The notes beneath the pieces were generated by a model that was not told where the DNA came from, searched no databases, and saw nothing but the letters and a program-made list of their open reading frames with translations. From Planococcus rifietoensis (lineage in GTDB: Bacteria; Bacillota; Bacilli; Bacillales_A; Planococcaceae), in NCBI RefSeq assembly GCF_001465795.2, contig NZ_CP013659.2:762501-826500 (forward strand): 64,000 nt of DNA. Direction: 5' to 3'. Of the stretch, positions 1-64,000 are shown one piece after another. The stretch's first letter is position 1. The number at the start of each line of letters is the position of its first letter. A program made the translations under genes and the position numbers.

Positions 1-1714
<1,714 letters not shown>

Positions 1715-1791
1715 CAAACTGAAACGCAAGTTTCCCACAATGTCGATTTATCCGGTTTTGAAAGAATAAGATATTAATTTTAAAATAATAC

Positions 1792-1819
1792 TTGAAAAAA
1801 TCGGTATTATTGATATAAT
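1792..1819 (+). promoter_or_regulatory. Candidate sigma-A promoter in the 23S-5S spacer
   Basis: TTGAAA (1792-1797) and TATAAT (1814-1819) are separated by 16 bp in an AT-rich stretch between 23S and 5S. A start near 1826 would precede the 5S gene by about 20 bases. It could supply extra transcription of 5S and the following 18 tRNAs independently of the upstream rrn promoters. The sequence match is good; the function is inferred. Confidence 0.45.
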
Positions 1820-1844
1820 AAATCTTGTCTTTCAAATTAATGCA

Positions 1845-1961
<117 letters not shown>

Positions 1962-1971
1962 TGGTTATTAT

Positions 1972-2046
1972 TCCGAAGTAGCTCAGTGGTAGAGCACCGC
2001 ACTGTTAATGCGATGGTCGTAGGTTCGAGTCCTACCTTCGGAGCCA
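1972..2046 (+). tRNA. tRNA-Asn (GTT)
   Basis: A cloverleaf is formed with acceptor TCCGAAG/CTTCGGA, anticodon loop CTGTTAA (anticodon GTT), T-loop GGTTCGAGTCC and encoded CCA. It is the first tRNA of the cluster, as in B. subtilis trnD. Confidence 0.96.
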
Positions 2047-2051
2047 ATTAT

Positions 2052-2141
2052 GGAGAGCTGTCCGAGTGGCCGAAGGAGCATGATTGGAAATCATGTAGGC
2101 GGGCAACCGTCTCAAGGGTTCGAATCCCTTGCTCTCCGCCA
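2052..2141 (+). tRNA. tRNA-Ser (GGA)
   Basis: A class II tRNA of about 90 nt with a long variable arm, acceptor GGAGAGC/GCTCTCC, anticodon GGA within GATTGGAAATC, and encoded CCA. Confidence 0.95.
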
Positions 2142-2162
2142 GTATCTTAAGTTCAAAATAAA

Positions 2163-2237
2163 GGCCCCTTGGTCAAGCGGTTAAGACACCGCCCTTTCAC
2201 GGCGGTAACACGGGTTCGAATCCCGTAGGGGTCACCA
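2163..2237 (+). tRNA. tRNA-Glu (TTC)
   Basis: Acceptor GGCCCCT pairs with AGGGGTC; the anticodon loop is CTTTCAC (TTC); the T-arm is GGGTTCGAATCCC and CCA is encoded. Confidence 0.95.
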
Positions 2238-2243
2238 TTCAAT

Positions 2244-2319
2244 GGAGGATTAGCTCAGCTGGGAGAGCATCTGCCTTACAAGCAGAGGGTCGGCGGTTCG
2301 ATCCCGTCATCCTCCACCA
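2244..2319 (+). tRNA. tRNA-Val (TAC)
   Basis: Acceptor GGAGGAT pairs with ATCCTCC, the anticodon is TAC (loop CTTACAA), the T-arm is CGGTTCGATCCCG and CCA is encoded. Confidence 0.95.
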
Positions 2320-2361
2320 TTTCTTTTATGCATATAATATAGAAGGAAAAATAAATATTAT

Positions 2362-2439
<78 letters not shown>

Positions 2440-2441
2440 AT

Positions 2442-2517
2442 GGTCCCGTGGTGTAGCGGTTAACATGCCTGCCTGTCACGCAGGAGATCGCCGGTTCGAT
2501 CCCGGTCGGGACCGCCA
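2442..2517 (+). tRNA. tRNA-Asp (GTC)
   Basis: Acceptor GGTCCCG/CGGGACC, anticodon loop CTGTCAC (GTC), T-arm CCGGTTCGATCCCGG, encoded CCA. Confidence 0.95.
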
Positions 2518-2534
2518 TTTTTATTAATTAATAT

Positions 2535-2610
2535 GGGTCAGTAGCTCAGTCGGTAGAGCATTAGATTGAAGCTCTAAGTGTCGGCGGTTCGATTCCGTCC
2601 TGACCCACCA
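2535..2610 (+). tRNA. tRNA-Phe (GAA)
   Basis: Acceptor GGGTCAG/CTGACCC, anticodon loop TTGAAGC (GAA), T-arm CGGTTCGATTCCG, encoded CCA. Confidence 0.94.
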
Positions 2611-2624
2611 TATTTTTTCTCCAT

Positions 2625-2700
<76 letters not shown>

Positions 2701-2703
2701 TTA

Positions 2704-2787
2704 GGTGGGGTAGCGAAGTGGCTAAACGCGGCGGACTGTAAATCCGCTCCTTCGGGTTCGGCAGTTCGAATCTGCCCCCCACCACCA
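2704..2787 (+). tRNA. tRNA-Tyr (GTA)
   Basis: A class II tRNA with acceptor GGTGGGG/CCCCACC, anticodon GTA (ACTGTAAAT), a long variable arm and encoded CCA. Confidence 0.95.
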
Positions 2788-2793
2788 GTTTTT

Positions 2794-2867
2794 AGGGGCA
2801 TAGTTTAACGGTAGAACAGAGGTCTCCAAAACCTCCGATGTGGGTTCGATTCCTACTGCCCCTGCCA
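2794..2867 (+). tRNA. tRNA-Trp (CCA)
   Basis: Acceptor AGGGGCA/TGCCCCT, anticodon loop CTCCAAA (CCA), T-arm GGGTTCGATTCCT, encoded CCA end. Confidence 0.95.
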
Positions 2868-2885
2868 TTTTTAAAATATTATGTT

Positions 2886-2962
2886 GGCGGTCGTGGCGAA
2901 GTGGTTAACGCACCGGATTGTGATTCCGGCACTCGGGGGTTCAATTCCCCTCGTCCGCCCCA
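2886..2962 (+). tRNA. tRNA-His (GTG), copy 1 of 3
   Basis: A 77-nt tRNA with the extra 5' G typical of tRNA-His, anticodon GTG (ATTGTGATT) and encoded CCA. It is the first member of a 118-bp tandem triplication. Confidence 0.95.
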
Positions 2963-3003
2963 TGTTTTTCTAGAAATTTTAATATCATACATAATAATAG
3001 CGT

Positions 3004-3080
3004 GGCGGTCGTGGCGAAGTGGTTAACGCACCGGATTGTGATTCCGGCACTCGGGGGTTCAATTCCCCTCGTCCGCCCCA
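3004..3080 (+). tRNA. tRNA-His (GTG), copy 2 of 3
   Basis: Identical in sequence to copy 1, with the extra 5' G, anticodon GTG and encoded CCA. It is embedded in the 118-bp tandem repeat. Confidence 0.95.
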
Positions 3081-3121
3081 TGTTTTTCTAGAAATTTTAA
3101 TATCATACATAATAATAGCGT

Positions 3122-3198
3122 GGCGGTCGTGGCGAAGTGGTTAACGCACCGGATTGTGATTCCGGCATTCGGGGGTTCAATTCCCCTCGTCCGCCCCA
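3122..3198 (+). tRNA. tRNA-His (GTG), copy 3 of 3
   Basis: Same as copies 1 and 2 except for one C-to-T change before the T-arm. CCA is encoded. The downstream spacer differs, so this copy marks the original right boundary of the duplicated unit. Confidence 0.95.
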
Positions 3199-3205
3199 GT
3201 ATTAT

Positions 3206-3277
3206 TGGGGTATAGCCAAGCGGTAAGGCAACGGGTTTTGATCCCGTCATGCCCTGGTTCGAATCCAGGTACCCCAG
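3206..3277 (+). tRNA. tRNA-Gln (TTG), no encoded CCA
   Basis: Acceptor TGGGGTA/TACCCCA, anticodon loop TTTTGAT (TTG), T-arm CTGGTTCGAATCCAG. The bases after the discriminator read CTT rather than CCA, so the 3' end must be made by RNase Z cleavage and CCA addition. Confidence 0.94.
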
Positions 3278-3282
3278 CTTTT

Positions 3283-3357
3283 GCGGAAGTAGTTCAGTGG
3301 TAGAACGCCACCTTGCCAAGGTGGAGGTCGCGGGTTCGACCCCCGTCTTCCGCTCCA
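3283..3357 (+). tRNA. tRNA-Gly (GCC)
   Basis: Acceptor GCGGAAG/CTTCCGC, anticodon loop TTGCCAA (GCC), T-arm CGGGTTCGACCCCCG, encoded CCA. Confidence 0.95.
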
Positions 3358-3364
3358 TTATTTA

Positions 3365-3438
3365 GGCGGCATAGCCAAGCGGTAAGGCATGGGTCTGCAA
3401 CACCCTTACCACCGGTTCGAGTCCGGTTGCCGCCTCCA
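3365..3438 (+). tRNA. tRNA-Cys (GCA)
   Basis: Acceptor GGCGGCA/TGCCGCC, anticodon GCA (TCTGCAACA), T-arm CCGGTTCGAGTCCGG, encoded CCA. Confidence 0.95.
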
Positions 3439-3447
3439 AACTATTTT

Positions 3448-3531
3448 GCCGGCGTGGCGGAATTGGCAGACGCGCGGGACTCAAAATCCCGTTCCTTCAC
3501 GGGAGTGTCGGTTCGACCCCGACCGCCGGTA
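3448..3531 (+). tRNA. tRNA-Leu (CAA), copy 1, no encoded CCA
   Basis: A class II tRNA with acceptor GCCGGCG/CGCCGGT, anticodon loop CTCAAAA (CAA) and a long variable arm. The 3' flank reads TCA instead of CCA. It is followed by a small hairpin and a terminator, ending the first tRNA operon. It is identical to the copy at 3745. Confidence 0.94.
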
Positions 3532-3539
3532 TCAAATGA

Positions 3540-3561
3540 TCATCACTCTGCCAAGTGATGA
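3540..3561 (+). other. Trailer hairpin with CTGCCA loop behind tRNA-Leu copy 1
   Basis: TCATCACT (3540-3547) pairs with AGTGATGA (3554-3561) around the loop CTGCCA. The same loop closed by a different stem recurs behind the second tRNA-Leu at 3836-3855. It lies between the CCA-less tRNA end and the terminator. A role in 3' processing is inferred only. Confidence 0.6.
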
Positions 3562-3569
3562 AAGCTTAA

Positions 3570-3599
3570 AACTCTGACTTTTATAGTCAGAGTTTTTTC
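3570..3599 (+). terminator. Intrinsic terminator of the rrn-tRNA operon
   Basis: AACTCTGAC pairs with GTCAGAGTT around TTTTATA and is followed by a T run. Confidence 0.9.
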
Positions 3600-3667
3600 T
3601 TTATTTATATGAATGATTTGCAGTTGTACACAGCAAAGATTTTTTTAAAAAAATAGCTAATAACCCC

Positions 3668-3696
3668 TTGCAAAATAATCGGTTTACTAATATAAT
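3668..3696 (+). promoter_or_regulatory. Sigma-A promoter of the second tRNA-Leu gene
   Basis: TTGCAA (3668-3673) and TATAAT (3691-3696) are separated by 17 bp. They lie about 50 bases before the solitary second tRNA-Leu, which follows a terminator and so needs its own promoter. Confidence 0.75.
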
Positions 3697-3744
3697 AATA
3701 AATGTTCCTGAAAGCAATGAATAATTGTTTCTGGATTCAATTTT

Positions 3745-3828
3745 GCCGGCGTGGCGGAATTGGCAGACGCGCGGGACTCAAAATCCCGTTCCTTCACGGG
3801 AGTGTCGGTTCGACCCCGACCGCCGGTA
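3745..3828 (+). tRNA. tRNA-Leu (CAA), copy 2, no encoded CCA
   Basis: Identical in sequence to the tRNA-Leu at 3448-3531, again followed by TCA rather than CCA. It has its own promoter and terminator and so forms a monocistronic unit. Confidence 0.94.
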
Positions 3829-3835
3829 TCATTTT

Positions 3836-3855
3836 CATTGCTCTGCCAAGCAATG
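3836..3855 (+). other. Trailer hairpin with CTGCCA loop behind tRNA-Leu copy 2
   Basis: CATTGCT (3836-3842) pairs with AGCAATG (3849-3855) around the loop CTGCCA. Compared with the hairpin at 3540-3561, the stem bases have changed in pairs while the loop is unchanged, which suggests selection on the structure. Confidence 0.6.
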
Positions 3856-3863
3856 TATTGAAA

Positions 3864-3890
3864 GGCCCTAACTTCAGTTAGGGCTTTTTT
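3864..3890 (+). terminator. Intrinsic terminator of tRNA-Leu copy 2
   Basis: GGCCCTAACT pairs with AGTTAGGGC, followed by T6. Confidence 0.9.
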
Positions 3891-3944
3891 CTTTGTCTTA
3901 ATTTGGTAACAAGAGTAGCACTACTATTAGAAAAACCACTAATG

Positions 3945-4056
3945 GAAAACTAGCTGAGGAGTAGCCTGTTATCGAACGAGACGGACGTGGCCGATGCGGT
4001 AAGTTGGAAGGGTAGTGATGGAAACATCTTAGGGGATCGGCTCTCTACACCGGTAT
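3945..4056 (+). promoter_or_regulatory. Probable yybP-ykoY manganese riboswitch
   Basis: The leader contains GAGGAGTAGC near 3956, resembling the conserved GGGGAGUAGC loop of yybP-ykoY aptamers. A long-range helix GGCCGAT/ATCGGC (about 3990 and 4035) is followed by CTCTACACC, which fits the second conserved loop. A terminator hairpin follows at 4061, and the downstream gene is a P-type cation ATPase, a known class of target (for example L. lactis yoaB). Not every consensus position was checked. Confidence 0.55.
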
Positions 4057-4060
4057 TTTG

Positions 4061-4095
4061 AAAAAGGCAGCTTCCTTTGAAGACTGTCTTTTTTA
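4061..4095 (+). terminator. Riboswitch expression-platform terminator
   Basis: AAGGCAG pairs with CTGTCTT, with an inner TTC/GAA pairing, followed by a T6 run. It ends about 90 bases before the ATPase start, as expected for ligand-controlled termination. Confidence 0.7.
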
Positions 4096-4185
4096 CGTGT
4101 ATTGGAATATATAATAGGATGCGGTAGGAGAATGAAGGCTGCGTGTTATAATAATCAAAATTACGATCTTGGCGGGGGTGGCAAG

Positions 4186-6849
4186 GTGGTTACAGAACAA
4201 GGATTTGACCAAGAGTTTACGGTTATACTTGATAACCACAAAGTCCGTTTAGAAGAAGGGTTGAGCGAAGTTGAAGTTGTAAAGAGGTTAAAGATTTTTG
4301 GCGCTAATGAATTGCCTCAAGGAAAGCGAGAACCTGGAGTTATAAAGTTTTTTAAGCATTTTCATGATGTGCTGATCTATGTATTGTTGGCAGCGGCAGT
4401 TATTACAGTCGTACTTGGACATTATATTGATACGAGTGTTATTTTAGCTGTAGTTGTCATCAATGCGGCAATTGGCTATATTCAACAGAATAAAGCTGAG
4501 AAAGCATTGGATAGTATACGTGAAATGCTTTCATTTAAAGCCGGAGTGCTGAGAGAGGGAAAGCGAAAAGATATTCTGGCGGCTGATTTGGTGCCTGGGG
4601 ATCTTGTTTATTTAAGGGCGGGTGATAAAGTGCCCGCAGATATACGGCTTATAGAAGCGTCGAGTCTACAGGTGGAGGAGTCCTCTTTGACTGGTGAGTC
4701 GGATGCAGTAAATAAACAGACTGAGAGGCTATCGAGCGAAACGGTGCTTGGCGATCGCTCCAATATGGTGTTTGCAGGAACTGCTGTTGCAGCCGGATCA
4801 GGGTTTGGGGTGGTCATTGCAACAGGAGGAAATACGGAACTCGGAAAAATCAGCAGCGCCATGGAATCGGTCGAGAAATTACAGACGCCCTTATTAAAGC
4901 AGACTGCTCAATTCGGCAAGTTGATATCGGTGATTATTGTATTAAGTGCAATCGGCATGTTCTTTATCGGGTATTGGGTTCATGACTATGCGACAGCTGA
5001 GTTGTTATTGGCAATCATCGGCTTGACCGTAGCCGCCATTCCAGAAGGCTTGCCGGCGGTTCTATCTATTATTTTAGCTTTGGGTGTCCAAACGATGGCT
5101 GGGAAAAATGCTATTGTACGGAACTTGCCGTCCGTCGAAACTTTAGGGGCCGTTACGGTAATATGCTCAGATAAGACAGGCACTTTGACGAAAAATGAAA
5201 TGACGGCGACTTCTGTTATTCTGGCAGATGAAGAAATCAATGTTAGTGGGGTCGGTTATTCACCCGAAGGAATGTTAAAGAAAAACGGAGATGGCATTCG
5301 TTTAGCTGATCATCCTCGATTGGCAAAGTTTTTAGCCTGTGTGAAAACAGTTAATGATGCGCATTTGGTCAAAGGGAAAAAAGGGAAATGGTCAATCAGT
5401 GGAGGTGCGACGGAAGGCTGCCTCTTGACGCTTGCAGAGAAAGCGGATGACGAAGTAGAGAAGTTGCCAGTGATTATGAAGATTCCGTTTGATTCTTCTT
5501 ATAAATACATGGCTGCTTTGGTTGAAGATCGGGGAACTAAATGGATTTATGCAAAGGGGGCCCCTGACAAGCTACTGGATATGATACAAAGCGAAGAAAG
5601 GGATGAATGGGAGGCGAAGATAGCCTCACATGCAAAACGCGGAGAACGCCTTTTAGGAGCTGCTGTTAAGCAAGTCGATTACACAGAGGGAACCATAAGC
5701 CACGAAGATATGAAGTGCGGATTTGAGTTTCTGGGCATGGCTGGCATCATTGATCCTCCGCGCGAAGAAGTGATCGATTCAATTGTACAATGCAAGAAAG
5801 CCGGAATTCGTGTCAAGATGATCACTGGAGACCATAAAGACACCGCTGTCGCGATTGGAGCTAAGCTTGGAATCGGCGATGGGGCCAAGGCGCTTGAAGG
5901 CAGGGAATTGGCTGGCTTAAACGCAGAACAGTTGGAAGCTGCAGCCATGGAATATGATATTTTCGCACGTACCAGCCCGACAAATAAATTGCAATTGGTT
6001 GAAGCTCTTCAAGCCAAGGGGCAAGTGTGCGCAATGACCGGTGACGGGGTCAATGATGCACCGGCTTTGAAACGAGCTGATATCGGCATTGCGATGGGAA
6101 TCAAAGGAACAGAAGTATCAAAAGAAGCGGCAGAGATGGTGCTGGTTGATGATAATTTCAGCACGATTGTCAATGCAGTGAAGGAAGGGCGGCGCGTCTA
6201 TGTCAATTTGAAAAAGACCATCCTGTTCATCTTGCCGACAAACGTATCCGAAGGGCTGCTCATTTTTATCAGCATTCTATTTGGCACTACGATTCCGCTC
6301 ACTGCTGTGCAGATTTTGTGGGTCAACATGATTACCGCTGTGACGATTTCCTTGGCGATTGCATTTGAGAAGCTCGAGCCGGGTACGATGGAGCGGCCAC
6401 CTAGGAAAGCCAATAGCCCGTTGCTCAGTGGATATTATGTTTTCCGCATCGCTTTTGCATCGGCGATTATCGGAGGAGGCATTTTATGGATGAACAGTAT
6501 GCTGGAAGCTAGAGATTATGATCAAGGCGTCTTGCAGACCATGACTTTACAAGCCCTGGTCATTTCACAGCTATTTTATTTATTCAACTGCCGGAGTGAG
6601 CGGCGTTTTGCGTTGAATCGTGATTTCTTTTCCAATAAAGCGGCTTTTATTGTCTCGGCCATATTGATCTTAGTGCAGCTATCGGTGACGTATGTGCCGT
6701 TTATGAATACGCTGCTTGGCACGGAACCGATCGGGCTCAGGTATTGGATTTGGCCGTTGCTGATCGGGATGAGCGTCTTTATTATTGTGGAACTGGAAAA
6801 ATGGGTGGTGCGCCGAATGAGTAAGAAAGTTGATCTTTTAAAAAATTAA
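4186..6849 (+). CDS. P-type cation-transporting ATPase (probable Mn2+/Ca2+ exporter)
   Basis: An 887-residue P2-type ATPase that would use ATP to move a divalent cation out of the cell. In order: N-terminal cation-ATPase domain (GLSEVEV), actuator TGES (about 169-172), M4 PEGLP (286-290), phosphorylation DKTGTLT (aspartate 329), hinge TGDGVND (about 618-624), then the M5-M10 bundle. M6 reads VNMITAVTIS and lacks the aspartate of SERCA-type NLVTDG, so classical Ca2+-pump identity is doubtful. The GTG at 4186 is chosen because the family motif starts about 20 residues later. The frame stays open to TTG 4102 and ATG 4132 (AGGAG too close). The upstream Mn riboswitch suggests Mn2+ export. Confidence 0.9.
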   Translation: MVTEQGFDQEFTVILDNHKVRLEEGLSEVEVVKRLKIFGANELPQGKREPGVIKFFKHFHDVLIYVLLAAAVITVVLGHYIDTSVILAVVVINAAIGYIQQNKAEKALDSIREMLSFKAGVLREGKRKDILAADLVPGDLVYLRAGDKVPADIRLIEASSLQVEESSLTGESDAVNKQTERLSSETVLGDRSNMVFAGTAVAAGSGFGVVIATGGNTELGKISSAMESVEKLQTPLLKQTAQFGKLISVIIVLSAIGMFFIGYWVHDYATAELLLAIIGLTVAAIPEGLPAVLSIILALGVQTMAGKNAIVRNLPSVETLGAVTVICSDKTGTLTKNEMTATSVILADEEINVSGVGYSPEGMLKKNGDGIRLADHPRLAKFLACVKTVNDAHLVKGKKGKWSISGGATEGCLLTLAEKADDEVEKLPVIMKIPFDSSYKYMAALVEDRGTKWIYAKGAPDKLLDMIQSEERDEWEAKIASHAKRGERLLGAAVKQVDYTEGTISHEDMKCGFEFLGMAGIIDPPREEVIDSIVQCKKAGIRVKMITGDHKDTAVAIGAKLGIGDGAKALEGRELAGLNAEQLEAAAMEYDIFARTSPTNKLQLVEALQAKGQVCAMTGDGVNDAPALKRADIGIAMGIKGTEVSKEAAEMVLVDDNFSTIVNAVKEGRRVYVNLKKTILFILPTNVSEGLLIFISILFGTTIPLTAVQILWVNMITAVTISLAIAFEKLEPGTMERPPRKANSPLLSGYYVFRIAFASAIIGGGILWMNSMLEARDYDQGVLQTMTLQALVISQLFYLFNCRSERRFALNRDFFSNKAAFIVSAILILVQLSVTYVPFMNTLLGTEPIGLRYWIWPLLIGMSVFIIVELEKWVVRRMSKKVDLLKN

Positions 6850-6875
6850 AAAACGATCAGTAATGAGGAGGAGTT

Positions 6876-7925
6876 ATGAGACAGATACATAGTGAAGTCG
6901 TCGAATTCAGAGGAAGCCATTATGATTATGGAATGATGCAGGGAAACGCGCTCAAAGAATCGATCACGCTGCACAACCGCCGCGGGCAATGGAAGAGCAA
7001 GAGGCCACGTTTTGTCATCGATCCAGCAGAAGCGCAAGCTGCGTTCAATGAATACGCACCAAACTTGTGGGAAGAGTTGAAAGGCCTTGAAGAAAGCCTC
7101 GAGCTGCCGATTGATGAGGTGCTTCGTGATTTTGGCGGTTATCGGATCGATGCGCCGCCGTCGGGCTGTTCGATCGTCAGCGGCGAAGACTTTTTGGTGC
7201 GCAATTATGATTTCCATCCGCAGACATATGAAGGCAGGTTCTGCTTGTTTCAACCTGAGGAAGGAAATGCCATTATCGGTCCGAGCCAGCGCATTTTGGG
7301 GCGCATGGATGGCATGAACGAGCACGGCCTGGTGATGGGCTATAATTTTATGCACCGGAAAAACCCAGGCGATGGCTTTGTTTGTTATATGATCGGGCGC
7401 ATCATTCTTGAGAGCTGCTCATCCATTGAAGAAGCTGTCGCTTTGGTCAAAGATATCCCGCACCGCGGGTCATTCAGCTACGTTGTGACTGATAAGAGCG
7501 GCGCCACAAAGGTCATCGAAGCGACGCCCCGTAAAGTGGCGGTGCGTGATGCAATGGCGTGTACGAATCATTTTGAAATCCAGCACCATGAGAACCGTAA
7601 TTATCTAAAGGATTCCCATGAACGCTTGTCAGTTATCGAACAGAATGCAGAAGATGCAGCGGAAGCGTATCGCGCTTATCGCTTGTTCAATGATACGGGC
7701 CGCGGCTTGTTTTCGAATCTTTATAAGAGTTGGGCCGGAACAATCCATACATCTGTCTATCTACCGAAAGAGCAGGAAGTGTGGTTTGCGCTTGGGGGCG
7801 ACCAGGAGCCCGAAGTGTTTAAGTTTGGCGAATGGCTTGCAGGAAAGCCTGTCCGTAATCAATCCGTCCATGGGCAGATTGATACCGGCATCGGCTTTGC
7901 CCATACTGATGCGTTGTTCAAATAA
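6876..7925 (+). CDS. C45-family autoproteolytic acyltransferase/hydrolase
   Basis: A 349-residue protein of the acyl-CoA:6-aminopenicillanate acyltransferase-like family (peptidase family C45, Ntn fold). These enzymes act on amide bonds after self-cleavage before a nucleophilic cysteine. Visible motifs are SGCS (cysteine 98, the likely nucleophile), RNYD (109-112) and TNHF (230-233). AGGAGGAG precedes the ATG at good spacing. The protein is cytoplasmic by sequence. It converges on a paralogue of about half identity at 7951-9021 with the nucleophile at the same position. The natural substrate cannot be read from the sequence; penicillin-acylase activity should not be assumed. Confidence 0.85.
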   Translation: MRQIHSEVVEFRGSHYDYGMMQGNALKESITLHNRRGQWKSKRPRFVIDPAEAQAAFNEYAPNLWEELKGLEESLELPIDEVLRDFGGYRIDAPPSGCSIVSGEDFLVRNYDFHPQTYEGRFCLFQPEEGNAIIGPSQRILGRMDGMNEHGLVMGYNFMHRKNPGDGFVCYMIGRIILESCSSIEEAVALVKDIPHRGSFSYVVTDKSGATKVIEATPRKVAVRDAMACTNHFEIQHHENRNYLKDSHERLSVIEQNAEDAAEAYRAYRLFNDTGRGLFSNLYKSWAGTIHTSVYLPKEQEVWFALGGDQEPEVFKFGEWLAGKPVRNQSVHGQIDTGIGFAHTDALFK

Positions 7926-7963
7926 AAAACGGCTGGAGCACATGAGTGCTCTAGCCGTTTTTT
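7926..7963. terminator. Bidirectional terminator between the C45 paralogues
   Basis: AAAACGGCTGGAGCAC pairs with GTGCTCTAGCCGTTTT around ATGA. A-rich and T-rich flanks let it serve both convergent genes. The stop codon of the minus-strand gene lies inside the stem. Confidence 0.9.
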
Positions 7964-9021
7964 TGTTGCAATGAAGATAGGTCGTCAAGATACGGAAACG
8001 GGAAATGCGTATCGATTTTCCCGTTGATGCGTTTCGCCAGCAAGCGTTCGCCTTGGAGCCATTTTTGGAAATCGAACATGAGCGGCAAGCGATCGGGGCC
8101 GATGGCGAATCCGACTTCCAAACTGTTTGGGAAATAGGAAGCCGTATGCAAAGTACCGGAAGCGGTGCTGTATTTGGTTGAAAACACGCCCTGGTCCGAG
8201 TCGTTCAATAATCGAAACGCTGCGTATGCGTCGTTTGATGTTGTGGAATGCGTAAGAAGCGCTTCCTCGCGGCGTTTTGAATCGTCGATCTGGTAACGGT
8301 TTTCTTCCGATAACACTTCGAAATGGTTGGTCGATACAGCTGCTTCCCGGACGATGACATTGCGCGGGGAAGTTTCGGCGACGACTGAACGTCCGCTCTT
8401 ATCCAGCAATACATAGCTGAATGACCGGCGGTGGGGCAGCTCTTTCAATAAATCGACCGCTTCTTCGATCGATGCGCAATGTTCGAGGATCAGGCGTCCG
8501 ATCATATTGCAGATAAACCCGTCCGCTGAATTGCGGCGGTTGATGAAATTATAGCCCATCGCTAGGCCCTTCTCATTGAGGCCATCCGTCCGTCCTGTAA
8601 TTTGCATGGACGGCCCGATGGATGCATAGCCCCCGTCAGTCGGCTCGTACAAGGCGAACCGGCCTTCATAGCCTTGCGGTGAGCTGTCATAGTTGCGGAC
8701 AAGGAAGTCGGAACGGCTCAGGATCGAACAGCCACTGCGTGTATATTCGATATAATAGCCGCCGAATTCGCGCAGCGCATCATAAAATGGCCATTTCAGG
8801 GCATCGGCCAAGCCTTCGATTTCTTCCCAGATGCGTGGGGCAAAACGTTCGAGCATTTCGATGGCCTTCGTTTCATCCACCAATAGCTGCCGGCTGTTTT
8901 CGCCGCGCTGTATTTTTCGGTTCGGTAAAAGCAGTGAATCTCTTAACAATTCCCCTTGATGATAGCCGAAATCATAATGGCTGCCGCGGAATTGGATTAC
9001 GTCGCTATGGACTTTCTTCAT
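7951..9021 (-). CDS. C45-family acyltransferase/hydrolase, paralogue
   Basis: A 356-residue paralogue of the gene at 6876. It shares the N-terminal FRGSHYD motif, SGCS with cysteine 98 as likely nucleophile, LVRNYD, GPSxxITGRTDGLNE and STNHF. Similarity runs over the full length and is roughly half identical by eye, which suggests an old inverted duplication. An AGAGGGAT ribosome site precedes ATG 9021. It shares a bidirectional terminator with its convergent partner. The substrate is unknown. Confidence 0.85.
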   Translation of the reverse strand: MKKVHSDVIQFRGSHYDFGYHQGELLRDSLLLPNRKIQRGENSRQLLVDETKAIEMLERFAPRIWEEIEGLADALKWPFYDALREFGGYYIEYTRSGCSILSRSDFLVRNYDSSPQGYEGRFALYEPTDGGYASIGPSMQITGRTDGLNEKGLAMGYNFINRRNSADGFICNMIGRLILEHCASIEEAVDLLKELPHRRSFSYVLLDKSGRSVVAETSPRNVIVREAAVSTNHFEVLSEENRYQIDDSKRREEALLTHSTTSNDAYAAFRLLNDSDQGVFSTKYSTASGTLHTASYFPNSLEVGFAIGPDRLPLMFDFQKWLQGERLLAKRINGKIDTHFPFPYLDDLSSLQQKNG

Positions 9022-9088
9022 GTGGCATCCCTCTTTTTTATCTCAGTATCAAAAGAATACTAGAGTTTTGGGGAGAATAAAAAGAATA

Positions 9089-9112
9089 TGCCTGAAGCAT
9101 ATGCTTCAGGCA
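9089..9112 (-). terminator. Perfect 24-bp palindrome, terminator of the B3/4 gene
   Basis: TGCCTGAAGCAT pairs perfectly with ATGCTTCAGGCA. On the minus strand it follows the stop codon at 9114 and is followed by a T-rich stretch. Confidence 0.75.
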
Positions 9113-9113
9113 A

Positions 9114-9776
9114 TTAAAGGACGTAGCTTGTCGCTTCGCCGCCATTGATTCCGGTGAACATATTGCCGGCAGCAGTCAATAGCTGCAAGGCATTGTCGCG
9201 GTTCATGGACGGACGGAGGTAAAACACATGTACCGCGTCAGTTGTTTGCGGGGTTACAGCAGTGCGCTTTGAATCGACGTACGGGCTGCCGAATGCGCCT
9301 TTTGCATCGCGTGTGACGATGATGTTATCGAGCGTATTGTCGCGGTTATTCAAGCCTTCATAACGGTCATCGGGCTTGCCGAGCGCGATTTCGATCTCGC
9401 CTTCGATTTGAGCTGTATCGTACAAACCGAGTGGAATTTCGTACTGAAGCGATAGAAAACTGTTCATATCGATCGCTGAATTGACAGGGACCAGATAGTT
9501 TTGTTTACGCACACGGCGATACAAGGCTTCTGCAGAAGGCCGGTAGCGGTTCGGGTCGCCTCCGAGCGCTTTCCAGGCCAGCTTCCATTCGAGAAGGCCA
9601 GGGAAATTCGTTAATTCCTTATCGTCCATATCGAAAAATAATTGCTCCTGGAACAGCTGGAGACGGCCTTTTAACATTTGAGGTGAATCCGAAACGGTGA
9701 TATTGTTATAATGAATAATGCCGACTTTGAAATCAGGCACAATCTCTGTAATTTCAGGGTTTACGCGAAAGTCCAC
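9114..9776 (-). CDS. B3/B4 tRNA-binding domain protein
   Basis: About 220 residues resembling stand-alone B3/B4 domain proteins, the fold found in the beta subunit of phenylalanyl-tRNA synthetase. Family-like features are the N-terminal PEITEIVPDFKVGII stretch, LLEWKLAWKALGGDPNRYRP, and PVNSAIDMNSFLSL. Start choice: GTG 9776 has AAAGGA about 8 bases upstream and fits the family N-terminus. ATG 9785 abuts the ribosome site, and the frame extends to 9809. A role in editing or sensing of tRNA or amino acids is only an inference from the domain. Divergent from queG. Confidence 0.75.
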   Translation of the reverse strand: MDFRVNPEITEIVPDFKVGIIHYNNITVSDSPQMLKGRLQLFQEQLFFDMDDKELTNFPGLLEWKLAWKALGGDPNRYRPSAEALYRRVRKQNYLVPVNSAIDMNSFLSLQYEIPLGLYDTAQIEGEIEIALGKPDDRYEGLNNRDNTLDNIIVTRDAKGAFGSPYVDSKRTAVTPQTTDAVHVFYLRPSMNRDNALQLLTAAGNMFTGINGGEATSYVL

Positions 9777-9841
9777 AGCAAACATCCTTTCCGTGAATAG
9801 TAGAATCATCTTACCATAAATTGGAGCAAGGAGTTATCGAC

Positions 9842-10987
9842 ATGAACTTGGATCAATTCCAACAACAACTGGTTGCGTATGCCGCGGAAATCGGAATTGA
9901 TAAAATCGGCTTTGCTTCGGCCGAACCTTTTTTTAGTTTAAAGCATCGTTTGATCCGCCAGCAGCAATTGAATTTCCAGTCCGGCTTTGAGGAATCGGAT
10001 GTGGAGAAACGCACGCGCCCGGAACTATTGATGGAAGAGCCGGTGAGCATCATTGCGATAGCGATTGCCTATCCTTCCAAAATGGAAGGGGCAACGCCGG
10101 GTGTCAAAGGGGCTAGGCGCGGCATTTTCTCGCGTTCTTCCTGGGGCAAGGATTACCATGCGGCACTTCGGGACAGGCTGGCGCTGCTAGAAGCGTTCAT
10201 CGCGGCTCATTATCCCGAGGCACGCACAAAATCCATGGTCGATACGGGTGAATTGTCCGACCGTGCCGTGGCAGAACGGGCCGGCATCGGCTGGAGTGCG
10301 AAAAACACCAATATCATCACGCCGGAGTTCGGGTCATATGTCTATTTGGGCGAGATGATCACCAACATCCCATTTGAATACGACGAGCCGATGGAAGACC
10401 AATGCGGCGACTGCCGCTTATGTATCGATACGTGCCCGACCGGCGCGATTGTCGAGGGCGGACAGCTCAATGCTCAGCGCTGCATCTCATTTTTGACGCA
10501 GACAAAAGGTTTCCTGCCGGATGAGTTTCGCTCGAAAATCGGCAACCGGATTTACGGCTGTGACACGTGCCAAACCGTGTGCCCGAAAAATAAGCGCAAA
10601 GCCAATCGCATCCACCCGGAATTCGACCCGGACCCGGAAATTGCCAAACCGCTTTTAGAGCCGTTGTTGACGATTTCTAACCGTGAGTTCAAAGAGAAAT
10701 TCGGTCATGTGTCAGGTTCTTGGCGCGGCAAAAAGCCGATTCAGCGCAACGCCATTTTGGCACTTGCCCATTTCAAGGAGCAGTCGGCAGTGCCCACGTT
10801 GATCGAATTAATGAACACGGATCCGCGCCCGGTCATCCGCGGTACGGCCGCTTGGGCGATCGGCCGCATCGGAACGGATGAAGGAAGACAAGCGCTCGAA
10901 CTTGCAAGGCAGCAAGAGAAAGATGAAGAGGTGCTGGCGGAGATCGAAAAAGGCCTGGCATTCTTTTCTGCAGAAACGAAAGGATAA
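9842..10987 (+). CDS. queG: Epoxyqueuosine reductase QueG
   Basis: Catalyses the last step of queuosine synthesis, reducing epoxyqueuosine to queuosine in the tRNA wobble position with cobalamin and two 4Fe-4S clusters. About 381 residues. The conserved VDTGELSDRA carries the proposed catalytic aspartate (134). Cluster motifs are CGDCRLCIDTCP (C188, 191, 194, 198) and CDTCQTVCP (C240, 243, 247). A C-terminal HEAT-like region (about 300-365) is the extension seen in Bacillus QueG. ATG 9842 is preceded by AAGGAG. Eleven bases separate it from trmL, so the two tRNA-wobble modification genes likely form an operon. Confidence 0.95.
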   Translation: MNLDQFQQQLVAYAAEIGIDKIGFASAEPFFSLKHRLIRQQQLNFQSGFEESDVEKRTRPELLMEEPVSIIAIAIAYPSKMEGATPGVKGARRGIFSRSSWGKDYHAALRDRLALLEAFIAAHYPEARTKSMVDTGELSDRAVAERAGIGWSAKNTNIITPEFGSYVYLGEMITNIPFEYDEPMEDQCGDCRLCIDTCPTGAIVEGGQLNAQRCISFLTQTKGFLPDEFRSKIGNRIYGCDTCQTVCPKNKRKANRIHPEFDPDPEIAKPLLEPLLTISNREFKEKFGHVSGSWRGKKPIQRNAILALAHFKEQSAVPTLIELMNTDPRPVIRGTAAWAIGRIGTDEGRQALELARQQEKDEEVLAEIEKGLAFFSAETKG

Positions 10988-10997
10988 GTGAAGAAAT

Positions 10998-11471
10998 TTG
11001 GGAATTCATATTGTGTTATATCAGCCATTAATTCCGGCGAATACCGGGAACATTGCACGCTCTTGTGCGGGGACAGGGGTCAGCCTTCATTTGATCAAGC
11101 CGCTCGGATTTTCGACGGACGATAAAATGCTTAAACGGGCGGGGCTCGATTATTGGGAGCACGTGGATATTCATTACCACGATGGCCTCGATGAGTTGTT
11201 TACATCCTATCCGGACGGCAAATACCATTACATCACCAAGTTCGGTACGAAGACATACAGTTCGTTCGATTTTTCAGATACCGGGGAAGATTATTTCTTC
11301 GTCTTCGGTCAGGAAACAAAGGGCTTGCCGAGGGAATTGATTGATGCCAACTTAGACCGCTGTTTGCGCATTCCGATGAATGAACATATCCGTTCACTCA
11401 ATTTGTCGAACACGGCAGCGATCTTGATGTATGAAGCGCTGCGCCAACAGGATTTCCCGAATTTAAAATAA
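10998..11471 (+). CDS. trmL: tRNA (cytidine/uridine 34-2'-O)-methyltransferase TrmL
   Basis: A SPOUT-family methyltransferase of 157 residues, the usual length, that 2'-O-methylates the wobble base of leucine tRNAs using SAM. It closely resembles B. subtilis TrmL (CspR): N-terminal HIVLYQP, then IPANTGNIARSC, LGFSTDDKMLKRAGLDYWE, FGQETKGLP, and the knot-forming RIPMNEHIRSLNLSNTAAI. The start is TTG 10998, which aligns with family N-termini. The likely ribosome site AAAGGA lies in the end of queG. It is co-transcribed with queG. Confidence 0.95.
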   Translation: MGIHIVLYQPLIPANTGNIARSCAGTGVSLHLIKPLGFSTDDKMLKRAGLDYWEHVDIHYHDGLDELFTSYPDGKYHYITKFGTKTYSSFDFSDTGEDYFFVFGQETKGLPRELIDANLDRCLRIPMNEHIRSLNLSNTAAILMYEALRQQDFPNLK

Positions 11472-11476
11472 ACGAC

Positions 11477-11509
11477 AAAAAAGGACAGCGCGTGGACGCT
11501 GTCCTTTTG
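11477..11509. terminator. Terminator after trmL
   Basis: AAAAGGACAGCG pairs with CGCTGTCCTTTT around CGTGGA. A and T tracts on both sides allow bidirectional use for trmL and the small minus-strand ORF at 11519. Confidence 0.9.
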
Positions 11510-11518
11510 CATTTCACA

Positions 11519-11617
11519 TTATTGTCTTTTGTCTGTGCCTGGTTTGTCATCGTATCCAGCAGTGAAGATAGCTACCAAAAACGATACACAAATCCCCAAG
11601 ATTAAGATCAAGTTCAT
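11519..11617 (-). CDS. Small single-pass membrane protein (32 aa)
   Basis: ATG 11617 is preceded by a strong AAGGAGG nine bases upstream. The 32-codon frame begins MNLILILGICVSFLVAIFTA, which would form one transmembrane helix, and ends with a short hydrophilic tail (GYDDKPGTDKRQ). It is followed by the terminator at 11477-11509. No family was recognised. The ribosome site, composition and terminator together support a real gene below normal annotation length. Confidence 0.6.
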   Translation of the reverse strand: MNLILILGICVSFLVAIFTAGYDDKPGTDKRQ

Positions 11618-11792
11618 GAATGACGACCTCCTTGAAATTTGCATCTGTGTTTAGTATAGCGTACCAAAGGGAAAAATGAAATATGGAACCCACTCGAAAA
11701 TATGGACATTTTCCGTCCATCTGAAAAACTTGAAACTTTTTTGGATGTGATGCGTATATAGGGGTAGGAAGAAAAGGAAGGGATGAACTGAT

Positions 11793-12101
11793 ATGAAAAT
11801 GAAGACATCCGTTGCACTGCTTTGGATTACGGGCCTTGCGGAGGCATTTCTGGCCATTCCGTTCATCGGAGGCGGATTTGTCATTTCTGCAGGCTATGCA
11901 CCGCTCGGCATCATGTTCGTGCTGCATGCCATTACGTTGTTCTTTTGCTTTAAAGAATATTCGCCGAAGTTCGGCTCGATTCTGGGGATCATTACAAGTG
12001 CACTCGCTTGGATTCCAGTGATTGGCTGGGCGCTGCACTTATTGACAGCAATCGTGCTATTGCTCTCCGCAGCCATGTCCGGGCGTTCAGCTAGAGTTTA
12101 A
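11793..12101 (+). CDS. Small multi-pass membrane protein, unknown function
   Basis: 102 residues with AAGGAAGGGA upstream of ATG 11793. About three hydrophobic helices are visible (roughly residues 6-33, 37-52 and 60-95), rich in Gly, Ala, Ile and Phe, with little soluble sequence. No family was recognised and no catalytic motif is visible. It stands alone between the 32-aa gene and its own terminator at 12109. Confidence 0.7.
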   Translation: MKMKTSVALLWITGLAEAFLAIPFIGGGFVISAGYAPLGIMFVLHAITLFFCFKEYSPKFGSILGIITSALAWIPVIGWALHLLTAIVLLLSAAMSGRSARV

Positions 12102-12108
12102 CAGGAAA

Positions 12109-12135
12109 AGCACCGAGAAATCGGTGTTTTTTTTT
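12109..12135 (+). terminator. Terminator of the small membrane protein gene
   Basis: GCACCGA pairs with TCGGTGT around GAAA, followed by a long T run. Confidence 0.85.
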
Positions 12136-12166
12136 GTGAGTGGAGCGTTCATTTAAGGTGCATAAT

Positions 12167-12204
12167 AAAAAATCCCCTGCATACTTTTATGCAGGGGATT
12201 TTTT
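12167..12204 (-). terminator. Terminator of the purine permease gene
   Basis: AAAAATCCCCTGCAT pairs with ATGCAGGGGATTTTT around ACTTTT. It overlaps the stop codon of the minus-strand permease. Confidence 0.9.
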
Positions 12205-13504
12205 AATGCGGTGCAATGAGGATCTGGATCGTGAACAGCACAGCAAAAATATAAAGGATCGGGTGGACTGCTTTCCATTTGCCTTTGAAGATTTTCATCA
12301 GCGGGTAAGAAATGAATCCGAGTGCGATGCCGGTTGCGATGCTTGATGTGAGCGGCATGGCGAGAACGATCAGAAACGCCGGGAACGCTTCATCGAATTG
12401 ATCCCAGTCGATATGCTTGACCGCACCGATCATTAAGCTGCCGACGATGATGAGCGCGGGAGCGGTGATGGCGGCGACGCCGGAAAGAGAGCCGACGAGC
12501 GGCCCGAAAAAGGCAGCAGCGATGAACAGGAGCGCGACGGTCAAAGTCGTGAGCCCTGTGCGTCCGCCTGCAGCAACACCAGCAGAAGATTCGACATAAG
12601 CGCTGGTCGGGCTTGTGCCGACCATGGCGCCTGCACTGGCGGCGACAGAATCAGCGAGGAGCGCCTGGCGCACGCGCGGCATTTTATTGTCTTTCATGAG
12701 CCCTGCTTGTTTTGCGACACCGATCATCGTTCCGGTCGTGTCGAACAGCGTGACGAGCAGGAACGAGAACACGACACCGTAGAGCCCGAATTCGGCGACC
12801 AGCAGGAACGCTTCGATAGGATTCCAAACGATGATGCCTTCCGGAAGCGACGGCAACTTCATAAAGCCTTCTGCAAATGTTAGTTGGCCGGTGAAGAAGG
12901 CAATGATGCCCGTTGCGATCATGCCGAAGAAAATCCCGCCATGAATGTTCAAGGACATGAAGATAAGCGTGATGGTGAGCCCTGCGAGCGTCAAAGCGAC
13001 AGGCGGCGAAGTCAGGTCACCAAGCCCCACGAGATTCGCCTCATTGGCGACGATCAATCCGCTGAGGCGCATGCCGATAAAAGCGATGAACAAGCCGATG
13101 CCTGCCGTGATGGCATGTTTCAAGTTTTCCGGAATGGCTTCAATCAAGATTTTGCGCATTGAGGTTAGTGACAGTGCGACAAACAGCAATCCCGAAACGA
13201 AGACTGCGGCAAAAGCAGTCGTATAATCAATGGCGCCGTCAGAAGCGAGCACCATGGAAGTGAAATATGCGTTAAGCCCCATGCCCGGCGCGATGGCGAT
13301 CGGGTAATTGGCGAGAAGTGCCATCCAAAGTGTACCGATAACTGCGGCAATGATGGTGGCAAGAAAAACCTGGTCGAACGGAACGCCGGCAGCACCTAGA
13401 ATCACCGGGTTGACGATGACGATATATGCCATCGTCAAAAATGTCGTCATACCGGCAGTGATCTCGGTTCTGACGTCAGTTCCGTGTTCTTTTAACTGAA
13501 ACAT
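12203..13504 (-). CDS. pbuG: NCS2-family guanine/hypoxanthine permease
   Basis: A 433-residue integral membrane purine:proton symporter of the AzgA/PbuG branch, with about 12-14 hydrophobic segments. Diagnostic stretches are the N-terminal TEITAGMTTFLTMAYIVIVN, APGMGLNAYF, LFDTTGTMIGVAKQAG and GTSPTSAYVESSAGVAAGGR, which carry the substrate-binding residues of the family. ATG 13504 is preceded by AGGAGGA. The upstream region has a sigma-A promoter overlapped by a PurR-type PurBox, consistent with repression by PurR. No purine riboswitch was recognised. Assignment to PbuG rather than PbuO is by similarity impression. Confidence 0.9.
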   Translation of the reverse strand: MFQLKEHGTDVRTEITAGMTTFLTMAYIVIVNPVILGAAGVPFDQVFLATIIAAVIGTLWMALLANYPIAIAPGMGLNAYFTSMVLASDGAIDYTTAFAAVFVSGLLFVALSLTSMRKILIEAIPENLKHAITAGIGLFIAFIGMRLSGLIVANEANLVGLGDLTSPPVALTLAGLTITLIFMSLNIHGGIFFGMIATGIIAFFTGQLTFAEGFMKLPSLPEGIIVWNPIEAFLLVAEFGLYGVVFSFLLVTLFDTTGTMIGVAKQAGLMKDNKMPRVRQALLADSVAASAGAMVGTSPTSAYVESSAGVAAGGRTGLTTLTVALLFIAAAFFGPLVGSLSGVAAITAPALIIVGSLMIGAVKHIDWDQFDEAFPAFLIVLAMPLTSSIATGIALGFISYPLMKIFKGKWKAVHPILYIFAVLFTIQILIAPH

Positions 13505-13522
13505 GGAATATCCTCCTTATAA

Positions 13523-13578
13523 ACACGAACATTTTGAACAACACGTTTAATAATATTCGTTTTTAATATCGGATGCAA
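13523..13578 (-). promoter_or_regulatory. pbuG promoter with PurR PurBox
   Basis: On the minus strand, TTGCAT (13573-13578), a 17-bp spacer and TATTAT (13550-13555) form a sigma-A promoter. Overlapping it are two half sites, AACGAATATT (about 13553-13564) and AATGTTCGTGT (13523-13534). They form the inverted CGAA..TTCG arrangement of PurR PurBoxes with about 18 bases between them. Purine salvage transporters are known PurR targets in Bacillus. Confidence 0.6.
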
Positions 13579-13600
13579 GAGCTTTTCTCAATCTGGTGGC

Positions 13601-13628
13601 GAATAGTCGAAATTCCTTTCGATAATTT
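13601..13628 (+). repeat. Left copy of a 28-bp direct repeat
   Basis: This segment, beginning GAATAGTCGAAATTCCT, matches 13864-13891 at 26 of 28 positions. The two copies bracket the interspersed element at 13711. The right copy supplies the -35 region of the aldo/keto reductase promoter. Confidence 0.75.
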
Positions 13629-13710
13629 CAAAGTGTTAAAGAAGTCTATTAACCAACTATGAATTAAAAAGGAATTATCTTTTCTTCATTCAAAAATCAA
13701 AGACTTATCT

Positions 13711-13838
13711 GAGTATCCGGAGAAGCGTTCGCTCGACTCCTGCGGGAAAAGCGGGTTTGAGAGACCCCGCAGGAACGAAGTGACGAGGAGGCTCGATTCC
13801 CGCCCGCGGAAAGCGAGCGATAAGCTTCGGGAAATACG
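13711..13838 (-). repeat. Interspersed repeat, copy A
   Basis: Read on the minus strand, it begins CCGAAGCTTATCGCTCGC, continues through GGCGGGAATCGAGCCTCCTC and GGGGTCTCTCAAACCCGC, and ends AGTCGAGCGAACGCTTCTCC. It matches copy B (51420-51550) almost throughout and copy C (40061-40337) at both ends. It has no coding potential. The 13505-13896 gap otherwise holds the pbuG promoter and the flanking direct repeats. Confidence 0.85.
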
Positions 13839-13863
13839 GCCTCTTAACTTTTTCAACAAGCTG

Positions 13864-13898
13864 GAATAGTCGAAATTCCTGTCGACAATTTGTACAAT
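13864..13898 (+). promoter_or_regulatory. Right direct repeat and aldo/keto reductase promoter
   Basis: The right 28-bp repeat (13864-13891) contains TCGAAA (13870-13875). After 17 bp comes TACAAT (13893-13898), giving a plausible though weak sigma-A promoter about 25 bases before the gene. Confidence 0.45.
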
Positions 13899-13923
13899 GA
13901 AAAAGAACAGGAGGAGAATTTTT

Positions 13924-14754
13924 ATGAATCTGACGATTGAATCAACAAAAACCTTACATAATGGAGTGGAAATGCCGCGTTTCGGTCTTGGCGTCTATAA
14001 GATGACCGATAAAGAAGCGGCGGTCGAAGCGATGGTAAAAGCAATCCAAACAGGCTATAAAGCGATCGATACCGCTACGGTGTACGACAATGAAGCAGAG
14101 GTCGGGGAAGCGGTCCGTGCAGGCGGCGTGAAGCGTGAAGAGCTGTTCATCACATCGAAAGTGTGGAATACCGACCAGGGCTACGACCAGACCTTGCATG
14201 CATTTGAAGCTTCATTGAAACGGCTGGATATGGACTATCTGGATCTGTATTTGACGCATTGGGCAATTCCCGATACATTCGAGGAAACCTACCGTGCAAT
14301 CGAGCGGCTCTATGATGAAAAATTGATCCGTGCTGCCGGCGTTTCCAACCATCAGCAGCATCATCTGGAGAAGATTTTGGCCAAGGACAACACGAAACCG
14401 ATGGTCAACCAGATCGAGTTGCATCCGCAATTGACGCAGGAGTCATTGCGCGAATTTTGTGCGGCACAAGACATTGCGGTCACTTCCTGGTCGCCACTTG
14501 CGAGAGGGCGTCTGCTCGAAGATCCGGTGCTGTCGGAAATCGGCGAAAAGCACGGGAAATCCATCGCGCAGACGATCATTCGCTGGCATCTCCAGAATGA
14601 CTTGATCGTTATCCCGAAATCGGTGACGCCGTCGCGCATCGTTGAAAATGCCGATGTTTTTGATTTTGAATTAAGTGAAGAAGAAATCAAACAGATTTCA
14701 GCGCTTAATCAGGATTGGCGCAGCGGAACCCATCCGGACGAAATCAAAGTTTAA
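13924..14754 (+). CDS. Aldo/keto reductase
   Basis: A 276-residue NADPH-dependent oxidoreductase with the (beta/alpha)8 fold that reduces aldehydes, glyoxals or ketones. It resembles B. subtilis YvgN/YtbE. The catalytic tetrad is visible: Asp in AIDTATVYDNE, the Tyr of the same motif, Lys in FITSKVWN and His in LTHW. The cofactor region is IPKSVTPSRI near residue 225. The upstream in-frame extension is ignored because AGGAGGAG lies just before ATG 13924. Monocistronic, with a terminator at 14756. Confidence 0.92.
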   Translation: MNLTIESTKTLHNGVEMPRFGLGVYKMTDKEAAVEAMVKAIQTGYKAIDTATVYDNEAEVGEAVRAGGVKREELFITSKVWNTDQGYDQTLHAFEASLKRLDMDYLDLYLTHWAIPDTFEETYRAIERLYDEKLIRAAGVSNHQQHHLEKILAKDNTKPMVNQIELHPQLTQESLREFCAAQDIAVTSWSPLARGRLLEDPVLSEIGEKHGKSIAQTIIRWHLQNDLIVIPKSVTPSRIVENADVFDFELSEEEIKQISALNQDWRSGTHPDEIKV

Positions 14755-14755
14755 T

Positions 14756-14790
14756 AAAAAAGGCCAGCGAATGGGTTCGCTGGCCTTTTG
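14756..14790. terminator. Terminator between aldo/keto reductase and the RluA gene
   Basis: AAAAGGCCAGCGAA pairs with TTCGCTGGCCTTTT around TGGG. It is usable in both directions for the convergent genes. Confidence 0.9.
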
Positions 14791-14791
14791 G

Positions 14792-15634
14792 TTATTGTTT
14801 TGCTTCGATATCGATTTGCTGTCCAGTGAACGGGTGTTTAAACGCGATTCGGAAAGCATGCAGGAAGTATTCGCCGTCTTCAGTCGGCGGCCCTCCGTAC
14901 AATTCATCGCCGATGATCGGGTGCTTGACGTGGGACAGATGGGCGCGGATTTGATGCGTGCGCCCAGTCTCCAAAGTTAAGTGAAGCAGCGAGCGGCCAT
15001 CTGCGCGGTTGATGACTTGGTAATGGGTGACGGCGCTTTGCCCGTTCGGTGATACGCGGCGGCGCGTAGCGTGATGGCGGTCGCGGCCAAGCGGGAAGTC
15101 GAGCGTCCCGGATTGCCCGCGGACGAGGCCTTTAACGAGTGCTTCGTATTCACGCTGCACAAGCTTTTGTTCAACCATCCGGTCCATGACGTTTTTGGCG
15201 ATCGGGTGTTTAGCCAATAGCAACACGCCGGAAGTACCTTGGTCCAGCCGGTGGATATGTTCGATATACGAACCGCCGGATTGCTGGACGTAAGCGATCA
15301 AGCCGTTGATGAATGTATCATCCTGGTGGTTATCGTTCGGGTGGGTTGCGAGCCCTTTCGGTTTATTGGCGATGATGAAGTGCTCGTCTTCAAATAAAAT
15401 CTCAGGTTCGATCGACGGGTTCGAGCGGTATGGCGATTCTGCTTGGGGGATAGTAACAGTCAATTGCGTCCCTTTGTCGAGCGGTTCCTGCCAGCGTGGT
15501 TCTGTGCCATCGGCTAGGCGGACGCCTTTTGCCATGCGCAGTTCGTGCACGGTCTTTTTTCCGAGTCCCCATTCGTTTTTCAATAAGTCCGTAACGGTCA
15601 TGCCTTGTTCCGGGATTTGGTAAGTCCAATTCAT
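14792..15634 (-). CDS. RluA-family 23S/tRNA pseudouridine synthase
   Basis: About 280 residues. Converts uridine to pseudouridine in rRNA or tRNA. The catalytic signature HRLDQGTSG carries the essential aspartate (about 131). Other family blocks are IIANKPKGLATHP, REYEALVKG, LETGRTHQIRAHL and PIIGDELYGG. Resembles B. subtilis YjbO. The S4-like N-terminus is short and degenerate. Two adjacent ATGs (15634 and 15637) follow GGAGGAC; 15634 has the better spacing. The target position cannot be read from the sequence. Confidence 0.9.
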   Translation of the reverse strand: MNWTYQIPEQGMTVTDLLKNEWGLGKKTVHELRMAKGVRLADGTEPRWQEPLDKGTQLTVTIPQAESPYRSNPSIEPEILFEDEHFIIANKPKGLATHPNDNHQDDTFINGLIAYVQQSGGSYIEHIHRLDQGTSGVLLLAKHPIAKNVMDRMVEQKLVQREYEALVKGLVRGQSGTLDFPLGRDRHHATRRRVSPNGQSAVTHYQVINRADGRSLLHLTLETGRTHQIRAHLSHVKHPIIGDELYGGPPTEDGEYFLHAFRIAFKHPFTGQQIDIEAKQ

Positions 15635-15651
15635 CATACAGTCCTCCATAA

Positions 15652-15686
15652 AAACGGGATCATGCGCGCGGCACATGATCCCGTTT
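15652..15686 (-). terminator. Terminator of the bdb operon
   Basis: AAACGGGATCATG pairs with CATGATCCCGTTT. On the minus strand it follows the thioredoxin-like gene and runs into TTTT just before the RluA gene. Confidence 0.85.
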
Positions 15687-15690
15687 CAGT

Positions 15691-16161
15691 TTATTTTTTC
15701 ACGACTTCCTGGAAAAATTGTTCGATATTCTCTTTCGGCTGTGCGCCTGTCCAGCGGGCAACTTCCTGACCGTCTTCGTAATGGACCAGTGTCGGTGTCG
15801 CTTCGAGTGCATAATCAGACCAGCCTTGCTCAAATTCGAGCAGGTTGTATTGAAGCACATCGACTTCCATATCATCTGCGACAGGCATCAAGATCGGTGT
15901 AGTCTGTTGGCAGAATTGGCAAGTCGGGCTAAAGAAATAAACAGTCGTCGGCTCTCCGCTTTGGATCTGTTCATTTACGTCTTCCGGCAATGCGATGTTC
16001 TGGTAGTTTTCATCATCGAGCTGATCGATGGTGGCCGGATTCAGATCATCCGTGCCGTATGGGTTGTCCGCCAGTTTCTCGTCTTGCGATTGATTGGTCA
16101 AGAAGACGATCAACGCAAAGATGGCAAGCACGACGCCGGCGATAATCAGCAATTTTTTCAT
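15691..16161 (-). CDS. Membrane-anchored thioredoxin-like thiol-disulfide oxidoreductase
   Basis: 156 residues with one N-terminal membrane anchor (about residues 4-22) and an extracytoplasmic thioredoxin fold. The active site is CQFC (C81, C84) in FSPTCQFCQQ, and the cis-proline loop reads EATPTLVHY. It lies directly behind bdbC, with the bdbC stop one base from this start region and AAGGAGG upstream, so it is very likely the oxidase partner in making disulfides in exported proteins (BdbA/BdbD-like role). The precise Bdb subfamily is uncertain. Confidence 0.88.
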   Translation of the reverse strand: MKKLLIIAGVVLAIFALIVFLTNQSQDEKLADNPYGTDDLNPATIDQLDDENYQNIALPEDVNEQIQSGEPTTVYFFSPTCQFCQQTTPILMPVADDMEVDVLQYNLLEFEQGWSDYALEATPTLVHYEDGQEVARWTGAQPKENIEQFFQEVVKK

Positions 16162-16162
16162 C

Positions 16163-16588
16163 TTATTGTTCCTCCTTCAATGATTTCCACAGATAAACAC
16201 TCGTTCCGGCAATCAAAGCGAATGCGATGAGTGCGAGAAACGGGATGGTGATGAATCCGAGGTAATTGATATATTCCCCTGTGCATGGGACTTGCCCGCA
16301 TGACGGTGCGGAATCCGACAAGAACCTGAGTTTTTGGATGCCGTAATGATACAGCGAAACCGAGCCGCCAATGACAGACAGCACGAGTGAAGTCATGGCG
16401 ATGCGCGGATTTTTCTGCACATAGGCAACACCTAGCACAAAGACGAGGGGATACATGAAGATGCGCTGCACCCAGCACAGCTCACACGGAATGTACCCGC
16501 GCACTTGGGAAAAATACAGCGAGCCAAGTGTCGCAACTAGGGACACCGCCCACATGAACAGCAAACTGTTTTCTTGACGCTTCGTCAT
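16163..16588 (-). CDS. bdbC: Disulfide bond formation protein BdbC (DsbB family)
   Basis: 141 residues with four membrane helices. A quinone-linked oxidase that re-oxidises the partner thiol-disulfide protein. The two cysteine pairs of the family are visible: CELC (C35, C38) in the first loop and C97/C102 (SCGQVPC) in the second. ATG 16588 is preceded by AGAGGGT; the longer frame to 16732 lacks a ribosome site. First gene of the two-gene bdb operon. Confidence 0.94.
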   Translation of the reverse strand: MTKRQENSLLFMWAVSLVATLGSLYFSQVRGYIPCELCWVQRIFMYPLVFVLGVAYVQKNPRIAMTSLVLSVIGGSVSLYHYGIQKLRFLSDSAPSCGQVPCTGEYINYLGFITIPFLALIAFALIAGTSVYLWKSLKEEQ

Positions 16589-16720
16589 CTTTTGACCCTC
16601 TTTTCCGGAATGCTTTCCTTTTGAAGTATAATTCTTAACACCATACAAGTAAAATAATATCAACAACCGGGCGTATGGGCTATAATTAACTTTGAAACTT
16701 TTGTGAAGGAGCGCGGTAAC

Positions 16721-18265
16721 GTGGCAGAACAATTCGATTTATCCCATTTTGAAAAAAGCATGATCATCCGTGAGATGAGCTATGCTGATATACCTGCCAT
16801 TCTGGAAATGCAGCAGCTTTGCTTTCCGGGCATGGATCCTTGGAAGGAAGAGCAGCTCAGAAGCCATTTAGGCGTTTTTGCACAAGGGCAGATCGTCGCG
16901 GAACTCGACGGCAAAGTAATCGGTTCCTGCTCGAGCCTATTGATCAATTTCGATGAATACGATGACCGTCATACATGGGACGATGTCACTGACGGCGGCT
17001 ATATAACGAACCATAACCAAGACGGCTATAATATGTACGGCATCGAAGTCATGGTGCACCCAGAATACCGCCGCATGCAAGTCGGGCAGCGTTTGTACGA
17101 AGCGCGCAAAGAACTGGCGCGTGAATTGAACTTGAAGTCGATTATCATCGGCGGGCGCATCCCGAACTACCATAAACACGCAGACGAAATGTCGCCGCGT
17201 GAATACGTCGATTCGGTGTCGCGCCATAAAATCTATGATCCGGTGCTGACATTCCAATTGATGAATGGTTTCCAGCTCATGCGCATCAATCCTGGCTATT
17301 TGCAGGACGATAAAGCATCGGGCAAATACGCAACGCTTATGGAGTGGAACAATGTCGATTACAAGCCGATCTCCAAGCGCCATTTCAAGACAAGTTTGCC
17401 TGTGCGCATCTGCGTCGTCCAATACTTGATGCGTGCCATCAATTCATTCGACGATTTGGCGAACCAGGTCGAGTACTTTGTCGACGTGGCATCGGATGCG
17501 CATTCGGATTTCGTCGTGTTCCCGGAAATTTTCACGACGCAATTGATGTCGTTCTTGAATGAACCATCGCCGAGCCAAGCGGTCCGCAAATTGACGGAAT
17601 TCACACCGCAATACATCGAACTGTTCACGGACCTCGCTGTGCGCTATAACGTCAATATCATTGGCGGCTCGCATTTCGTCAAGGAAGAAAATGATGAGAT
17701 TTACAACATCGCGTATTTGTTCCGTCGCGATGGTTCGATCGATAAACAGTACAAGATTCACATCACGCCGAACGAACGTAAATGGTGGGGCATTTCAGCA
17801 GGTGATTCGGTGCGCGTATTTGATACGGATTGCGGCAAGATCGCCATCCAGATCTGCTACGACATCGAGTTCCCGGAACTGGCCCGCATCGCCACCGATA
17901 TGGGCGCCAACATCATCTTCTCGCCGTTTTGTACGGAAGACCGCCAAGGCTATTTGCGCGTCCGTTATTGTGCACAAGCCCGCGCGGTCGAGAACCAGAT
18001 CTACACGGTCATTTCCGGAACGGTCGGAAACTTGCCGCAAACGGAAAACATGGATATCCAATATGCACAATCCGGCATCTTCGCGCCAAGCGATTTCGAA
18101 TTCGCTCGCGATGGCATCGTCGGGGAAACCAATCCGAACCTGGAGATGGTATTGATCGGGGATGTCGACCTTGAAATCCTCAGACGCCAGCGCCAAGACG
18201 GCACCGTCAAGCAATTGAAGGATCGCCGCCACGACGTCTACCGTGTGGAATATAAACAAGATTAA
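16721..18265 (+). CDS. GNAT acetyltransferase-nitrilase fusion (YhcX type)
   Basis: A 514-residue two-domain protein like B. subtilis YhcX. The N-terminal part (about 15-205) is a GNAT acetyltransferase with the acetyl-CoA loop YRRMQVGQRLY. The C-terminal part (about 225-500) is a carbon-nitrogen hydrolase with the Glu-Lys-Cys triad: E269 (VFPEIF), K345 (YKIHIT) and C379 (QICYDIEFPE). GTG 16721 has AAGGAG nine bases upstream. Substrates are not known. It stands alone, with a terminator at 18270. Confidence 0.92.
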   Translation: MAEQFDLSHFEKSMIIREMSYADIPAILEMQQLCFPGMDPWKEEQLRSHLGVFAQGQIVAELDGKVIGSCSSLLINFDEYDDRHTWDDVTDGGYITNHNQDGYNMYGIEVMVHPEYRRMQVGQRLYEARKELARELNLKSIIIGGRIPNYHKHADEMSPREYVDSVSRHKIYDPVLTFQLMNGFQLMRINPGYLQDDKASGKYATLMEWNNVDYKPISKRHFKTSLPVRICVVQYLMRAINSFDDLANQVEYFVDVASDAHSDFVVFPEIFTTQLMSFLNEPSPSQAVRKLTEFTPQYIELFTDLAVRYNVNIIGGSHFVKEENDEIYNIAYLFRRDGSIDKQYKIHITPNERKWWGISAGDSVRVFDTDCGKIAIQICYDIEFPELARIATDMGANIIFSPFCTEDRQGYLRVRYCAQARAVENQIYTVISGTVGNLPQTENMDIQYAQSGIFAPSDFEFARDGIVGETNPNLEMVLIGDVDLEILRRQRQDGTVKQLKDRRHDVYRVEYKQD

Positions 18266-18269
18266 CTTT

Positions 18270-18297
18270 AGCCGCTCCGAATCGGGGCGGCTTTTTT
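18270..18297 (+). terminator. Terminator of the GNAT-nitrilase gene
   Basis: AGCCGCTCCGA pairs with TCGGGGCGGCT, including a G-T pair, followed by T6. Confidence 0.85.
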
Positions 18298-18340
18298 GCG
18301 GAAAATTTGGTAAACTGATAAGTAATTGGAGGGATGAACC

Positions 18341-20041
18341 ATGACATGGAAACAACGAATGCAAAAATGGCTCGGACACGAGGGGCTGGACGTGAACACG
18401 AAACAGCAGCTGCAATTACTATCGGAAGACGAGCAGCTGGCAGAAGATGCGTTTTATCAGGACTTGGTATTCGGAACAGGTGGGATGCGCGGTGAAATCG
18501 GCCCGGGCACGAACCGCATGAATGTCTATACCGTCAGAAAAGCGTCAAAAGGCATTGCCGATTATATTGAAAGCTTCGGCGAAGCGGCGATGAAGCGTGG
18601 CGTGGCAATCGCGTTCGACAGCCGCCGCATGTCACCGGAGTTTGCCGAAGAAGCGGCGCGAACATTTGCTGCTGCGGGCATTCGGGCATACGTCTATGAA
18701 TCTGCGCGCACAACGCCGCAATTATCATTTACTGTGCGTGAATTAAATGCGTTTATGGGCATCGTCATCACTGCCAGCCACAACCCGCCTGAATACAATG
18801 GCTATAAAGTGTACGGCGAAGACGGCGCGCAATTGGATCTCGAAGCAGCGGACCAGGTCATCGGATTTGTTAGCCGAGTGGAAGATGAACTCGCAATCGA
18901 AAATGATGAGTATGATTCCTCCTTGTTGGAAATTCTCGGCGAACAGCTCGACCGCGCCTATATCGATCAAGTGTTGACGGTGCAGGAAACTAGCGTTGAG
19001 CCGATCAGCGTCGTCTTTACGCCGCTTCACGGAGCATCAGGCGCGACTGTCCGCCGAGTGTTTGACGAAGCCGGTTATAGCGGCGTTAATTATGTGAAAG
19101 AACAAATGGCGCCGGACGGTGAGTTCCCTACGGTGGAATCCCCGAACCCGGAAGAATCATCGGCGTTTGACCTCGCCCGGAAATACGGTGAAGAACAGAC
19201 CGCAGATTTATTGATTGCCATCGACCCGGACGGCGACCGTGTCGGCGCAGCGGTTTGGACCGGTACGCAATATGAATTATTGACTGGCAACCAGACCGGC
19301 GGCATCTTGCTGGAGTATTTATTGGGCCAGAAAAAAGCCAAAGGTGAATTGCCGGAAGACGGGCGCATCTTCAAGACCATCGTCACTTCCGGATTCGGGG
19401 AAGCGGTCGCTAGAAGCTACGGCGTAGAGAGTGAAGACGTGTTGACAGGCTTTAAATTCATCGGCGAAAAATTGCGTGAAAACGATGCGCAGCATGAATT
19501 CACTTTCTTATTCGGCTACGAGGAAAGCTACGGCTATTTGATCCGTGATTTTGCGCGCGATAAAGATGCCGTGCAAGCGACATTGCTATTGGTCGAAGCT
19601 GCTGCCTTCTATAAGAAGCAAGGCAAAAATCTGTACGGTGTATTAAATGAACTTTACGAACGCCACGGCTTCTACCGCGAATTGCTCGTTTCGGTGACGA
19701 AAAAAGGCATCGAAGGGGCACGTGAAATCACGCAGCTGCTCGACGGCTTGCGCACAGCGCCGCCGCAATCCATTGCCGGCATCGCGGTCAAAAAAATCGA
19801 AGACTACGACAGCCGTACACGGACGCTTGTCGATATGGGGACGAGCGAAGCGATCGTCTTGCCGCAATCAAATGTTTTGAAATACTTCTTGTCGGATGGT
19901 TCGTGGGTCTGCGTGCGCCCAAGCGGCACCGAGCCGAAAGTGAAATACTATTTCGGCGTCAAAGCCGCAACCCAGCAGGAAAGCGACGAAAAGCTTGAAC
20001 TATTGAAAGAATCATTTCTCGACATCGTTGCGAATCGGTGA
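18341..20041 (+). CDS. pgcA: Phosphoglucomutase/phosphomannomutase (PgcA type)
   Basis: A 566-residue alpha-D-phosphohexomutase interconverting glucose 1- and 6-phosphate, feeding UDP-glucose and cell-wall polymer synthesis. In order: GTGGMRGEIGPG near the N-terminus, the phosphoserine loop TASHNPPEYNGYK (S146), the metal loop DPDGDRVG, the sugar-binding loop GYEESYGY, and the phosphate-binding RPSGTEPK near the C-terminus. The length is typical of Bacillus PgcA. GGAGGGATG precedes ATG 18341. A terminator overlaps the stop codon. Confidence 0.95.
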   Translation: MTWKQRMQKWLGHEGLDVNTKQQLQLLSEDEQLAEDAFYQDLVFGTGGMRGEIGPGTNRMNVYTVRKASKGIADYIESFGEAAMKRGVAIAFDSRRMSPEFAEEAARTFAAAGIRAYVYESARTTPQLSFTVRELNAFMGIVITASHNPPEYNGYKVYGEDGAQLDLEAADQVIGFVSRVEDELAIENDEYDSSLLEILGEQLDRAYIDQVLTVQETSVEPISVVFTPLHGASGATVRRVFDEAGYSGVNYVKEQMAPDGEFPTVESPNPEESSAFDLARKYGEEQTADLLIAIDPDGDRVGAAVWTGTQYELLTGNQTGGILLEYLLGQKKAKGELPEDGRIFKTIVTSGFGEAVARSYGVESEDVLTGFKFIGEKLRENDAQHEFTFLFGYEESYGYLIRDFARDKDAVQATLLLVEAAAFYKKQGKNLYGVLNELYERHGFYRELLVSVTKKGIEGAREITQLLDGLRTAPPQSIAGIAVKKIEDYDSRTRTLVDMGTSEAIVLPQSNVLKYFLSDGSWVCVRPSGTEPKVKYYFGVKAATQQESDEKLELLKESFLDIVANR

Positions 20042-20070
20042 AAAAGCTCCCCATAGAGGGAGCTTTTTCA
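20040..20070 (+). terminator. Terminator overlapping the pgcA stop codon
   Basis: GAAAAAGCTCCC pairs with GGGAGCTTTTTC around CATAGA. Confidence 0.85.
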
Positions 20071-20133
20071 TTCGAAAGAATGAGGCAAACACCGGTTCTT
20101 ATCGTTACAATAGCAACTAGGAGGGATCAGCCC

Positions 20134-21243
20134 ATGGTGCCTGAACAGCATTCGGACGTCATCTTATTGAAAGAGATTGCGGAGTTGTTGAATGAAGAAA
20201 CGAATATGGAACGCATGCTCGGCGGGGCGATCGACAAGCTGCTGCAAAACTCCAATTTTGAAACAGCCTGGATCTTTTTCATCGATGAAAAAGGAAAGCA
20301 CAGACTTGTGGCGCAGGCCAATTTGCCGGATGCCCTCGAGGAGCGGGATTGCCGCCATTTGACGAAAGGCGGCTGCTGGTGCGTTAAGCGCTATCATGAC
20401 GGCGATTTGGAAAAGGCGTCGAATATCATCGCCTGCCAGCGCATCGAAAACGCCAAAGCGGCACATGGGAAAATCGGCAATATTTCACATCATGCGACGG
20501 TTCCGCTGCAGTCAGGCAAGGAAAAATTCGGCTTGCTCAATATCGCTGCGGCTGATACGGTGCGTTTTTCAAAAGATGAACTGGCCTTATTGGAATCGGT
20601 CGCTTTCCAAATCGGTTCCGCCATCAAACGCATCGTCTTGACCAAACAAGAACAAGAGCTGGCACTCGTCAAAGAGCGCAATCGGCTCGCGCGGGATTTG
20701 CACGATTCCGTCAATCAGCTGTTGTTCTCGGTCACGTTGACGGCTAGGGGCGGCATCGAAATGGCGGAAGACGAAGCGCAAAAAAGCACATTCCGCGACA
20801 TCCAGCATCTCAGTCAGGAAGCGCTCAATGAAATGAGGGCGCTGATTTGGCAATTACGGCCAAAAGGGCTCGAGAGCGGCTTGATCGATGCCGTCAAAGC
20901 GTACGGGGAAATGCTCGGGCTGTCGATGGAAACGAAAGTGACCGGCGTGATTCAATTGCCGTCGCGAACGGAAGAGACTTTATTCCGCATTGCCCAGGAA
21001 GCGTTGAATAATGTGCGCAAGCATGCGGGCACAAGCGCTGCCCAAATCTATGTGACAATTACACCGACAGATGTCTTATTGGTCATCAAAGACGAAGGAC
21101 TCGGTTTTTCTCCTGCACACGGCGCGATCCCGTCGATCGGCATACAAAGCATTCGCGACCGGGCGAAAGCAGAAGGCGGCACAGCCGATTGGTCTAGCGA
21201 ATTAAGCAAAGGAACGGAAATCCTTGTACGGATTCCGTATTAA
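20134..21243 (+). CDS. GAF-domain sensor histidine kinase (NarL-system type)
   Basis: A 369-residue soluble kinase with no membrane helix. An N-terminal GAF domain (about 10-160) contains four cysteines in a compact region (C73, C81, C83, C101: CRHL, GGCWC, IIAC) that could bind a metal, haem or Fe-S ligand. Then come a HisKA_3 dimerisation domain with phospho-acceptor H190 (ARDLHDSVNQ) and an HATPase domain (EALNNVRKHA, DEGLGF). ATG 20134 follows AGGAGGGAT; the longer frame is rejected because it overlaps the pgcA terminator. It pairs with the response regulator 12 bases downstream. The signal is unknown. Confidence 0.92.
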   Translation: MVPEQHSDVILLKEIAELLNEETNMERMLGGAIDKLLQNSNFETAWIFFIDEKGKHRLVAQANLPDALEERDCRHLTKGGCWCVKRYHDGDLEKASNIIACQRIENAKAAHGKIGNISHHATVPLQSGKEKFGLLNIAAADTVRFSKDELALLESVAFQIGSAIKRIVLTKQEQELALVKERNRLARDLHDSVNQLLFSVTLTARGGIEMAEDEAQKSTFRDIQHLSQEALNEMRALIWQLRPKGLESGLIDAVKAYGEMLGLSMETKVTGVIQLPSRTEETLFRIAQEALNNVRKHAGTSAAQIYVTITPTDVLLVIKDEGLGFSPAHGAIPSIGIQSIRDRAKAEGGTADWSSELSKGTEILVRIPY

Positions 21244-21255
21244 AGGAGTGGCAAG

Positions 21256-21891
21256 ATGAGAGTATTGATTGCGGATGATCATCACGTAGTAAGAAGAGGG
21301 TTGCTGTTTTTCCTGAAAACCCAAAAAGACATTGAAGTGGTGGGGGAGGCTGCGAACGGCGTGGAAGCTGTCGAAATGGCGGGCGAGCTGCAGCCGGATA
21401 TCGTCTTGATGGATCTGGTCATGCCTGAAATGGACGGCATCCAGGCAACTCGGAAAATCAAAGAGTCTTATCCGGATATCATTGTGTTGATGCTCACGAG
21501 CTTTTCCGACCGCGACCACATCCTTCCGGCGATCGAAGCAGGAGCGGCAGGCTATCAGTTGAAAGATATCGAACCGGACGAATTGGTGGAATCGCTGCGC
21601 AGCTTGATGCGCGGGGAGAATACGCTGCATCCGAAAGCTTCGTCGGAATTGGCGAAAGCGCCGGAAGACCCGCCGCCGCACGTTCTCCATCCTTTAACGC
21701 CAAGGGAAGCGGAAGTGCTCGCGGAGCTGACCAAAGGGAAAAGCAACCGGGAAGTGGCGTCTGCTTTGTTCGTGACCGAGAAGACGGTGAAAACGCATAT
21801 TTCCAATATCTTCATCAAACTCGAAGTCCAGGACCGGACGCAAGCGGCACTTTATGCCGTCAAGCATGGGTTGACGGAATACGCCAATTGA
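21256..21891 (+). CDS. NarL/LuxR-family response regulator
   Basis: 211 residues. Receiver domain (about 1-120) with acidic pocket DD at 8-9, phospho-acceptor D53 (VLMDLVMPEMDG), the switch threonine in LMLTSF, and Lys in YQLKD. C-terminal LuxR-type helix-turn-helix (about 145-205: LTPREAEVLAELTKGKSN, then KTVKTHISNIF). AAGGAG precedes the ATG. Co-transcribed with the GAF kinase, whose phosphate it should receive. Target genes are not evident here. Confidence 0.94.
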   Translation: MRVLIADDHHVVRRGLLFFLKTQKDIEVVGEAANGVEAVEMAGELQPDIVLMDLVMPEMDGIQATRKIKESYPDIIVLMLTSFSDRDHILPAIEAGAAGYQLKDIEPDELVESLRSLMRGENTLHPKASSELAKAPEDPPPHVLHPLTPREAEVLAELTKGKSNREVASALFVTEKTVKTHISNIFIKLEVQDRTQAALYAVKHGLTEYAN

Positions 21892-21900
21892 ATGGAACTA

Positions 21901-21938
21901 GAAAAAGCCTGCCGGATGAAAATCCGGCAGGCTTTTAT
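21901..21938. terminator. Terminator between response regulator and rsgA
   Basis: AAAAAGCCTGCCGGAT pairs with ATCCGGCAGGCTTTT around GAAA. Suited to both convergent genes. Confidence 0.9.
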
Positions 21939-22990
21939 CTTTTCTTAACAGGGCGGCTGCGGTATTCTTTCGTGCGCTGTTTCCATACTGCGCGTTCTGC
22001 CTGTTGTTTGGCAGCATCACTTTTTCGTTCGATATAGTCGAGCTCACGCAGTAATTTTAAATAGCTTTCATAGCGCTCTTCCGGCAATTCGCCGGAAGCA
22101 AGCGCGGATTGGATGCGGCAGCCCGGTTCTTGTTGGTGGCTGCAATCGCGGAAACGGCATTCGGCAGCAAGGCTCGTGATGTCCTGGAAGCTAGACTCAA
22201 GCCCATCGGCAGAATCGGCCAGCTGGAATTCACGCATGCCCGGCGTGTCGATCAATAAACCGCCGCCCGGCAGCAGCACCAGTTCGCGGTGCGTCGTCGT
22301 GTGGCGGCCTTTGCTGTCGTCTTCGCGGATGTCCTGCACCGCCATTTTGTCGCTTTGGGTCAGGGCGTTGATGAGCGAGGATTTTCCTACTCCCGAAGAG
22401 CCGAGCAGAGCGCCGGTTTTGCCATCCGTTAAATAGCGATTGAAGGCGTCCATGCCGTCGCCAGTCAAAGCTGAAACGGCAAACACATCGACGCCGAACG
22501 CAGTAGTGGCGACTTCTTTCAAGTAAACTGCAGGGTCTTCGCATTGGTCGCTTTTCGTCAACACGACGACCGGCATGGCGCCTGAATCCCAAGCGGCGAC
22601 CATATAACGTTCAAGGCGCCGGACATTAAAATCGTGATTGAGCGACATGACCAGAAAGACGTAGTCGAGATTGACGGCGATGGTCTGCATCTCGGACGTT
22701 TCTCCGGCCGCTTTTCGGACGAAGCGCGAACTTCTCGGCAGCAGTTGGTGGATGATGCCTTTGTCTTCTCCAGGCATTTGTTCCAGCGCCACCCAGTCAC
22801 CGACGCTTGGAAATTCATCGCGGCTGTGGCTATGGCGGTAATTTCCGGATAAAGTAGCCGGCCATTCACCGAAATCGGTCATGACGCGGTAGCCGCTCTT
22901 ATGTTCGAGAATGACGCGGCCAGGTATTTTCTGTTCAGGCAATGCTTGTTGAAATGATTCATTCCATCCGTATTGTTTGATAATCGACAA
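21935..22990 (-). CDS. rsgA: Ribosome small subunit-dependent GTPase A
   Basis: A 351-residue circularly permuted GTPase that helps mature the 30S subunit. Motif order is G4 TKSD (145-148), G1 GSSGVGKS (197-204), G3 DTPG (248-251), as expected for the permuted family. N-terminal OB fold. C-terminal zinc site C278, C283, H285, C291. The start is TTG 22990 with GGAGGAAG at good spacing. This may be a second RsgA-type protein, since the usual one sits in the prpC-prkC locus; that cannot be tested here. A leader with its own hairpin lies upstream. Confidence 0.92.
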   Translation of the reverse strand: MSIIKQYGWNESFQQALPEQKIPGRVILEHKSGYRVMTDFGEWPATLSGNYRHSHSRDEFPSVGDWVALEQMPGEDKGIIHQLLPRSSRFVRKAAGETSEMQTIAVNLDYVFLVMSLNHDFNVRRLERYMVAAWDSGAMPVVVLTKSDQCEDPAVYLKEVATTAFGVDVFAVSALTGDGMDAFNRYLTDGKTGALLGSSGVGKSSLINALTQSDKMAVQDIREDDSKGRHTTTHRELVLLPGGGLLIDTPGMREFQLADSADGLESSFQDITSLAAECRFRDCSHQQEPGCRIQSALASGELPEERYESYLKLLRELDYIERKSDAAKQQAERAVWKQRTKEYRSRPVKKR

Positions 22991-23014
22991 TGTAACTTCC
23001 TCCTATAAAAACGC

Positions 23015-23052
23015 ATAATAAAAACCATGGCTGCAATAATGCCTGCCATGGT
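23015..23052 (-). terminator. Hairpin between the 24-aa ORF and rsgA
   Basis: On the minus strand ACCATGGC pairs with GCCATGGT, with inner GCA/TGC pairing, followed by TTTTATTA. It sits between the small upstream ORF and rsgA and could act as terminator or attenuator. Confidence 0.6.
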
Positions 23053-23079
23053 CTCCGCGCATAGGAAAGAAACGTATCG

Positions 23080-23154
23080 TCAGCGATACACAGAAGGAGA
23101 CAGCATAGCAAACATCATTAAGTTGCGGGTTGCACGAACTGAAATTGTCACCAT
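23080..23154 (-). CDS. Short ORF (24 aa), possible leader peptide
   Basis: ATG 23154 is preceded by GAGGTGAGG and ends with TGA at 23080-23082. The peptide begins MVTISVRATRNLMMF and ends SPSVYR. It is Met-, Arg- and Ser-rich. A well-formed sigma-A promoter with a Fur-like box lies just upstream, and a hairpin follows, then rsgA. No family was recognised. It may be a leader peptide or small protein; coding status rests on ribosome site and context only. Confidence 0.4.
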   Translation of the reverse strand: MVTISVRATRNLMMFAMLSPSVYR

Positions 23155-23179
23155 ACTGCCTCACCTCTTTCCATTAGTT

Positions 23180-23214
23180 AAGATAATGATAAGCGCAATT
23201 GAAGTGAAGGTCAA
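23180..23214 (-). promoter_or_regulatory. Sigma-A promoter with Fur-like box
   Basis: On the minus strand TTGACC (23209-23214), a 17-bp spacer and TATCAT (23186-23191). The -10 lies within a plus-strand GATAATGATAAGC stretch, resembling two of the three GATAAT hexamers of a Fur box. The only gene-like sequence directly downstream is the 24-codon ORF. Confidence 0.5.
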
Positions 23215-23315
23215 TATTTTTTTGAGAGTATTTTGACAATGGCGTTCGGCTATTCGTGTTTCTTCCACGAGCACCTCTGCATGCTATAGTGAAAGGCAGG
23301 GGATATAGGACCAGC

Positions 23316-23340
23316 GTTTGCCCCAATTGGAATAGGGGAA
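23316..23340 (+). promoter_or_regulatory. Candidate sigma-B promoter
   Basis: GTTTGC (23316-23321), 13 bp, GGGGAA (23335-23340) resembles the GTTTAA/GGGWAW consensus of general-stress promoters. A very similar element precedes the universal stress gene at 33242-33267. It lies about 38 bases before the DUF2254 gene. Confidence 0.35.
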
Positions 23341-23377
23341 CAGGGGAACAAATGAATATTTTCTAGGGGGGGAAGTC

Positions 23378-24688
23378 ATGAAAAAGATTTTTTACGAATG
23401 GCGGGAAAAGTTATGGGTGACGCCAGCTCTCTACAGCTTCCTTGCCGTGTTATTATCCATTGGATTTTTTTATGTGGATTTATTGGTCATTCGGCAATAT
23501 CGTGAATTCATCCCGGATATCCTGCTGACCAATGTACAATTGGCTCAAACGATCATGGGGGCTCTCGCCGGGGCGCTATTGACGATGACAACGTTTACGT
23601 TTTCCACGATTCTTGTCGTGTTGACGATGTATTCCTCGCAATTTTCACCGAGAACATTGAAGAATTTTGTCCACGACCGCCTGACATGGCGCGTACTCGG
23701 TATCTTTTTGGGCGGTTTCATCTATAACACGCTGTCATTATTGTTCATGCGCGACGCCCTTTATACGCATGACGTCATTTCCACATTTGTCGGGATCGTC
23801 ATAGCGTTCCTTTGCCTTTCGACGTTTGCGTATTTCATCCATCACATTGCGACGAACGTCCAAGTGGAGAAGCTGATCGAGGAACTTGAAGAAGACACAG
23901 AGCGCATTATCGATACGTATAGTGAAAAACAGCAGCAGGAAATGGAGATTGAAACAGAGTGGAATCCCGACGGCTTCGCGGAAACCATCCTGGCAGAAAA
24001 TGATGGGTATATCCAATTCCTGTATTTCGATAAATTGACGGAGTATGCGGTGGAGCACGACCTGGAAGTTGAAATTCTTCACGGCATCGGTTCGTATGTC
24101 CACGAGAATACGCCGCTATGCCGCGTTTACCAACGCCAGCAAGAAGACATCGATCTTCGCCGCTTTATCACGATCGGCACGGAGCGGACGACGGACCAGG
24201 ATCTCGATTTTGCTATTCAGAAAATGGTCGAAGTGGCGCTGCGGGCGATCTCCCCAGGCATCAACGACCCAAACACGGCGAATGGCATCATCATTCGGAT
24301 CGGCCGGCTGCTGGGCAAATTAAGCCATCTCGAGACCGGGGCAATAACCATTCGGGACGAAGAGAAAAATGGCCGTGTGCGCTATCCATTCTTCACATTC
24401 CCCCATTTTCTTTATCTGACATTTCATCAATTGATCCATTATGGAAAAGAAGATGTGTCGGTCGTGGCCGCAATTTTGGAATCCTTAACAAACGCTGCCC
24501 AATTATCGAGTCCAGCGCATCACGAGGCCATTTGGGAAACACAATTGCATGTGCTTGAACATTTAGAGGGTTCACCTTTCAAACGGCTTGACCGCCGTTA
24601 TATCCAAGCGAAATTGGATGAGCTGGCAAAAGCGGTGGATCGCCGGCCAGCCTTGCTCAGTGACTACCAGCTGGGCTCGGAAGGATGA
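23378..24688 (+). CDS. DUF2254 integral membrane protein
   Basis: 436 residues matching DUF2254. Four N-terminal helices are visible (about 14-35, 50-75, 100-125, 135-155), with the characteristic LLTMTTFTFSTILVVLTMYSS-like segment and QFSPRTL. A soluble C-terminal half follows, containing ISPGINDPNTA. Function is unknown; membership of membrane or stress functions is suggested by the MscS channel 50 bases downstream and a possible sigma-B promoter. A strong GGGGGG-type ribosome site precedes ATG 23378. Confidence 0.85.
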   Translation: MKKIFYEWREKLWVTPALYSFLAVLLSIGFFYVDLLVIRQYREFIPDILLTNVQLAQTIMGALAGALLTMTTFTFSTILVVLTMYSSQFSPRTLKNFVHDRLTWRVLGIFLGGFIYNTLSLLFMRDALYTHDVISTFVGIVIAFLCLSTFAYFIHHIATNVQVEKLIEELEEDTERIIDTYSEKQQQEMEIETEWNPDGFAETILAENDGYIQFLYFDKLTEYAVEHDLEVEILHGIGSYVHENTPLCRVYQRQQEDIDLRRFITIGTERTTDQDLDFAIQKMVEVALRAISPGINDPNTANGIIIRIGRLLGKLSHLETGAITIRDEEKNGRVRYPFFTFPHFLYLTFHQLIHYGKEDVSVVAAILESLTNAAQLSSPAHHEAIWETQLHVLEHLEGSPFKRLDRRYIQAKLDELAKAVDRRPALLSDYQLGSEG

Positions 24689-24738
24689 TGCGCTCCAGCA
24701 TCTAATGGTTCATGGTGCTGCCTGTAAAGGAGGGACTT

Positions 24739-25797
24739 ATGAAAAATCCGCAATTATTTGAAGGCATCGACGTTCTGAGGAATTTATCGGTCATTGAGTT
24801 TTTCTTGTTCTTTCTTTATCTATTATTAATCTTCGTTAGCAAAAGGATTGCTCAAGCCGTGCTGAAACGAATCGTGAGGCATGACGGTTATCAAGAGCGG
24901 GTTTATCCGATCCTCGAAGATATTCTGAATTGGGTCGCCTTTTACGGCAGCATTATACTATTCCTGTTTTATTTCGGGCAGGAAGAATGGCTGAGGACGC
25001 CTTTTTACGAAACGGAAGGGGTCGACGTCTCCATTTTGCTGATCGTCGTCGCCATCATGATCGTTACGTTTTCGAGCCGCGTCGTTAAAGCATTCAATAG
25101 TTTTGTCATGCCTTATGTCTATGGCCAGTTCGATGTAGAAATGGGCATGAGCTATACGATCAACCGGCTCATTTATTATGCCGTGATGTTTCTGGCGATT
25201 GCAGTCAGCTTCACGCTGGTTGGGTTAGATCTGCGGGCAGTCGGCATTGTCTTCAGTGTGCTCGGGATCGGCATCGGTTTCGGCGTCCGAAACATCGCCG
25301 CGAACTTTGTCTCAGGCATCATCATTTTATTCGAACGGCCGATGGAAGTCGGGGAAATGGTTGAAATCGACAAGAAAATCGGGCGCATCACGAAAATCAA
25401 ATTGCGCTCGACAATCGTTGAAACAAATAAAGACGGGACGCTCGTCGTACCGAACCAGTATTTCATCGAACAGATTGTCAAGAACCGCTCGGGCGCAAGG
25501 CTATTCGCGCGTGTCGTCGTCAGTGTCGAATACGGCTGCGATACGGAGTTGGTCTCGAAATTATTGGTACAAGCTGCGGAACATGAAATTACAAAAATCG
25601 ACGGTGTGCCTGATGAAAAGCCTGACGCCCAGTTCATCGATTTCCGCAATTCCTCGATGGATTTCCAAGTGGAAGCACGCGTCTTGAATGTCGAAATGAA
25701 AGACCGCTTAGAAAGCCGGATTCGTCATGGCATCGCTGCCTTATTTGTAGAACACGGCATTCGCCTCGCGTCTTTACCAGGAGAAAGAACGGAATAA
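24739..25797 (+). CDS. Small-conductance mechanosensitive channel (MscS family)
   Basis: About 352 residues. Several N-terminal helices lead to the MscS core: a Gly/Ala-rich pore helix (VFSVLGIGIGFGVRNIAANFVSG is split by the pore-lining glycines), then the beta domain with FERPMEVGEMVEI, GRITKI and VPNQYF. Opens under membrane tension to release solutes on osmotic downshock. ATG 24739 follows AAAGGAGGGA. Probably co-transcribed with the DUF2254 gene; terminator at 25804. Confidence 0.9.
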   Translation: MKNPQLFEGIDVLRNLSVIEFFLFFLYLLLIFVSKRIAQAVLKRIVRHDGYQERVYPILEDILNWVAFYGSIILFLFYFGQEEWLRTPFYETEGVDVSILLIVVAIMIVTFSSRVVKAFNSFVMPYVYGQFDVEMGMSYTINRLIYYAVMFLAIAVSFTLVGLDLRAVGIVFSVLGIGIGFGVRNIAANFVSGIIILFERPMEVGEMVEIDKKIGRITKIKLRSTIVETNKDGTLVVPNQYFIEQIVKNRSGARLFARVVVSVEYGCDTELVSKLLVQAAEHEITKIDGVPDEKPDAQFIDFRNSSMDFQVEARVLNVEMKDRLESRIRHGIAALFVEHGIRLASLPGERTE

Positions 25798-25803
25798 AAG
25801 TAC

Positions 25804-25842
25804 GAAAAAACGCCTGATCTCAGAAGATCAGGCGTTTTTCTC
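25804..25842. terminator. Terminator between mscS and the convergent membrane gene
   Basis: AAAAAACGCCTGATCT pairs with AGATCAGGCGTTTTT around CAGA. Bidirectional. Confidence 0.9.
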
Positions 25843-25844
25843 TG

Positions 25845-26408
25845 TTATTGTGGTTGAATTCGAGTGAATTCGCCTCCTGCTGCTTCGACGCGGCGCGCCA
25901 AAGAGCTGTGCATTTCAAAAATCCGGCCACTGGAAAATTCGATCATGTCGCCGTCGTGGAAATAATAAGCGACTGACTCGATGGAACTGGTCCCGCCTTC
26001 TTTGTGAAGCCGTTCTTCGACTCGCTCAAACTCTTCCCATGTATAGGTGGAGGAATTGAAGGAGAGGGGCGGGTTGTACGTGAAGCTGTCACGGGTCATA
26101 TAGTAATAATCGCCAAGCGAAAAGGCGATCGATACGAGCCCGATGACGGCGACAGCGCCAGCCAATAGCCAGGATTTCAAGGGCCGTTCGATCAGTGCTG
26201 CGATGAACAATGAGGCCGCAATCAATACGATTCCCGCACCGCCAAGCACAAGCGACCAGAACGACGTGCCGACGATTTCTGCCTCCGGTGTGATAGTGAC
26301 GACTTTTGCGGGATAGAACACGGCAGCCGGAACAAACAACGCTGAAATAAGCAGAATGATGCCGAAAGTAACCAAAATGATTTTTTTCTGATCGTAAAAA
26401 TCAACCAT
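25845..26408 (-). CDS. Hypothetical four-helix membrane protein
   Basis: 187 residues with hydrophobic segments near 10-31, 50-72 and 80-97, then a soluble C-terminal half rich in aromatic and acidic residues (YTWEEFERVEERL, FHDGDMIEFSSG). No family recognised. Its start overlaps the end of the CDF transporter gene by 8 bases, so they are translationally coupled and may share a function. Confidence 0.75.
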   Translation of the reverse strand: MVDFYDQKKIILVTFGIILLISALFVPAAVFYPAKVVTITPEAEIVGTSFWSLVLGGAGIVLIAASLFIAALIERPLKSWLLAGAVAVIGLVSIAFSLGDYYYMTRDSFTYNPPLSFNSSTYTWEEFERVEERLHKEGGTSSIESVAYYFHDGDMIEFSSGRIFEMHSSLARRVEAAGGEFTRIQPQ

Positions 26409-27294
26409 CCTCTTCGTCCTCCTCTATCGAGTAATCCGGTTCTATATGTACGAGGACGACGCAATTTGGTTTCACTTTCTGGATTTTCCGTTCAATTTCT
26501 TCGGTGATCCAATGGCTTTCGACCACATTCAAATAAGGTGCAACACTGACTGTCAAGTCGATGAACATGACATTTCCGTGGGTGCGCCCTTTAAAATCGC
26601 GCAGAGCCAGTACACCCGGCACGCGCCGTATGACAACCGAAAGCGACTCGACGGCTTCTTCATCAAACGCGTCGGTCAAGGTCAACACCGATTCGCGGAA
26701 AATATCCAAAGCCGTTTTGATGATGATGAGCCCGACGAGAAAGGCAGTGATCGAATCGATCAGCGGCGCCCCAAGAATGGCCCCGATGATGCCGATCCCG
26801 GCGCCGATGCTGACGAGCGCATCCGAGCGGTTGTCGTAGGCAGCGGCCCGGACGGCTGAACTTTTGATTTCGCGGCTCAACTTCAAGTTATAACGGTAAA
26901 CGCCATACATGACGAGTGCCGAGAAAAACGCGACGACAGCAGTCAGTGGGGAAGGCGGTTCGAGAGAAGGGTTGAACACCGTCTTCACTGAATTCAACAG
27001 CACTTGAAGTCCGATGACCGCCATGATGAACGACGCCAAGAGCGAAGCAATGGTCTCTGCTTTTAAATGGCCGTAGTGGTGGTTGTCGTCTGGCGGCTTT
27101 TGGGAGATCCTCAAGCCGATCAGCACAGCGACAGAAGCGACGATGTCGGTGACGTTGTTCAATCCATCCGCTTTCAACGCTTCAGATCCGCCCCAAAACC
27201 CGACACCGAGTTTGATGGCGCTTAAAAACAGATAAGCCCCGATGCTGAGCCAGGCGCCTTTTTCTCCTTTGCGGAGATTATCGTATAAGTCCAT
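26401..27294 (-). CDS. Cation diffusion facilitator (CDF) transporter
   Basis: 297 residues with six membrane helices. A divalent metal:proton antiporter exporting Zn, Mn, Fe or Cd from the cytosol. The metal site of helix 2 reads LKADGLNNVTD, and the HHYGH motif follows, then the helix 5 site AAAYDNRSDAL. The C-terminal cytoplasmic ferredoxin-like domain includes VHIEPDYS. Resembles the B. subtilis YdfM/YeaB branch. GGAGATG lies upstream of ATG 27294. The metal cannot be told from sequence. Confidence 0.92.
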   Translation of the reverse strand: MDLYDNLRKGEKGAWLSIGAYLFLSAIKLGVGFWGGSEALKADGLNNVTDIVASVAVLIGLRISQKPPDDNHHYGHLKAETIASLLASFIMAVIGLQVLLNSVKTVFNPSLEPPSPLTAVVAFFSALVMYGVYRYNLKLSREIKSSAVRAAAYDNRSDALVSIGAGIGIIGAILGAPLIDSITAFLVGLIIIKTALDIFRESVLTLTDAFDEEAVESLSVVIRRVPGVLALRDFKGRTHGNVMFIDLTVSVAPYLNVVESHWITEEIERKIQKVKPNCVVLVHIEPDYSIEEDEEDG

Positions 27295-27332
27295 TGCAAT
27301 TCATCTCCAGATTGGATTGTGGGGAAAACGGA

Positions 27333-27355
27333 AACGACCCTCCAAAGAGGGCCGT
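27333..27355 (-). terminator. Probable terminator of the CBS/CorC gene
   Basis: On the minus strand GGCCCTC pairs with GAGGGTC around TTTG. The following T tract is short, so strength is uncertain. Confidence 0.55.
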
Positions 27356-27368
27356 ATCGCAACTACTA

Positions 27369-28727
27369 TTATACAGGAAGATCTTCAGCAGGTGCTTTTT
27401 GAACTTCTAAATAAAGGATATGGTGGCCATCGACTTCCTGGATGCGGAATTCATAGCCTTGTTCGATGATTTTCTGACCTTCGACTGCATCGAAATGCAT
27501 GTCCATAAACCAGCCTCCGATCGTATCGATATCATCCTCGTCAATGTCAATCCCAAGAATGGCATTCACGGTATTAAGCAATAATTTGGCATTGAAAATA
27601 TAATGGTCTTCGCCGAGCTTTTGGACGTCCGGTGCTTCATCGACGTCAAACTCATCCTGGATATCGCCGACGATTTCTTCGAGTATATCTTCAATGGTGA
27701 CAAGCCCTGAAGTGCCGCCGTATTCATCACGCAAAATAGCCATGTGGATGCGTTCACGTTGGATCTTCAATAATAACTCATTGACCGGCATCGTTTCGAT
27801 GACTTGGATAACCGGCTGAATAAATGCGGATACCGGCAAATTCCCGCTGTCGGGGTTTTTTACATAGGCGCTTAATAAATGCTTCATATTGACGAGGCCG
27901 AGGACATGGTCTTTGCCGCCGTCCGTAATCGGATAGCGTGTAAATTGCTCGATTCCATCCAATGTAAAGACTTCGCGCAAATTGACATCATGGGCGATCG
28001 TGCTCATTTCCATCCGCGGCACCATGATTTCTTTGGCGATGCGCTCATCGAATTCGAAGATGCGGTTGACGTAATCAAATTCAGATGCATTGATTTCACC
28101 GCTTTTCAGACTTTCGGATAACAGCAATTTTAATTCTTCTTCAGTATGGCCCATTTCGCTGCGCGATAATTTTTGGATGCCAAACAAAGCCGATATCAAG
28201 CGGGCGATGGCGCTGAATAGGAAAATGAACGGAAACAACAGCGCGTAAGCAAAAGCCAGCGGTTTAGCAAGCAAGAGGATGACCTGTTCTGGATTGCGAA
28301 TGGCAAAGGTCTTCGGAAACAACTCTCCAAAAACGACCAATAGCAAAGCTACCGCCAGAAATGCCGCCAAAAAGCTTACCCAACCAGCGCTTGCTTTCGG
28401 CAATCCGAGGAAATTTTCTGCAATGGGCTGTATCGTTTCCTGCACGAGCGCATGGCCTACCCAGCCGAGCCCAAGCACCGATAAGGCGATGCCTACTTGG
28501 CAGGCGAATAGATACGTATCGGCCTGCCCAGCAATTTTCATGGCGGCTTGCGCTTGTTTTTTGTCGTCGGCAATCGAGTCTTCAAGACGCGACATGCGGA
28601 TATTGACGATGGCGTATTCGCATGCCGAAAAGAATGCGGCAGCACCGATTAAAGCGGCAATTGCCGCTATTCGTAAAGGTATGTCCAAATGACTCCTTTG
28701 CGCCGGTCCTGTTAGGGAAGGACGCAA
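27369..28727 (-). CDS. Hemolysin-family CNNM/CBS/CorC membrane protein
   Basis: About 452 residues. CNNM transmembrane domain (about 15-215; FFSACEYAIVNIR, VFGELFPKT), a pair of CBS domains (about 225-345; IMVPRMEMSTI, DEYGGTSGLVTIEDILEEIVG), and a C-terminal CorC_HlyC domain. Family members are linked to Mg2+ homeostasis; the hemolysin name is historical. Start: TTG 28727 has AGGAGG eight bases upstream. TTG 28688 has AAAGGAG and would fit the shorter family N-terminus. An 8-1-8 palindrome lies upstream at 28785. Confidence 0.88.
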   Translation of the reverse strand: MRPSLTGPAQRSHLDIPLRIAAIAALIGAAAFFSACEYAIVNIRMSRLEDSIADDKKQAQAAMKIAGQADTYLFACQVGIALSVLGLGWVGHALVQETIQPIAENFLGLPKASAGWVSFLAAFLAVALLLVVFGELFPKTFAIRNPEQVILLLAKPLAFAYALLFPFIFLFSAIARLISALFGIQKLSRSEMGHTEEELKLLLSESLKSGEINASEFDYVNRIFEFDERIAKEIMVPRMEMSTIAHDVNLREVFTLDGIEQFTRYPITDGGKDHVLGLVNMKHLLSAYVKNPDSGNLPVSAFIQPVIQVIETMPVNELLLKIQRERIHMAILRDEYGGTSGLVTIEDILEEIVGDIQDEFDVDEAPDVQKLGEDHYIFNAKLLLNTVNAILGIDIDEDDIDTIGGWFMDMHFDAVEGQKIIEQGYEFRIQEVDGHHILYLEVQKAPAEDLPV

Positions 28728-28784
28728 AGTTTGCACCTCCTGAAAATGAAAGATGAAAGAAATGAAGGCCATTCCAGCTAGTAA

Positions 28785-28801
28785 ATGAATATTATATTCA
28801 T
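28785..28801. promoter_or_regulatory. 17-bp palindrome, candidate operator
   Basis: ATGAATAT-T-ATATTCAT, a perfect 8-1-8 inverted repeat. On the minus strand it contains TATAAT, which could be the -10 of the CBS/CorC gene. The 7-1-7 style spacing is that of Fur-superfamily operators, but the sequence fits none of their consensuses exactly. Confidence 0.45.
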
Positions 28802-28898
28802 AGGTAGAATCGGGCTTTTTGTACAGGTAGAGCTTTTTAAAAGTATACCACCAAAAAAGACTAATTATTCAGTAAAAAATATTTACATGGATTTAATG

Positions 28899-28926
28899 TT
28901 GAAACATATAAGCAAACCGTTATGAT
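28899..28926 (+). promoter_or_regulatory. Sigma-A promoter of the chrA-kynU-kynB unit
   Basis: TTGAAA (28899-28904), 16 bp, TATGAT (28921-28926), about 30 bases before the CHR transporter start. Confidence 0.6.
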
Positions 28927-28960
28927 AGAGGAGAATCCAAAAGAGAAAGGGAGATGAATA

Positions 28961-30130
28961 GTGAATCGAAAAGAACGCTGGATGGAAATCCTGAAAGCCT
29001 CGACCAAGCTGGGATTGACTTCGTTTGGCGGGCCGGCTGCCCATATCGGCTATTTCCGGGATGAATATGTACATAGAAGAAAATGGTTGGACGATAAAGC
29101 GTATGCAGACTTGGTAGCGTTATGCCAATTCTTGCCGGGTCCTGCAAGTTCGCAGGTCGGCATCTCGATCGGCATGCTGCGTGGAGGGATCATGGGCGGA
29201 TTTTTATCCTGGCTCGGGTTTACTTTGCCTTCTGTCATTGCCTTGATGATTTTCGCCATACTGATCAGCAGCGGTTCCGTCGATATTGCTTGGCTGCAAG
29301 GCTTGAAGATTGTCGCCGTCGCGGTCGTCGCGCATGCCTTGCTTGGCATGGGGAAATCACTGACACCGGATGTTCAGCGGCTGATGATCGCCTTTGGTGC
29401 GGCCATCGCCATTTTGCTGGTGCCGACCGCTTGGGCACAAATCGTTGTTATTCTATTGACGGGCGTCATCGGGTTTTTATTGTACCGGAGAGAACAAGCG
29501 CCTGAAGCCGTCAAGCTCGCCTTAACCTTCGGCAAAAAGACCGGTCTCGCCGCTTGGGGTATTTTCGGGGCATTGCTGATCGGCTTGCCGCTCGTGCGCC
29601 CATTTATCGAGTCGAGCGCGTTTGCGATTTTTGATATTTTCTACCGTGTCGGCGCGATCGTCTTTGGCGGGGGCCATGTCGTCTTGCCGATGCTCGAGCG
29701 TGAAGTCGTGCCTGAATGGATGACGGCAGACGCCTTTATCGCAGGATACGGGGCGGCACAGGCTGTTCCGGGGCCATTGTTTACTTTGTCTGCTTATTTG
29801 GGGCAATTGATGAACGGGGCGGGTGGCGTATTGATCGCCGTCATCGCAATGTTCTTGCCTTCATTCCTGTTGGTCATCGGAACCTTGCCATTTTGGAGCG
29901 TCATCCGCACGAAGCCCGGCATCCAAGCAGCCTTAAAAGGCATCAATGCAGGGGTTGTTGGAATTTTGCTTGCGGCGCTGTATGATCCGGTTTTCACCTC
30001 CGCCATTCAAGGGCCGGTTGACTTCGCCATTGCGATTGCCGCCTTCGGAATGTTAGTCTATTTGAAACTGGCTCCGTGGAAAGTCGTCTTGATTACGGCA
30101 CTTCTCGGTGCGCTGGCTTATGCTCTATAG
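28961..30130 (+). CDS. chrA: CHR-family (chromate) transporter
   Basis: 389 residues, the long form with two CHR domains. The N-terminal domain shows GLTSFGGPAAHIGYF and LCQFLPGPASSQVG; the C-terminal domain repeats the pattern with GAIVFGGGHVVLPML and GAAQAVPGPLFT. About ten helices. Named ChrA members export chromate. The GTG start 28961 has AAAGGGAGATG upstream. It lies 17 bases ahead of kynU on the same strand, so an organic anion of the kynurenine pathway is an alternative substrate to consider. Confidence 0.9.
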   Translation: MNRKERWMEILKASTKLGLTSFGGPAAHIGYFRDEYVHRRKWLDDKAYADLVALCQFLPGPASSQVGISIGMLRGGIMGGFLSWLGFTLPSVIALMIFAILISSGSVDIAWLQGLKIVAVAVVAHALLGMGKSLTPDVQRLMIAFGAAIAILLVPTAWAQIVVILLTGVIGFLLYRREQAPEAVKLALTFGKKTGLAAWGIFGALLIGLPLVRPFIESSAFAIFDIFYRVGAIVFGGGHVVLPMLEREVVPEWMTADAFIAGYGAAQAVPGPLFTLSAYLGQLMNGAGGVLIAVIAMFLPSFLLVIGTLPFWSVIRTKPGIQAALKGINAGVVGILLAALYDPVFTSAIQGPVDFAIAIAAFGMLVYLKLAPWKVVLITALLGALAYAL

Positions 30131-30147
30131 AAATGGAGAGATGAGAT

Positions 30148-31401
30148 TTGGACACGGCAATGCAGAAAGACCAACAAGATCCGTTAGCTAAATTCAAAGA
30201 AGAGTTTTTTGTTGAACCTGGAACGATTTATATGGATGGGAATTCACTCGGCTTGATGTCAAAGCGTGCTGAAACAAAGCTAATTGCGCTCATGGACAGC
30301 TGGAAACAGTTCGGCATTGAGGGCTGGACAGAAGGCGAACATCCGTGGTTTACGCTGGCGGAGACGCTGAGCGAAAAAGCGGCGCCTTTGTTCGGGGCGA
30401 AAGCGCATGAAGTGATGGTCACCGGCTCGATCACGTCGAATATCCACCAGATGCTGTCGACAGTCTATGCGCCGACAGAGGAGCGTTTTGTCATCTTGGT
30501 CGACGAGCTGAATTTCCCGTCTGACATTTATGCAGTGGAGAGCCATTTGCGCCTGCGCGGGCAAGATCCGGCAATCGCAATGCGCAAAGTACCAAGCCGT
30601 GACGGCTACACGCTTGAACTGGAAGATATTTTGGCAGAAATGAAAGACGATGTGGCGGTGCTATTGCTGCCGTCGGTTCTTTACCGAAGCGGCCAATTGC
30701 TGCCGCTCCGTGAGATTACGCAAGCTGCACACAAGCACGGCATCATCGCAGGATTCGACTTGGCTCACTCAGCAGGCGCCATGCCGCATAATTTGCATGC
30801 GGACGGCGTAGATTTCGCTGTCTGGTGCCATTATAAATACATGAATTCAGGTCCTGGCGGCACAGGCGGCTTGTATTTGCATGAGCGCCATCACGATTTG
30901 AATCCTGGAATAGCCGGCTGGTTCGGTTCCGACAAAGCGAAGCAATTCGACATGGACCATAGCTTCACGAAAGCGGAAGGAGCCGGAGCTTATCAGGTCG
31001 GCACGCCGAATATTTTCAGCATGGCACCGCTGATTGGCAGCCTGGAATTATTTGAAGAAGCAGGGATCGACAAGGTCCGCAGCAAATCGCTGGAGTTGAC
31101 GACGATGCTGCGCGAGAGGCTTGCGGCGCTCGTGCCTTCTTTAATGGATGTCACGCCAAAAGCGGATGGACAGCGCGGAGGCCATATCGCGGTTGCGCAT
31201 CCTGAAGCGGCGCGCATCTGCAAAGCGTTGAAAAAAGCAGGGATTGTTCCGGACTTCCGTGCGCCGGATATTATTCGCCTGGCGCCGATTGCTTTCTACA
31301 CGAGCTTTGAAGATGTGGAGAAAGTGGTGCTCGCTTTACAGGATATTATCGAGCACGAGCTTTACAAAGAATTCAGCAACGAACGAAATGTGGTGGCGTA
31401 A
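30148..31401 (+). CDS. kynU: Kynureninase
   Basis: A 417-residue PLP enzyme cleaving kynurenine to anthranilate and alanine in tryptophan breakdown. Visible: YMDGNSLGLMS near the N-terminus, WFTLAE, VTGSITSNIH, the aspartate region AGFDLAHSAGA, and the PLP lysine 230 in CHYKYMNSGPGG. Near the C-terminus APDIIRLAPIAFY. Start TTG 30148 follows GGAGAG; an internal ATG at codon 5 is an alternative. Its stop abuts the kynB start. No kynA (tryptophan 2,3-dioxygenase) lies next to it. Confidence 0.95.
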   Translation: MDTAMQKDQQDPLAKFKEEFFVEPGTIYMDGNSLGLMSKRAETKLIALMDSWKQFGIEGWTEGEHPWFTLAETLSEKAAPLFGAKAHEVMVTGSITSNIHQMLSTVYAPTEERFVILVDELNFPSDIYAVESHLRLRGQDPAIAMRKVPSRDGYTLELEDILAEMKDDVAVLLLPSVLYRSGQLLPLREITQAAHKHGIIAGFDLAHSAGAMPHNLHADGVDFAVWCHYKYMNSGPGGTGGLYLHERHHDLNPGIAGWFGSDKAKQFDMDHSFTKAEGAGAYQVGTPNIFSMAPLIGSLELFEEAGIDKVRSKSLELTTMLRERLAALVPSLMDVTPKADGQRGGHIAVAHPEAARICKALKKAGIVPDFRAPDIIRLAPIAFYTSFEDVEKVVLALQDIIEHELYKEFSNERNVVA

Positions 31402-32025
31402 ATGACAAAATCGATCATAGACATTTCGATGGCGCTGGACAGTTCAACTCCGGAATGGCCGGGGGATACGCCGTTTTCCTATCGCTTATCAGTCACGAAA
31501 GAAGAGAGCGGCTCGGTGAATATCGGCGAACTCAAGTCAAGCACGCATATCGGCACGCATATTGACGCACCGTTCCATTACGATGAAAATGGCTTGAAGA
31601 CTGACGAATTGCCGCTTGAAGTATATTTGACGACAGCCCAAGTGATGGACGTGTCGGGTCATGAACAAGTGCAATTGTCTGATTTGGATGAGCTTGCGCA
31701 TGGTGTCACTGCTGTGCTGTTGAAGACGGCCGCGTGGCAAGACCGCAGCGCGTTTCCTGGAGCTTGGCCGGTATTCGACCCGGCGATCGCCGAATGGATG
31801 AAAGACCAAGGCGTCCGCCTGCTCGGCGTCGATGTGCCGTCAGTGGATCCTGAGACGAGCAAAGAACTGCCGATGCATCATGCGATGAACCGCAACGAGC
31901 GCTTTATCTTGGAAGGCATTGTGTTGGATGAGGTTGCGCCGGCTGTCTACAAACTTGCTGCATTGCCTTTGAAGATCCGAGGCGGGGAAGGAAGCCCTGT
32001 ACGCGCCGTACTTTACACAGAATAA
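31402..32025 (+). CDS. kynB: Kynurenine formamidase (cyclase family)
   Basis: A 207-residue metal-dependent hydrolase converting N-formylkynurenine to kynurenine. The metal motif HIGTHIDAPFHY and LLGVDVPSVDP are typical of bacterial KynB. ATG follows the kynU stop with no gap, so translation is coupled. Together KynB and KynU turn N-formylkynurenine into anthranilate; the dioxygenase step must be encoded elsewhere. Confidence 0.93.
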   Translation: MTKSIIDISMALDSSTPEWPGDTPFSYRLSVTKEESGSVNIGELKSSTHIGTHIDAPFHYDENGLKTDELPLEVYLTTAQVMDVSGHEQVQLSDLDELAHGVTAVLLKTAAWQDRSAFPGAWPVFDPAIAEWMKDQGVRLLGVDVPSVDPETSKELPMHHAMNRNERFILEGIVLDEVAPAVYKLAALPLKIRGGEGSPVRAVLYTE

Positions 32026-32027
32026 GG

Positions 32028-32064
32028 AAAAAGCCGCCATTCAAACCGAATGGCGGCTTTTTTA
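32028..32064. terminator. Terminator after kynB
   Basis: AAAAAGCCGCCATTC pairs with GAATGGCGGCTTTTT around AAACC. Bidirectional for kynB and the convergent phosphatase-like gene. Confidence 0.9.
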
Positions 32065-32074
32065 CTATAGTTTT

Positions 32075-32512
32075 TCATTGTGTAGGCTGTGACCTGAGAA
32101 TCGGTTCCATTTGTTTAATGTTCATCGCAATGGCATCGCAGACTTCCTGGTATAAAGCCCATTTCTCGTCATTGTCTGTACTGCGGATTTCGGGGTTCGG
32201 GATATCCCAGCGCACCAATTTCTGCATCGGCAAATCGTCGGGTATATCAGCTTGTTCGAATTCCCCGTCATGCAGGGCAATAATCAAATCCGCCTGTTTC
32301 ACCTCGTCCGGATTGTACACGCGCTGCTCGACTGGCGGAATCTCCAATATGATTTCTTTGAGGACTTCTATCGGAATGTCGTTGAAAGATGGTTGGTTCC
32401 ATGCCGCACTCCTGATGTCCCAGTCCGGCAGCATTAAGCGGCTCGCCCAAATTTCAGCCATCAGCCCGCGATGTTGATGTGATGATAGAAAATATACAGT
32501 ATGTCTCGGCAT
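32075..32512 (-). CDS. Low-MW phosphatase/arsenate reductase fold protein without catalytic Cys
   Basis: 145 residues resembling thioredoxin-dependent arsenate reductases and low-molecular-weight tyrosine phosphatases: N-terminal VYFL strand, the phosphate loop followed by LMAEIWA, and later ADLIIALHDGE. The loop reads SSHQHRG where active members have CTGNSCRS. The nucleophilic cysteine is Ser and the CX5R spacing is one residue short. It cannot work as a normal phosphatase; a binding or regulatory role is inferred. GGAAGAAGG lies upstream of ATG 32512. Confidence 0.75.
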   Translation of the reverse strand: MPRHTVYFLSSHQHRGLMAEIWASRLMLPDWDIRSAAWNQPSFNDIPIEVLKEIILEIPPVEQRVYNPDEVKQADLIIALHDGEFEQADIPDDLPMQKLVRWDIPNPEIRSTDNDEKWALYQEVCDAIAMNIKQMEPILRSQPTQ

Positions 32513-32644
32513 GGCTGACCCCTTCTTCCTTTCTTTATTTTCCAGCTGGTTTTATTAGTATTCTTTACCCATGTAGGGAATCTGGCAAACAGATAAATAT
32601 ATGATATTCATTTAATTATGTCAAAAATATGTCATAAAAATAAA

Positions 32645-32684
32645 CATCCCCCTCAGGATGGGGGAAGTCCACATCCTAGGGGGA
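32645..32684 (-). terminator. Terminator of the universal stress protein gene
   Basis: ATCCCCCTCAGGATG pairs with CATCCTAGGGGGAT with one bulged base. T-rich sequence follows on the minus strand. The 32513-32644 stretch holds nothing else recognised. Confidence 0.75.
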
Positions 32685-33206
32685 TCATTTCACCACAAGA
32701 ACGGTAGAATTTGAATCTTTGATCAGCTTACTGCTGACAGAACCGACAAAGAATTTCTGCAATCCGGATTTACCGCTATTGCCGACAATCAAGAGATCGA
32801 TATTTTGCTCATCAATAAATCCAGTGATTGTCTTGATGACCGGACCTTCCAGTGCAAGGACGGAAGCTTCGGCATTTTTTGCGTCGAGCTGTTGTTGAAT
32901 GGAATTGTGCATATGCTTCGAGTATTCCGATGCACGTCCCGTATCCAACTCCTGCGGCGGCCGGTAGCCATCATCTCCGATTCCCTGCGGCATGAATTGC
33001 GCATATGAACTGTCGACATTTGCAGAAGTGACCGGTGCGGAAGCATGCCCCACATCCATGTAGCCTGTGCGTTCCTGCGCTTCTTCGTTGACGTAGATGA
33101 CCGTCAGCTTAGAGCCTGGAAGAATCTTGGAAAGTTCTATGCCTTTCTCCAGCGCCAGCCGGCTGCCTTCCGACCCATCATATGCGATTGCGATATTCTT
33201 ATACAT
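32685..33206 (-). CDS. Universal stress protein (UspA family)
   Basis: About 173 residues with the Usp alpha/beta fold. The N-terminal strand NIAIAYDGSEGS and the C-terminal nucleotide-binding motif GNSGKSGLQKFFVGSVSS (G-x2-G-x9-G-S/T pattern) predict ATP binding. A central insertion of about 45 residues (about 45-90), rich in Ser, Pro and Gln, makes it longer than minimal Usp proteins. ATG 33206 is preferred over GTG 33215; GGTGA precedes it. A sigma-B-like promoter lies at 33242-33267, fitting a general-stress role. Confidence 0.9.
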   Translation of the reverse strand: MYKNIAIAYDGSEGSRLALEKGIELSKILPGSKLTVIYVNEEAQERTGYMDVGHASAPVTSANVDSSYAQFMPQGIGDDGYRPPQELDTGRASEYSKHMHNSIQQQLDAKNAEASVLALEGPVIKTITGFIDEQNIDLLIVGNSGKSGLQKFFVGSVSSKLIKDSNSTVLVVK

Positions 33207-33241
33207 TTCTTTCACCGCCTCAATTTACTGTTATTCTCTTG

Positions 33242-33267
33242 TTCCCCCAAATATTGTAGTTGCAAAC
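33242..33267 (-). promoter_or_regulatory. Candidate sigma-B promoter of the usp gene
   Basis: Minus strand: GTTTGC (33262-33267), 14 bp, GGGGAA (33242-33247). Nearly the same boxes occur at 23316-23340. The -10 lies in a GTTCCCCCAA / TTGGGGGAAC inverted repeat (33241-33250 and 33291-33300). Confidence 0.4.
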
Positions 33268-33331
33268 CTTTCGGGCACAACTGGCGGTAGTTGGGGGAAC
33301 TAACAGTACGACTTTTGGCTGAATTGTCATT

Positions 33332-33384
33332 TTAGTTCAAAATAGCTTGACAATTCAAAAAAACGAGTGGTACTCTTGAACTAA
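33332..33384 (+). promoter_or_regulatory. bmr promoter framed by an inverted repeat
   Basis: TTGACA (33347-33352), 18 bp, TACTCT (33371-33376). A perfect 9-bp inverted repeat, TTAGTTCAA (33332-33340) and TTGAACTAA (33376-33384), flanks it, one arm just before the -35 and one overlapping the -10 end. GAACTAACA occurs again at 33297-33305. This looks like a repressor operator; the regulator is unknown. Confidence 0.6.
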
Positions 33385-33412
33385 CAAATATTTGGAAAAG
33401 GAGGTTTGGACA

Positions 33413-33502
33413 ATGAAAAAAATTCAAAAGGCGTTTAAAACCAATTGCATAGCATTGCCAGGCACTCCGATGATTTTTAATTGCTATTTACTTCGTGACT
33501 AG
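33413..33502 (+). CDS. Leader peptide of the bmr-type exporter operon (29 aa)
   Basis: ATG 33413 follows a strong AAAGGAGG. The 29-residue product begins MKKIQKAFKTNC, continues IALPGTPMIFNC and ends YLLRD. A 15-bp terminator hairpin follows 39 bases after the stop, then a short ORF and a BmrC/BmrD-like ABC exporter. In B. subtilis, bmrB encodes a leader peptide whose translation controls termination ahead of bmrCD in response to ribosome-targeting antibiotics; the layout here is the same. The codons for Pro-Gly-Thr contain CAGGCA, complementary to TGCCTG in the 5' arm of the terminator, so alternative pairing is possible. A RiPP precursor is less likely because no maturation enzyme is adjacent. 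Confidence 0.75.
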   Translation: MKKIQKAFKTNCIALPGTPMIFNCYLLRD

Positions 33503-33541
33503 AAATATTCGGGTTGGGTCTGTGCATCCAGTCCTATTTTC

Positions 33542-33578
33542 AAGAGCGCATGCCTGAAAACAGGTATGCGCTCTTTTT
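33542..33578 (+). terminator. Attenuator terminator of the bmr operon
   Basis: AAGAGCGCATGCCTG pairs over 15 bp with CAGGTATGCGCTCTT around AAAA, followed by T5. Placed between the leader ORF and the exporter genes, it should stop most transcripts unless translation of the leader is perturbed. Confidence 0.88.
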
Positions 33579-33638
33579 GTGTGGTTTAAACAGCCTGGCT
33601 GCTTAAATAAATAATCGAAACTAAGGGAGAGAAGCATT

Positions 33639-33695
33639 ATGGAAAAAGTTCATGTAAAAAAAGCACTCATCAAGGAATCGCTTGAAGGCGATTAG
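33639..33695 (+). CDS. Second short ORF (18 aa) upstream of the exporter
   Basis: ATG 33639 is preceded by AAGGGAGAG at good spacing. The 18-residue charged peptide is MEKVHVKKALIKESLEGD. It lies after the attenuator and 31 bases before the exporter start. It could tune translation of the exporter or be the remnant of a longer BmrB-like frame. No family recognised. Confidence 0.45.
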   Translation: MEKVHVKKALIKESLEGD

Positions 33696-33726
33696 CAAAA
33701 CTGAAAATGGAAAGAAGGCGTAAAGT

Positions 33727-35466
33727 ATGTTTGATGTTTTATGGAAATTGAAATGGTTTTTTAAAGAAAACTGGCTGCGCTACACCATCGCAGTGGTGCT
33801 CTTATTTGTAGCGAATATTCTCGAAATCGTGCCGCCGTGGCTGATCGGCGTGGCCATCGATGCCATTGCCCAGCAGGAATTGACCAGTGAATTGCTGTGG
33901 CAGTATGTCGTCGTTTTACTTGTGGCGATGGTGCTGGCTTATGTCATCAATTTCATCTGGCAATACCAATTGTTCGGCGGGGCTTATGTCATCGAGCGGC
34001 AATTGCGGTCAAGCTTGATGGGGCATTTCCTCAAGATGACGCCCACATTTTATGAGAAGAACCGTACGGGAGACTTGATGGCCCGTTCGACCAATGATTT
34101 AAAGGCGATTTCCGAGACGGCAGGATTTGGGATCTTGACGCTTGTCGACTCGACTTTATACATGGCGACGATCATCGTGGCGATGGGGATTCTCGTGTCA
34201 TGGGAATTGACGTTCTTGGCTATTTTGCCATTGCCGGTGCTCGCGATTGTCGTCCAATTGCTCGGCAAGAAAATCCATGAGCGCTATACTTTGGCGCAGG
34301 ACGCATTCGGTGACATGAACGACAGCGTCCTGGAATCAGTCGGCGGCGTCCGCGTCGTCAGAGCATACGTGCAGGAACGTTCATCTGAGAAGGAATTCCA
34401 GGAAATGACGCAGGATGTCTATGAAAAGAACATGGCGGTCGAGCGCATCGATGCGCTGTTCGCGCCGGTCACAAAAGTGCTGACGGGTATCAGTTATGTC
34501 ATCGGCCTCGGCTATGGCGCGTTTCTTGTTTCCGAAGGAACAATGACTTTGGGTGATTTGGTTGCCTTTAACGTTTATCTCGGCATGATCGTCTGGCCGA
34601 TGTTTGCGATCGGTGAACTGATCAATATCCTGCAGCGCGGCAATGCATCGATCGACCGCGTCAATGAAACGCTGGATTATGAAGAAGACGTGGTTGACCC
34701 GAAAACGACAAAAGAAACCGGGCATCCGGAGCGCATCGGCTTCCGCGATTTCGGCTTCACTTACCCACAATCGACTACAATTAATTTGCAAGGCATCAAT
34801 TTATCGATGAACAGCGGGCAGACGCTCGGCATCGTCGGCAAGACGGGAAGCGGCAAAACGACATTCGTCAAGCAGCTGCTGAAGGAATACCCAACAGGTG
34901 AAGGGTCGTTAACGATGAATGGCATCGAAATCAACGAACTGAGCAAAGCGCAATTGCGCGATTGGGTCGGCTATGTCCCGCAGGATCACGTCTTGTTTTC
35001 ACGGACCATCCTCGAGAACATCCTGTTCGGAAAAGCGGATGCGACAGAAGAGGAAGTGTCCCAAGCCATCAAGCTGTCCTATTTCGAAAAAGATTTGGCG
35101 ATGCTGCCGAACGGTCTCGAGACGCTAGTCGGCGAAAAAGGCGTCGCATTATCAGGTGGGCAAAAGCAGCGCATTTCCATTGCGCGGGCAATCATCAAAA
35201 ATCCGGAAATCCTCATTTTGGATGATTCTCTCTCGGCGGTCGACGCTAAGACGGAAGCCAAAATCATCGAAAATATCCAACGTGAACGGGCAGGCAAGAC
35301 GACGATCATCACGACGCACCGGTTGTCTGCCGTCAAACACGCCGATTGGATCGTCGTGCTAGATGATGGGCGCATCATCGAAGAAGGCACACACGAGAAA
35401 TTAGTGGCAAAACAAGGCTGGTATCATGAACAATTCCTCCGCCAGCAAATCGGGGAGGTGCAATAA
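33727..35466 (+). CDS. bmrC: ABC multidrug exporter half-transporter, BmrC (YheI)-like
   Basis: 579 residues: six-helix exporter domain (about 15-310) fused to a nucleotide-binding domain with Walker A GKTGSGKTT (from 371), signature LSGGQKQ and Walker B LILDDSLSAVD. The residue after the Walker B aspartate is Asp 500 rather than catalytic Glu, the hallmark of the degenerate site of B. subtilis BmrC. It forms a heterodimer with the next gene and exports drugs such as Hoechst dye and ethidium in B. subtilis. It is controlled by the upstream attenuator. GAAGGCG precedes ATG 33727. Confidence 0.92.
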   Translation: MFDVLWKLKWFFKENWLRYTIAVVLLFVANILEIVPPWLIGVAIDAIAQQELTSELLWQYVVVLLVAMVLAYVINFIWQYQLFGGAYVIERQLRSSLMGHFLKMTPTFYEKNRTGDLMARSTNDLKAISETAGFGILTLVDSTLYMATIIVAMGILVSWELTFLAILPLPVLAIVVQLLGKKIHERYTLAQDAFGDMNDSVLESVGGVRVVRAYVQERSSEKEFQEMTQDVYEKNMAVERIDALFAPVTKVLTGISYVIGLGYGAFLVSEGTMTLGDLVAFNVYLGMIVWPMFAIGELINILQRGNASIDRVNETLDYEEDVVDPKTTKETGHPERIGFRDFGFTYPQSTTINLQGINLSMNSGQTLGIVGKTGSGKTTFVKQLLKEYPTGEGSLTMNGIEINELSKAQLRDWVGYVPQDHVLFSRTILENILFGKADATEEEVSQAIKLSYFEKDLAMLPNGLETLVGEKGVALSGGQKQRISIARAIIKNPEILILDDSLSAVDAKTEAKIIENIQRERAGKTTIITTHRLSAVKHADWIVVLDDGRIIEEGTHEKLVAKQGWYHEQFLRQQIGEVQ

Positions 35467-35467
35467 G

Positions 35468-37219
35468 ATGGGAACAGGAAAACGATTAACGAATTATGCA
35501 TTGCAATTCAAGAGCGTCATTATCTGGGGCTTGGTGTTCCTTGCGGTGGCGGTGGCCGCTGATTTGGCCGCCCCTTTGATCGCCATGGAAATCATTGATG
35601 AACACATTTCGGGTGCCGGGGAAATCGAATTCGGCCCAATCGCACAGCTTTTGGCCTTGTTCTTCGGCTTGTCGGTCGTCACGGCAGTGTTCCGCTATTT
35701 GCAGTACATCTTGCTGCAAAAAGGCGCAAACCGTGTCATTCGCAAAATGAGAACTGATGTCTTCGAACAGGTCCAACGCTTGCCGATCAGCTATTTCGAT
35801 AATTTGCCGGCAGGAAAAGTGGTTGCGCGCATCACCAACGACACAGAAGCAATCCGCGAATTATTCGTCACGGTGCTCGCGCAATTCGCGACAAGCTTCA
35901 TGTATATGGCAGGAATCTATGCCGCTCTCTTTTATCTGGATTGGCGCATGGCGGCGATCGCCTTCGTGCTCGTGCCACTCTTGTATGCATGGATGCTCAT
36001 TTACCGGAAATACGCTTCAAATTTCAACCATATCGTCCGGGAAAAAGTCAGTGAGATGAATGCCATGATCAATGAATCGATTCAAGGCATGAGCATCATC
36101 CAGGCGTTTCGGCGCGAGAAGCAGATGAAAGGCGAATTTGAAGAACTCAACGACAAGCATTTCAAATTCCAACAGAAGTTATTGGTGCTTGAAGCAGCCG
36201 CCTCGCATAATATGGTTGGCGTCTTGCGCTCAATGATTTTCGTTCTATTCATCTGGTATTTCGGCGGTGCTTCGATGAGCGGCAATACGGTCGTGACGGT
36301 CGGCGTCCTTTACGCATTCGTCGACTACATCATCCGGCTGTTCAACCCGATCAGCGGCATCGTCAACCAATTCAGCCGCCTTGAGCAGGCGCTTGTAGCG
36401 GCGGAACGCGTATTCCGCTTGCTCGACCGCCCCGGCGAACCGGTCAGCGATGAGCGGGTGGAGCGTTACGAAGGCAATGTGCGTTTTGAACATGTGTGGT
36501 TTGCGTATAAAGATGAAGAGTACGTGCTGAAAGATCTGTCTTTCGAAGCGAAACAAGGGGAGACGGTCGCACTGGTCGGCCATACAGGATCAGGGAAAAG
36601 TTCGATCATGAATTTGCTGTTCCGTTTTTACGATGCGACAAAAGGGGAGATTTTAATTGACGGCGTCAATGTCAATGATCTGCCAAGACAGGCAGTGCGC
36701 GAACACATGGGCATCGTGCTGCAGGATCCGTATTTGTTTACCGGCACGATCGAATCCAATATCACGCTTGGGGATGACCGCGTGAGCCGTGAAAAAGCGG
36801 AAGCGGCACTTGCAGCAGTTGGAGGCGAGCGCGTCACGAAGCATTTGCCGAATGGCATCGATGAGCCGGTTGTGGAAAAAGGCAGCACGCTTTCTTCCGG
36901 ACAGCGCCAGCTCGTGTCATTTGCACGGGCGCTCGCATTCGATCCAGCGATTTTGATCCTGGATGAAGCGACGTCGAATATTGATACCGAGACAGAGGAA
37001 ATCATCCAGCATGCAATGGATGTATTGAAGAAAGGCCGGACGACGTTCATCATCGCCCACCGTTTGTCGACCATCAAGAATGCAGACCGTATCTTGGTGC
37101 TCGACCGGGGTGAAATCGCTGAATCCGGCACGCATGATCAATTGATGGATCATGATGGCATCTACCGCCAGATGTATCGCATCCAATCAGGGATGGCTTC
37201 TACCCAGAACGTTGGGTAA
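35468..37219 (+). CDS. bmrD: ABC multidrug exporter half-transporter, BmrD (YheH)-like
   Basis: 583 residues: exporter transmembrane domain (about 10-320) and NBD with Walker A GHTGSGKSS, signature LSSGQRQ (unusual Ser) and canonical Walker B LILDEATSNID with catalytic Glu 500. It thus provides the active residue complementing BmrC. ATG 35468 lies one base after the bmrC stop with GGGGAGGTG upstream, so the two are co-translated. The in-frame extension to 35426 inside bmrC is not used. Confidence 0.93.
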   Translation: MGTGKRLTNYALQFKSVIIWGLVFLAVAVAADLAAPLIAMEIIDEHISGAGEIEFGPIAQLLALFFGLSVVTAVFRYLQYILLQKGANRVIRKMRTDVFEQVQRLPISYFDNLPAGKVVARITNDTEAIRELFVTVLAQFATSFMYMAGIYAALFYLDWRMAAIAFVLVPLLYAWMLIYRKYASNFNHIVREKVSEMNAMINESIQGMSIIQAFRREKQMKGEFEELNDKHFKFQQKLLVLEAAASHNMVGVLRSMIFVLFIWYFGGASMSGNTVVTVGVLYAFVDYIIRLFNPISGIVNQFSRLEQALVAAERVFRLLDRPGEPVSDERVERYEGNVRFEHVWFAYKDEEYVLKDLSFEAKQGETVALVGHTGSGKSSIMNLLFRFYDATKGEILIDGVNVNDLPRQAVREHMGIVLQDPYLFTGTIESNITLGDDRVSREKAEAALAAVGGERVTKHLPNGIDEPVVEKGSTLSSGQRQLVSFARALAFDPAILILDEATSNIDTETEEIIQHAMDVLKKGRTTFIIAHRLSTIKNADRILVLDRGEIAESGTHDQLMDHDGIYRQMYRIQSGMASTQNVG

Positions 37220-37238
37220 GGGGCCACCCCTTTTTTTC
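37218..37238 (+). terminator. Terminator of the bmr operon
   Basis: AAGGGG pairs with CCCCTT around CCA and is followed by T6. It overlaps the bmrD stop. Confidence 0.75.
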
Positions 37239-37319
37239 TTTTTAAGGGAAGCAATACGCTATTGTTGTGAAACCGGCGGCTCTATCTTTATAATATAGCT
37301 ACGGCTCATGGCATAAATG

Positions 37320-37348
37320 AAAAAAGCGCCGGAACTTTCCCGGTGCTT
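37320..37348 (-). terminator. Terminator of the yheE-like gene
   Basis: On the minus strand AGCACCGG pairs with CCGGCGCT around GAAAGTT, followed by T6. Confidence 0.85.
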
Positions 37349-37551
37349 CAGTCGTATACATGATAGAGCATCAGCTCATGGACCATTTTCTTGATGGCTT
37401 CCTCGTCCTGAGGCGGCGCGGATTGCCAAACAATCGAGCCATCTGGATGATACTCGCCGCGAATGCGTTCATTGCGGTAAAAGAATGAGATGTTCCAGCC
37501 GGGCAGCCGGCTGTCCTCGAACATCGGCTTGAATTTAAAATGCTGCAGCAT
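37348..37551 (-). CDS. yheE: YheE family protein (DUF5342)
   Basis: A 67-residue soluble protein beginning MLQHFKFKPMFED and containing WNISFFYRNERIRGEYH and HELMLYHVYD. It resembles B. subtilis YheE, and its neighbours (yheI/yheH behind, yheB/yheA ahead) match the B. subtilis yhe region. ATG 37551 follows AAGGGGG; the longer frame to 37662 has no ribosome site. Function unknown. Confidence 0.8.
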   Translation of the reverse strand: MLQHFKFKPMFEDSRLPGWNISFFYRNERIRGEYHPDGSIVWQSAPPQDEEAIKKMVHELMLYHVYD

Positions 37552-37628
37552 TGGAATCCCCCTTTGATCGTCTCTTTCCATTATAGGGGAAGCGGCGCAA
37601 TAGACAAAGAAGAAATGAGTGACCTTAG

Positions 37629-38777
37629 TTGAATATTCTACTGACATTAGTGCTGATGGCACTGATCGGTGCCTTAATCGGCGGCATGACTAACCATTTG
37701 GCCATCAAAATGCTATTCTGGCCATACGAAGCGAAATACATCGGCAAGTTCCGCCTGCCGTTTACGCCAGGGCTGATTCCGAAGCGCCGGGATGAATTGT
37801 CGCGCCAGCTCGGCCGTACCGTGGTCGAACATTTGCTGACGCCGGAAACATTCAAAAAGCGCTTTTTTAACGAAGCGATGCATAAGAAAACCGAGAATTG
37901 GCTCAATCGCCAATTAGACTTGCATCTGTTTTCCTCGCCTCGTACGTTCAATGAATGGCTGGAGCTTGCCAATCAACAAGACATTGACCGCAAGCTTGAA
38001 TCGAAACTTGACGGATTGGTCGACCGCAACCGGGATGCGATAGATGAGTACATCGCCGGAAAAACTGTGCGGGAATTGCTTCCGGAAGCCTGGAAGCCGG
38101 GAATCGAAGAAAAGATTTTTGGCGGTGTCAAATACACTATCGGCAGAGGAACAGATTATTTTGCCTCGCCTGCAGGGCGTCAGACGGTCAAAAGTTTACT
38201 GGATGAATTTTTGGTGTCGCGGGGCCGTTTCGGATCCGTGCTCCACAATTTATTCGGTGATTCCCAGTCGATTACGAATAAGACCCAATCGGAGATCATC
38301 AAGTTCCTCAACTCCCCGAAAACGTTCGAGCTGCTCGGCACTTTAGCATTCCGTGAATGGGAAAAGCTGCAGGACAAGCGTGCGGATGAGCTCTTGAAGG
38401 AGTTCGACGCCGAGCCGGCGATTGCGGCCATCAAGCAGTATGCCCGCGACCAGGCCGGCATTTCCAAGAGACTGGACGCATCACTTGCAGAGACATGGCC
38501 TCGGGGGTTAGAATGGACAAGTGTCAATATTACGCCTCTCATTACGGACTTCGCGTTTGAATTGGGAGAGCAGAAGTTAGAAGAGACCATATTGAAAATC
38601 GACATGGAAAATATGGTCAGACAGCAAGTCGATTCTCTGCCGCTCAGCCGATTGGAAGAATTGGTGCTCGGGATTTCACGGAGAGAATTCAAGATGATCA
38701 CGGTACTGGGCGCATTTCTGGGGGGCTTTATCGGCATACTCCAGGGTTTGCTCGTCACGGTGCTGAATTTAGGGTAG
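37629..38777 (+). CDS. yheB: DUF445 membrane protein YheB
   Basis: 382 residues with terminal hydrophobic helices (about 3-22 and 358-380) enclosing a long alpha-helical soluble part, as in DUF445. Family hallmarks are TNHLAIKMLFWPYEAKYIG and FTPGLIPKRRDELSRQLG near the N-terminus. The start is TTG 37629 with a weak GAGTGA ribosome site. It is followed 13 bases later by yheA, its B. subtilis neighbour. Function unknown; DUF445 proteins have been linked to sporulation and envelope assembly. Confidence 0.88.
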   Translation: MNILLTLVLMALIGALIGGMTNHLAIKMLFWPYEAKYIGKFRLPFTPGLIPKRRDELSRQLGRTVVEHLLTPETFKKRFFNEAMHKKTENWLNRQLDLHLFSSPRTFNEWLELANQQDIDRKLESKLDGLVDRNRDAIDEYIAGKTVRELLPEAWKPGIEEKIFGGVKYTIGRGTDYFASPAGRQTVKSLLDEFLVSRGRFGSVLHNLFGDSQSITNKTQSEIIKFLNSPKTFELLGTLAFREWEKLQDKRADELLKEFDAEPAIAAIKQYARDQAGISKRLDASLAETWPRGLEWTSVNITPLITDFAFELGEQKLEETILKIDMENMVRQQVDSLPLSRLEELVLGISRREFKMITVLGAFLGGFIGILQGLLVTVLNLG

Positions 38778-38790
38778 AGGAGAGATTTAC

Positions 38791-39138
38791 ATGGCAGTAA
38801 ACATTTATGACGACATTAACAAATTGGAATCAACATTCCGTTCAACAGAGGAATTCCAGAAGCTCGAACAGGCAGTTGCAGAAGTAACTGCTGACAACGA
38901 AGCAAACGAATTGTTCAAGAAGTTCCGCGATTTGCAAGTCACTTTGCAGCAAAAACAGCAGCAAGGCGAAGAAATCACGGAAGAAGAAATGATGGGCGCT
39001 CAAGCGACAGCACAGGCAGCTCAGGAAAACCCGAAAATCTTGTCTATGCTCGAAGCTGAAATGGGCCTTAGCCAGATGATCGAAGAAGTGAACCGCGTAT
39101 TGATCAAGCCGGTTCAATCACTTTACGAAAGCATGTAA
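38791..39138 (+). CDS. yheA: YheA (YlbF/YmcA family protein)
   Basis: A 115-residue all-helical soluble protein of the YlbF/YmcA/YheA group, beginning MAVNIYDDINKLES and rich in Gln and Glu, with a probable coiled coil (about 45-85). Paralogues YlbF and YmcA form a complex acting on RNase Y; YheA's own role is not settled. GAGGAGAG precedes the ATG. Co-transcribed with yheB and ended by the long hairpin at 39163. Confidence 0.9.
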   Translation: MAVNIYDDINKLESTFRSTEEFQKLEQAVAEVTADNEANELFKKFRDLQVTLQQKQQQGEEITEEEMMGAQATAQAAQENPKILSMLEAEMGLSQMIEEVNRVLIKPVQSLYESM

Positions 39139-39162
39139 TTCAAGCAAAAAAAGGATTTACGG

Positions 39163-39224
39163 AAAAGACACCGAATACGTAAAGATGAATGCTAATTCAT
39201 TTTTACGAAGGGGTGTCTTTTTCT
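39163..39224 (+). terminator. Long hairpin between yheA and enoyl-CoA hydratase
   Basis: Outer stem AAAAGACACC (39163-39172) with GGTGTCTTTT (39212-39221). Inner 13-bp stem CGTAAAGATGAAT (39178-39190) with ATTCATTTTTACG (39195-39207). A T-rich tail follows. The only ribosome site of the next gene, AAGGGG at 39208-39213, is partly in the outer stem. Confidence 0.7.
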
Positions 39225-39225
39225 T

Positions 39226-40005
39226 ATGTATCAAACGATAATGCTGAAAAAAGATGGGCGTTTGGCGTACTTGGTGCTGAACCGTCCGGATTCAATGAAT
39301 GCAATGAACGCGAAAATGATGGGAGAGCTCGCGGATTGCTTTGAAAGCTTGAAAAATGACCATTCGGTTCATGCGTTGATTATTCACGGGGCAGGACGGG
39401 CGTTTTCTGCCGGAGGCGATATTAAGGAAATGGTTGATCCCGAAAACCCGATGGATATTGATGTAGTGATGGGAGATGTCAGCCGCCTGGCCAAAGCACT
39501 TTATACGCTCCCGCAAGTAACGATTGCGGCTGTTCACGGCGCTTCCGCAGGGCTTGGGTTCAGTATGGCGCTTGCCTGTGATCATGTGGTGGCGGAAGAA
39601 AGCAGCAAATTGGCGATGAATTTCATTGGCATCGGGCTCATCCCGGACGGGGGAGGGCATTTCTTCCTGAAAGAGCGTGTCGGCGTGCCAAGGGCGAAAC
39701 AATTGATTTGGGCGGGGCAAGTACTGAAAGCGCATGATGCCCTCGCCAAAGGCTTAATCGAAGAAGTGACGGCAGAAGGCAGAGGCTTGGAACAGGCGGA
39801 GAAATACGCGCATGAAGTGCTGGCTTCTCCGGTTGCTGCGATGCTGAAGTCGAAAGAAATTTTGCACGGCATGAAGCTGGCCGAACTGGATAAAGTGCTC
39901 GCAGGCGAAGCATCCGGGCAATCGGCGATGCGTAAAACGGCAGACCATCTCGAAGGCATACAAGCCTTTGTCGAAAAGCGCAAGCCTGCTTTTAAAGGAA
40001 AATAA
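39226..40005 (+). CDS. Enoyl-CoA hydratase/isomerase family protein
   Basis: 259 residues of crotonase fold. The oxyanion-hole regions read GAGRAFSAGGDIKEM and HGASAGLGFSMALACD. Family members hydrate or isomerise enoyl-CoA thioesters in fatty-acid or aromatic degradation. Its location between yheA and yhzD/yhaQP equivalents suggests the B. subtilis yhaR orthologue. The usual catalytic Glu positions are not both evident (FIGIGLIPDGGG), so the exact reaction is open. The ribosome site lies inside the upstream hairpin. Confidence 0.87.
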   Translation: MYQTIMLKKDGRLAYLVLNRPDSMNAMNAKMMGELADCFESLKNDHSVHALIIHGAGRAFSAGGDIKEMVDPENPMDIDVVMGDVSRLAKALYTLPQVTIAAVHGASAGLGFSMALACDHVVAEESSKLAMNFIGIGLIPDGGGHFFLKERVGVPRAKQLIWAGQVLKAHDALAKGLIEEVTAEGRGLEQAEKYAHEVLASPVAAMLKSKEILHGMKLAELDKVLAGEASGQSAMRKTADHLEGIQAFVEKRKPAFKGK

Positions 40006-40008
40006 AAA

Positions 40009-40036
40009 GAATGGCGGGCTTCCGCCATTCTTCACA
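40009..40036 (+). terminator. First of twin terminators after the hydratase
   Basis: AGAATGGCGG pairs with CCGCCATTCT around GCTT, with a short T tract. Confidence 0.75.
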
Positions 40037-40060
40037 GGCTGTCGAGAAAGGTTAGAAGAC

Positions 40061-40337
40061 GTATTTTCCGAAGCTTATTACTCGCTTTCCGTGGGCTCGC
40101 GCCCAAGCCTCCTCAGTCGCCTTGAAACCCTTGTGCTCCCACATCTGCTTAACGCAGATGCGTCGCAAATGAATGCGCTCAGCTAAGCTTCGCTTATTCA
40201 TTCCTTGCGGGGTCTCGGTCGTCTCGCTGATCCACTGGAAAGATGAGGTCGACCTACGGGAGACCTTATCTTTGCGAAAGTAATGCGCAGCAGTATTGAG
40301 CAGAAGGGGTTACGAGCAAACGCTTCTCCAAATACTT
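40061..40337 (+). repeat. Interspersed repeat, copy C (long form)
   Basis: It starts TTTTCCGAAGCTTATTACTC and ends GAGCAAACGCTTCTCC, like copies A and B. The middle is longer and different: a GCGCAGA-type duplication, GCTAAGCTTCGCTTATTC, and a GGTCGACCTACGGGAGACC stretch. 277 bp, no coding potential. The remainder of the 40006-40500 gap holds the twin terminators. Confidence 0.75.
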
Positions 40338-40416
40338 AGACAGAACATTGATTTTGAATATAGAATATATAATTTCCTTATTATTCATAGTGGAACACGA
40401 ACTTCTTCAACACTCT

Positions 40417-40450
40417 GAAAAGCATGGCGGGTTTCCGCCATGCTTTTTTT
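40417..40450 (+). terminator. Second of twin terminators
   Basis: AAAGCATGGCGG pairs with CCGCCATGCTTT around GTTT, followed by T8. It is very like the hairpin at 40009 and stronger. Confidence 0.85.
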
Positions 40451-40473
40451 TTGCAGCAAAAATAGATCAAAAG

Positions 40474-40502
40474 AAAAAACACGGCGACTGCCGTGTTTTT
40501 TT
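40474..40502. terminator. Terminator of the yhzD-like gene
   Basis: AAAAACACGGC pairs with GCCGTGTTTTT around GACT. Its minus-strand T run overlaps the stop of the gene at 40501. Confidence 0.85.
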
Positions 40503-40686
40503 AGGTATGGAACAATAAGAGTTTGCCGGCTGGAGATGCAAGCCGGTGGGTTTTTTCAGTCAGCGCTTTTTCTTCGAGCAGCGCAAGCCCTTTTTCTTTC
40601 GCCTCGTCATCCGTCTCCGCGGTGAAAGTTTCTTCTTCAATCAATTTGCCGGTTTTTTCGAAAGCAGTCAGTTTATAAGTTCTCAT
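40501..40686 (-). CDS. YhzD family protein
   Basis: 61 residues starting MRTYKLTAFEKTGKLI, with an acidic middle (TAETDDEAKEKG) and a basic C-terminus. Resembles the short YhzD family found in this region of Bacillus genomes. ATG 40686 follows AAGGGGTG. Soluble; function unknown. Confidence 0.75.
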   Translation of the reverse strand: MRTYKLTAFEKTGKLIEEETFTAETDDEAKEKGLALLEEKALTEKTHRLASPAGKLLLFHT

Positions 40687-40807
40687 ATTCGGCACCCCTT
40701 TCTGAACGGTTATTCATTTTAAGTATAAAGGGTTTATCTAGAAATGTCCTGCAAAATTGAAACATTTCAGCTTGGCTGCCGTATATAAAGGTGGAAAGGG
40801 GATGTGA

Positions 40808-41710
40808 ATGATGACTTTATCGATTAAAAATGCAACAAAAAAATTTGGCGACTTTACAGCTGTAGACGATATCTCCCTAGATGTAGCCGAAGGGCAGATG
40901 CACGGCTTTCTCGGCGCGAACGGTGCAGGAAAGACGACGACCTTCCGCATGGCGCTCGGTTTGCTTACGCCGACACAAGGCGAGGTGTTGTGGCAGGGAC
41001 GCCGAATCAGTTATGCAAATAGCCCAGATATCGGCTATTTACCAGAAGAGCGAGGCTTGTATCCGAAGATGAAAGTGCAGGACCAGCTCGTCTACCTGGC
41101 AAGGCTGCGGCGCATGGATAAAAAACAGGCGGAACAAGGTGCAAAGGAATGGCTGGAGCGCTTTGAAGTGCCTCATTACGCCAGTAAGAAAGTGGAAGAA
41201 TTATCGAAAGGCAATCAACAGAAAATCCAGTTGATCGCATCTCTCCTACATAATCCAAAACTGTTGATTTTGGACGAGCCGTTTTCCGGGCTCGATCCCG
41301 TCAATGTGGAAATGCTGAAAAAAGCGATACTCGATTTTCAAAGACAAGGGGCAACCATTGTATTCTCCAGCCACCGCATGGACCATGTCGAAGAATTATG
41401 CGACGACATGAGCATCTTGGACAAAGGGAAGCTCGTCGTCCATGGCTCGATACGGGAAGTAAAGCGCACGTTCGGCAAACAGAATGTCCGCATCCACAGC
41501 GACGCTGACATCACTGCGCTTGGCGAATTGCCAGGCGTCGAGAAATTTACCGCTCAGAGGAGTGGCGGCGTGTTCCGCATTGCCGATGAAGCGGTCGGTC
41601 AAAACTTGCTCGCACGTGCTTTAGAGCTCGGTCCTGTGCGCCAGTTTGCTTTAGAAGAGCCTAGCCTCGAAGAGATTTTCATTGAAAAGGTGGGGCGTGC
41701 CCATGTATAG
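40808..41710 (+). CDS. yhaQ: ABC transporter ATP-binding protein (NatA/YhaQ-like)
   Basis: 300 residues: Walker A GANGAGKTT (about 37-45), signature LSKGNQQ, Walker B LLILDEPFSGLDP, H-loop FSSHRMDH, and a C-terminal extension of about 80 residues. Energises export by the membrane partner whose start overlaps its end by 8 bases. The position in the yha block supports YhaQ, described in B. subtilis as Na+-efflux-like by homology to NatA. Two ATGs (40808, 40811) follow AAAGGGGATG. Confidence 0.9.
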   Translation: MMTLSIKNATKKFGDFTAVDDISLDVAEGQMHGFLGANGAGKTTTFRMALGLLTPTQGEVLWQGRRISYANSPDIGYLPEERGLYPKMKVQDQLVYLARLRRMDKKQAEQGAKEWLERFEVPHYASKKVEELSKGNQQKIQLIASLLHNPKLLILDEPFSGLDPVNVEMLKKAILDFQRQGATIVFSSHRMDHVEELCDDMSILDKGKLVVHGSIREVKRTFGKQNVRIHSDADITALGELPGVEKFTAQRSGGVFRIADEAVGQNLLARALELGPVRQFALEEPSLEEIFIEKVGRAHV

Positions 41711-42953
41711 TTTCTGGATCATTTTCAAACAGGCATTCAAAACGAAAGCGATGACGAAATCGTTCATGATCACCACGCTGGTCGTTGTCGCTTCATTTTT
41801 CCTGCTGGCCAATTTGCCGTCGATTATTGAATCATTCGATGGAGATGACAATTCACAGCAAACGCTTCAAGTGGTGGATGTGACAGGGCAGTATACGGAA
41901 GCCTTGCAAGCCCAGCTCGACCAGCAAGACAGCGCGATTCAACTAGAAGTGAGCGCGCTTTCTGAAGAACAATTGAGGTCGGATGTGGAAGCAGGTGAAA
42001 TGGACGCTTTTCTTATTATCGAAGGCGGTGATGAGATCACTGCCCGTTATGTAGCGGAGTCCGCAACTGAATCAGCTCAAGCCGCAGAACTGGAAAACGC
42101 GCTTCAGAGTTTACAGACAGCAAGGGTAGCCGAGCAGCTGGAGCTGGAAGAAACGGAGCTTGCCCAGTTGTTTGCGCCAGTTGAAATGGAGCGTGAAGCG
42201 CTTGCCGAATCTTCCAAATCTCAGGAAGAGTTAAGCCAAGCGCGCGGCCTCGTCTATATTTTGATCATGGTTATCTATATCGCGGTCATTTACTATCCGA
42301 ACATGATCGCCATGGAAGTAGCGAACGAAAAATCCTCGCGCGTCATGGAAATTTTGATTTCCAGCGTCTCACCGGTCAAGCATATGTTTGCGAAGATTGC
42401 AGGCATCGGCTCGCTTGGCATTTTGCAGATGATGATTTTCGCACTTGCCGGATATTTGGCGATTCAAAGTTCGGGATCGGATCTGACCGAAGGCGTATTT
42501 AGTGTCATGGGCTTCTCCGAAGTGAAGTTCAGCACGTTCTTTTACGCCATCCTGTTCTTTTTGCTGGGCTATTTCCTCTATGCCGTGCTTGCGGCATTGC
42601 TTGGTTCGCTCGTCAGCCGGACAGAAGACGTTCAGCAATTGATGCTGCCGATGATGATTTTGATCATCATTGCCTCCTTCATTGCGTTCTCAGGCATCTC
42701 CATGCCGGAAGCGGGTTATGTAACGGTTGCTTCCTATATCCCGTTTTTCGCGCCGCTCGTCATGTTCTTGCGCGTCGGCCTGCTGGATATCCCGTTATGG
42801 GAACCACTGTTGTCGATTGCGATCATGCTATTGACGATCGGCTTACTTGGCTGGTTCGGCGCCCGCGTTTATCGCGGGGGCGTCTTGATGTACGGTTCAT
42901 CGCAGTCGCTGAAAGATATCCGCCGGGCGATCAAGCTTGGTAACGAAAAATAA
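41703..42953 (+). CDS. yhaP: ABC-2 type permease (NatB/YhaP-like)
   Basis: 416 residues: one N-terminal helix (about 20-42), a large Glu/Gln-rich external domain (about 50-180), then five to six helices typical of ABC-2 permeases, with NEKSSRVMEILISSVSP before the helical bundle. Substrate not determined; Na+ or drug or peptide export by family. It overlaps yhaQ by 8 bases, indicating coupling. ATG 41703 is chosen over the longer frame at 41682. Confidence 0.9.
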   Translation: MYSFWIIFKQAFKTKAMTKSFMITTLVVVASFFLLANLPSIIESFDGDDNSQQTLQVVDVTGQYTEALQAQLDQQDSAIQLEVSALSEEQLRSDVEAGEMDAFLIIEGGDEITARYVAESATESAQAAELENALQSLQTARVAEQLELEETELAQLFAPVEMEREALAESSKSQEELSQARGLVYILIMVIYIAVIYYPNMIAMEVANEKSSRVMEILISSVSPVKHMFAKIAGIGSLGILQMMIFALAGYLAIQSSGSDLTEGVFSVMGFSEVKFSTFFYAILFFLLGYFLYAVLAALLGSLVSRTEDVQQLMLPMMILIIIASFIAFSGISMPEAGYVTVASYIPFFAPLVMFLRVGLLDIPLWEPLLSIAIMLLTIGLLGWFGARVYRGGVLMYGSSQSLKDIRRAIKLGNEK

Positions 42954-42961
42954 GGAAGATG

Positions 42962-42997
42962 CTGCTTGCGGGAAGTTGCCGCAGGCAGTTTTTTTTC
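42962..42997 (+). terminator. Terminator after the yhaQP pair
   Basis: CTGCTTGCGG pairs with CCGCAGGCAG around GAAGTTG, followed by T8. Confidence 0.85.
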
Positions 42998-43052
42998 GCT
43001 CGCGGAAATGGTAAGATTAGAACAAATATTCGCTTTTGAAAAGGGGATCACG

Positions 43053-44267
43053 ATGGCAAGCATTCGATTTATCCACAGCGCCGACCTGCATCTCGGCAGC
43101 CCGTTCAGCGGCATGAAAGGGCTTGGTGCCGAGCAATGGAAAACATTGCAGAACAGCACATTGGCCGCTTTTGAACGGTTGATTTCCTACACGCTTGAAA
43201 CGCGGCCTGATTTTTTATTGATTGTCGGGGACGTCTACGACGGGGAAGACCGCAACTTACGCGCGCAGCATCGTTTTCAGCAGGGCATGGAACAATTAGA
43301 CGAAGCAGGCATCCCGGTTTTTTTGAGCCACGGCAACCACGATCATTTAAGCGGGGGTGGCGCGAGTTTTGACTTGCCGTCAAATGTCCATGTCTTTCGC
43401 GACAGCGTAGAGAATATGACGCTGCCAGTGAGCGGCGCAACAGTCAAAATTGCCGGATTCAGCTACGGACGCCGCCATGTCACCGAATCGATGATCGAAC
43501 ATTATCCAAATAAAGAAAACGGCATCATCCAGATTGGCATGCTCCATGGCTCTGAGGAAAGCGACACAGAGCACGCTGTATACGCGCCGTTTCGCAAAGA
43601 GCAGTTGCTGGGGAAAAACTACGATTATTGGGCGCTTGGCCATATTCATAAGCGGCAGCAATTATCCATGGATCCACCGATCGTCTATCCCGGGAACCTG
43701 CAAGGGCGCAACAGGAAAGAGTCCGGACCTAAAGGCTTTTACGAGGTCGTGCTGACGGATGGCTATGCCGAATTGGAATTCATTGGAGCAGAATCGGTGC
43801 GCTTTGAACGGATCGAAATCGATTGCAGCAGCGTCCAGCACATGAATGAATTATTCAGCATTGTCAAAGAACAGCTTGAAGCGCATGACGCTGAAGCGCT
43901 TGTGGCAGAACTGGAACTCCAAAATCTGGACGAAGCGACGATTCACATGCTTGAAGATATCCCGAATGGAGAGCTTGTGTATGCTTTACGCGAAGTGCTC
44001 AGCGATCCACAGAGCTTTGTCCATATTTCAACGGTTCAGCTTGACAGAAATGGTCTCTCTTCGGAATTATCGCCGTTCGGCAAACAGCTTGCCAGCCGCT
44101 TGGAAAACTGGCAGTCGAATGACTGGAAACAGGCGTTGAAAGAGCTTTACAACCATCCGAAAAGCGGGCGTTTCCTGCCGCAGTTGAACGAGGAGCTGCA
44201 GAGCGAATTGCAGGCGGAAGCGATAGCGAAAATCCGCAAGATGATGGCATTGGAGGACCCAAAATGA
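43053..44267 (+). CDS. yhaO: Metallophosphoesterase/DNA exonuclease YhaO (SbcD-like)
   Basis: About 404 residues with the Mre11/SbcD calcineurin fold. Metal-binding motifs in order are HSADLHLGSPF, GDVYDG, SHGNHDH and ALGHIHKR. Partner of the ATPase YhaN. Together they probably form an SbcCD/Mre11-Rad50-like nuclease for DNA repair, by homology. ATG 43053 follows AAAAGGGGATC; the frame opens earlier at 42966 inside the terminator. Overlaps yhaN by 4 bases. Confidence 0.93.
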   Translation: MASIRFIHSADLHLGSPFSGMKGLGAEQWKTLQNSTLAAFERLISYTLETRPDFLLIVGDVYDGEDRNLRAQHRFQQGMEQLDEAGIPVFLSHGNHDHLSGGGASFDLPSNVHVFRDSVENMTLPVSGATVKIAGFSYGRRHVTESMIEHYPNKENGIIQIGMLHGSEESDTEHAVYAPFRKEQLLGKNYDYWALGHIHKRQQLSMDPPIVYPGNLQGRNRKESGPKGFYEVVLTDGYAELEFIGAESVRFERIEIDCSSVQHMNELFSIVKEQLEAHDAEALVAELELQNLDEATIHMLEDIPNGELVYALREVLSDPQSFVHISTVQLDRNGLSSELSPFGKQLASRLENWQSNDWKQALKELYNHPKSGRFLPQLNEELQSELQAEAIAKIRKMMALEDPK

Positions 44268-47101
44268 AATTTGAAAAACTGATCATCTATGGTTTTGGCC
44301 GCCACGAAAACAGGACCATCGAGCTGAATAAACCAATGAGCGTATTTTACGGAATGAACGAAGCGGGCAAAACGACCATCCAGCAGTTTATCTTGCAGAT
44401 GCTGTTCGGCTTTTCGGCACGCAGCCAAGCGCATAAACGCTACGAACCAAAAGCGGGCGGCAAATACGGCGGCCAGCTGCAGCTGAGCGATCGCATTTAT
44501 GGCCGTGTTGTGATTGAGCGGATCGCCGGCAAATCGGCAGGGGATGTGACGCTCTGGTTTGAAGACGGGCGCCGCGGAGGCGAGGCAGAACTGGCGGAGT
44601 TATTAAGAGGCTATGACAGGGCGTCCTATGAAGCAATTTATTCGTTCTCTGTCCACGAACTCCAGGATCTCGACCAAATGACGGAACAGGAGCTAACGCG
44701 CACGCTGTTATCTTCGGGCACTGCCGGTGTCGATCACGCGGGTAAAATGGAAAGCCAGCTCGAACGCGAAATGGGCGAGCTGTTCAAGAAAGCGGGGAAA
44801 TTGCCGCTAATCAACCGTTTGACCGAAGAGTTGCGAAAACTTGAAACGGAGTTGCGCGAATACAAGCTGCGCGCGGATACCTTCAAACCGGCAACCGAGC
44901 GGCTGGAGCACATTAAACAGCGATTGGCTGAGCTGGGCCACGCTGAGAGTCTCCTTATTCAAGACATCAAAGAAGCGGAAAAATGGCAGCAAGCTGCACC
45001 ACTATTGGCGCGAACACAACAACTTGAACGCTTGGCGGAAAACGGCCCGGTGAATTTTCCGGAATCGGGCATCCGCCAGTATGAACGTTTGCTTGATCAA
45101 AAAAACGAATTGCAGGCCGAATCAACTTTTCTGGAAAATGAAATAGGTCGGTTAGAGCCGATCGGCGAGCTGCCTGAAACCGATTCACTAACGGACCTGC
45201 TCGGGCGTGAAGCCGAGTGGCACCAGATAAATTCTTCATTAAAAGTGAAACAAGAAGAGCGCATCCGATTGCAGGATGAACTCGACCGGTTACTGAAATT
45301 ATGTGGAATGAATAAAGAGCAGGCACTGCTCTCCGATGCCTCTCTTGAACAGGAAGAGCGCTTGAAGACCGTCTTGGATGCGCTCCAAAGCGCTGAACAA
45401 GAACAAGCTTTCGCGCAGCGCCGGTTGGCAGAAGAGCGGCAACGGCTGTCAGAAGCTGAACACGCGTTAAAGCAATACCTTGAAGCAGAGCCGCCCGCAG
45501 AACAGCGGCAGCGCGCAGAACAATGGGCCGACATCGAGCCGCAGTTGGCATTGGCCAAAGCGCAGCAAAAACGGCAAACGGGAAAGGCTGCCAATAATCG
45601 CCTAGCCCAATTTCTGCTGGGGGCCATCGGGATTGTCGGCTTGATCATCGCTGCAGTTTCCACAGACGCGTTGACGGGCTTGCTTGCGGCGATGGCAATC
45701 GGTGCAGCAGTGTGGCTCTGGCTGCGCGATAGCAAATCACCGACTGGTACAGCGAAGGATGAATTAGTGGAACGCTACGGCGGGCAGGAAGCGGAATACG
45801 AAGCTTTGCTCATGAAGCTAGCGGAATATGATAGAGGCCTTGATGAACGATTTGATGCAATCGAAGCAAGCAAGCAGAAAATCGCTGCGCTGCCGCAGAC
45901 AGACAGCAGCGAGGAATTGCAGGAATACCGGCGATTGCTGAAATCACTCGGCTTTCCGGAAGATACTTCACGCGCTACTGTCCTCACGTTATTCGATAAA
46001 TTGCGTGACGTGCATGCAGCCGCTAGCCGGCAGGAGCGCATCACCGAAGAAATAGGGAATTTGGAAGGCGAGCGAGAAGCATGGCTAAAACAGGCGCAAG
46101 AGGCATGCGGCAAACCCGTAAGTGCAAGCAATGTCATCAGCGTGCTTCGTGAGGAATTGGAAGCACGCCAGCGGAAACTTCAGGATGCCGAAAAAACTCG
46201 TGAGAAAAACCAGCAGCTGGCGGAACAGGCCCGGAAATGCGCTGAGCGATTGGCCACGCTTTCCGAAGCGATGGATGAGCTGTTCAAAAGGGCTGCAGTG
46301 GGAGATGAAGATTCGTTTTACCGCGCTGCCAAACTATCGGAACAAGCAAAGTCCGCACAGGAACAATTGCAGATGGTCCAGTCGCAGCTTTCGACCATCG
46401 GGAAAGTGAAAAAGCCCGCTGCGCTTGGTGACGAAGAAGACAGCGCAGAACAATTTCTTGAGCGTTCGCAGCAACAACTGGATGAACTGCAGGATGAACG
46501 CCAGTCATTATGGGAAGAACAAGCAGAAAAACTTCAATTGACGAGGCATTTATTATCGGATGAGGGGCATTCGATAAAACTTCAGGAACTGGAAGCGAAA
46601 AAAGCAGAGTTCCAGGAAGCGGCAAATGAATGGGCTGTCAACCGCGCAATCGTTGAAGTATTCAAGCAGACGATGGACGAATTAAAAGAGACGAAACTGC
46701 CGGCAGTACTGAAGCTTTCGGAATCGTACTTCACCCAATTGACGGGCGGCGATTATGTGGCCCTGCTGCTCAGTCAGGAAGGAAACTTTGAAGCGCTGCG
46801 GAAAGACGGCTTGCGCTTTCGCGTCATCGAGCTTAGCCAAGCAACGAAAGAGCAGGCATATTTGGCTCTGCGCTTTGCGCTGGCATCTTCTTTGAAGGAA
46901 TCTCACCCGTTCCCGATCATCATGGATGACCCCTTTGTCCATTTTGATCGCCGAAGAAGCCAGCAAGTGATAAAATTAGTGGAAGAGCTGCAGGCAGACC
47001 ATCAGTTCATTTATTTCACATGCCACGAAGCGATGCGGCAAGCTTGGCCAAGTGCCCAGCAAATCGACGTGGCGAATCCTGAAAGGAGCATCCAAGCATG
47101 A
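44264..47101 (+). CDS. yhaN: AAA/SMC-like ATPase YhaN (SbcC/Rad50-like)
   Basis: 945 residues. Walker [13 protein letters not shown] (from residue 30), two long coiled-coil stretches (about 170-410 and 500-800) and Walker [15 protein letters not shown] near residue 890. Unusually for an SMC-like protein, two hydrophobic segments interrupt the coiled coil near 448-490 ([13 protein letters not shown] and [13 protein letters not shown]), so it may be membrane-tethered, as in Bacillus YhaN. Works with YhaO; four-base overlaps with both neighbours show tight coupling. Confidence 0.92.
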
Positions 47102-48036
47102 CAAAAGGAATAACTACCCGCGCTGTCGGGGAGACAGTCGATGATTTTCTTCTGATCAAACAATCGGTCAAAGGCGTCACGACGACCGGCAACCCATTCA
47201 TGTCACTCGTTCTGCAGGACAAGAGCGGAGACATTGAGGCAAAGCTATGGGACACGAAAGACGAACATGAACGGATGTATGCGGCAGAAACGATTGTCAG
47301 AGTCGGCGGGGAGATTCATAATTACCGCGGCAAAAACCAGCTGCGCATCAAAAGCATCCGTCCGGCAAAACCGGAGGAGAACTTGACGATCGCCGAGTTT
47401 TTGCCTTCAGCGGCGCAAAGTGCAGATGAATTGCACGAAGAAGTGACAAAATTCCTGTTCGAGATGGAAAACCCGCAAATTCAGCGCATCACGCGCCATA
47501 TTCTGAAGAAATACCAGCAGCAATTCTTGACCTTCCCGGCAGCGACGCGCAATCACCACGATTACGTATCTGGCCTTGCTGATCATGTCGTATCAATGCT
47601 CAAGCTTGGGAAAGCGATTTGCGAAGTGTATCCGAGCCTGGACAAGGATCTATTGTATTCTGGGATCATTCTTCACGATATCGGCAAGGTTTTTGAACTT
47701 TCAGGGCCGGTCGCGACGACTTATACCGTAGAAGGCAATTTGCTCGGCCATATCTCGATCATGGTAACGGAAATCGCAAAAGCGGCAGAAGAGCTCGGCA
47801 TCGAAGGGGAAGAAGTCATGGTCCTCCAACATATCGTGTTGTCGCATCATGGAAAAGAAGAATGGGGAAGCCCGAAAAAGCCGATGATAAAAGAGGCGGA
47901 AATCCTCCATTACATCGACAATATCGATGCGAAAATGATGATGCTCGACCGTGTGCTAGGAAAAACGAAAGAAGGCGAGTTCTCAGAACGCGTTTTCGCA
48001 CTCGACAATCGCTCATTCTATAAGCCGAAACTATAA
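47098..48036 (+). CDS. yhaM: 3'-5' exoribonuclease YhaM
   Basis: 312 residues. An N-terminal OB fold (about 20-90; [20 protein letters not shown]) binds nucleic acid. A C-terminal HD phosphohydrolase domain (about 150-290) has [13 protein letters not shown], the metal HD in ILHDIGKV, and [16 protein letters not shown]. YhaM trims mRNA 3' ends in Bacillus. It overlaps yhaN by 4 bases, closing the yhaO-yhaN-yhaM operon. Length matches the B. subtilis protein. Confidence 0.95.
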
Positions 48037-48048
48037 TGCAGAAATACA

Positions 48049-48080
48049 CAAAAACCCCCGACAAAGATGTCGGGGGTTTT
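48049..48080. terminator. Terminator between yhaM and prsA
   Basis: AAAACCCCCGACA pairs with TGTCGGGGGTTTT around AAGA. Bidirectional. Confidence 0.9.
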
Positions 48081-48087
48081 GCTTTGC

Positions 48088-49017
48088 TTATTCAGCTGGA
48101 GTTTCTTCTGTTTCTTCTTCAGTTGGGGCTCCTTCTTCAGGAGCTGGTTCTGTGTTAAGGATTTCATCAAGCGCGCCTTCAAGTTCTTCGTCTTTGATGT
48201 CGATATTGGCTTCTTCCATCAAAGCTGCGACTTTTGGCAGCAGTGTGGATTGATCTGCATTGGCCATAGCGATTTCAGAACGCAAAGCTTCGCGCTGGTC
48301 TTCAAGCGGCTCTTGATCTTCGACTTCACGTTTTTCAGTCACTTGGATAATGTGGAAACCGTGCTGGGACTGGACCGGTTCGCTGATTTCATCGACTTCA
48401 AGGGAATAAGCCGCATCTTCAAATTCAGGAACCATCGCACCAGTGCCGAACCAGTCAAGCGAACCGCCGTTAGCGGCAGATCCTGGGTCAGTGGAGTATT
48501 CTTCCGCCAGTTCAGCGAAATCACCGCCATCGTCAAGTTTTGTTTTCACTTCGTTGGCTGTTTCTTCATCCGCAACTAGGATATGGCGCGCGTTCAGTTC
48601 CGTTCCTTGGCGCTCATATTGTTCTTCGATTTCTTCATCCGTCACTTCGACGTCTTCTGTCAATGCTTTTTCCTGAAGCAAGTTCAGGCGAATGACTTTT
48701 TTATAGCTTTCTTCTGTATGGTTGTTCTGAGCGAGAAATTGTTCGAAGTTTTCGCCCATTTCTTCTTTATTGCTCTCAAGCTCCGCTTCGACTTCTTCAT
48801 CTGAGACTTCGTAGTTTGCACCCAATACTTTTTCAATCATCAGGATTTGGATGGCTTGATCGCCAACGGAGGTTTTCATCTCTTCGTAAAGTTCTTCTTT
48901 CGTGACGTCTCCCGCATCGGAAGTGACAAGCACTTCGCTATCGGAACCATTGTCGCTGCACGCGGAAAGTGCAAGAACCGCTGCCGCGATGGAAAGGGTA
49001 AAGGCTGATTTCTTCAT
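48088..49017 (-). CDS. prsA: Foldase lipoprotein PrsA
   Basis: About 309 residues. A lipoprotein signal peptide ends in LSAC (C20). A parvulin-type peptidyl-prolyl isomerase domain follows (about 130-230; [46 protein letters not shown]), flanked by charged helical regions, and a Glu/Pro-rich C-terminal tail. It folds exported proteins outside the membrane. ATG 49017 with TTAGGAG upstream (a TTG codon precedes it). The 49021-49240 stretch upstream is AT-rich and presumably carries its promoter; no clear consensus picked. Confidence 0.95.
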
Positions 49018-49242
49018 CAATGTTCGCTCCTAACTTTCTTTCAATCTAAGTTGAATTTATAGGTGTGGGCTGTTGATTTTCCGCAAAAAGAGGATAACCG
49101 CGAGCATGATGCAACGGGCTAATTTTGCGTTTATTTTCAATAGATGCCGTAGTTACTATATCATAAACGAATGAAAAAATAAAAAGTTCCAAAAAATTGC
49201 GAATCCGTTAAAGAGTAGGGGATTTCAAGTAATTCCATAGAA

Positions 49243-49268
49243 AAAGCACTTGCTCGGGCAAGTGCTTA
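49243..49268 (-). terminator. Terminator of the 61-aa membrane protein gene
   Basis: Minus strand AAGCACTTG pairs with CAAGTGCTT around CCCGAG, followed by TTTC. It overlaps the stop codon at 49266. Confidence 0.85.
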
Positions 49269-49451
49269 CGGGGTGAATTCAACCCCGACATATAATGAAA
49301 CAAGCAGGATTAGAATCAATATGTTAATGGTACGAAAAATCTTTTCATGGTTTTCCTCGGGAATTTCCCGGGATGTAACAAGTGCTAATGTCATCCGATT
49401 AATCTGGAATACGTAAAAAACGGAAAACATTATAACGAATGCGACTATCAT
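49266..49451 (-). CDS. Small membrane protein (61 aa), unknown
   Basis: Two hydrophobic helices (about 1-15 and 42-58) joined by a short polar loop (TSREIPEENHEKIF). GAGGGGAGG lies just before ATG 49451. It sits between prsA and the DUF3267 gene, where Bacillus genomes have small yha genes. Family not recognised with confidence. Confidence 0.65.
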   Translation of the reverse strand: MIVAFVIMFSVFYVFQINRMTLALVTSREIPEENHEKIFRTINILILILLVSLYVGVEFTP

Positions 49452-49510
49452 GAGTTTCCTCCCCTCTGACCTTAACTTCCATTATAGCAAAATGGAAAGA
49501 AAAAAGCAGG

Positions 49511-50056
49511 TCAGGCAATTGGCTGCGGCACCAGGATCTCGAATCCAGTGTCTGTCTCTTCGATGAGTGCGTGCCGCGGCGAGCGTGCCAAGTTGCGGAT
49601 ATAAATCAAATCCGTAACGGACAAAGCGCTATGGTATGCAAGCAAAATGGCGAAATAATGGCTGTAAGCCGGCCAAATGATGCTCAGCGCGATAATGGTC
49701 GTGTTGATGACTGCAAATGGTGCCACAAGCGCCAACATGAAGCGCGATTTCCGCACCGGTTCTTTGATATACAAAGAAATCGTCGGGCACAGCTTCAGTT
49801 GTTTGCGCAGGCTGATTTTCAGGCATTTGCGGCTTCCGAGTAAAGGCAGAAGGTGCAAAAGTTTATGGATAGGGTAGATCGCCAGCATCCCGATCATGAA
49901 CAGCAAAAAGTTCTGGTCGGATAACGGGTCGGCATACATGATGGCCAGCAACATGTAATAGCTGGTGAACACCCCGGCGCCGATCAGCGCGGAAATGAAG
50001 AACAGGCGGTCAGAACCGTATTGTTTTTTGACGTTAATTGTTTTCCAGCAATGCAT
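49511..50056 (-). CDS. DUF3267 membrane protein (YhaJ-like)
   Basis: About 181 residues with four helices and the DUF3267 motif PIHKLLHLLP, which looks like a metalloprotease-like HxxxH element in a membrane helix. Position between prsA and hpr matches B. subtilis yhaJ. ATG 50056 follows GGGAGA; the frame extends to 50152 without a ribosome site. Function unknown; a membrane metalloprotease role is only suggested. Confidence 0.78.
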   Translation of the reverse strand: MHCWKTINVKKQYGSDRLFFISALIGAGVFTSYYMLLAIMYADPLSDQNFLLFMIGMLAIYPIHKLLHLLPLLGSRKCLKISLRKQLKLCPTISLYIKEPVRKSRFMLALVAPFAVINTTIIALSIIWPAYSHYFAILLAYHSALSVTDLIYIRNLARSPRHALIEETDTGFEILVPQPIA

Positions 50057-50160
50057 ATGCGTATCTCCCATTGATGTATAGTGTTGTTGAGCCGATACAT
50101 ACAATACAACGTTTCCTGGGGGAATGCAAGCTTCTTCGGCGAAATTTTTCACCGTGTTTT

Positions 50161-50721
50161 TCAGCCGTTTTTATTCTCGGTTAAAACGTGGTTTTCCTCA
50201 TTGAAACGGTTCTCGATGTTTTTGAATGAAGCTTCGAAAATCTCCATGAAATCATCGCCGTAAATATTGCGGATGATCGCCATGACATCCATGAACTCGG
50301 GGAATTTCCCGTATAGATTGCGCAGTGGAAGGGAGCCGTCGACGACCGAGTGGGGCGTGTCGTGATAGCGTTCGATCATCTCCTGCATCAACTCTTCGCC
50401 TTTTTGCGTCAATTCCACATATGTATTGCGTTTGTCGGTATCGCGTTTCGAGAAGGACAGCAATTCGCGTTCTTCAAGTTTTTTCGAAAAATTGAATGCT
50501 GTGGAGACATGCATGACCCCAAATTTCGCCACATCGGAAATGGATGCTCCTTTCAAATGGTAGGAAATCCATAAAATGTGATGTTCATTAATATTCAGGT
50601 CATAAGGTTTTATCCACATCTGCCAATCTTTCTCGACTGCTTTCCATAATGCTTTCGATAATTGCCCAATTCTTTGGCTGTACAGCATAGCTTCTTTCAT
50701 TGTGTATTCTTTGTCATTCAC
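50161..50721 (-). CDS. hpr: Transition-state regulator Hpr (ScoC), MarR family
   Basis: About 186 residues. It is close to B. subtilis Hpr through [49 protein letters not shown] recognition helix and [11 protein letters not shown]. Winged-helix repressor of protease and sporulation genes during the transition to stationary phase. GTG 50721 is chosen by alignment, giving a slightly short N-terminus. A weak GGTG lies upstream and ATG 50700 is the alternative. Followed on the minus strand by the DUF3267 gene. Confidence 0.92.
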
Positions 50722-50811
50722 GCGAGCACCAACTTTCACCGGAAATATTTTCTTTATTATAGCAATAAAGCAAAGTGAATTAAAGTGAGAATAGTAAAAT
50801 AATTTAGTCAA

Positions 50812-50840
50812 AAAAACAACCTGACCCATGAAGGTCAAGC
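50812..50840 (-). terminator. Terminator between yhaH and hpr
   Basis: Minus strand CTTGACC pairs with GGTCAGG around TTCATG, followed by TTGTTTTTTT. The stop codon of the YtxH gene lies inside it. Confidence 0.75.
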
Positions 50841-51275
50841 TGTCTCAGAATCGTCCTTATTTTCCGCTTTTTTTGGGTCGATTTTCGTCGGTTTGTCTTT
50901 TTTCTTCTCTTCCGCGTCTTTATCTTTGCTGATCGCCGCCTGCAGCTGCTCGATGGAGTTCTGGATTGCTTTGATTTCCAACTGCAAATGTTCTTTCGCT
51001 GGCGCTGTGCCTTCCTGCCAAGATTGGAGGGATGCTTTCAAGCCATCTACGGCTTCTGGAACTTGTGTTTTCGATTCTTCCGTCAAGTGGTTGATCGATT
51101 CTTTTAATTCATTGATGCGGGCTTTCAGCTCGTTCATCGATTCTTTCCATTCCGAGCCGCTCGATTTGATGGAAGTGCGCAATTCCTCACCGGATTTAGG
51201 AGTGGAGAGGACGGCTGTTACGGCACCAGCGATTAGTCCGGCACCAAGGCCTGCAAAAAAATTCGTAACTTTCAT
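50835..51275 (-). CDS. yhaH: YtxH-domain protein (YhaH-like)
   Basis: 146 residues. N-terminal Gly/Ala-rich hydrophobic segment ([15 protein letters not shown]) typical of YtxH proteins, followed by PKSGEELR. Then a long amphipathic coiled coil with repeating [16 protein letters not shown] pattern, and a Lys/Asp-rich C-terminus. Probably a peripheral or membrane-anchored stress-type protein. The neighbour of hpr, as in B. subtilis. AAAGGAGCG precedes ATG 51275. Confidence 0.85.
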
Positions 51276-51353
51276 AAGTGTAAGCGCTCCTTTCGTATCT
51301 ATCTTTCTTTTCCTTTATTTCACTTAATTAAAACATGGAATGAATCGCTATTC

Positions 51354-51391
51354 AATAAAAAATGCCTTTCCCTGTGAAAGGGAAAGACATT
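51354..51391 (-). terminator. Displaced terminator of trpP
   Basis: Minus strand AATGTCTTTCCC pairs with GGGAAAGGCATT around TTTCACA, followed by TTTTATT. It faces trpP but lies about 240 bases beyond its stop, with repeat copy B in between. Confidence 0.7.
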
Positions 51392-51419
51392 TGACGATGA
51401 AGAGAAAATCCATAAAATG

Positions 51420-51550
51420 TGTTTTCCGAAGCTTATCGCTCGCTTTCCGTGGGGCGGGAATCGAGCCTCCTCAACCGCTTCGCGGTCTGCGGGGTCTCTC
51501 AAACCCGCTGGTCCCACAGGAGTCGAGCGAACACTTCTCCAAACATTGGA
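51420..51550 (+). repeat. Interspersed repeat, copy B
   Basis: Begins TTTTCCGAAGCTTATCGC, passes through GGGCGGGAATCGAGCCTCCT and GGGGTCTCTCAAACCCGC, and ends GAGTCGAGCGAACACTTCTC. It matches the reverse complement of copy A (13711-13838) nearly throughout, and the ends of copy C. It lies between the trpP stop and its terminator. Confidence 0.85.
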
Positions 51551-51634
51551 ATATCTCGTTGAACTTTTAAAGTGATGAAAGTATACATTCCTACACGCAA
51601 ATAAAACAATCATCATATAAAAAATTCTTAAGTA

Positions 51635-52168
51635 TTAGCGAGCCTGCGCGGCTGTAGAACTTTGGAAGTTCGAGCGCTTCATGAGCCCTGTGACAATCGG
51701 GAACATGACCGCAAAGGCAACGCCATTCATGATAGTTGCCGGAACGACGACTGTTGCAAGCAGCAGCGTGAACGGAATATCCGCGCCTAGGATGAAGATC
51801 GCGGCCGACAGGAAAATGGTTCCTGACAGTACTGTTCCAAAAGCAGCGAGCGCAATGCCAACCGGCAACTTGGCGGCATGCTTTTTCAATAACGACACGA
51901 GCGCGAAAAAGACGAATGCGGTGACGAATTTATCGATGATATTCGGGAAAAAGCCTCCCGGAAAGCTTGAAAACAATCCGGAAATAATTCCGGTGGTGAC
52001 AGCGAGCAAAAAGACGCTTTTCACGTCACGGAACAGCAAGATGCCGATAAACATCATCGTCAGCATAAAGTCGGGTTTCATCCCGCCGTTAATTCCTGGG
52101 ATCATTACATACAATGTTGCACCGACACTGACAAGCAGCGCCATTAACACAAGATTTTTCGTATTCAT
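51635..52168 (-). CDS. trpP: Tryptophan transporter TrpP
   Basis: A 177-residue membrane protein of five to six helices resembling B. subtilis TrpP (YhaG): N-terminal KNLVLMALLVSVGATLY, GMKPDFMLTMMFIGILL, and SGLFSSFPGGFFPNIIDK. Imports tryptophan. In B. subtilis its translation is blocked by TRAP when tryptophan is abundant; a run of GAG triplets over the ribosome site here (52171-52194) suggests the same. ATG 52168 follows GAGGAGAG. Confidence 0.92.
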   Translation of the reverse strand: MNTKNLVLMALLVSVGATLYVMIPGINGGMKPDFMLTMMFIGILLFRDVKSVFLLAVTTGIISGLFSSFPGGFFPNIIDKFVTAFVFFALVSLLKKHAAKLPVGIALAAFGTVLSGTIFLSAAIFILGADIPFTLLLATVVVPATIMNGVAFAVMFPIVTGLMKRSNFQSSTAAQAR

Positions 52169-52170
52169 TT

Positions 52171-52194
52171 CTCATCTCTCCTCAGCTCAAGCTA
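52171..52194 (-). promoter_or_regulatory. Candidate TRAP binding site over the trpP ribosome site
   Basis: Minus strand reads TAG-CTT-GAG-CT-GAG-GA-GAG-AT-GAG directly before the start. These are five NAG triplets with 2-3 base spacers, overlapping the Shine-Dalgarno sequence. This is the geometry of TRAP sites, though B. subtilis sites have about nine to eleven triplets. Confidence 0.45.
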
Positions 52195-52271
52195 GTTTCT
52201 TTTTCCCGGTCGTGCCCTCGTGGCCGCCGGCGAAAAACGTATTACGATCTTATCTCGTGCAGCATAGAAAA

Positions 52272-52703
52272 TCAAGCCTCAGAGGCTAGCTTGGATTTCA
52301 CTTGTTCAGCAAGTTCCTGAATCTTCTCTGTGGTGTACTCTTTTTCTTTAGTCATCCACTTGGCGCCGAACCCATCGCTTGCGCCGTAGCGCGGAATGAA
52401 ATGAAGATGGAAATGGAAGACGCTTTGCCCAGCTTTTGGTCCATTATTGTTCAACAAATTCATGCCTTCGGGTTCGAAGGTTTCTTTGATGGCGCTGGCG
52501 ATCTTCGGCGCTACGCTGAACAATTGAGCAGCTTCTTCCGGCGCCATGTCGTAGACAAACTCGCGATGGGTTTTCGGGATCAGCAGCGTATGCCCTTTTG
52601 ATAAAGGCATGATGTCCATAAAGGCATAGACATGCTCGTCCTCGTACACTTTGACGCTCGGGATATCCCCTGCAATGATTTTGCAAAAAATGCAATCGCT
52701 CAT
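52272..52703 (-). CDS. hit: HIT family hydrolase
   Basis: A 143-residue histidine-triad nucleotide-binding protein. N-terminal CIFCKIIAGDIPS with a zinc-type CxxC, LLIPKTHRE, and the catalytic triad HFHLHFIPR. Hydrolyses or binds nucleoside phosphoramidates. ATG 52703 follows AAAGGATG; the longer frame to 52778 is not supported. Divergent from ecsA, as in B. subtilis. Confidence 0.94.
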   Translation of the reverse strand: MSDCIFCKIIAGDIPSVKVYEDEHVYAFMDIMPLSKGHTLLIPKTHREFVYDMAPEEAAQLFSVAPKIASAIKETFEPEGMNLLNNNGPKAGQSVFHFHLHFIPRYGASDGFGAKWMTKEKEYTTEKIQELAEQVKSKLASEA

Positions 52704-52877
52704 AAACTCATCCTTTCTGTAATGGGTTGGCCGTTCTTTTTTCAGTTTACCATATTCAGTGAGCGAGTCATTCCACATGTCAGCTTGTCCTGGACGGGTT
52801 CATGAAGCATCGCATTTCCCAAAAGAATTCATCGCACAGTTTTGATACAATAGTAAACGAAGAAAGAGGTGTTGAAA

Positions 52878-53627
52878 GTGGCAATATTGGAAGTAGAAAA
52901 TTTAACGGGCGGCTATACAAGAAAGCCCGTGTTAAAAGACGTGAGTTTTTCAATAGAGAAAGGCGAATTGGTCGGCTTGATCGGTTTGAACGGGGCGGGG
53001 AAGAGTACGACCATCAAGCATATCATCGGCATCATGCAGCCAAAGTCCGGTTCGATCCGACTCAATGGCCGGACGTTCGCGGAAGATATCGATGCTTACC
53101 GTTCCGCTTTTTCCTATATTCCGGAAACGCCTGTGTTGTACGAAGAATTGACCTTGCGCGAACATCTCGAACTGACAGCGATGGCTTATGGCTTAGAACA
53201 AGAGGTGTTCGAACAGCGTTCCGCAGCTTTATTGAAGGAATTCCGCATGGAAAAGCGGCTGAAATGGTTTCCGTCCCATTTCTCAAAAGGGATGCGCCAG
53301 AAAGTTATGATCATGAGTGCATTTCTTGTCGATCCCGATTTGTACATCATCGATGAACCCTTCGTCGGGCTCGACCCGCTAGGCATCAAATCGCTGCTTG
53401 ACCAGATGGAACAGCAAAAGCGCAGCGGCGCGTCAGTGCTCATGTCGACCCATATCCTGTCGACTGCAGAACGCTATTGCGACCGGATCATCCTGCTCCA
53501 CAACGGGCGTGTGCGGGCGATCGGCACGATGCCGGAGCTGCGCCAGGCATTCGGCATGCCGGATGCCTCACTCGATGACCTGTATATTGCGATGACCGAG
53601 GATGACGACAATGAAGAACCTGCATGA
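52878..53627 (+). CDS. ecsA: ABC transporter ATPase EcsA
   Basis: 249 residues, very close to B. subtilis EcsA: LTGGYTRKPVLKDVSF, Walker A GLNGAGKSTT, IPETPVLYEELTLREHLELTAMA-type helix, FSKGMRQKVMI signature, Walker B LYIIDEPFVGLDP and LMSTHILSTAERYCD. With EcsB it affects exoenzyme secretion, competence and intramembrane proteolysis by RasP. GTG 52878 fits the family N-terminus and has AAGAGG upstream. Its end overlaps ecsB. Confidence 0.94.
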   Translation: MAILEVENLTGGYTRKPVLKDVSFSIEKGELVGLIGLNGAGKSTTIKHIIGIMQPKSGSIRLNGRTFAEDIDAYRSAFSYIPETPVLYEELTLREHLELTAMAYGLEQEVFEQRSAALLKEFRMEKRLKWFPSHFSKGMRQKVMIMSAFLVDPDLYIIDEPFVGLDPLGIKSLLDQMEQQKRSGASVLMSTHILSTAERYCDRIILLHNGRVRAIGTMPELRQAFGMPDASLDDLYIAMTEDDDNEEPA

Positions 53628-54831
53628 AGTGTGGAACAAGCGGCTCCGGCGTTATACGACGGAAGTCCAGAACTATTTAAAATTCATCGTCACCGGCCAT
53701 ATTGCAGTTGTCATGCTGTTCGCCATCGGGGCGGCCGGTTACGCTTACAGCGAATGGGTGCAAAATGTGCCGCCTGAATTTCCGGCAGCGCTATTGATGG
53801 CTGTGCTATTCGGGGCGCTATTGTCTTACAGCCCGCCGGTGACCTTATTGAAGCAAGCGGACAGCGTTTACCTATTGCCGCTTGAAAGCCGGCTTGATGA
53901 ATATCTGAAACCGGCACTTCGCTGGACTTATGTGTCGCAATTGTATTTGCCGATTGTGGTCTTCGTCGTCTCCTTGCCGCTCATCAACGCCTTATACGGC
54001 TTGCCCTCGTCTTATTTGATCGGGTTCCCGATTCTATTGCTGCTCGTGAAGTGGTGGAATGTCAGGAGCGAGTTTCATTTTCGGAAATCCGATGAAGGGC
54101 ACAAAGTGTGGCTCGAGCGCGCGGTCCGGTTCCTGCTCGTTGCTGGATTTGTGTGGTCGTATGTCGACGGCTGGATTGTTGTTTCGGCAGTCTTTTTGTT
54201 CGCGATGATTTTCTACGGCAAATGGCTCGAACGCCGCGCTGCGGGAAAAGCATTCCCATACGGGCATTTCATCGAATTGGAAGAAAACCGCATGCTGCGC
54301 TTTTACCAGTTCGCCAATTATTTCACCGACGTCCCGCATTTGAAAGGGAAGGTGAGGGAGCGCCGATGGCTCAACCCGGTTTATCGTTTGATCAAGAGCA
54401 AAGCGTCCAATGCCCATTTGTATTTGGTGAGCCGGACGTTCATTCGTTCGGATGAGCTGTTCTTTCTATGGGTGCGGTTGACGCTGATCATCCTGGTCGG
54501 CGCTTGGCTTATCCCGTTCCAAATCGCCATCGCTTTATTTGCCGGGGCATTGGCGTTCGCTTCCACGATCCAATTGTGGCAAGGCTTGAATCAGTCCCAG
54601 CATTTCCGCATGGACCAATTGTTTCCGCTTAGCACGCATAGCCGCGAAAAAGCGGTATGGAGTTGGGTGCTCGCGGTCCAGTTGATCCAAACTGCAGCGG
54701 CATCGATCCTGCTGCTGGCACTCGGACAGTTTGCAACAGCGCTACTTATTGCGGCAGTCATAGCCGTCGTTTCGGTCGTGACGCTTGCAGGCGCCAGAAG
54801 AAAATCGGCACAGCTGAACAAACGAAAATAA
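53611..54831 (+). CDS. ecsB: ABC transporter permease EcsB
   Basis: 406 residues with about nine to ten helices in two clusters and a cytoplasmic loop (about 215-265). N-terminal WNKRLRRYTTEVQNYLKFI and LYLPIV fit EcsB. Membrane partner of EcsA. ATG 53611 follows GAGGATGACGAC and lies inside the ecsA coding end (17-base overlap). No ecsC gene follows, unlike B. subtilis. Confidence 0.92.
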   Translation: MKNLHEVWNKRLRRYTTEVQNYLKFIVTGHIAVVMLFAIGAAGYAYSEWVQNVPPEFPAALLMAVLFGALLSYSPPVTLLKQADSVYLLPLESRLDEYLKPALRWTYVSQLYLPIVVFVVSLPLINALYGLPSSYLIGFPILLLLVKWWNVRSEFHFRKSDEGHKVWLERAVRFLLVAGFVWSYVDGWIVVSAVFLFAMIFYGKWLERRAAGKAFPYGHFIELEENRMLRFYQFANYFTDVPHLKGKVRERRWLNPVYRLIKSKASNAHLYLVSRTFIRSDELFFLWVRLTLIILVGAWLIPFQIAIALFAGALAFASTIQLWQGLNQSQHFRMDQLFPLSTHSREKAVWSWVLAVQLIQTAAASILLLALGQFATALLIAAVIAVVSVVTLAGARRKSAQLNKRK

Positions 54832-54834
54832 TAA

Positions 54835-54875
54835 AAAAAGGGCTGGAGATAATGAAAATTTCTCCAGCCCTTTTG
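54835..54875. terminator. Terminator between ecsB and the amidohydrolase gene
   Basis: AAAAGGGCTGGAGA pairs with TCTCCAGCCCTTTT around TAATGAAAATT. Bidirectional. Confidence 0.9.
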
Positions 54876-54885
54876 CTATGTCGTT

Positions 54886-56052
54886 TTATTCGTGGCAAGT
54901 GACAGCAGCTTTGCCAAGCGTTTTCGCAGCTATCAACATCGCTTCTTCTTTAAAATCGAATTTCGGATGGTGGTGGGGATAGACTTCGCCGTCCGGCATT
55001 GCACCGGTAAAGAAAAACGTGCCTGGAATTTCTTCAAGGTAGTAGGCGAAATCCTCGCCGCCCATTTGCGGCGGGCAATTGAAGACTTCAGTTACACCGG
55101 GCACATCTTCAGCAAGGTCTCTCAGGAATTCTGTTTCCTTTTCGTGAGTGACGACCGGCGGGTAGCCCCGGTGGAATTTAAAGTCGATGTCGCTATTGGT
55201 CGCGATGGCCGTGCCTTTAGCGACGCGCTCCATTTCCTGCTCCATAAGGGTGCGCGTTTCTTCGGTGAAGGATCTGACCGTCCCGTTCAGTTTTGATTGG
55301 TCGGCAATGATATTGAACGGGTTTTCTGCAATGAATGATGCGATCGTGAGTACTGCAGACTCGAGCGGGTCCACGCGACGAGCGACAAGCTGCTGCAGGC
55401 TAGTGACAAGTTGCGCCCCTGTCACGACGGCATCGACAGTTTCGTGTGGCATCGCGCCGTGGCCGCCGCGCCCTTGTACAGTGATTTCAAAGCGGTCTGC
55501 AGCTGCCATGATCGGGCCAGTCCGGTAATCGATCCGTCCGAATGGCGTCGTCGACCAAAGATGGGTGCCGAAGATAACGTCGACCCCATCAAGCGCACCG
55601 TCTTCGATCATCGGTTTCGCACCGCCTGGCGCAAGCTCTTCTGCATGCTGGTGAATGAGCACGTACGTGCCAGGGAGTTCGTCACGCAGCCCGTGGAGGA
55701 TTTTGCCAAGAACGAGCAAGGTCGCCGTATGGCCGTCGTGTCCGCAAGCATGTACCACATTCGGTACAGTGGATTTATAGCTGGTTTCTTTCTGGTCCTG
55801 AATTGGCAGGGCGTCAAAATCGGCGCGCAAGGCGACTGTCTTGCCGGGTTTTGAGCCGCGGATCGTCGCGATGACGCCATTGCCTCCCACGCCATGGCGG
55901 ATATCGATACCGAGATCTTCATAGAAGTCACGGATGTATTTAGCGGTTTTAGTTTCGTGGAATGACGGCTCTGGATTCATGTGCAAGTGGCGGCGGATGT
56001 CCACCATCTCTGGGTAGGCGTTATCAAGCTCAGCAAATATCTTCTCAATCAT
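54886..56052 (-). CDS. M20 family amidohydrolase (YhaA-like)
   Basis: 388 residues of the M20D amidohydrolase group, which remove N-acyl groups from amino acids or peptides. Metal site residues appear in order: ACGHDGHTA, HQHAEELAPGG, a conserved GTHLWS, and GGEDFAYYLEEIPG; HHHPKFDF near the end supplies the last ligand. A lid domain lies about 180-290. Equivalent in position to B. subtilis yhaA beside ecs. ATG 56052 has AGGAAGGAT upstream. Substrate not determinable. Confidence 0.9.
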   Translation of the reverse strand: MIEKIFAELDNAYPEMVDIRRHLHMNPEPSFHETKTAKYIRDFYEDLGIDIRHGVGGNGVIATIRGSKPGKTVALRADFDALPIQDQKETSYKSTVPNVVHACGHDGHTATLLVLGKILHGLRDELPGTYVLIHQHAEELAPGGAKPMIEDGALDGVDVIFGTHLWSTTPFGRIDYRTGPIMAAADRFEITVQGRGGHGAMPHETVDAVVTGAQLVTSLQQLVARRVDPLESAVLTIASFIAENPFNIIADQSKLNGTVRSFTEETRTLMEQEMERVAKGTAIATNSDIDFKFHRGYPPVVTHEKETEFLRDLAEDVPGVTEVFNCPPQMGGEDFAYYLEEIPGTFFFTGAMPDGEVYPHHHPKFDFKEEAMLIAAKTLGKAAVTCHE

Positions 56053-56103
56053 TGGATCATATCCTTCCTAATTTTCTGCATTTTCTCTAGTTTAACATAG
56101 CAA

Positions 56104-56133
56104 AAAACAGAACGGGGAAGCCCCGTCCTGTCA
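56104..56133 (-). terminator. Terminator of the exchanger gene
   Basis: Minus strand ACAGGACGGGG pairs with CCCCGTTCTGT around CTT, followed by T5. Confidence 0.85.
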
Positions 56134-57129
56134 GTAAGTGAAATTGAGATAAGAAGCGACGAAATAAATAATGATAACCAAAATGGACGGTAGGCTATAC
56201 GCCCAGGTAGAAGTGGTCTTTGGTCTGTAGAGCGAGAACATGATCAATACGCTCATGATGAGCACGGCAGTGGCAATAATGAAATTGGCACCTGATACTT
56301 CAGCAAGAATCGACCCCTCTACGTAAATCGGGTCTGACAATGCCAAGATGACCATGTTGAAGATATTGCTTCCGAGGACAGCACCGACTGCCATATTGAC
56401 ATTCGACAGGCGGAGCGCGACGAACACAGAAATTGCTTCAGGCAGGGAAGTGGCCGCGGCCACCAGGAAACTGCCGACAAAGCTGGAACCGATTCCTGTC
56501 ACGACCGCAATTTCATCACCCGTGATGGACAGGGCAGTCCCTGCTGCCATGATGACTAAAGCCACAATCGCGAAACGGATGCCTGCGTGTTTCGGCGATA
56601 AATGGGCGCTCGGGTTTTTCGGCGCTTTGGCATCGACCGGCTCATCATCCATATCGATCGTATCCAAGTTCGGCAATTTATTGATGATCAACATCCCGAC
56701 TATATAGGTGATGCCGATCGCCAGCGAATCAAGGCCGATCCCGAGGAATGTGATATCAGTACGCAGCCATAATGCCAAGAGCAATAGCACGGTCAGGAAG
56801 ATGCCGAGCAGAGAAGAATAGGTATGGTCCTTAGATGCCCGCTCGAGCATGCGGCGTCGGTTCAACAGCAAATCGAATCCGGCTAAAATAAATAAATTGA
56901 ACAAGTTCGAACCAATCATATTGCCGACTGCGATATCGGCATTGCCGATCGCAGCTGCCGAGAAGCTTGTGGAGATTTCTGGGAGACTGGTGGCACCAGC
57001 AAGCAGGAGCGTACCGACCATCATGCCGCCCATCGCTGATTTTTCACTGATGACGTCCGCATACTGGGACAGTTTAATGGCAGCGAACACGGTGACTGCC
57101 GCAGCCAGCAGAAAATAAATAAATACCAA
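56131..57129 (-). CDS. Sodium/calcium exchanger family protein
   Basis: 332 residues with about ten helices and the two inverted alpha repeats of the CaCA superfamily: GATSLPEISTSF...GNMIGSNLFN (about 45-80) and AATSLPEAISVF...GAVLGSNIFN (about 225-265). The conserved glutamates in each repeat bind the cation. A hydrophilic loop with NPSAHLSPKH separates the halves. Exchanges Ca2+ for Na+ or H+. GGAGGAAC precedes ATG 57129. Confidence 0.93.
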   Translation of the reverse strand: MVFIYFLLAAAVTVFAAIKLSQYADVISEKSAMGGMMVGTLLLAGATSLPEISTSFSAAAIGNADIAVGNMIGSNLFNLFILAGFDLLLNRRRMLERASKDHTYSSLLGIFLTVLLLLALWLRTDITFLGIGLDSLAIGITYIVGMLIINKLPNLDTIDMDDEPVDAKAPKNPSAHLSPKHAGIRFAIVALVIMAAGTALSITGDEIAVVTGIGSSFVGSFLVAAATSLPEAISVFVALRLSNVNMAVGAVLGSNIFNMVILALSDPIYVEGSILAEVSGANFIIATAVLIMSVLIMFSLYRPKTTSTWAYSLPSILVIIIYFVASYLNFTY

Positions 57130-57165
57130 TTGTTGTTCCTCCTAAATGGGTTTCTTCTATATACA

Positions 57166-57196
57166 CAGTAAAACAGCCGGACTAGCCGGCTGTTGA
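57166..57196 (-). terminator. Terminator of hmoB
   Basis: Minus strand AACAGCCGGCTA pairs with TAGTCCGGCTGTT over GCCGG, followed by TTAC. Moderate T content. Confidence 0.7.
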
Positions 57197-57712
57197 TCAC
57201 GCATCTTCTTCGGGTTTCGCTTTATACATGGTAACGTAAGAAGAACCGGAGAAGATATTGGCGCGCGGTTTTTCCGCTTCTTCCTGTGGTTTTTCGGAAT
57301 GTGCTTTGGCAAAAGCTTGTGATTCTTTCCATTTCTCATAGAATGCCGGTGATTCCCATTCGGTCAAGACGACATACGTGTCGGAATCGAGCGGCCGCAA
57401 GACGCGGAAAGCGACATATCCGGGCTCGTTTTCAATCGCGCCGGCACGGTTCTTGAAGCGGTGCTCAAAAACAGGCCGCCCTTCGTCGGCAACCGGGATA
57501 TTGTTCATGACGAAAAATCCTTTTTCGCGGAACTCGCCCGTGCCATCGACCACTTCAAAGCGGCGAGGAGTTTGGAAAATGGATTTCCCTTCGGTCTCGT
57601 GCAATAGCAAAGTCGTGTTTTCGCCTTGCATCAGCACCATTGTTTCATCCGCATGCTTTTCACGCATTTTTTTCATAAATTCGTAAGTTCCTGTCGTCAT
57701 ATAAATATTCAT
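57197..57712 (-). CDS. hmoB: Heme-degrading monooxygenase HmoB
   Basis: 171 residues. The N-terminal half is a poorly conserved region and the C-terminal half (about 65-165) an ABM-type antibiotic biosynthesis monooxygenase domain with FFVMNNIPV, EHRFKNRAGAIENEPGYVAFRVLRP-like spacing and WESPAFYEKWKESQAF. It resembles B. subtilis HmoB (YhgC), which opens the haem ring to free iron. Divergent from the haem-synthesis genes hemE-hemH, the same layout as B. subtilis. AGGAGGC precedes ATG 57712. Confidence 0.9.
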   Translation of the reverse strand: MNIYMTTGTYEFMKKMREKHADETMVLMQGENTTLLLHETEGKSIFQTPRRFEVVDGTGEFREKGFFVMNNIPVADEGRPVFEHRFKNRAGAIENEPGYVAFRVLRPLDSDTYVVLTEWESPAFYEKWKESQAFAKAHSEKPQEEAEKPRANIFSGSSYVTMYKAKPEEDA

Positions 57713-57826
57713 TGAAAAAGCCTCCTAATCATCGGGATACATTTTGAATTGCTACCTCACTTTTCCCTAAAATACGGCGCTTGAAACAGATGGTGTCAAA
57801 TCGGTGAAGGGAATCGGGTCTAATTT

Positions 57827-57855
57827 ATGACAATTGCCGCCGGATTCTATACAAT
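57827..57855 (+). promoter_or_regulatory. hemE-hemH promoter
   Basis: ATGACA (57827-57832), 17 bp, TACAAT (57850-57855), about 80 bases before hemE. A 15-bp palindrome follows at 57868. Confidence 0.6.
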
Positions 57856-57867
57856 AAGGGGCGGAGA

Positions 57868-57882
57868 GTCTATAGTATAGAC
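57868..57882. promoter_or_regulatory. 7-1-7 palindrome in the hemE leader
   Basis: GTCTATA-G-TATAGAC, a perfect inverted repeat just downstream of the predicted transcription start. It could be an operator of a Fur-superfamily or other dimeric regulator. No match to a named consensus is claimed. Confidence 0.45.
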
Positions 57883-57933
57883 GGATAATGAAGGATAAAC
57901 TATAGCCGCAAAGACTGAAGGGATGACTAATTC

Positions 57934-58977
57934 ATGACTTTTAATGATACGTACCTGCGCGCAGCGCGTGGAGAGAAGACCGATCATGTACCGGTATGGT
58001 ATATGCGCCAGGCTGGGCGTTCACAGCCAGAATACCGCAAGATCAAAGAGAAATATTCGTTGGAAGAAATCACGCATCAGCCGGAACTTTGCGCTTACGT
58101 CACGAAGCTGCCGGTCGACCAATATGACGTCGACGCAGCGATTCTTTACAAAGATATCGTGACACCGCTTCCAGCCATTGGGGTGGACGTCAAGATCAAA
58201 GGCGGCGTCGGGCCGGTCATCAGCAATCCGATCCGCACAAAAGCGGACATCGACCGCCTCGGTGAAATCAATCCTGAGCAGGATGTCGACTACGTGCTGA
58301 AGACAATCAAGATTTTGACTGAAGAGCAATTGAACGTGCCGCTCATCGGTTTTTCCGGCGCGCCGTTCACGCTCGCGAGCTATATGATCGAAGGCGGCCC
58401 ATCGAAGAGCTATAACAAAACGAAAGCGATGATGGTATCAGAACCGGAAATGTGGTTTGCGCTCATGGACAAACTGGCCGACACGATCATCCCTTACGTA
58501 AAGGCACAGATCCATGCCGGTGCAAAAGCGATCCAGATTTTCGACTCATGGGTCGGCGCATTGAATGTGGAAGATTACCGCATTTTCATCAAACCGGTCA
58601 TGGACCGCATCTTCAAAGAAATTGGCGAAGAAGGCGTGCCGATGACGATTTTTGGCGTCGGTGCAAGCCACCTGGCGAATGAATGGCATGACCTGCCGGT
58701 AGATGTGGTAGGACTGGATTGGCGTTTGCCGATCACCGAAGCACGTGAAAGAGGCTTGACGAAAGCCTTGATGGGCAACTTCGACCCGTCTTATTTGCTG
58801 GCGGATTGGTCTGTCATCGAAGAACGCACGAAAAGAATCCTGGATATGGGCATGCAAAATGATGGCTATATCTTTAACCTTGGACACGGGGTCTTCCCAG
58901 AAGTGCAGCCGGACACGCTGAAGCGTCTGACGGCATTTGTCCATGAATACAGTGCAGCTTATAAACAACAGAACTAA
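57934..58977 (+). CDS. hemE: Uroporphyrinogen decarboxylase
   Basis: 347 residues. Decarboxylates uroporphyrinogen III to coproporphyrinogen III in haem synthesis. Signature [15 protein letters not shown] (from residue 21) and [17 protein letters not shown] are typical. Further conserved stretches are [10 protein letters not shown] and the C-terminal [16 protein letters not shown] 57934 follows GAAGGGATG. Leads a two-gene operon with hemH 24 bases downstream. Confidence 0.96.
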
Positions 58978-59001
58978 CAAACTTTTGACGAGGTGATTGT
59001 G

Positions 59002-59931
59002 ATGAAAAAGACAATGGGATTATTGGTAATGGCGTATGGTACGCCGTATTCTGAAGATGACATCGAGCGCTACTACACGCATATTCGCCGCGGCCGCAAG
59101 CCGAGCGAAGAAGCGTTGCAGGATTTGAAAGACCGCTACAAAGCGATCGGCGGCATTTCACCGCTGGCTAGAATTACAGAAGACCAAGCGAATGGCTTGT
59201 GTGACCGTTTGAACGAATTGCAGGATGACATCGAGTTCAAAATGTATCTCGGCTTGAAGCATATCGAGCCATTCGTGGAAGACGGCGTGGAAGAGATGAA
59301 AAAAGACGGCATCGAAGAAGCGATTTCAATCGTTCTTGCGCCGCATTTCTCGACATTCTCCGTTAAATCCTATAACGGCCGTGCAAAAGAAACAGCCGAT
59401 AAACTCGGCATCAAGCTGACTTCAGTGGAAAGCTGGTACACAGAGCCGAAATTCATCCAATTCTGGAGCGAGAAAGTAAGCGCGGCATTTGCTGAAATGT
59501 CAGAACAAGAACGCGCGAAATCCTGCCTGATCGTCTCTGCGCATTCCCTGCCGGAGAAAATCATCGCAAATGGCGATCCGTACCCAGACCAATTGAAAGA
59601 AACAGCGGACTTGATCGCCGAAGCGGCGGGCGTTGAAAACTATGAAATCGGCTGGCAAAGTGCTGGGCAGACGCCAGAGCCATGGATCGGGCCAGACGTC
59701 CAGGATTTGACGCGCGAGTTGCACGAAGAAAAAGGCTATAACTCATTCGTCTACACGCCAGTAGGTTTCATTACAGACCATTTGGAAGTCTTGTACGATA
59801 ATGACTACGAATGTAAAGTCGTCTGTGATGAAATCGGCGCAACATACCGCCGTCCGGAAATGCCGAACGTCGACCCATTGTTTATCGATGGAATGGCCAA
59901 TGTCGTCTTGAATAAATTAAACGAAAACTAA
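59002..59931 (+). CDS. hemH: Ferrochelatase (coproporphyrin III type)
   Basis: About 309 residues. Inserts ferrous iron into coproporphyrin III in the Gram-positive pathway. [19 protein letters not shown] opens the protein. The metal-site histidine is in [14 protein letters not shown], with a conserved glutamate in [18 protein letters not shown] and [14 protein letters not shown] are also family blocks. ATG 59002 follows GAGGTGATT. hemY, the third gene of the B. subtilis operon, is not present downstream. Confidence 0.95.
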
Positions 59932-59990
59932 TCCTGTCGAAATCGTCTAGGATGCAAGCTTTCAAGCTATAAACCGTTATTAAAACGCCG

Positions 59991-60020
59991 CTCGGCAGTT
60001 AACTGCGGCGGCGTTTTATC
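59991..60020 (+). terminator. Terminator of the hemE-hemH operon
   Basis: AAAACGCCGC pairs with GCGGCGTTTT around a loop that contains a GCAGTTAACTGC palindrome; TTATC follows. Confidence 0.85.
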
Positions 60021-60083
60021 AATGAATGGGCAGAAATTGCGGCTAGTGGGCGCAATATGCGCCCGCTGCGAGGAGGAAATCAC

Positions 60084-60536
60084 ATGAAAAAGTGGATCGC
60101 TCTGATGCTGGTATTGCTGTTGGCAGCATGTGGCGAAGAAGATTCATCGGCTGGTGCGGGAGAATTGCCGCAGGAAGTGGAAGTCGAATTCAATACACAA
60201 GAAACCGCCGACCCTGGCGAAGAAATGTTGCTATCGGCCACTGTCACGCAAGGCACAGAGGCGGTAGAAGATGCGGATGAAGTGGTCTTTGAAGTATGGC
60301 AATCGGGAGCTCGTGACAATAGCGAGATGCTAGAGGCAAGCCATACGCAAGACGGGGTTTACGAATATGCATGGACGGCAGGAGAAGAAGGGCTGTATTT
60401 CATCCAAGCCCATACAACGGCCCGTCGCATGCACGTTATGCCGAAAATGGAATTGACGATAGGCAATCCGGACCCTGAAACGATTGTGCCTGATGATAGC
60501 GAAGATGCAGATGCCATGGAAAAGATGGGTCATTGA
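60084..60536 (+). CDS. YtkA-like (FixH-type) lipoprotein
   Basis: 150 residues. Lipoprotein signal MKKWIALMLVLLLAAC with the lipid cysteine at 16. Then an extracytoplasmic YtkA-like beta-sandwich (about 35-130; LLSATVTQGTEAVEDADEV, DGVYEYAWTAGEEGLYFIQ), and an acidic C-terminal tail. Family members may take part in copper or redox handling outside the membrane, but this is not established. GAGGAGGAAATC precedes ATG 60084. Confidence 0.85.
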   Translation: MKKWIALMLVLLLAACGEEDSSAGAGELPQEVEVEFNTQETADPGEEMLLSATVTQGTEAVEDADEVVFEVWQSGARDNSEMLEASHTQDGVYEYAWTAGEEGLYFIQAHTTARRMHVMPKMELTIGNPDPETIVPDDSEDADAMEKMGH

Positions 60537-60584
60537 TTCTTCAGTCTTCGCTGCTGTTGCACAACAGTTGGAAGGTAACGCATA

Positions 60585-60618
60585 AAAAAACGGCCGGAGA
60601 ATTTCTCCGGCCGTTTTG
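60585..60618. terminator. Terminator between the YtkA-like gene and yhfH
   Basis: AAAACGGCCGGAGAA pairs with TTCTCCGGCCGTTTT with a minimal loop. Bidirectional. Confidence 0.9.
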
Positions 60619-60623
60619 TCTGT

Positions 60624-60749
60624 TTAGATTTCGTTACAGGTCTGGCAGTGATTGCCGTAGCACTCGTGCTGCTCTTCGATTTTCTCTCCGCAAGTGGCAC
60701 ACTGTTTCGGGGGCAAGTTCTTGAAGAATTCGACTACGTTCTCAATCAT
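60624..60749 (-). CDS. yhfH: YhfH family zinc-ribbon-like small protein (41 aa)
   Basis: ATG 60749 is preceded by AAAGGAGC. The 41-residue protein begins MIENVVEFFKNLPPK and has CATCGEK...HECYGNHCQTC, that is C17, C20, C30, C35 and C38. The paired CxxC motifs look like a zinc ribbon, as in the YhfH family. It lies next to lplJ (YhfJ) as in B. subtilis. Function unknown. Short enough to be missed by gene finders. Confidence 0.85.
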   Translation of the reverse strand: MIENVVEFFKNLPPKQCATCGEKIEEQHECYGNHCQTCNEI

Positions 60750-60893
60750 TTCTACCAGCTCCTTTTTGTTATAGTACTGTAAGTGATAAACACAGTGTAT
60801 TATAACAGTTTAGATCCGTCAACCCTCAACCGTGATTATTTTTAAAAATTCCGTTAAAATAAAGTCAGTCAACAGTAAAAAAGGAGAGAGATC

Positions 60894-61886
60894 ATGTATT
60901 TCGTAGATAATAAAGGCATCACAGATCCACGCATCAACCTGGCCATCGAGGAGTATTTATTGAAAACGATGGATGTCGACCAGAATCCATTCCTGCTGTT
61001 CTATATCAACGAACCATCCATCATTATCGGAAAAAACCAGAACACAGCAGAAGAAATTAATACCGACTATGTCGATTCGAACGGCATTCATGTTGTGCGC
61101 CGGCTTTCAGGCGGTGGGGCCGTGTATCATGACCATGGCAATTTGAACTTTAGTTTTATCACGAAAGATGACGGCAATAGTTTCCGTGATTTCCGCAAGT
61201 TCACAGAACCGGTCGTCAAAGCCTTGCAAGATATGGGCGTCAATGCCGAGCTTTCAGGGCGCAACGACCTCCTCGCTGAAGGGCGCAAGATTTCCGGCAA
61301 TGCCCAGTTTGCGACAAGAGGGCGCATGTTCAGCCACGGCACGCTGTTATTCGATACGAAGATGGATGAAGTCGTGTCGGCTTTGAAGGTCAATAAAGAA
61401 AAAATCGAGTCGAAAGGCATCAAATCGATCCGCAGCCGCGTGGCGAATATCTCGGAATTCCTCGATCAGGAAATGTCTGTGGAACAATTCCGTGAAGCTG
61501 TGCTGCATTCGATTTTTGCCGGTGAAGAAAATGTCCGTTTCTGGGAACTCACCGATGAAGACTGGGACAATATCCATGAATTGTCAAAAGAACGCTATGC
61601 TAATTGGGACTGGAACTACGGCAAATCGCCGAAGTTCAATATCAAGCAATCCCACCGCTTCCCGGTCGGCGGCATCGATGTCCGCCTGCAAGTGGAAAAA
61701 GGCATCGTGCAGGAAGCGCATATTTACGGCGATTTCTTCGGGGTCGGCGATGTATCGGAAATCGAACAGGCGATTACCGGCGTGAAATACGAACGCGTCG
61801 CGCTGGCTGAAGCGATCGAAGGCATCGACATCCCGAAATTGCTCGGAGGGATCACGACAGAAGATTTCCTCAAGTTGATTTATTAA
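60894..61886 (+). CDS. lplJ: Lipoate-protein ligase LplJ
   Basis: 330 residues. Activates lipoate with ATP and attaches it to lipoyl domains of 2-oxoacid dehydrogenases and GcvH. Family blocks are the N-terminal DPRINLAIEEYLL, IIIGKNQNTAEEIN, VVRRLSGGGAVYHDHGNLNF, and the lysine-containing GRKISGNAQF, where the lysine binds the lipoyl-adenylate. The C-terminal accessory domain (about 250-330) is present. AAAGGAGAG precedes ATG 60894. Confidence 0.95.
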   Translation: MYFVDNKGITDPRINLAIEEYLLKTMDVDQNPFLLFYINEPSIIIGKNQNTAEEINTDYVDSNGIHVVRRLSGGGAVYHDHGNLNFSFITKDDGNSFRDFRKFTEPVVKALQDMGVNAELSGRNDLLAEGRKISGNAQFATRGRMFSHGTLLFDTKMDEVVSALKVNKEKIESKGIKSIRSRVANISEFLDQEMSVEQFREAVLHSIFAGEENVRFWELTDEDWDNIHELSKERYANWDWNYGKSPKFNIKQSHRFPVGGIDVRLQVEKGIVQEAHIYGDFFGVGDVSEIEQAITGVKYERVALAEAIEGIDIPKLLGGITTEDFLKLIY

Positions 61887-61896
61887 GATTTTCTGT

Positions 61897-61925
61897 GGAG
61901 CCTGCTTTCGAGCAGGCTCTTTTGT
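61897..61925 (+). terminator. Terminator of lplJ
   Basis: GAGCCTGCT pairs with AGCAGGCTC around TTCG, followed by TTTTG. Confidence 0.85.
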
Positions 61926-61957
61926 TAGAATAGAAGGAAACGGGAGGGGGAGTGAAT

Positions 61958-62662
61958 ATGGGTGAACAGCGGATATTCATTGTCGAGGATGATACGAAGA
62001 TCGCTTCGCTATTGTCGGATACATTGCGCAAATATCATTACCAAGTGGAAACGGCGAAAGACTTTGACCGCATCTTGGAGGAATTCGCTGCGTTCGACCC
62101 CCATTTGATTCTTTTGGATATCAATTTGCCTTCTTATGATGGGTATTACTGGTGCCGGCAGTTGAGACAGCAGACAACTTGCCCGATCCTGTTCATCTCC
62201 GCCAGGTCAGGGGAAATGGACCAGGTATTTGCGCTTGAAAACGGCGGCGATGATTTCATTACGAAACCTTTCCATTATGAAATCGTCCTTGCAAAAATAA
62301 GAAGCCATTTAAGAAGGGCTTATGGGGAATATGCACCGAAACAAGAAGAGCGCACGGTTCGTGCAGGGCGGCTCGTGTTATATATGGAGCGGCTGGAATT
62401 GCATTGCCGGGAAACGGAAATCCCGCTCCAGAAAAAAGAAAGCACTATTTTAGAACTGTTGATTGCCGCGTATCCGAAAGTGGTAACGCGTGAACAATTG
62501 CTAGAGGAGCTATGGGATGACCAGGCGTTCGTCGATGAAAACACATTGAATGTCAATATGGCCCGCGTGCGCAAGAAATTGACGGATTATGACATCCAGA
62601 GTTTCATTGAAACGGTGCGCGGCGCCGGCTATCGGCTGATCCTTGGCAGGGAGGAGCAATGA
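61958..62662 (+). CDS. bceR: OmpR-family response regulator (BceR-like)
   Basis: About 234 residues. Receiver domain with acidic EDD near the N-terminus, phospho-acceptor D54 (LILLDINLPSYDG) and FITKPF. C-terminal winged helix (about 130-230; LLEELWDDQAFVDENTLNVN). The gene order regulator-intramembrane kinase-ABC ATPase is that of Bce modules for cell-wall antibiotic sensing and resistance. ATG 61958 is chosen over GTG 61952 because of its better spacing from GGGAGGGGG. Confidence 0.92.
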   Translation: MGEQRIFIVEDDTKIASLLSDTLRKYHYQVETAKDFDRILEEFAAFDPHLILLDINLPSYDGYYWCRQLRQQTTCPILFISARSGEMDQVFALENGGDDFITKPFHYEIVLAKIRSHLRRAYGEYAPKQEERTVRAGRLVLYMERLELHCRETEIPLQKKESTILELLIAAYPKVVTREQLLEELWDDQAFVDENTLNVNMARVRKKLTDYDIQSFIETVRGAGYRLILGREEQ

Positions 62663-63669
62663 TGCTGCGGTTATTCCTGCGTGAACATGCCGCATTTATC
62701 GTCTTCCAGTTCCTGCTCGTCGGGTTCATCCTCATGCTTTACTGGCTCGATGGATTCCGCAATACGGACACGGCCATCTATTCCTTCATCATCAGCTTAT
62801 TGCTATTGGCCAGTTTTCTCGGCGTCCGCTTTGCGATGCGCTACCGTTATTACGAGCGCCTCCTCAGCGATCCGCCGAATATGGAGCATGCTTTGCAGCG
62901 CGAAGGGCGTTCGCCGGAAACGGTGCAAACAGAATTGTATATGCAAAAACTATACCGCTTGTATCAATACGAAGTGCAATCGCTTTATGCGGGGCAGACC
63001 CGCCATTTGCAATTCATCAATCAATGGGTTCACCAGATGAAGACGCCGCTATCCGTCATGCATCTGCTATTGCAGGAACCGGAAGAACTGGATAAGGCGA
63101 GCATCCGGGAAGAAGTAGACCGTCTGCGCGCAGGGCTCGACACAGTATTGATGAACGCCCGTCTCGATACATTCGAGCAGGATATGCAAATCGAGCAAGC
63201 GTCGCTGCGCGGCATGGTATCCGAAATGGTGACGGAAAACAAGCGCCTGTTCATCTCGCGCCGTGTCTATCCGGAAATCGACATCGAAGAACGCTACCAA
63301 GTGGCGACAGACCGCAAATGGATGAAATTCATTATCGGCCAATTGCTGACGAATGCGGTGAAATACACATTTGAAGAAAACAAGAAACTGTATATCCGGG
63401 CCAGCTGTCTAGAAGGCACCATTACCTTGTCCGTGCAGGATGAAGGCATCGGGATCCCGCCATCGGATTTGCCGCGCGTTACGAAAGCCTTCTTTACGGG
63501 AGAGAACGGGCGCCTGAGCGGCGAGTCGACCGGGATGGGGCTGTATCTGGCACAGGAAGTATGCAATCGGCTCGGGCATGAGCTGGAAATCACTTCATCG
63601 AAAGGCCAAGGGACGACCGTATCGATTGTCTTTCCTTATCAGGAACAGAATGTAGGGGGATCAACATGA
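62659..63669 (+). CDS. bceS: Intramembrane-sensing histidine kinase (BceS-like)
   Basis: 336 residues. Two N-terminal helices (about 12-32 and 38-58) with almost no external loop, the mark of intramembrane-sensing kinases that read the state of a Bce ABC transporter. DHp domain with H125 (WVHQMKTPLSVMHLL), then HATPase motifs (GQLLTNAVKYT, DEGIGIPP, STGMGLYLAQ). Overlaps bceR by 4 bases. AGGGAGGAGC precedes the start. Confidence 0.93.
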   Translation: MMLRLFLREHAAFIVFQFLLVGFILMLYWLDGFRNTDTAIYSFIISLLLLASFLGVRFAMRYRYYERLLSDPPNMEHALQREGRSPETVQTELYMQKLYRLYQYEVQSLYAGQTRHLQFINQWVHQMKTPLSVMHLLLQEPEELDKASIREEVDRLRAGLDTVLMNARLDTFEQDMQIEQASLRGMVSEMVTENKRLFISRRVYPEIDIEERYQVATDRKWMKFIIGQLLTNAVKYTFEENKKLYIRASCLEGTITLSVQDEGIGIPPSDLPRVTKAFFTGENGRLSGESTGMGLYLAQEVCNRLGHELEITSSKGQGTTVSIVFPYQEQNVGGST

Positions 63670-64000
63670 CAGTAGTAAAAATTGATGAAGTGACCAAAGT
63701 CTATGAAGGAAAAGTGACGCATCGCGCGTTGAACCAATTAAGTTTCGAAGTGGAAAAAGGGGAATTTTTAGCAGTGATGGGCCCTTCCGGAAGCGGCAAG
63801 ACGACGCTATTGAACTTGATTTCAACAATCGATTCATTGACTTCTGGCACCATCCTCATCAATGGCATCAATCCGCATTCGTTGGATAAAGATGAGCTGC
63901 CGCTGTTTCGGCGTCGCCAGCTAGGGTTTGTGTTCCAGGATTTCAATTTGCTGCAGATGCTGACTGTAGAAGAAAATTTGGTGCTGCCGCTGACGCTTGA
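63666..64000 (+). CDS. bceA: ABC transporter ATP-binding protein (BceA-like), partial
   Basis: The right edge cuts this gene after about 111 codons. The N-terminal part shows Walker A GPSGSGKTTLLNL (about 38-50) and the Q-loop region LGFVFQDFNLL, both typical of the MacB/BceA class. ATG 63666 overlaps the bceS stop by 4 bases and has AGGGGGAT upstream. The large BceB-type permease is expected just beyond the window. Confidence 0.92.
   Translation, partial: MTVVKIDEVTKVYEGKVTHRALNQLSFEVEKGEFLAVMGPSGSGKTTLLNLISTIDSLTSGTILINGINPHSLDKDELPLFRRRQLGFVFQDFNLLQMLTVEENLVLPLTL

Follow-up and report, generated by a model that had tools for sequence, protein, structure and literature searches.

A probable ribosome-operated attenuator in the bmrCD leader of Planococcus rifietoensis, with a start site that pairs with its own reading frame and a second conserved small ORF

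Leader attenuators of the kind considered here are already known from Bacillus subtilis, where, as far as the accessible parts of the publications go, they have been described for bmrB-bmrCD (PMC4191407), vmlR (PMC9226507) and tlrB (PMC6851288). For the exporter genes bmrCD, Reilman 2014 (PMC4191407) reported in the part available to us that expression is lower and induction is lost when translation of the leader is abolished, that two C-to-G changes result in raised expression that is no longer controlled, and that the terminator mutant is constitutively high. In the case of vmlR, the accessible text describes an arrest of the ribosome by the drug on the uORF at the stage of initiation (PMC9226507).

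We analysed a bmrCD-type locus in a stretch of 64,000 nucleotides from P. rifietoensis (NZ_CP013659.2, positions 762,501 to 826,500), in the following called the window; all features of the leader and both exporter genes lie on its forward (+) strand. The genes encode a bmrC-type (33727..35466) and a bmrD-type ABC exporter half (35426..37219), the ORF of the latter overlapping bmrC, with the true start of bmrD probably located slightly 3′ of the ORF start. Both halves carry the Pfam domains ABC_membrane and ABC_tran, and their best PDB matches are the B. subtilis YheI and YheH chains, which identifies them as BmrC and BmrD orthologues. BmrC of the window shares 99% identity with the proteins of Planococcus citreus and several other Planococcus records. 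Divergent from the leader, a UspA-like gene, as we take it to be, occupies 32685-33215 on the opposite strand, and positions 28961-32025 presumably hold a chromate-transporter-like ORF followed by kynureninase-like and kynurenine-formamidase-like ORFs. At the start of the window (1-3828), the end of a 23S gene, a 5S gene and 18 densely clustered tRNA matches were observed.

A first-pass annotation of the window letters had described a 29-codon ORF with a strong ribosome site, a 15-bp terminator and the exporter gene pair, and all of these were found again. The description is correct but incomplete, as the same leader also contains a promoter-like pair, two further hairpins (H1 and H3) and another small ORF (uORF2). 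The promoter-like pair (33347..33376) is of sigma-A type, with TTGACA at 33347-33352, an 18-nt spacer and an extended -10 element, TGgTACTCT, whose hexamer TACTCT (33371-33376) is a candidate named from the sequence; resembling motifs were seen by eye 5′ of the leader ORF in relatives. The Shine-Dalgarno sequence (SD) AAGGAGGT at 33398..33405 was assigned by sequence and a shuffle control. It precedes the leader ORF, uORF1 (33413..33502; ATG at 33413, TAG at 33500-33502), with the product MKKIQKAFKTNCIALPGTPMIFNCYLLRD. Hairpin H1 (33511..33534), followed by a weak U-rich stretch, and hairpin H2 with its T-run (33542..33578), the main intrinsic terminator, are located between uORF1 and bmrC. 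The H2 stem-loop, AAGAGCGCATGCCTG-AAAA-CAGGTATGCGCTCTT at 33542-33575, comprises 15 bp with one G-U pair and is followed by T's. Hairpin H3 (33584..33608) lies 3′ of the terminator; by eye, its position is kept across Planococcaceae and the stem sequences differ. A translatable, SD-bearing leader ORF ahead of the exporter and an intrinsic terminator between its start and bmrC are thus both present, as in an attenuator. In Rfam the leader had no match at gathering score. Membership in a known family was discarded, as a relaxed cutoff gave 11 matches, all below the gathering score, with best E values of 0.0047 (Atu_C9) and 0.027 (rli41); we take these as terminator-like chance matches.

For comparison, bmrC loci were collected from titled records (80) and from two genome samples (30 matches each, 6 of them common), and 80 further upstream stretches, one of them of 300 nt only, were added from the genome samples as part of the matches listed. 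In total, this gave 214 bmrC loci, 186 of them with distinct upstream sequence. Cutoffs for finding uORF1, hairpins and uORF2 were set for this analysis. An ATG ORF of 17-32 aa with an SD match of at least 6 nt at set spacing was detected in 116 of the 186 upstream sequences, compared with 8 of 930 dinucleotide shuffles. The SD-ATG ORF is kept across Bacillales, and this conservation supports the earlier proposal of a leader-ORF transcription attenuator ahead of the BmrCD exporter. Of the 186 distinct upstreams, 145 gave a call for uORF1 with a terminator behind it; the 41 loci without a uORF1 call and the 67 without the uORF2 motif were excluded from the respective tests. From the 145, 47 dissimilar leaders (cut at a 6-mer similarity of 0.15) were used for pairing tests; in these representatives uORF1 has a median length of 24 codons, against 29 in the window.

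The pairing tests covered 28 block pairs in the 47 leaders, of which 46 had blocks 3 and 4, and compared the duplex energy with the native partner to that with partners swapped between leaders. Region 1 comprises the SD and start codon of uORF1 (33399..33416 in the window), and region 2 is a stretch within the same ORF, GCATTGCCAGGCACTCCG, around the codons for IALPGTP (33452..33469). Their pairing (1:2) was better than with swapped partners at p=3.9e-13, a value that, like all those given here, assumes independence of the 47 leaders, each of which was chosen among leaders with a uORF1 and terminator call. All 47 leaders have the SD within this pairing, and 41 of them the start codon. The window duplex between AGGAGGTTTGGACAATGA and GCATTGCCAGGCACTCCG has an energy of -20.7 kcal/mol and beats 46 of 46 swaps. 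Of 29 Planococcus-type loci chosen, 26 were parsed (L048, L049 and L051 were left out), and their 1:2 energies range from -14 to -29 kcal/mol, including L038, at which the terminator was misplaced and a wrong hairpin was scored as H2. The second partner of region 2 is region 3 (33508..33527), the 5′ arm of H1. This 2:3 pairing between the uORF1 body and H1 reached p=2.5e-4 in the 47-leader set and 6e-5 with region 2 narrowed; scored against the 5′ arm of either H1 or the called terminator, region 2 gave p=1.9e-7. Energies of 2:3 were between -11 and -23 kcal/mol in all 26 parsed Planococcus-type loci, again including L038 with its misplaced terminator. The window has a 2:3 energy of -16.2, which taken alone is no better than swaps (rank 0.41; 0.29 and 0.51 in a repeat test).

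The positive controls, the H2 stem (5:6, p=7.1e-15) and the H1 stem (3:4, p=2.8e-14), were recovered, and the control pairs 1:3 (p=0.31), 1:5 (p=0.61) and 3:5 (p=0.56) were flat, so that shared base composition is not the source of the pairing signal. Low p-values were also obtained for pairs involving block 8, which comprises the last 100 nt (5:8, p=8e-4; 2:8, 0.005; 7:8, 0.007; 6:8, 0.009; 3:8, 0.04); we attribute them to block overlap in short leaders. The 2:7 pairing gave p=0.03. Comparison between diverged lineages shows that the predicted helices 1:2, H1 and H2 and the alternative helix 2:3 are maintained and the leader peptide is not.

On this basis the bmrCD leader is likely to work as a transcription attenuator operated by the ribosome, with the ribosome binding site (RBS) and start codon of uORF1 pairing with a later part of uORF1. 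Formation of helix 2:3 excludes both helix 1:2 and H1. In the proposed mechanism, helix 1:2 would form on an RNA free of ribosomes, H1 and H2 would fold and transcription would stop. A ribosome running through would cover region 2, and H1 and H2 would form again. A ribosome stalled by a drug on the first codons would cover region 1 and leave region 2 free to pair with region 3; this should dissolve H1, and RNA polymerase would read into uORF2, bmrC and bmrD. The sensor would then be the position at which the ribosome stops, not the peptide. Such a design rule, with the leader ORF's own start site as the first strand of the attenuator, would take the place of the search for an arrest peptide, would explain the drift of the leader peptides and could explain the induction of bmrCD by lincosamides, drugs acting early.

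Fold predictions agree with this mechanism in part. When region 1 was masked, as it would be by an early-stalled ribosome, 27 of 47 leaders gained 3 bp or more of pairing between region 2 and downstream RNA, and 24 of 47 lost 3 bp or more from their downstream helices; with region 2 masked, 2:3 is gone by construction. In minimum-energy folds of the window, H1 forms in the free leader and when the ribosome is late, but is missing when it is early. However, in the equilibrium ensemble of the free window leader, region 2 has 8.0 expected bp of downstream pairing against 3.0 for 1:2, and these modelled values count against a clean switch at equilibrium.

The loss of H1 has to be linked to the main terminator. 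A helix between the 3′ side of H1 and the 5′ arm of H2 (4:5) would provide the link and disarm H2, but it is lineage-bound. In the 47-leader set, no H2-blocking helix is maintained in general (4:5, p=1.0; extended 4:5, p=0.85), and other candidate partners of H2 were rejected, namely the region behind H2 (5:7, p=0.35), the SD (1:5, p=0.61) and the 5′ UTR (0:5, p=0.79). Blocking helices were seen only in the B. subtilis group and in the window's clade: in the former, AAGCGCTGTGC pairs with GCATGGAGCT at -12.2 to -12.7 kcal/mol in 9 of 11 loci and more weakly (-8.7) in 2, and in the latter 10 of 26 loci have a helix of about -13 between GGGTCTGTGCA, on the loop side of H1, and AGCGCATGCCTG. The pairings 1:2 and 2:3 are supported and would be candidates for anti-antiterminator and antiterminator, and a domino of five strands, 2:3 and then 4:5, is a possible, lineage-bound extension suggested by these pairings.

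As at B. subtilis tlrB, H1 and H2 could instead be kept open physically by the bulk of a ribosome near the uORF1 stop, with 1:2 only limiting re-initiation. According to the accessible part of the publication, tlrB works in this way and no overlapping antiterminator was identified there (PMC6851288). The missing general helix against H2 fits such a reading, as does the distance from the end of region 2 to the last base of the stop codon (median 16 nt in the 47 leaders), by which a terminating ribosome would reach towards H1. However, ribosome bulk does not predict the 2:3 pairing, which is maintained, and H2 of the window begins 39 nt past the uORF1 stop, beyond the usual footprint of a terminating ribosome. 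We therefore regard this explanation as unlikely, and prefer the early stall with release of region 2.

Still less probable is the model of the first-pass annotation, in which the peptide with its IALPGTP core, two Cys and YLLRD end arrests the drug-bound ribosome and CAGGCA in the ORF pairs with TGCCTG in the terminator arm to block the terminator. Both motifs are indeed present in the window letters, their pairing exists there (-11.8 kcal/mol), and a swap rank of at most 0.05 for the ORF body with the 5′ arm of the terminator was found in 8 of 47 leaders, compared with 2-3 expected. Over all 47 leaders, however, this pairing (2:5) does not exceed that of swapped partners (p=0.23), and in several of the strong cases the scored terminator looks, on our reading, like the first hairpin 3′ of the ORF. 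As a conserved antiterminator CAGGCA:TGCCTG was rejected: it amounts to about -12 kcal/mol in the window's clade and is weak, at -2 to -7, outside of it, the value of -10.3 at L038 having been scored against the wrong hairpin.

The stalling peptide fared no better. Peptide arrest at IALPGTP was rejected, since the core is not conserved and the codon phase is random: the SD-pairing base falls on codon position 0, 1 or 2 in 13, 18 and 16 leaders (p=0.67, n=47), which points to the RNA and not the peptide as the part of region 2 under constraint. The region-2 DNA of two loci (L045 and L046) is kept in different frames, and in L004 and L005 uORF1 is 23 aa long and stops after IFH, so that the tail CYLLRD of the window is absent. 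Conserved arrest residues, as in the nascent-chain arrest class of ErmCL or the RYR of tlrB, were not found in these divergent peptides. The weakest alternative, a conserved terminator that merely insulates bmrCD with the small ORFs as leftovers, can practically be dismissed in view of the uORF1 (116/186 against 8/930) and uORF2 (119/186 against 1/1860) counts, the maintained helices and the antibiotic-dependent read-through described for the orthologous B. subtilis leader in the accessible text (PMC4191407).

The second conserved ORF, uORF2 (33639..33695), had been missed by the earlier annotation. It encodes MEKVHVKKALIKESLEGD, carries the SD GGGAG and ends with UAG at 33693-33695, ahead of bmrC. 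Its motif, with an end of the form [DE][SGD][GD], was detected in 119 of 186 leaders compared with 1 of 1860 shuffles; among the distinct titled loci plus the window, the count is 71 of 80. The ORF has 16-27 codons, mostly 18, and its stop lies 15-44 nt before bmrC. Its codons vary synonymously, with CTA, CTT, CTG, CTC, TTA and TTG for Leu at position -4 and all four codons for Gly at -1, which points to selection on the peptide. In a recount outside genus g32 with a slightly different filter, UAG was the stop in 115 of 115 ORFs with the motif, which 67 of 182 leaders lack. In genus g32 the motif is present in 31 of 31, with UGA (17), UAA (10) and UAG (4) as stops, by which a universal UAG rule is broken. 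The base after the stop is C or T in 112 of 119. In pattern searches, 14 of 16 matches in 61 genomes of the family lie just before bmrC, and 10 of 11 matches in 398 genomes of the class precede bmrC, the remaining one being in genome G440.

Termination-arrest leaders such as TnaC and SpeFL have conserved C-terminal residues directly before the stop codon. The conserved residues of uORF2 adjoin the stop in the same position, and no sequence similarity is claimed; this conserved end suggests arrest or slow termination at the stop. Pairing of uORF2 with the RBS of bmrC was not found in 15 block pairs of 42 leaders (lowest p=0.18), and a role within an RNA hairpin hiding this site was rejected on the same value and a mean fold z-score of 0.04. 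Titled bmrC loci without a motif call are L064, L069, L072, L093, L094, L099, L105, L106 and L108. Among them, L064, L072 and L093 have the terminator close to bmrC and are natural variants without a second ORF, and L069 has a near-miss end, KKESLEGE. At L116, uORF2 is located about 200 nt before bmrC with extra sequence between. In the open-access literature, covered mostly by title and beginning of the abstract, no paper on uORF2 of bmrCD, the 23-aa frame discussed below or the 1:2 rule was found.

The two matches in the 61 family genomes that do not precede bmrC belong to a complete second copy of the leader. By eye, it consists of a promoter-like pair, uORF1, H1, H2, H3 and uORF2, followed by a 40-aa ORF without a Pfam match. 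This ORF was matched in 9 of 151 family genomes, in two of them in a shortened form, and it is preceded by uORF1 and uORF2 at 9 of 9 loci found, 7 of which were parsed; inspection of the sequence by eye supplied uORF2 at L223 and the start of uORF1 at L225. The joint presence at all nine loci indicates that uORF2 travels with the attenuator. These second cassettes (L217-L225) occur in genus g5 and in one g3 genome. At L215 and L216, the SD of the next ORF lies within a TTCTCCTTAAGGAGAA palindrome.

The B. subtilis leader itself was compared through locus L230 (genome G541), where BmrC and YheI agree in all of the 306 residues compared. A 162-bp GTG ORF at this locus ends 119 bp before bmrC and exactly matches the description of bmrB. 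The homologue of uORF1 is another frame, with an ATG at -297 after GGAAGGAGGG and the product MPRNLRVYQTVSYWRGKPFVLFS. In the B. subtilis group, the exact SD-ATG motif is present in 11 of 12 loci including L230 (L233 was not parsed), with an ORF of 23-32 aa in all 11. By comparison, 7 of these 11 loci retain the GTG of bmrB, and the 53-aa GTG frame passes H2 in 5 of 11. In the window, the terminator does not lie inside the leader ORF as published, since uORF1 ends at 33502 and H2 starts at 33542, and the ATG frame of L230 likewise ends before H2. The match to bmrB seen in the first-pass annotation thus stands for the BmrCD leader attenuator as such, but not for the published arrangement with the terminator inside the 53-aa GTG frame. 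From the conservation of the frames, the published bmrB (53 aa, GTG) is probably mis-assigned, and the overlapping 23-aa ATG frame with its strong SD would be the conserved one; we predict that sensing in the model organism depends on an ORF other than the annotated bmrB.

The published experiments, as given in the accessible part of the report, can be placed on these frames. By position arithmetic on L230, nucleotides 136 and 140 of bmrB fall on two C's of the 3′ arm of H2. The construct without start codon also altered start codons or RBSs in the 5′ UTR (PMC4191407), where the ATG frame begins, so that it may not separate the two frames. An in-frame bmrB-gfp fusion gave no detectable signal from the chromosome and a signal from a plasmid (PMC4191407); by the latter, the bmrB frame can be translated. 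The effects of the translation block and of the terminator mutant fit the early-stall mechanism.

Taken together, a sensor of two stages is conceivable, although we put it forward only tentatively as a whole: the self-masked uORF1 would gate transcription by the position of a drug-bound ribosome, the end of uORF2, [DE][SG]G followed mostly by UAG, would hold a ribosome at the stop just upstream of bmrC and so determine how the read-through message is translated or how stable it is, the cassette would move as a unit to other genes, and the textbook bmrB frame would be wrong.

The comparison with known systems, drawn from the accessible parts of the respective papers, shows a likeness to each of them. 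At ermB, two small leader ORFs (ermBL and ermBL2) also precede the resistance gene, but control is by translational attenuation and no terminator between the ORFs is described (PMC8274638). The B. subtilis tlrB (yxjB) leader shares a leader peptide and drug-responsive transcription attenuation and differs by a conserved RYR arrest motif at the peptide end and by the absence of an identified overlapping antiterminator (PMC6851288). With B. subtilis vmlR, the likeness extends to a uORF within the anti-antiterminator, a lincosamide arrest at the initiation stage, as proposed here, and an intrinsic terminator; that tripeptide variants of other Bacillus species also work there is counted as a further likeness (PMC9226507). 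In contrast, the vmlR uORF has 3 codons, its SD is single-stranded and the gene is a different one (PMC9226507); vmlR also has a hairpin at the vmlR SD, to which no counterpart was found in the bmrCD leader. The closest system is bmrB-bmrCD of B. subtilis, although the published 53-aa GTG ORF contains the terminator whereas the strong-SD ORF of the window and its relatives ends before H2, and the accessible text of PMC4191407 makes no mention of 1:2, 2:3 or uORF2. The two share an orthologous exporter and, as reported for B. subtilis (PMC4191407) and predicted for the window, the need of leader translation for induction and terminator read-through; H2 of the window corresponds by position to the mutated terminator, and the layout of 1:2, 2:3, H1 and H2 is also present in L230.
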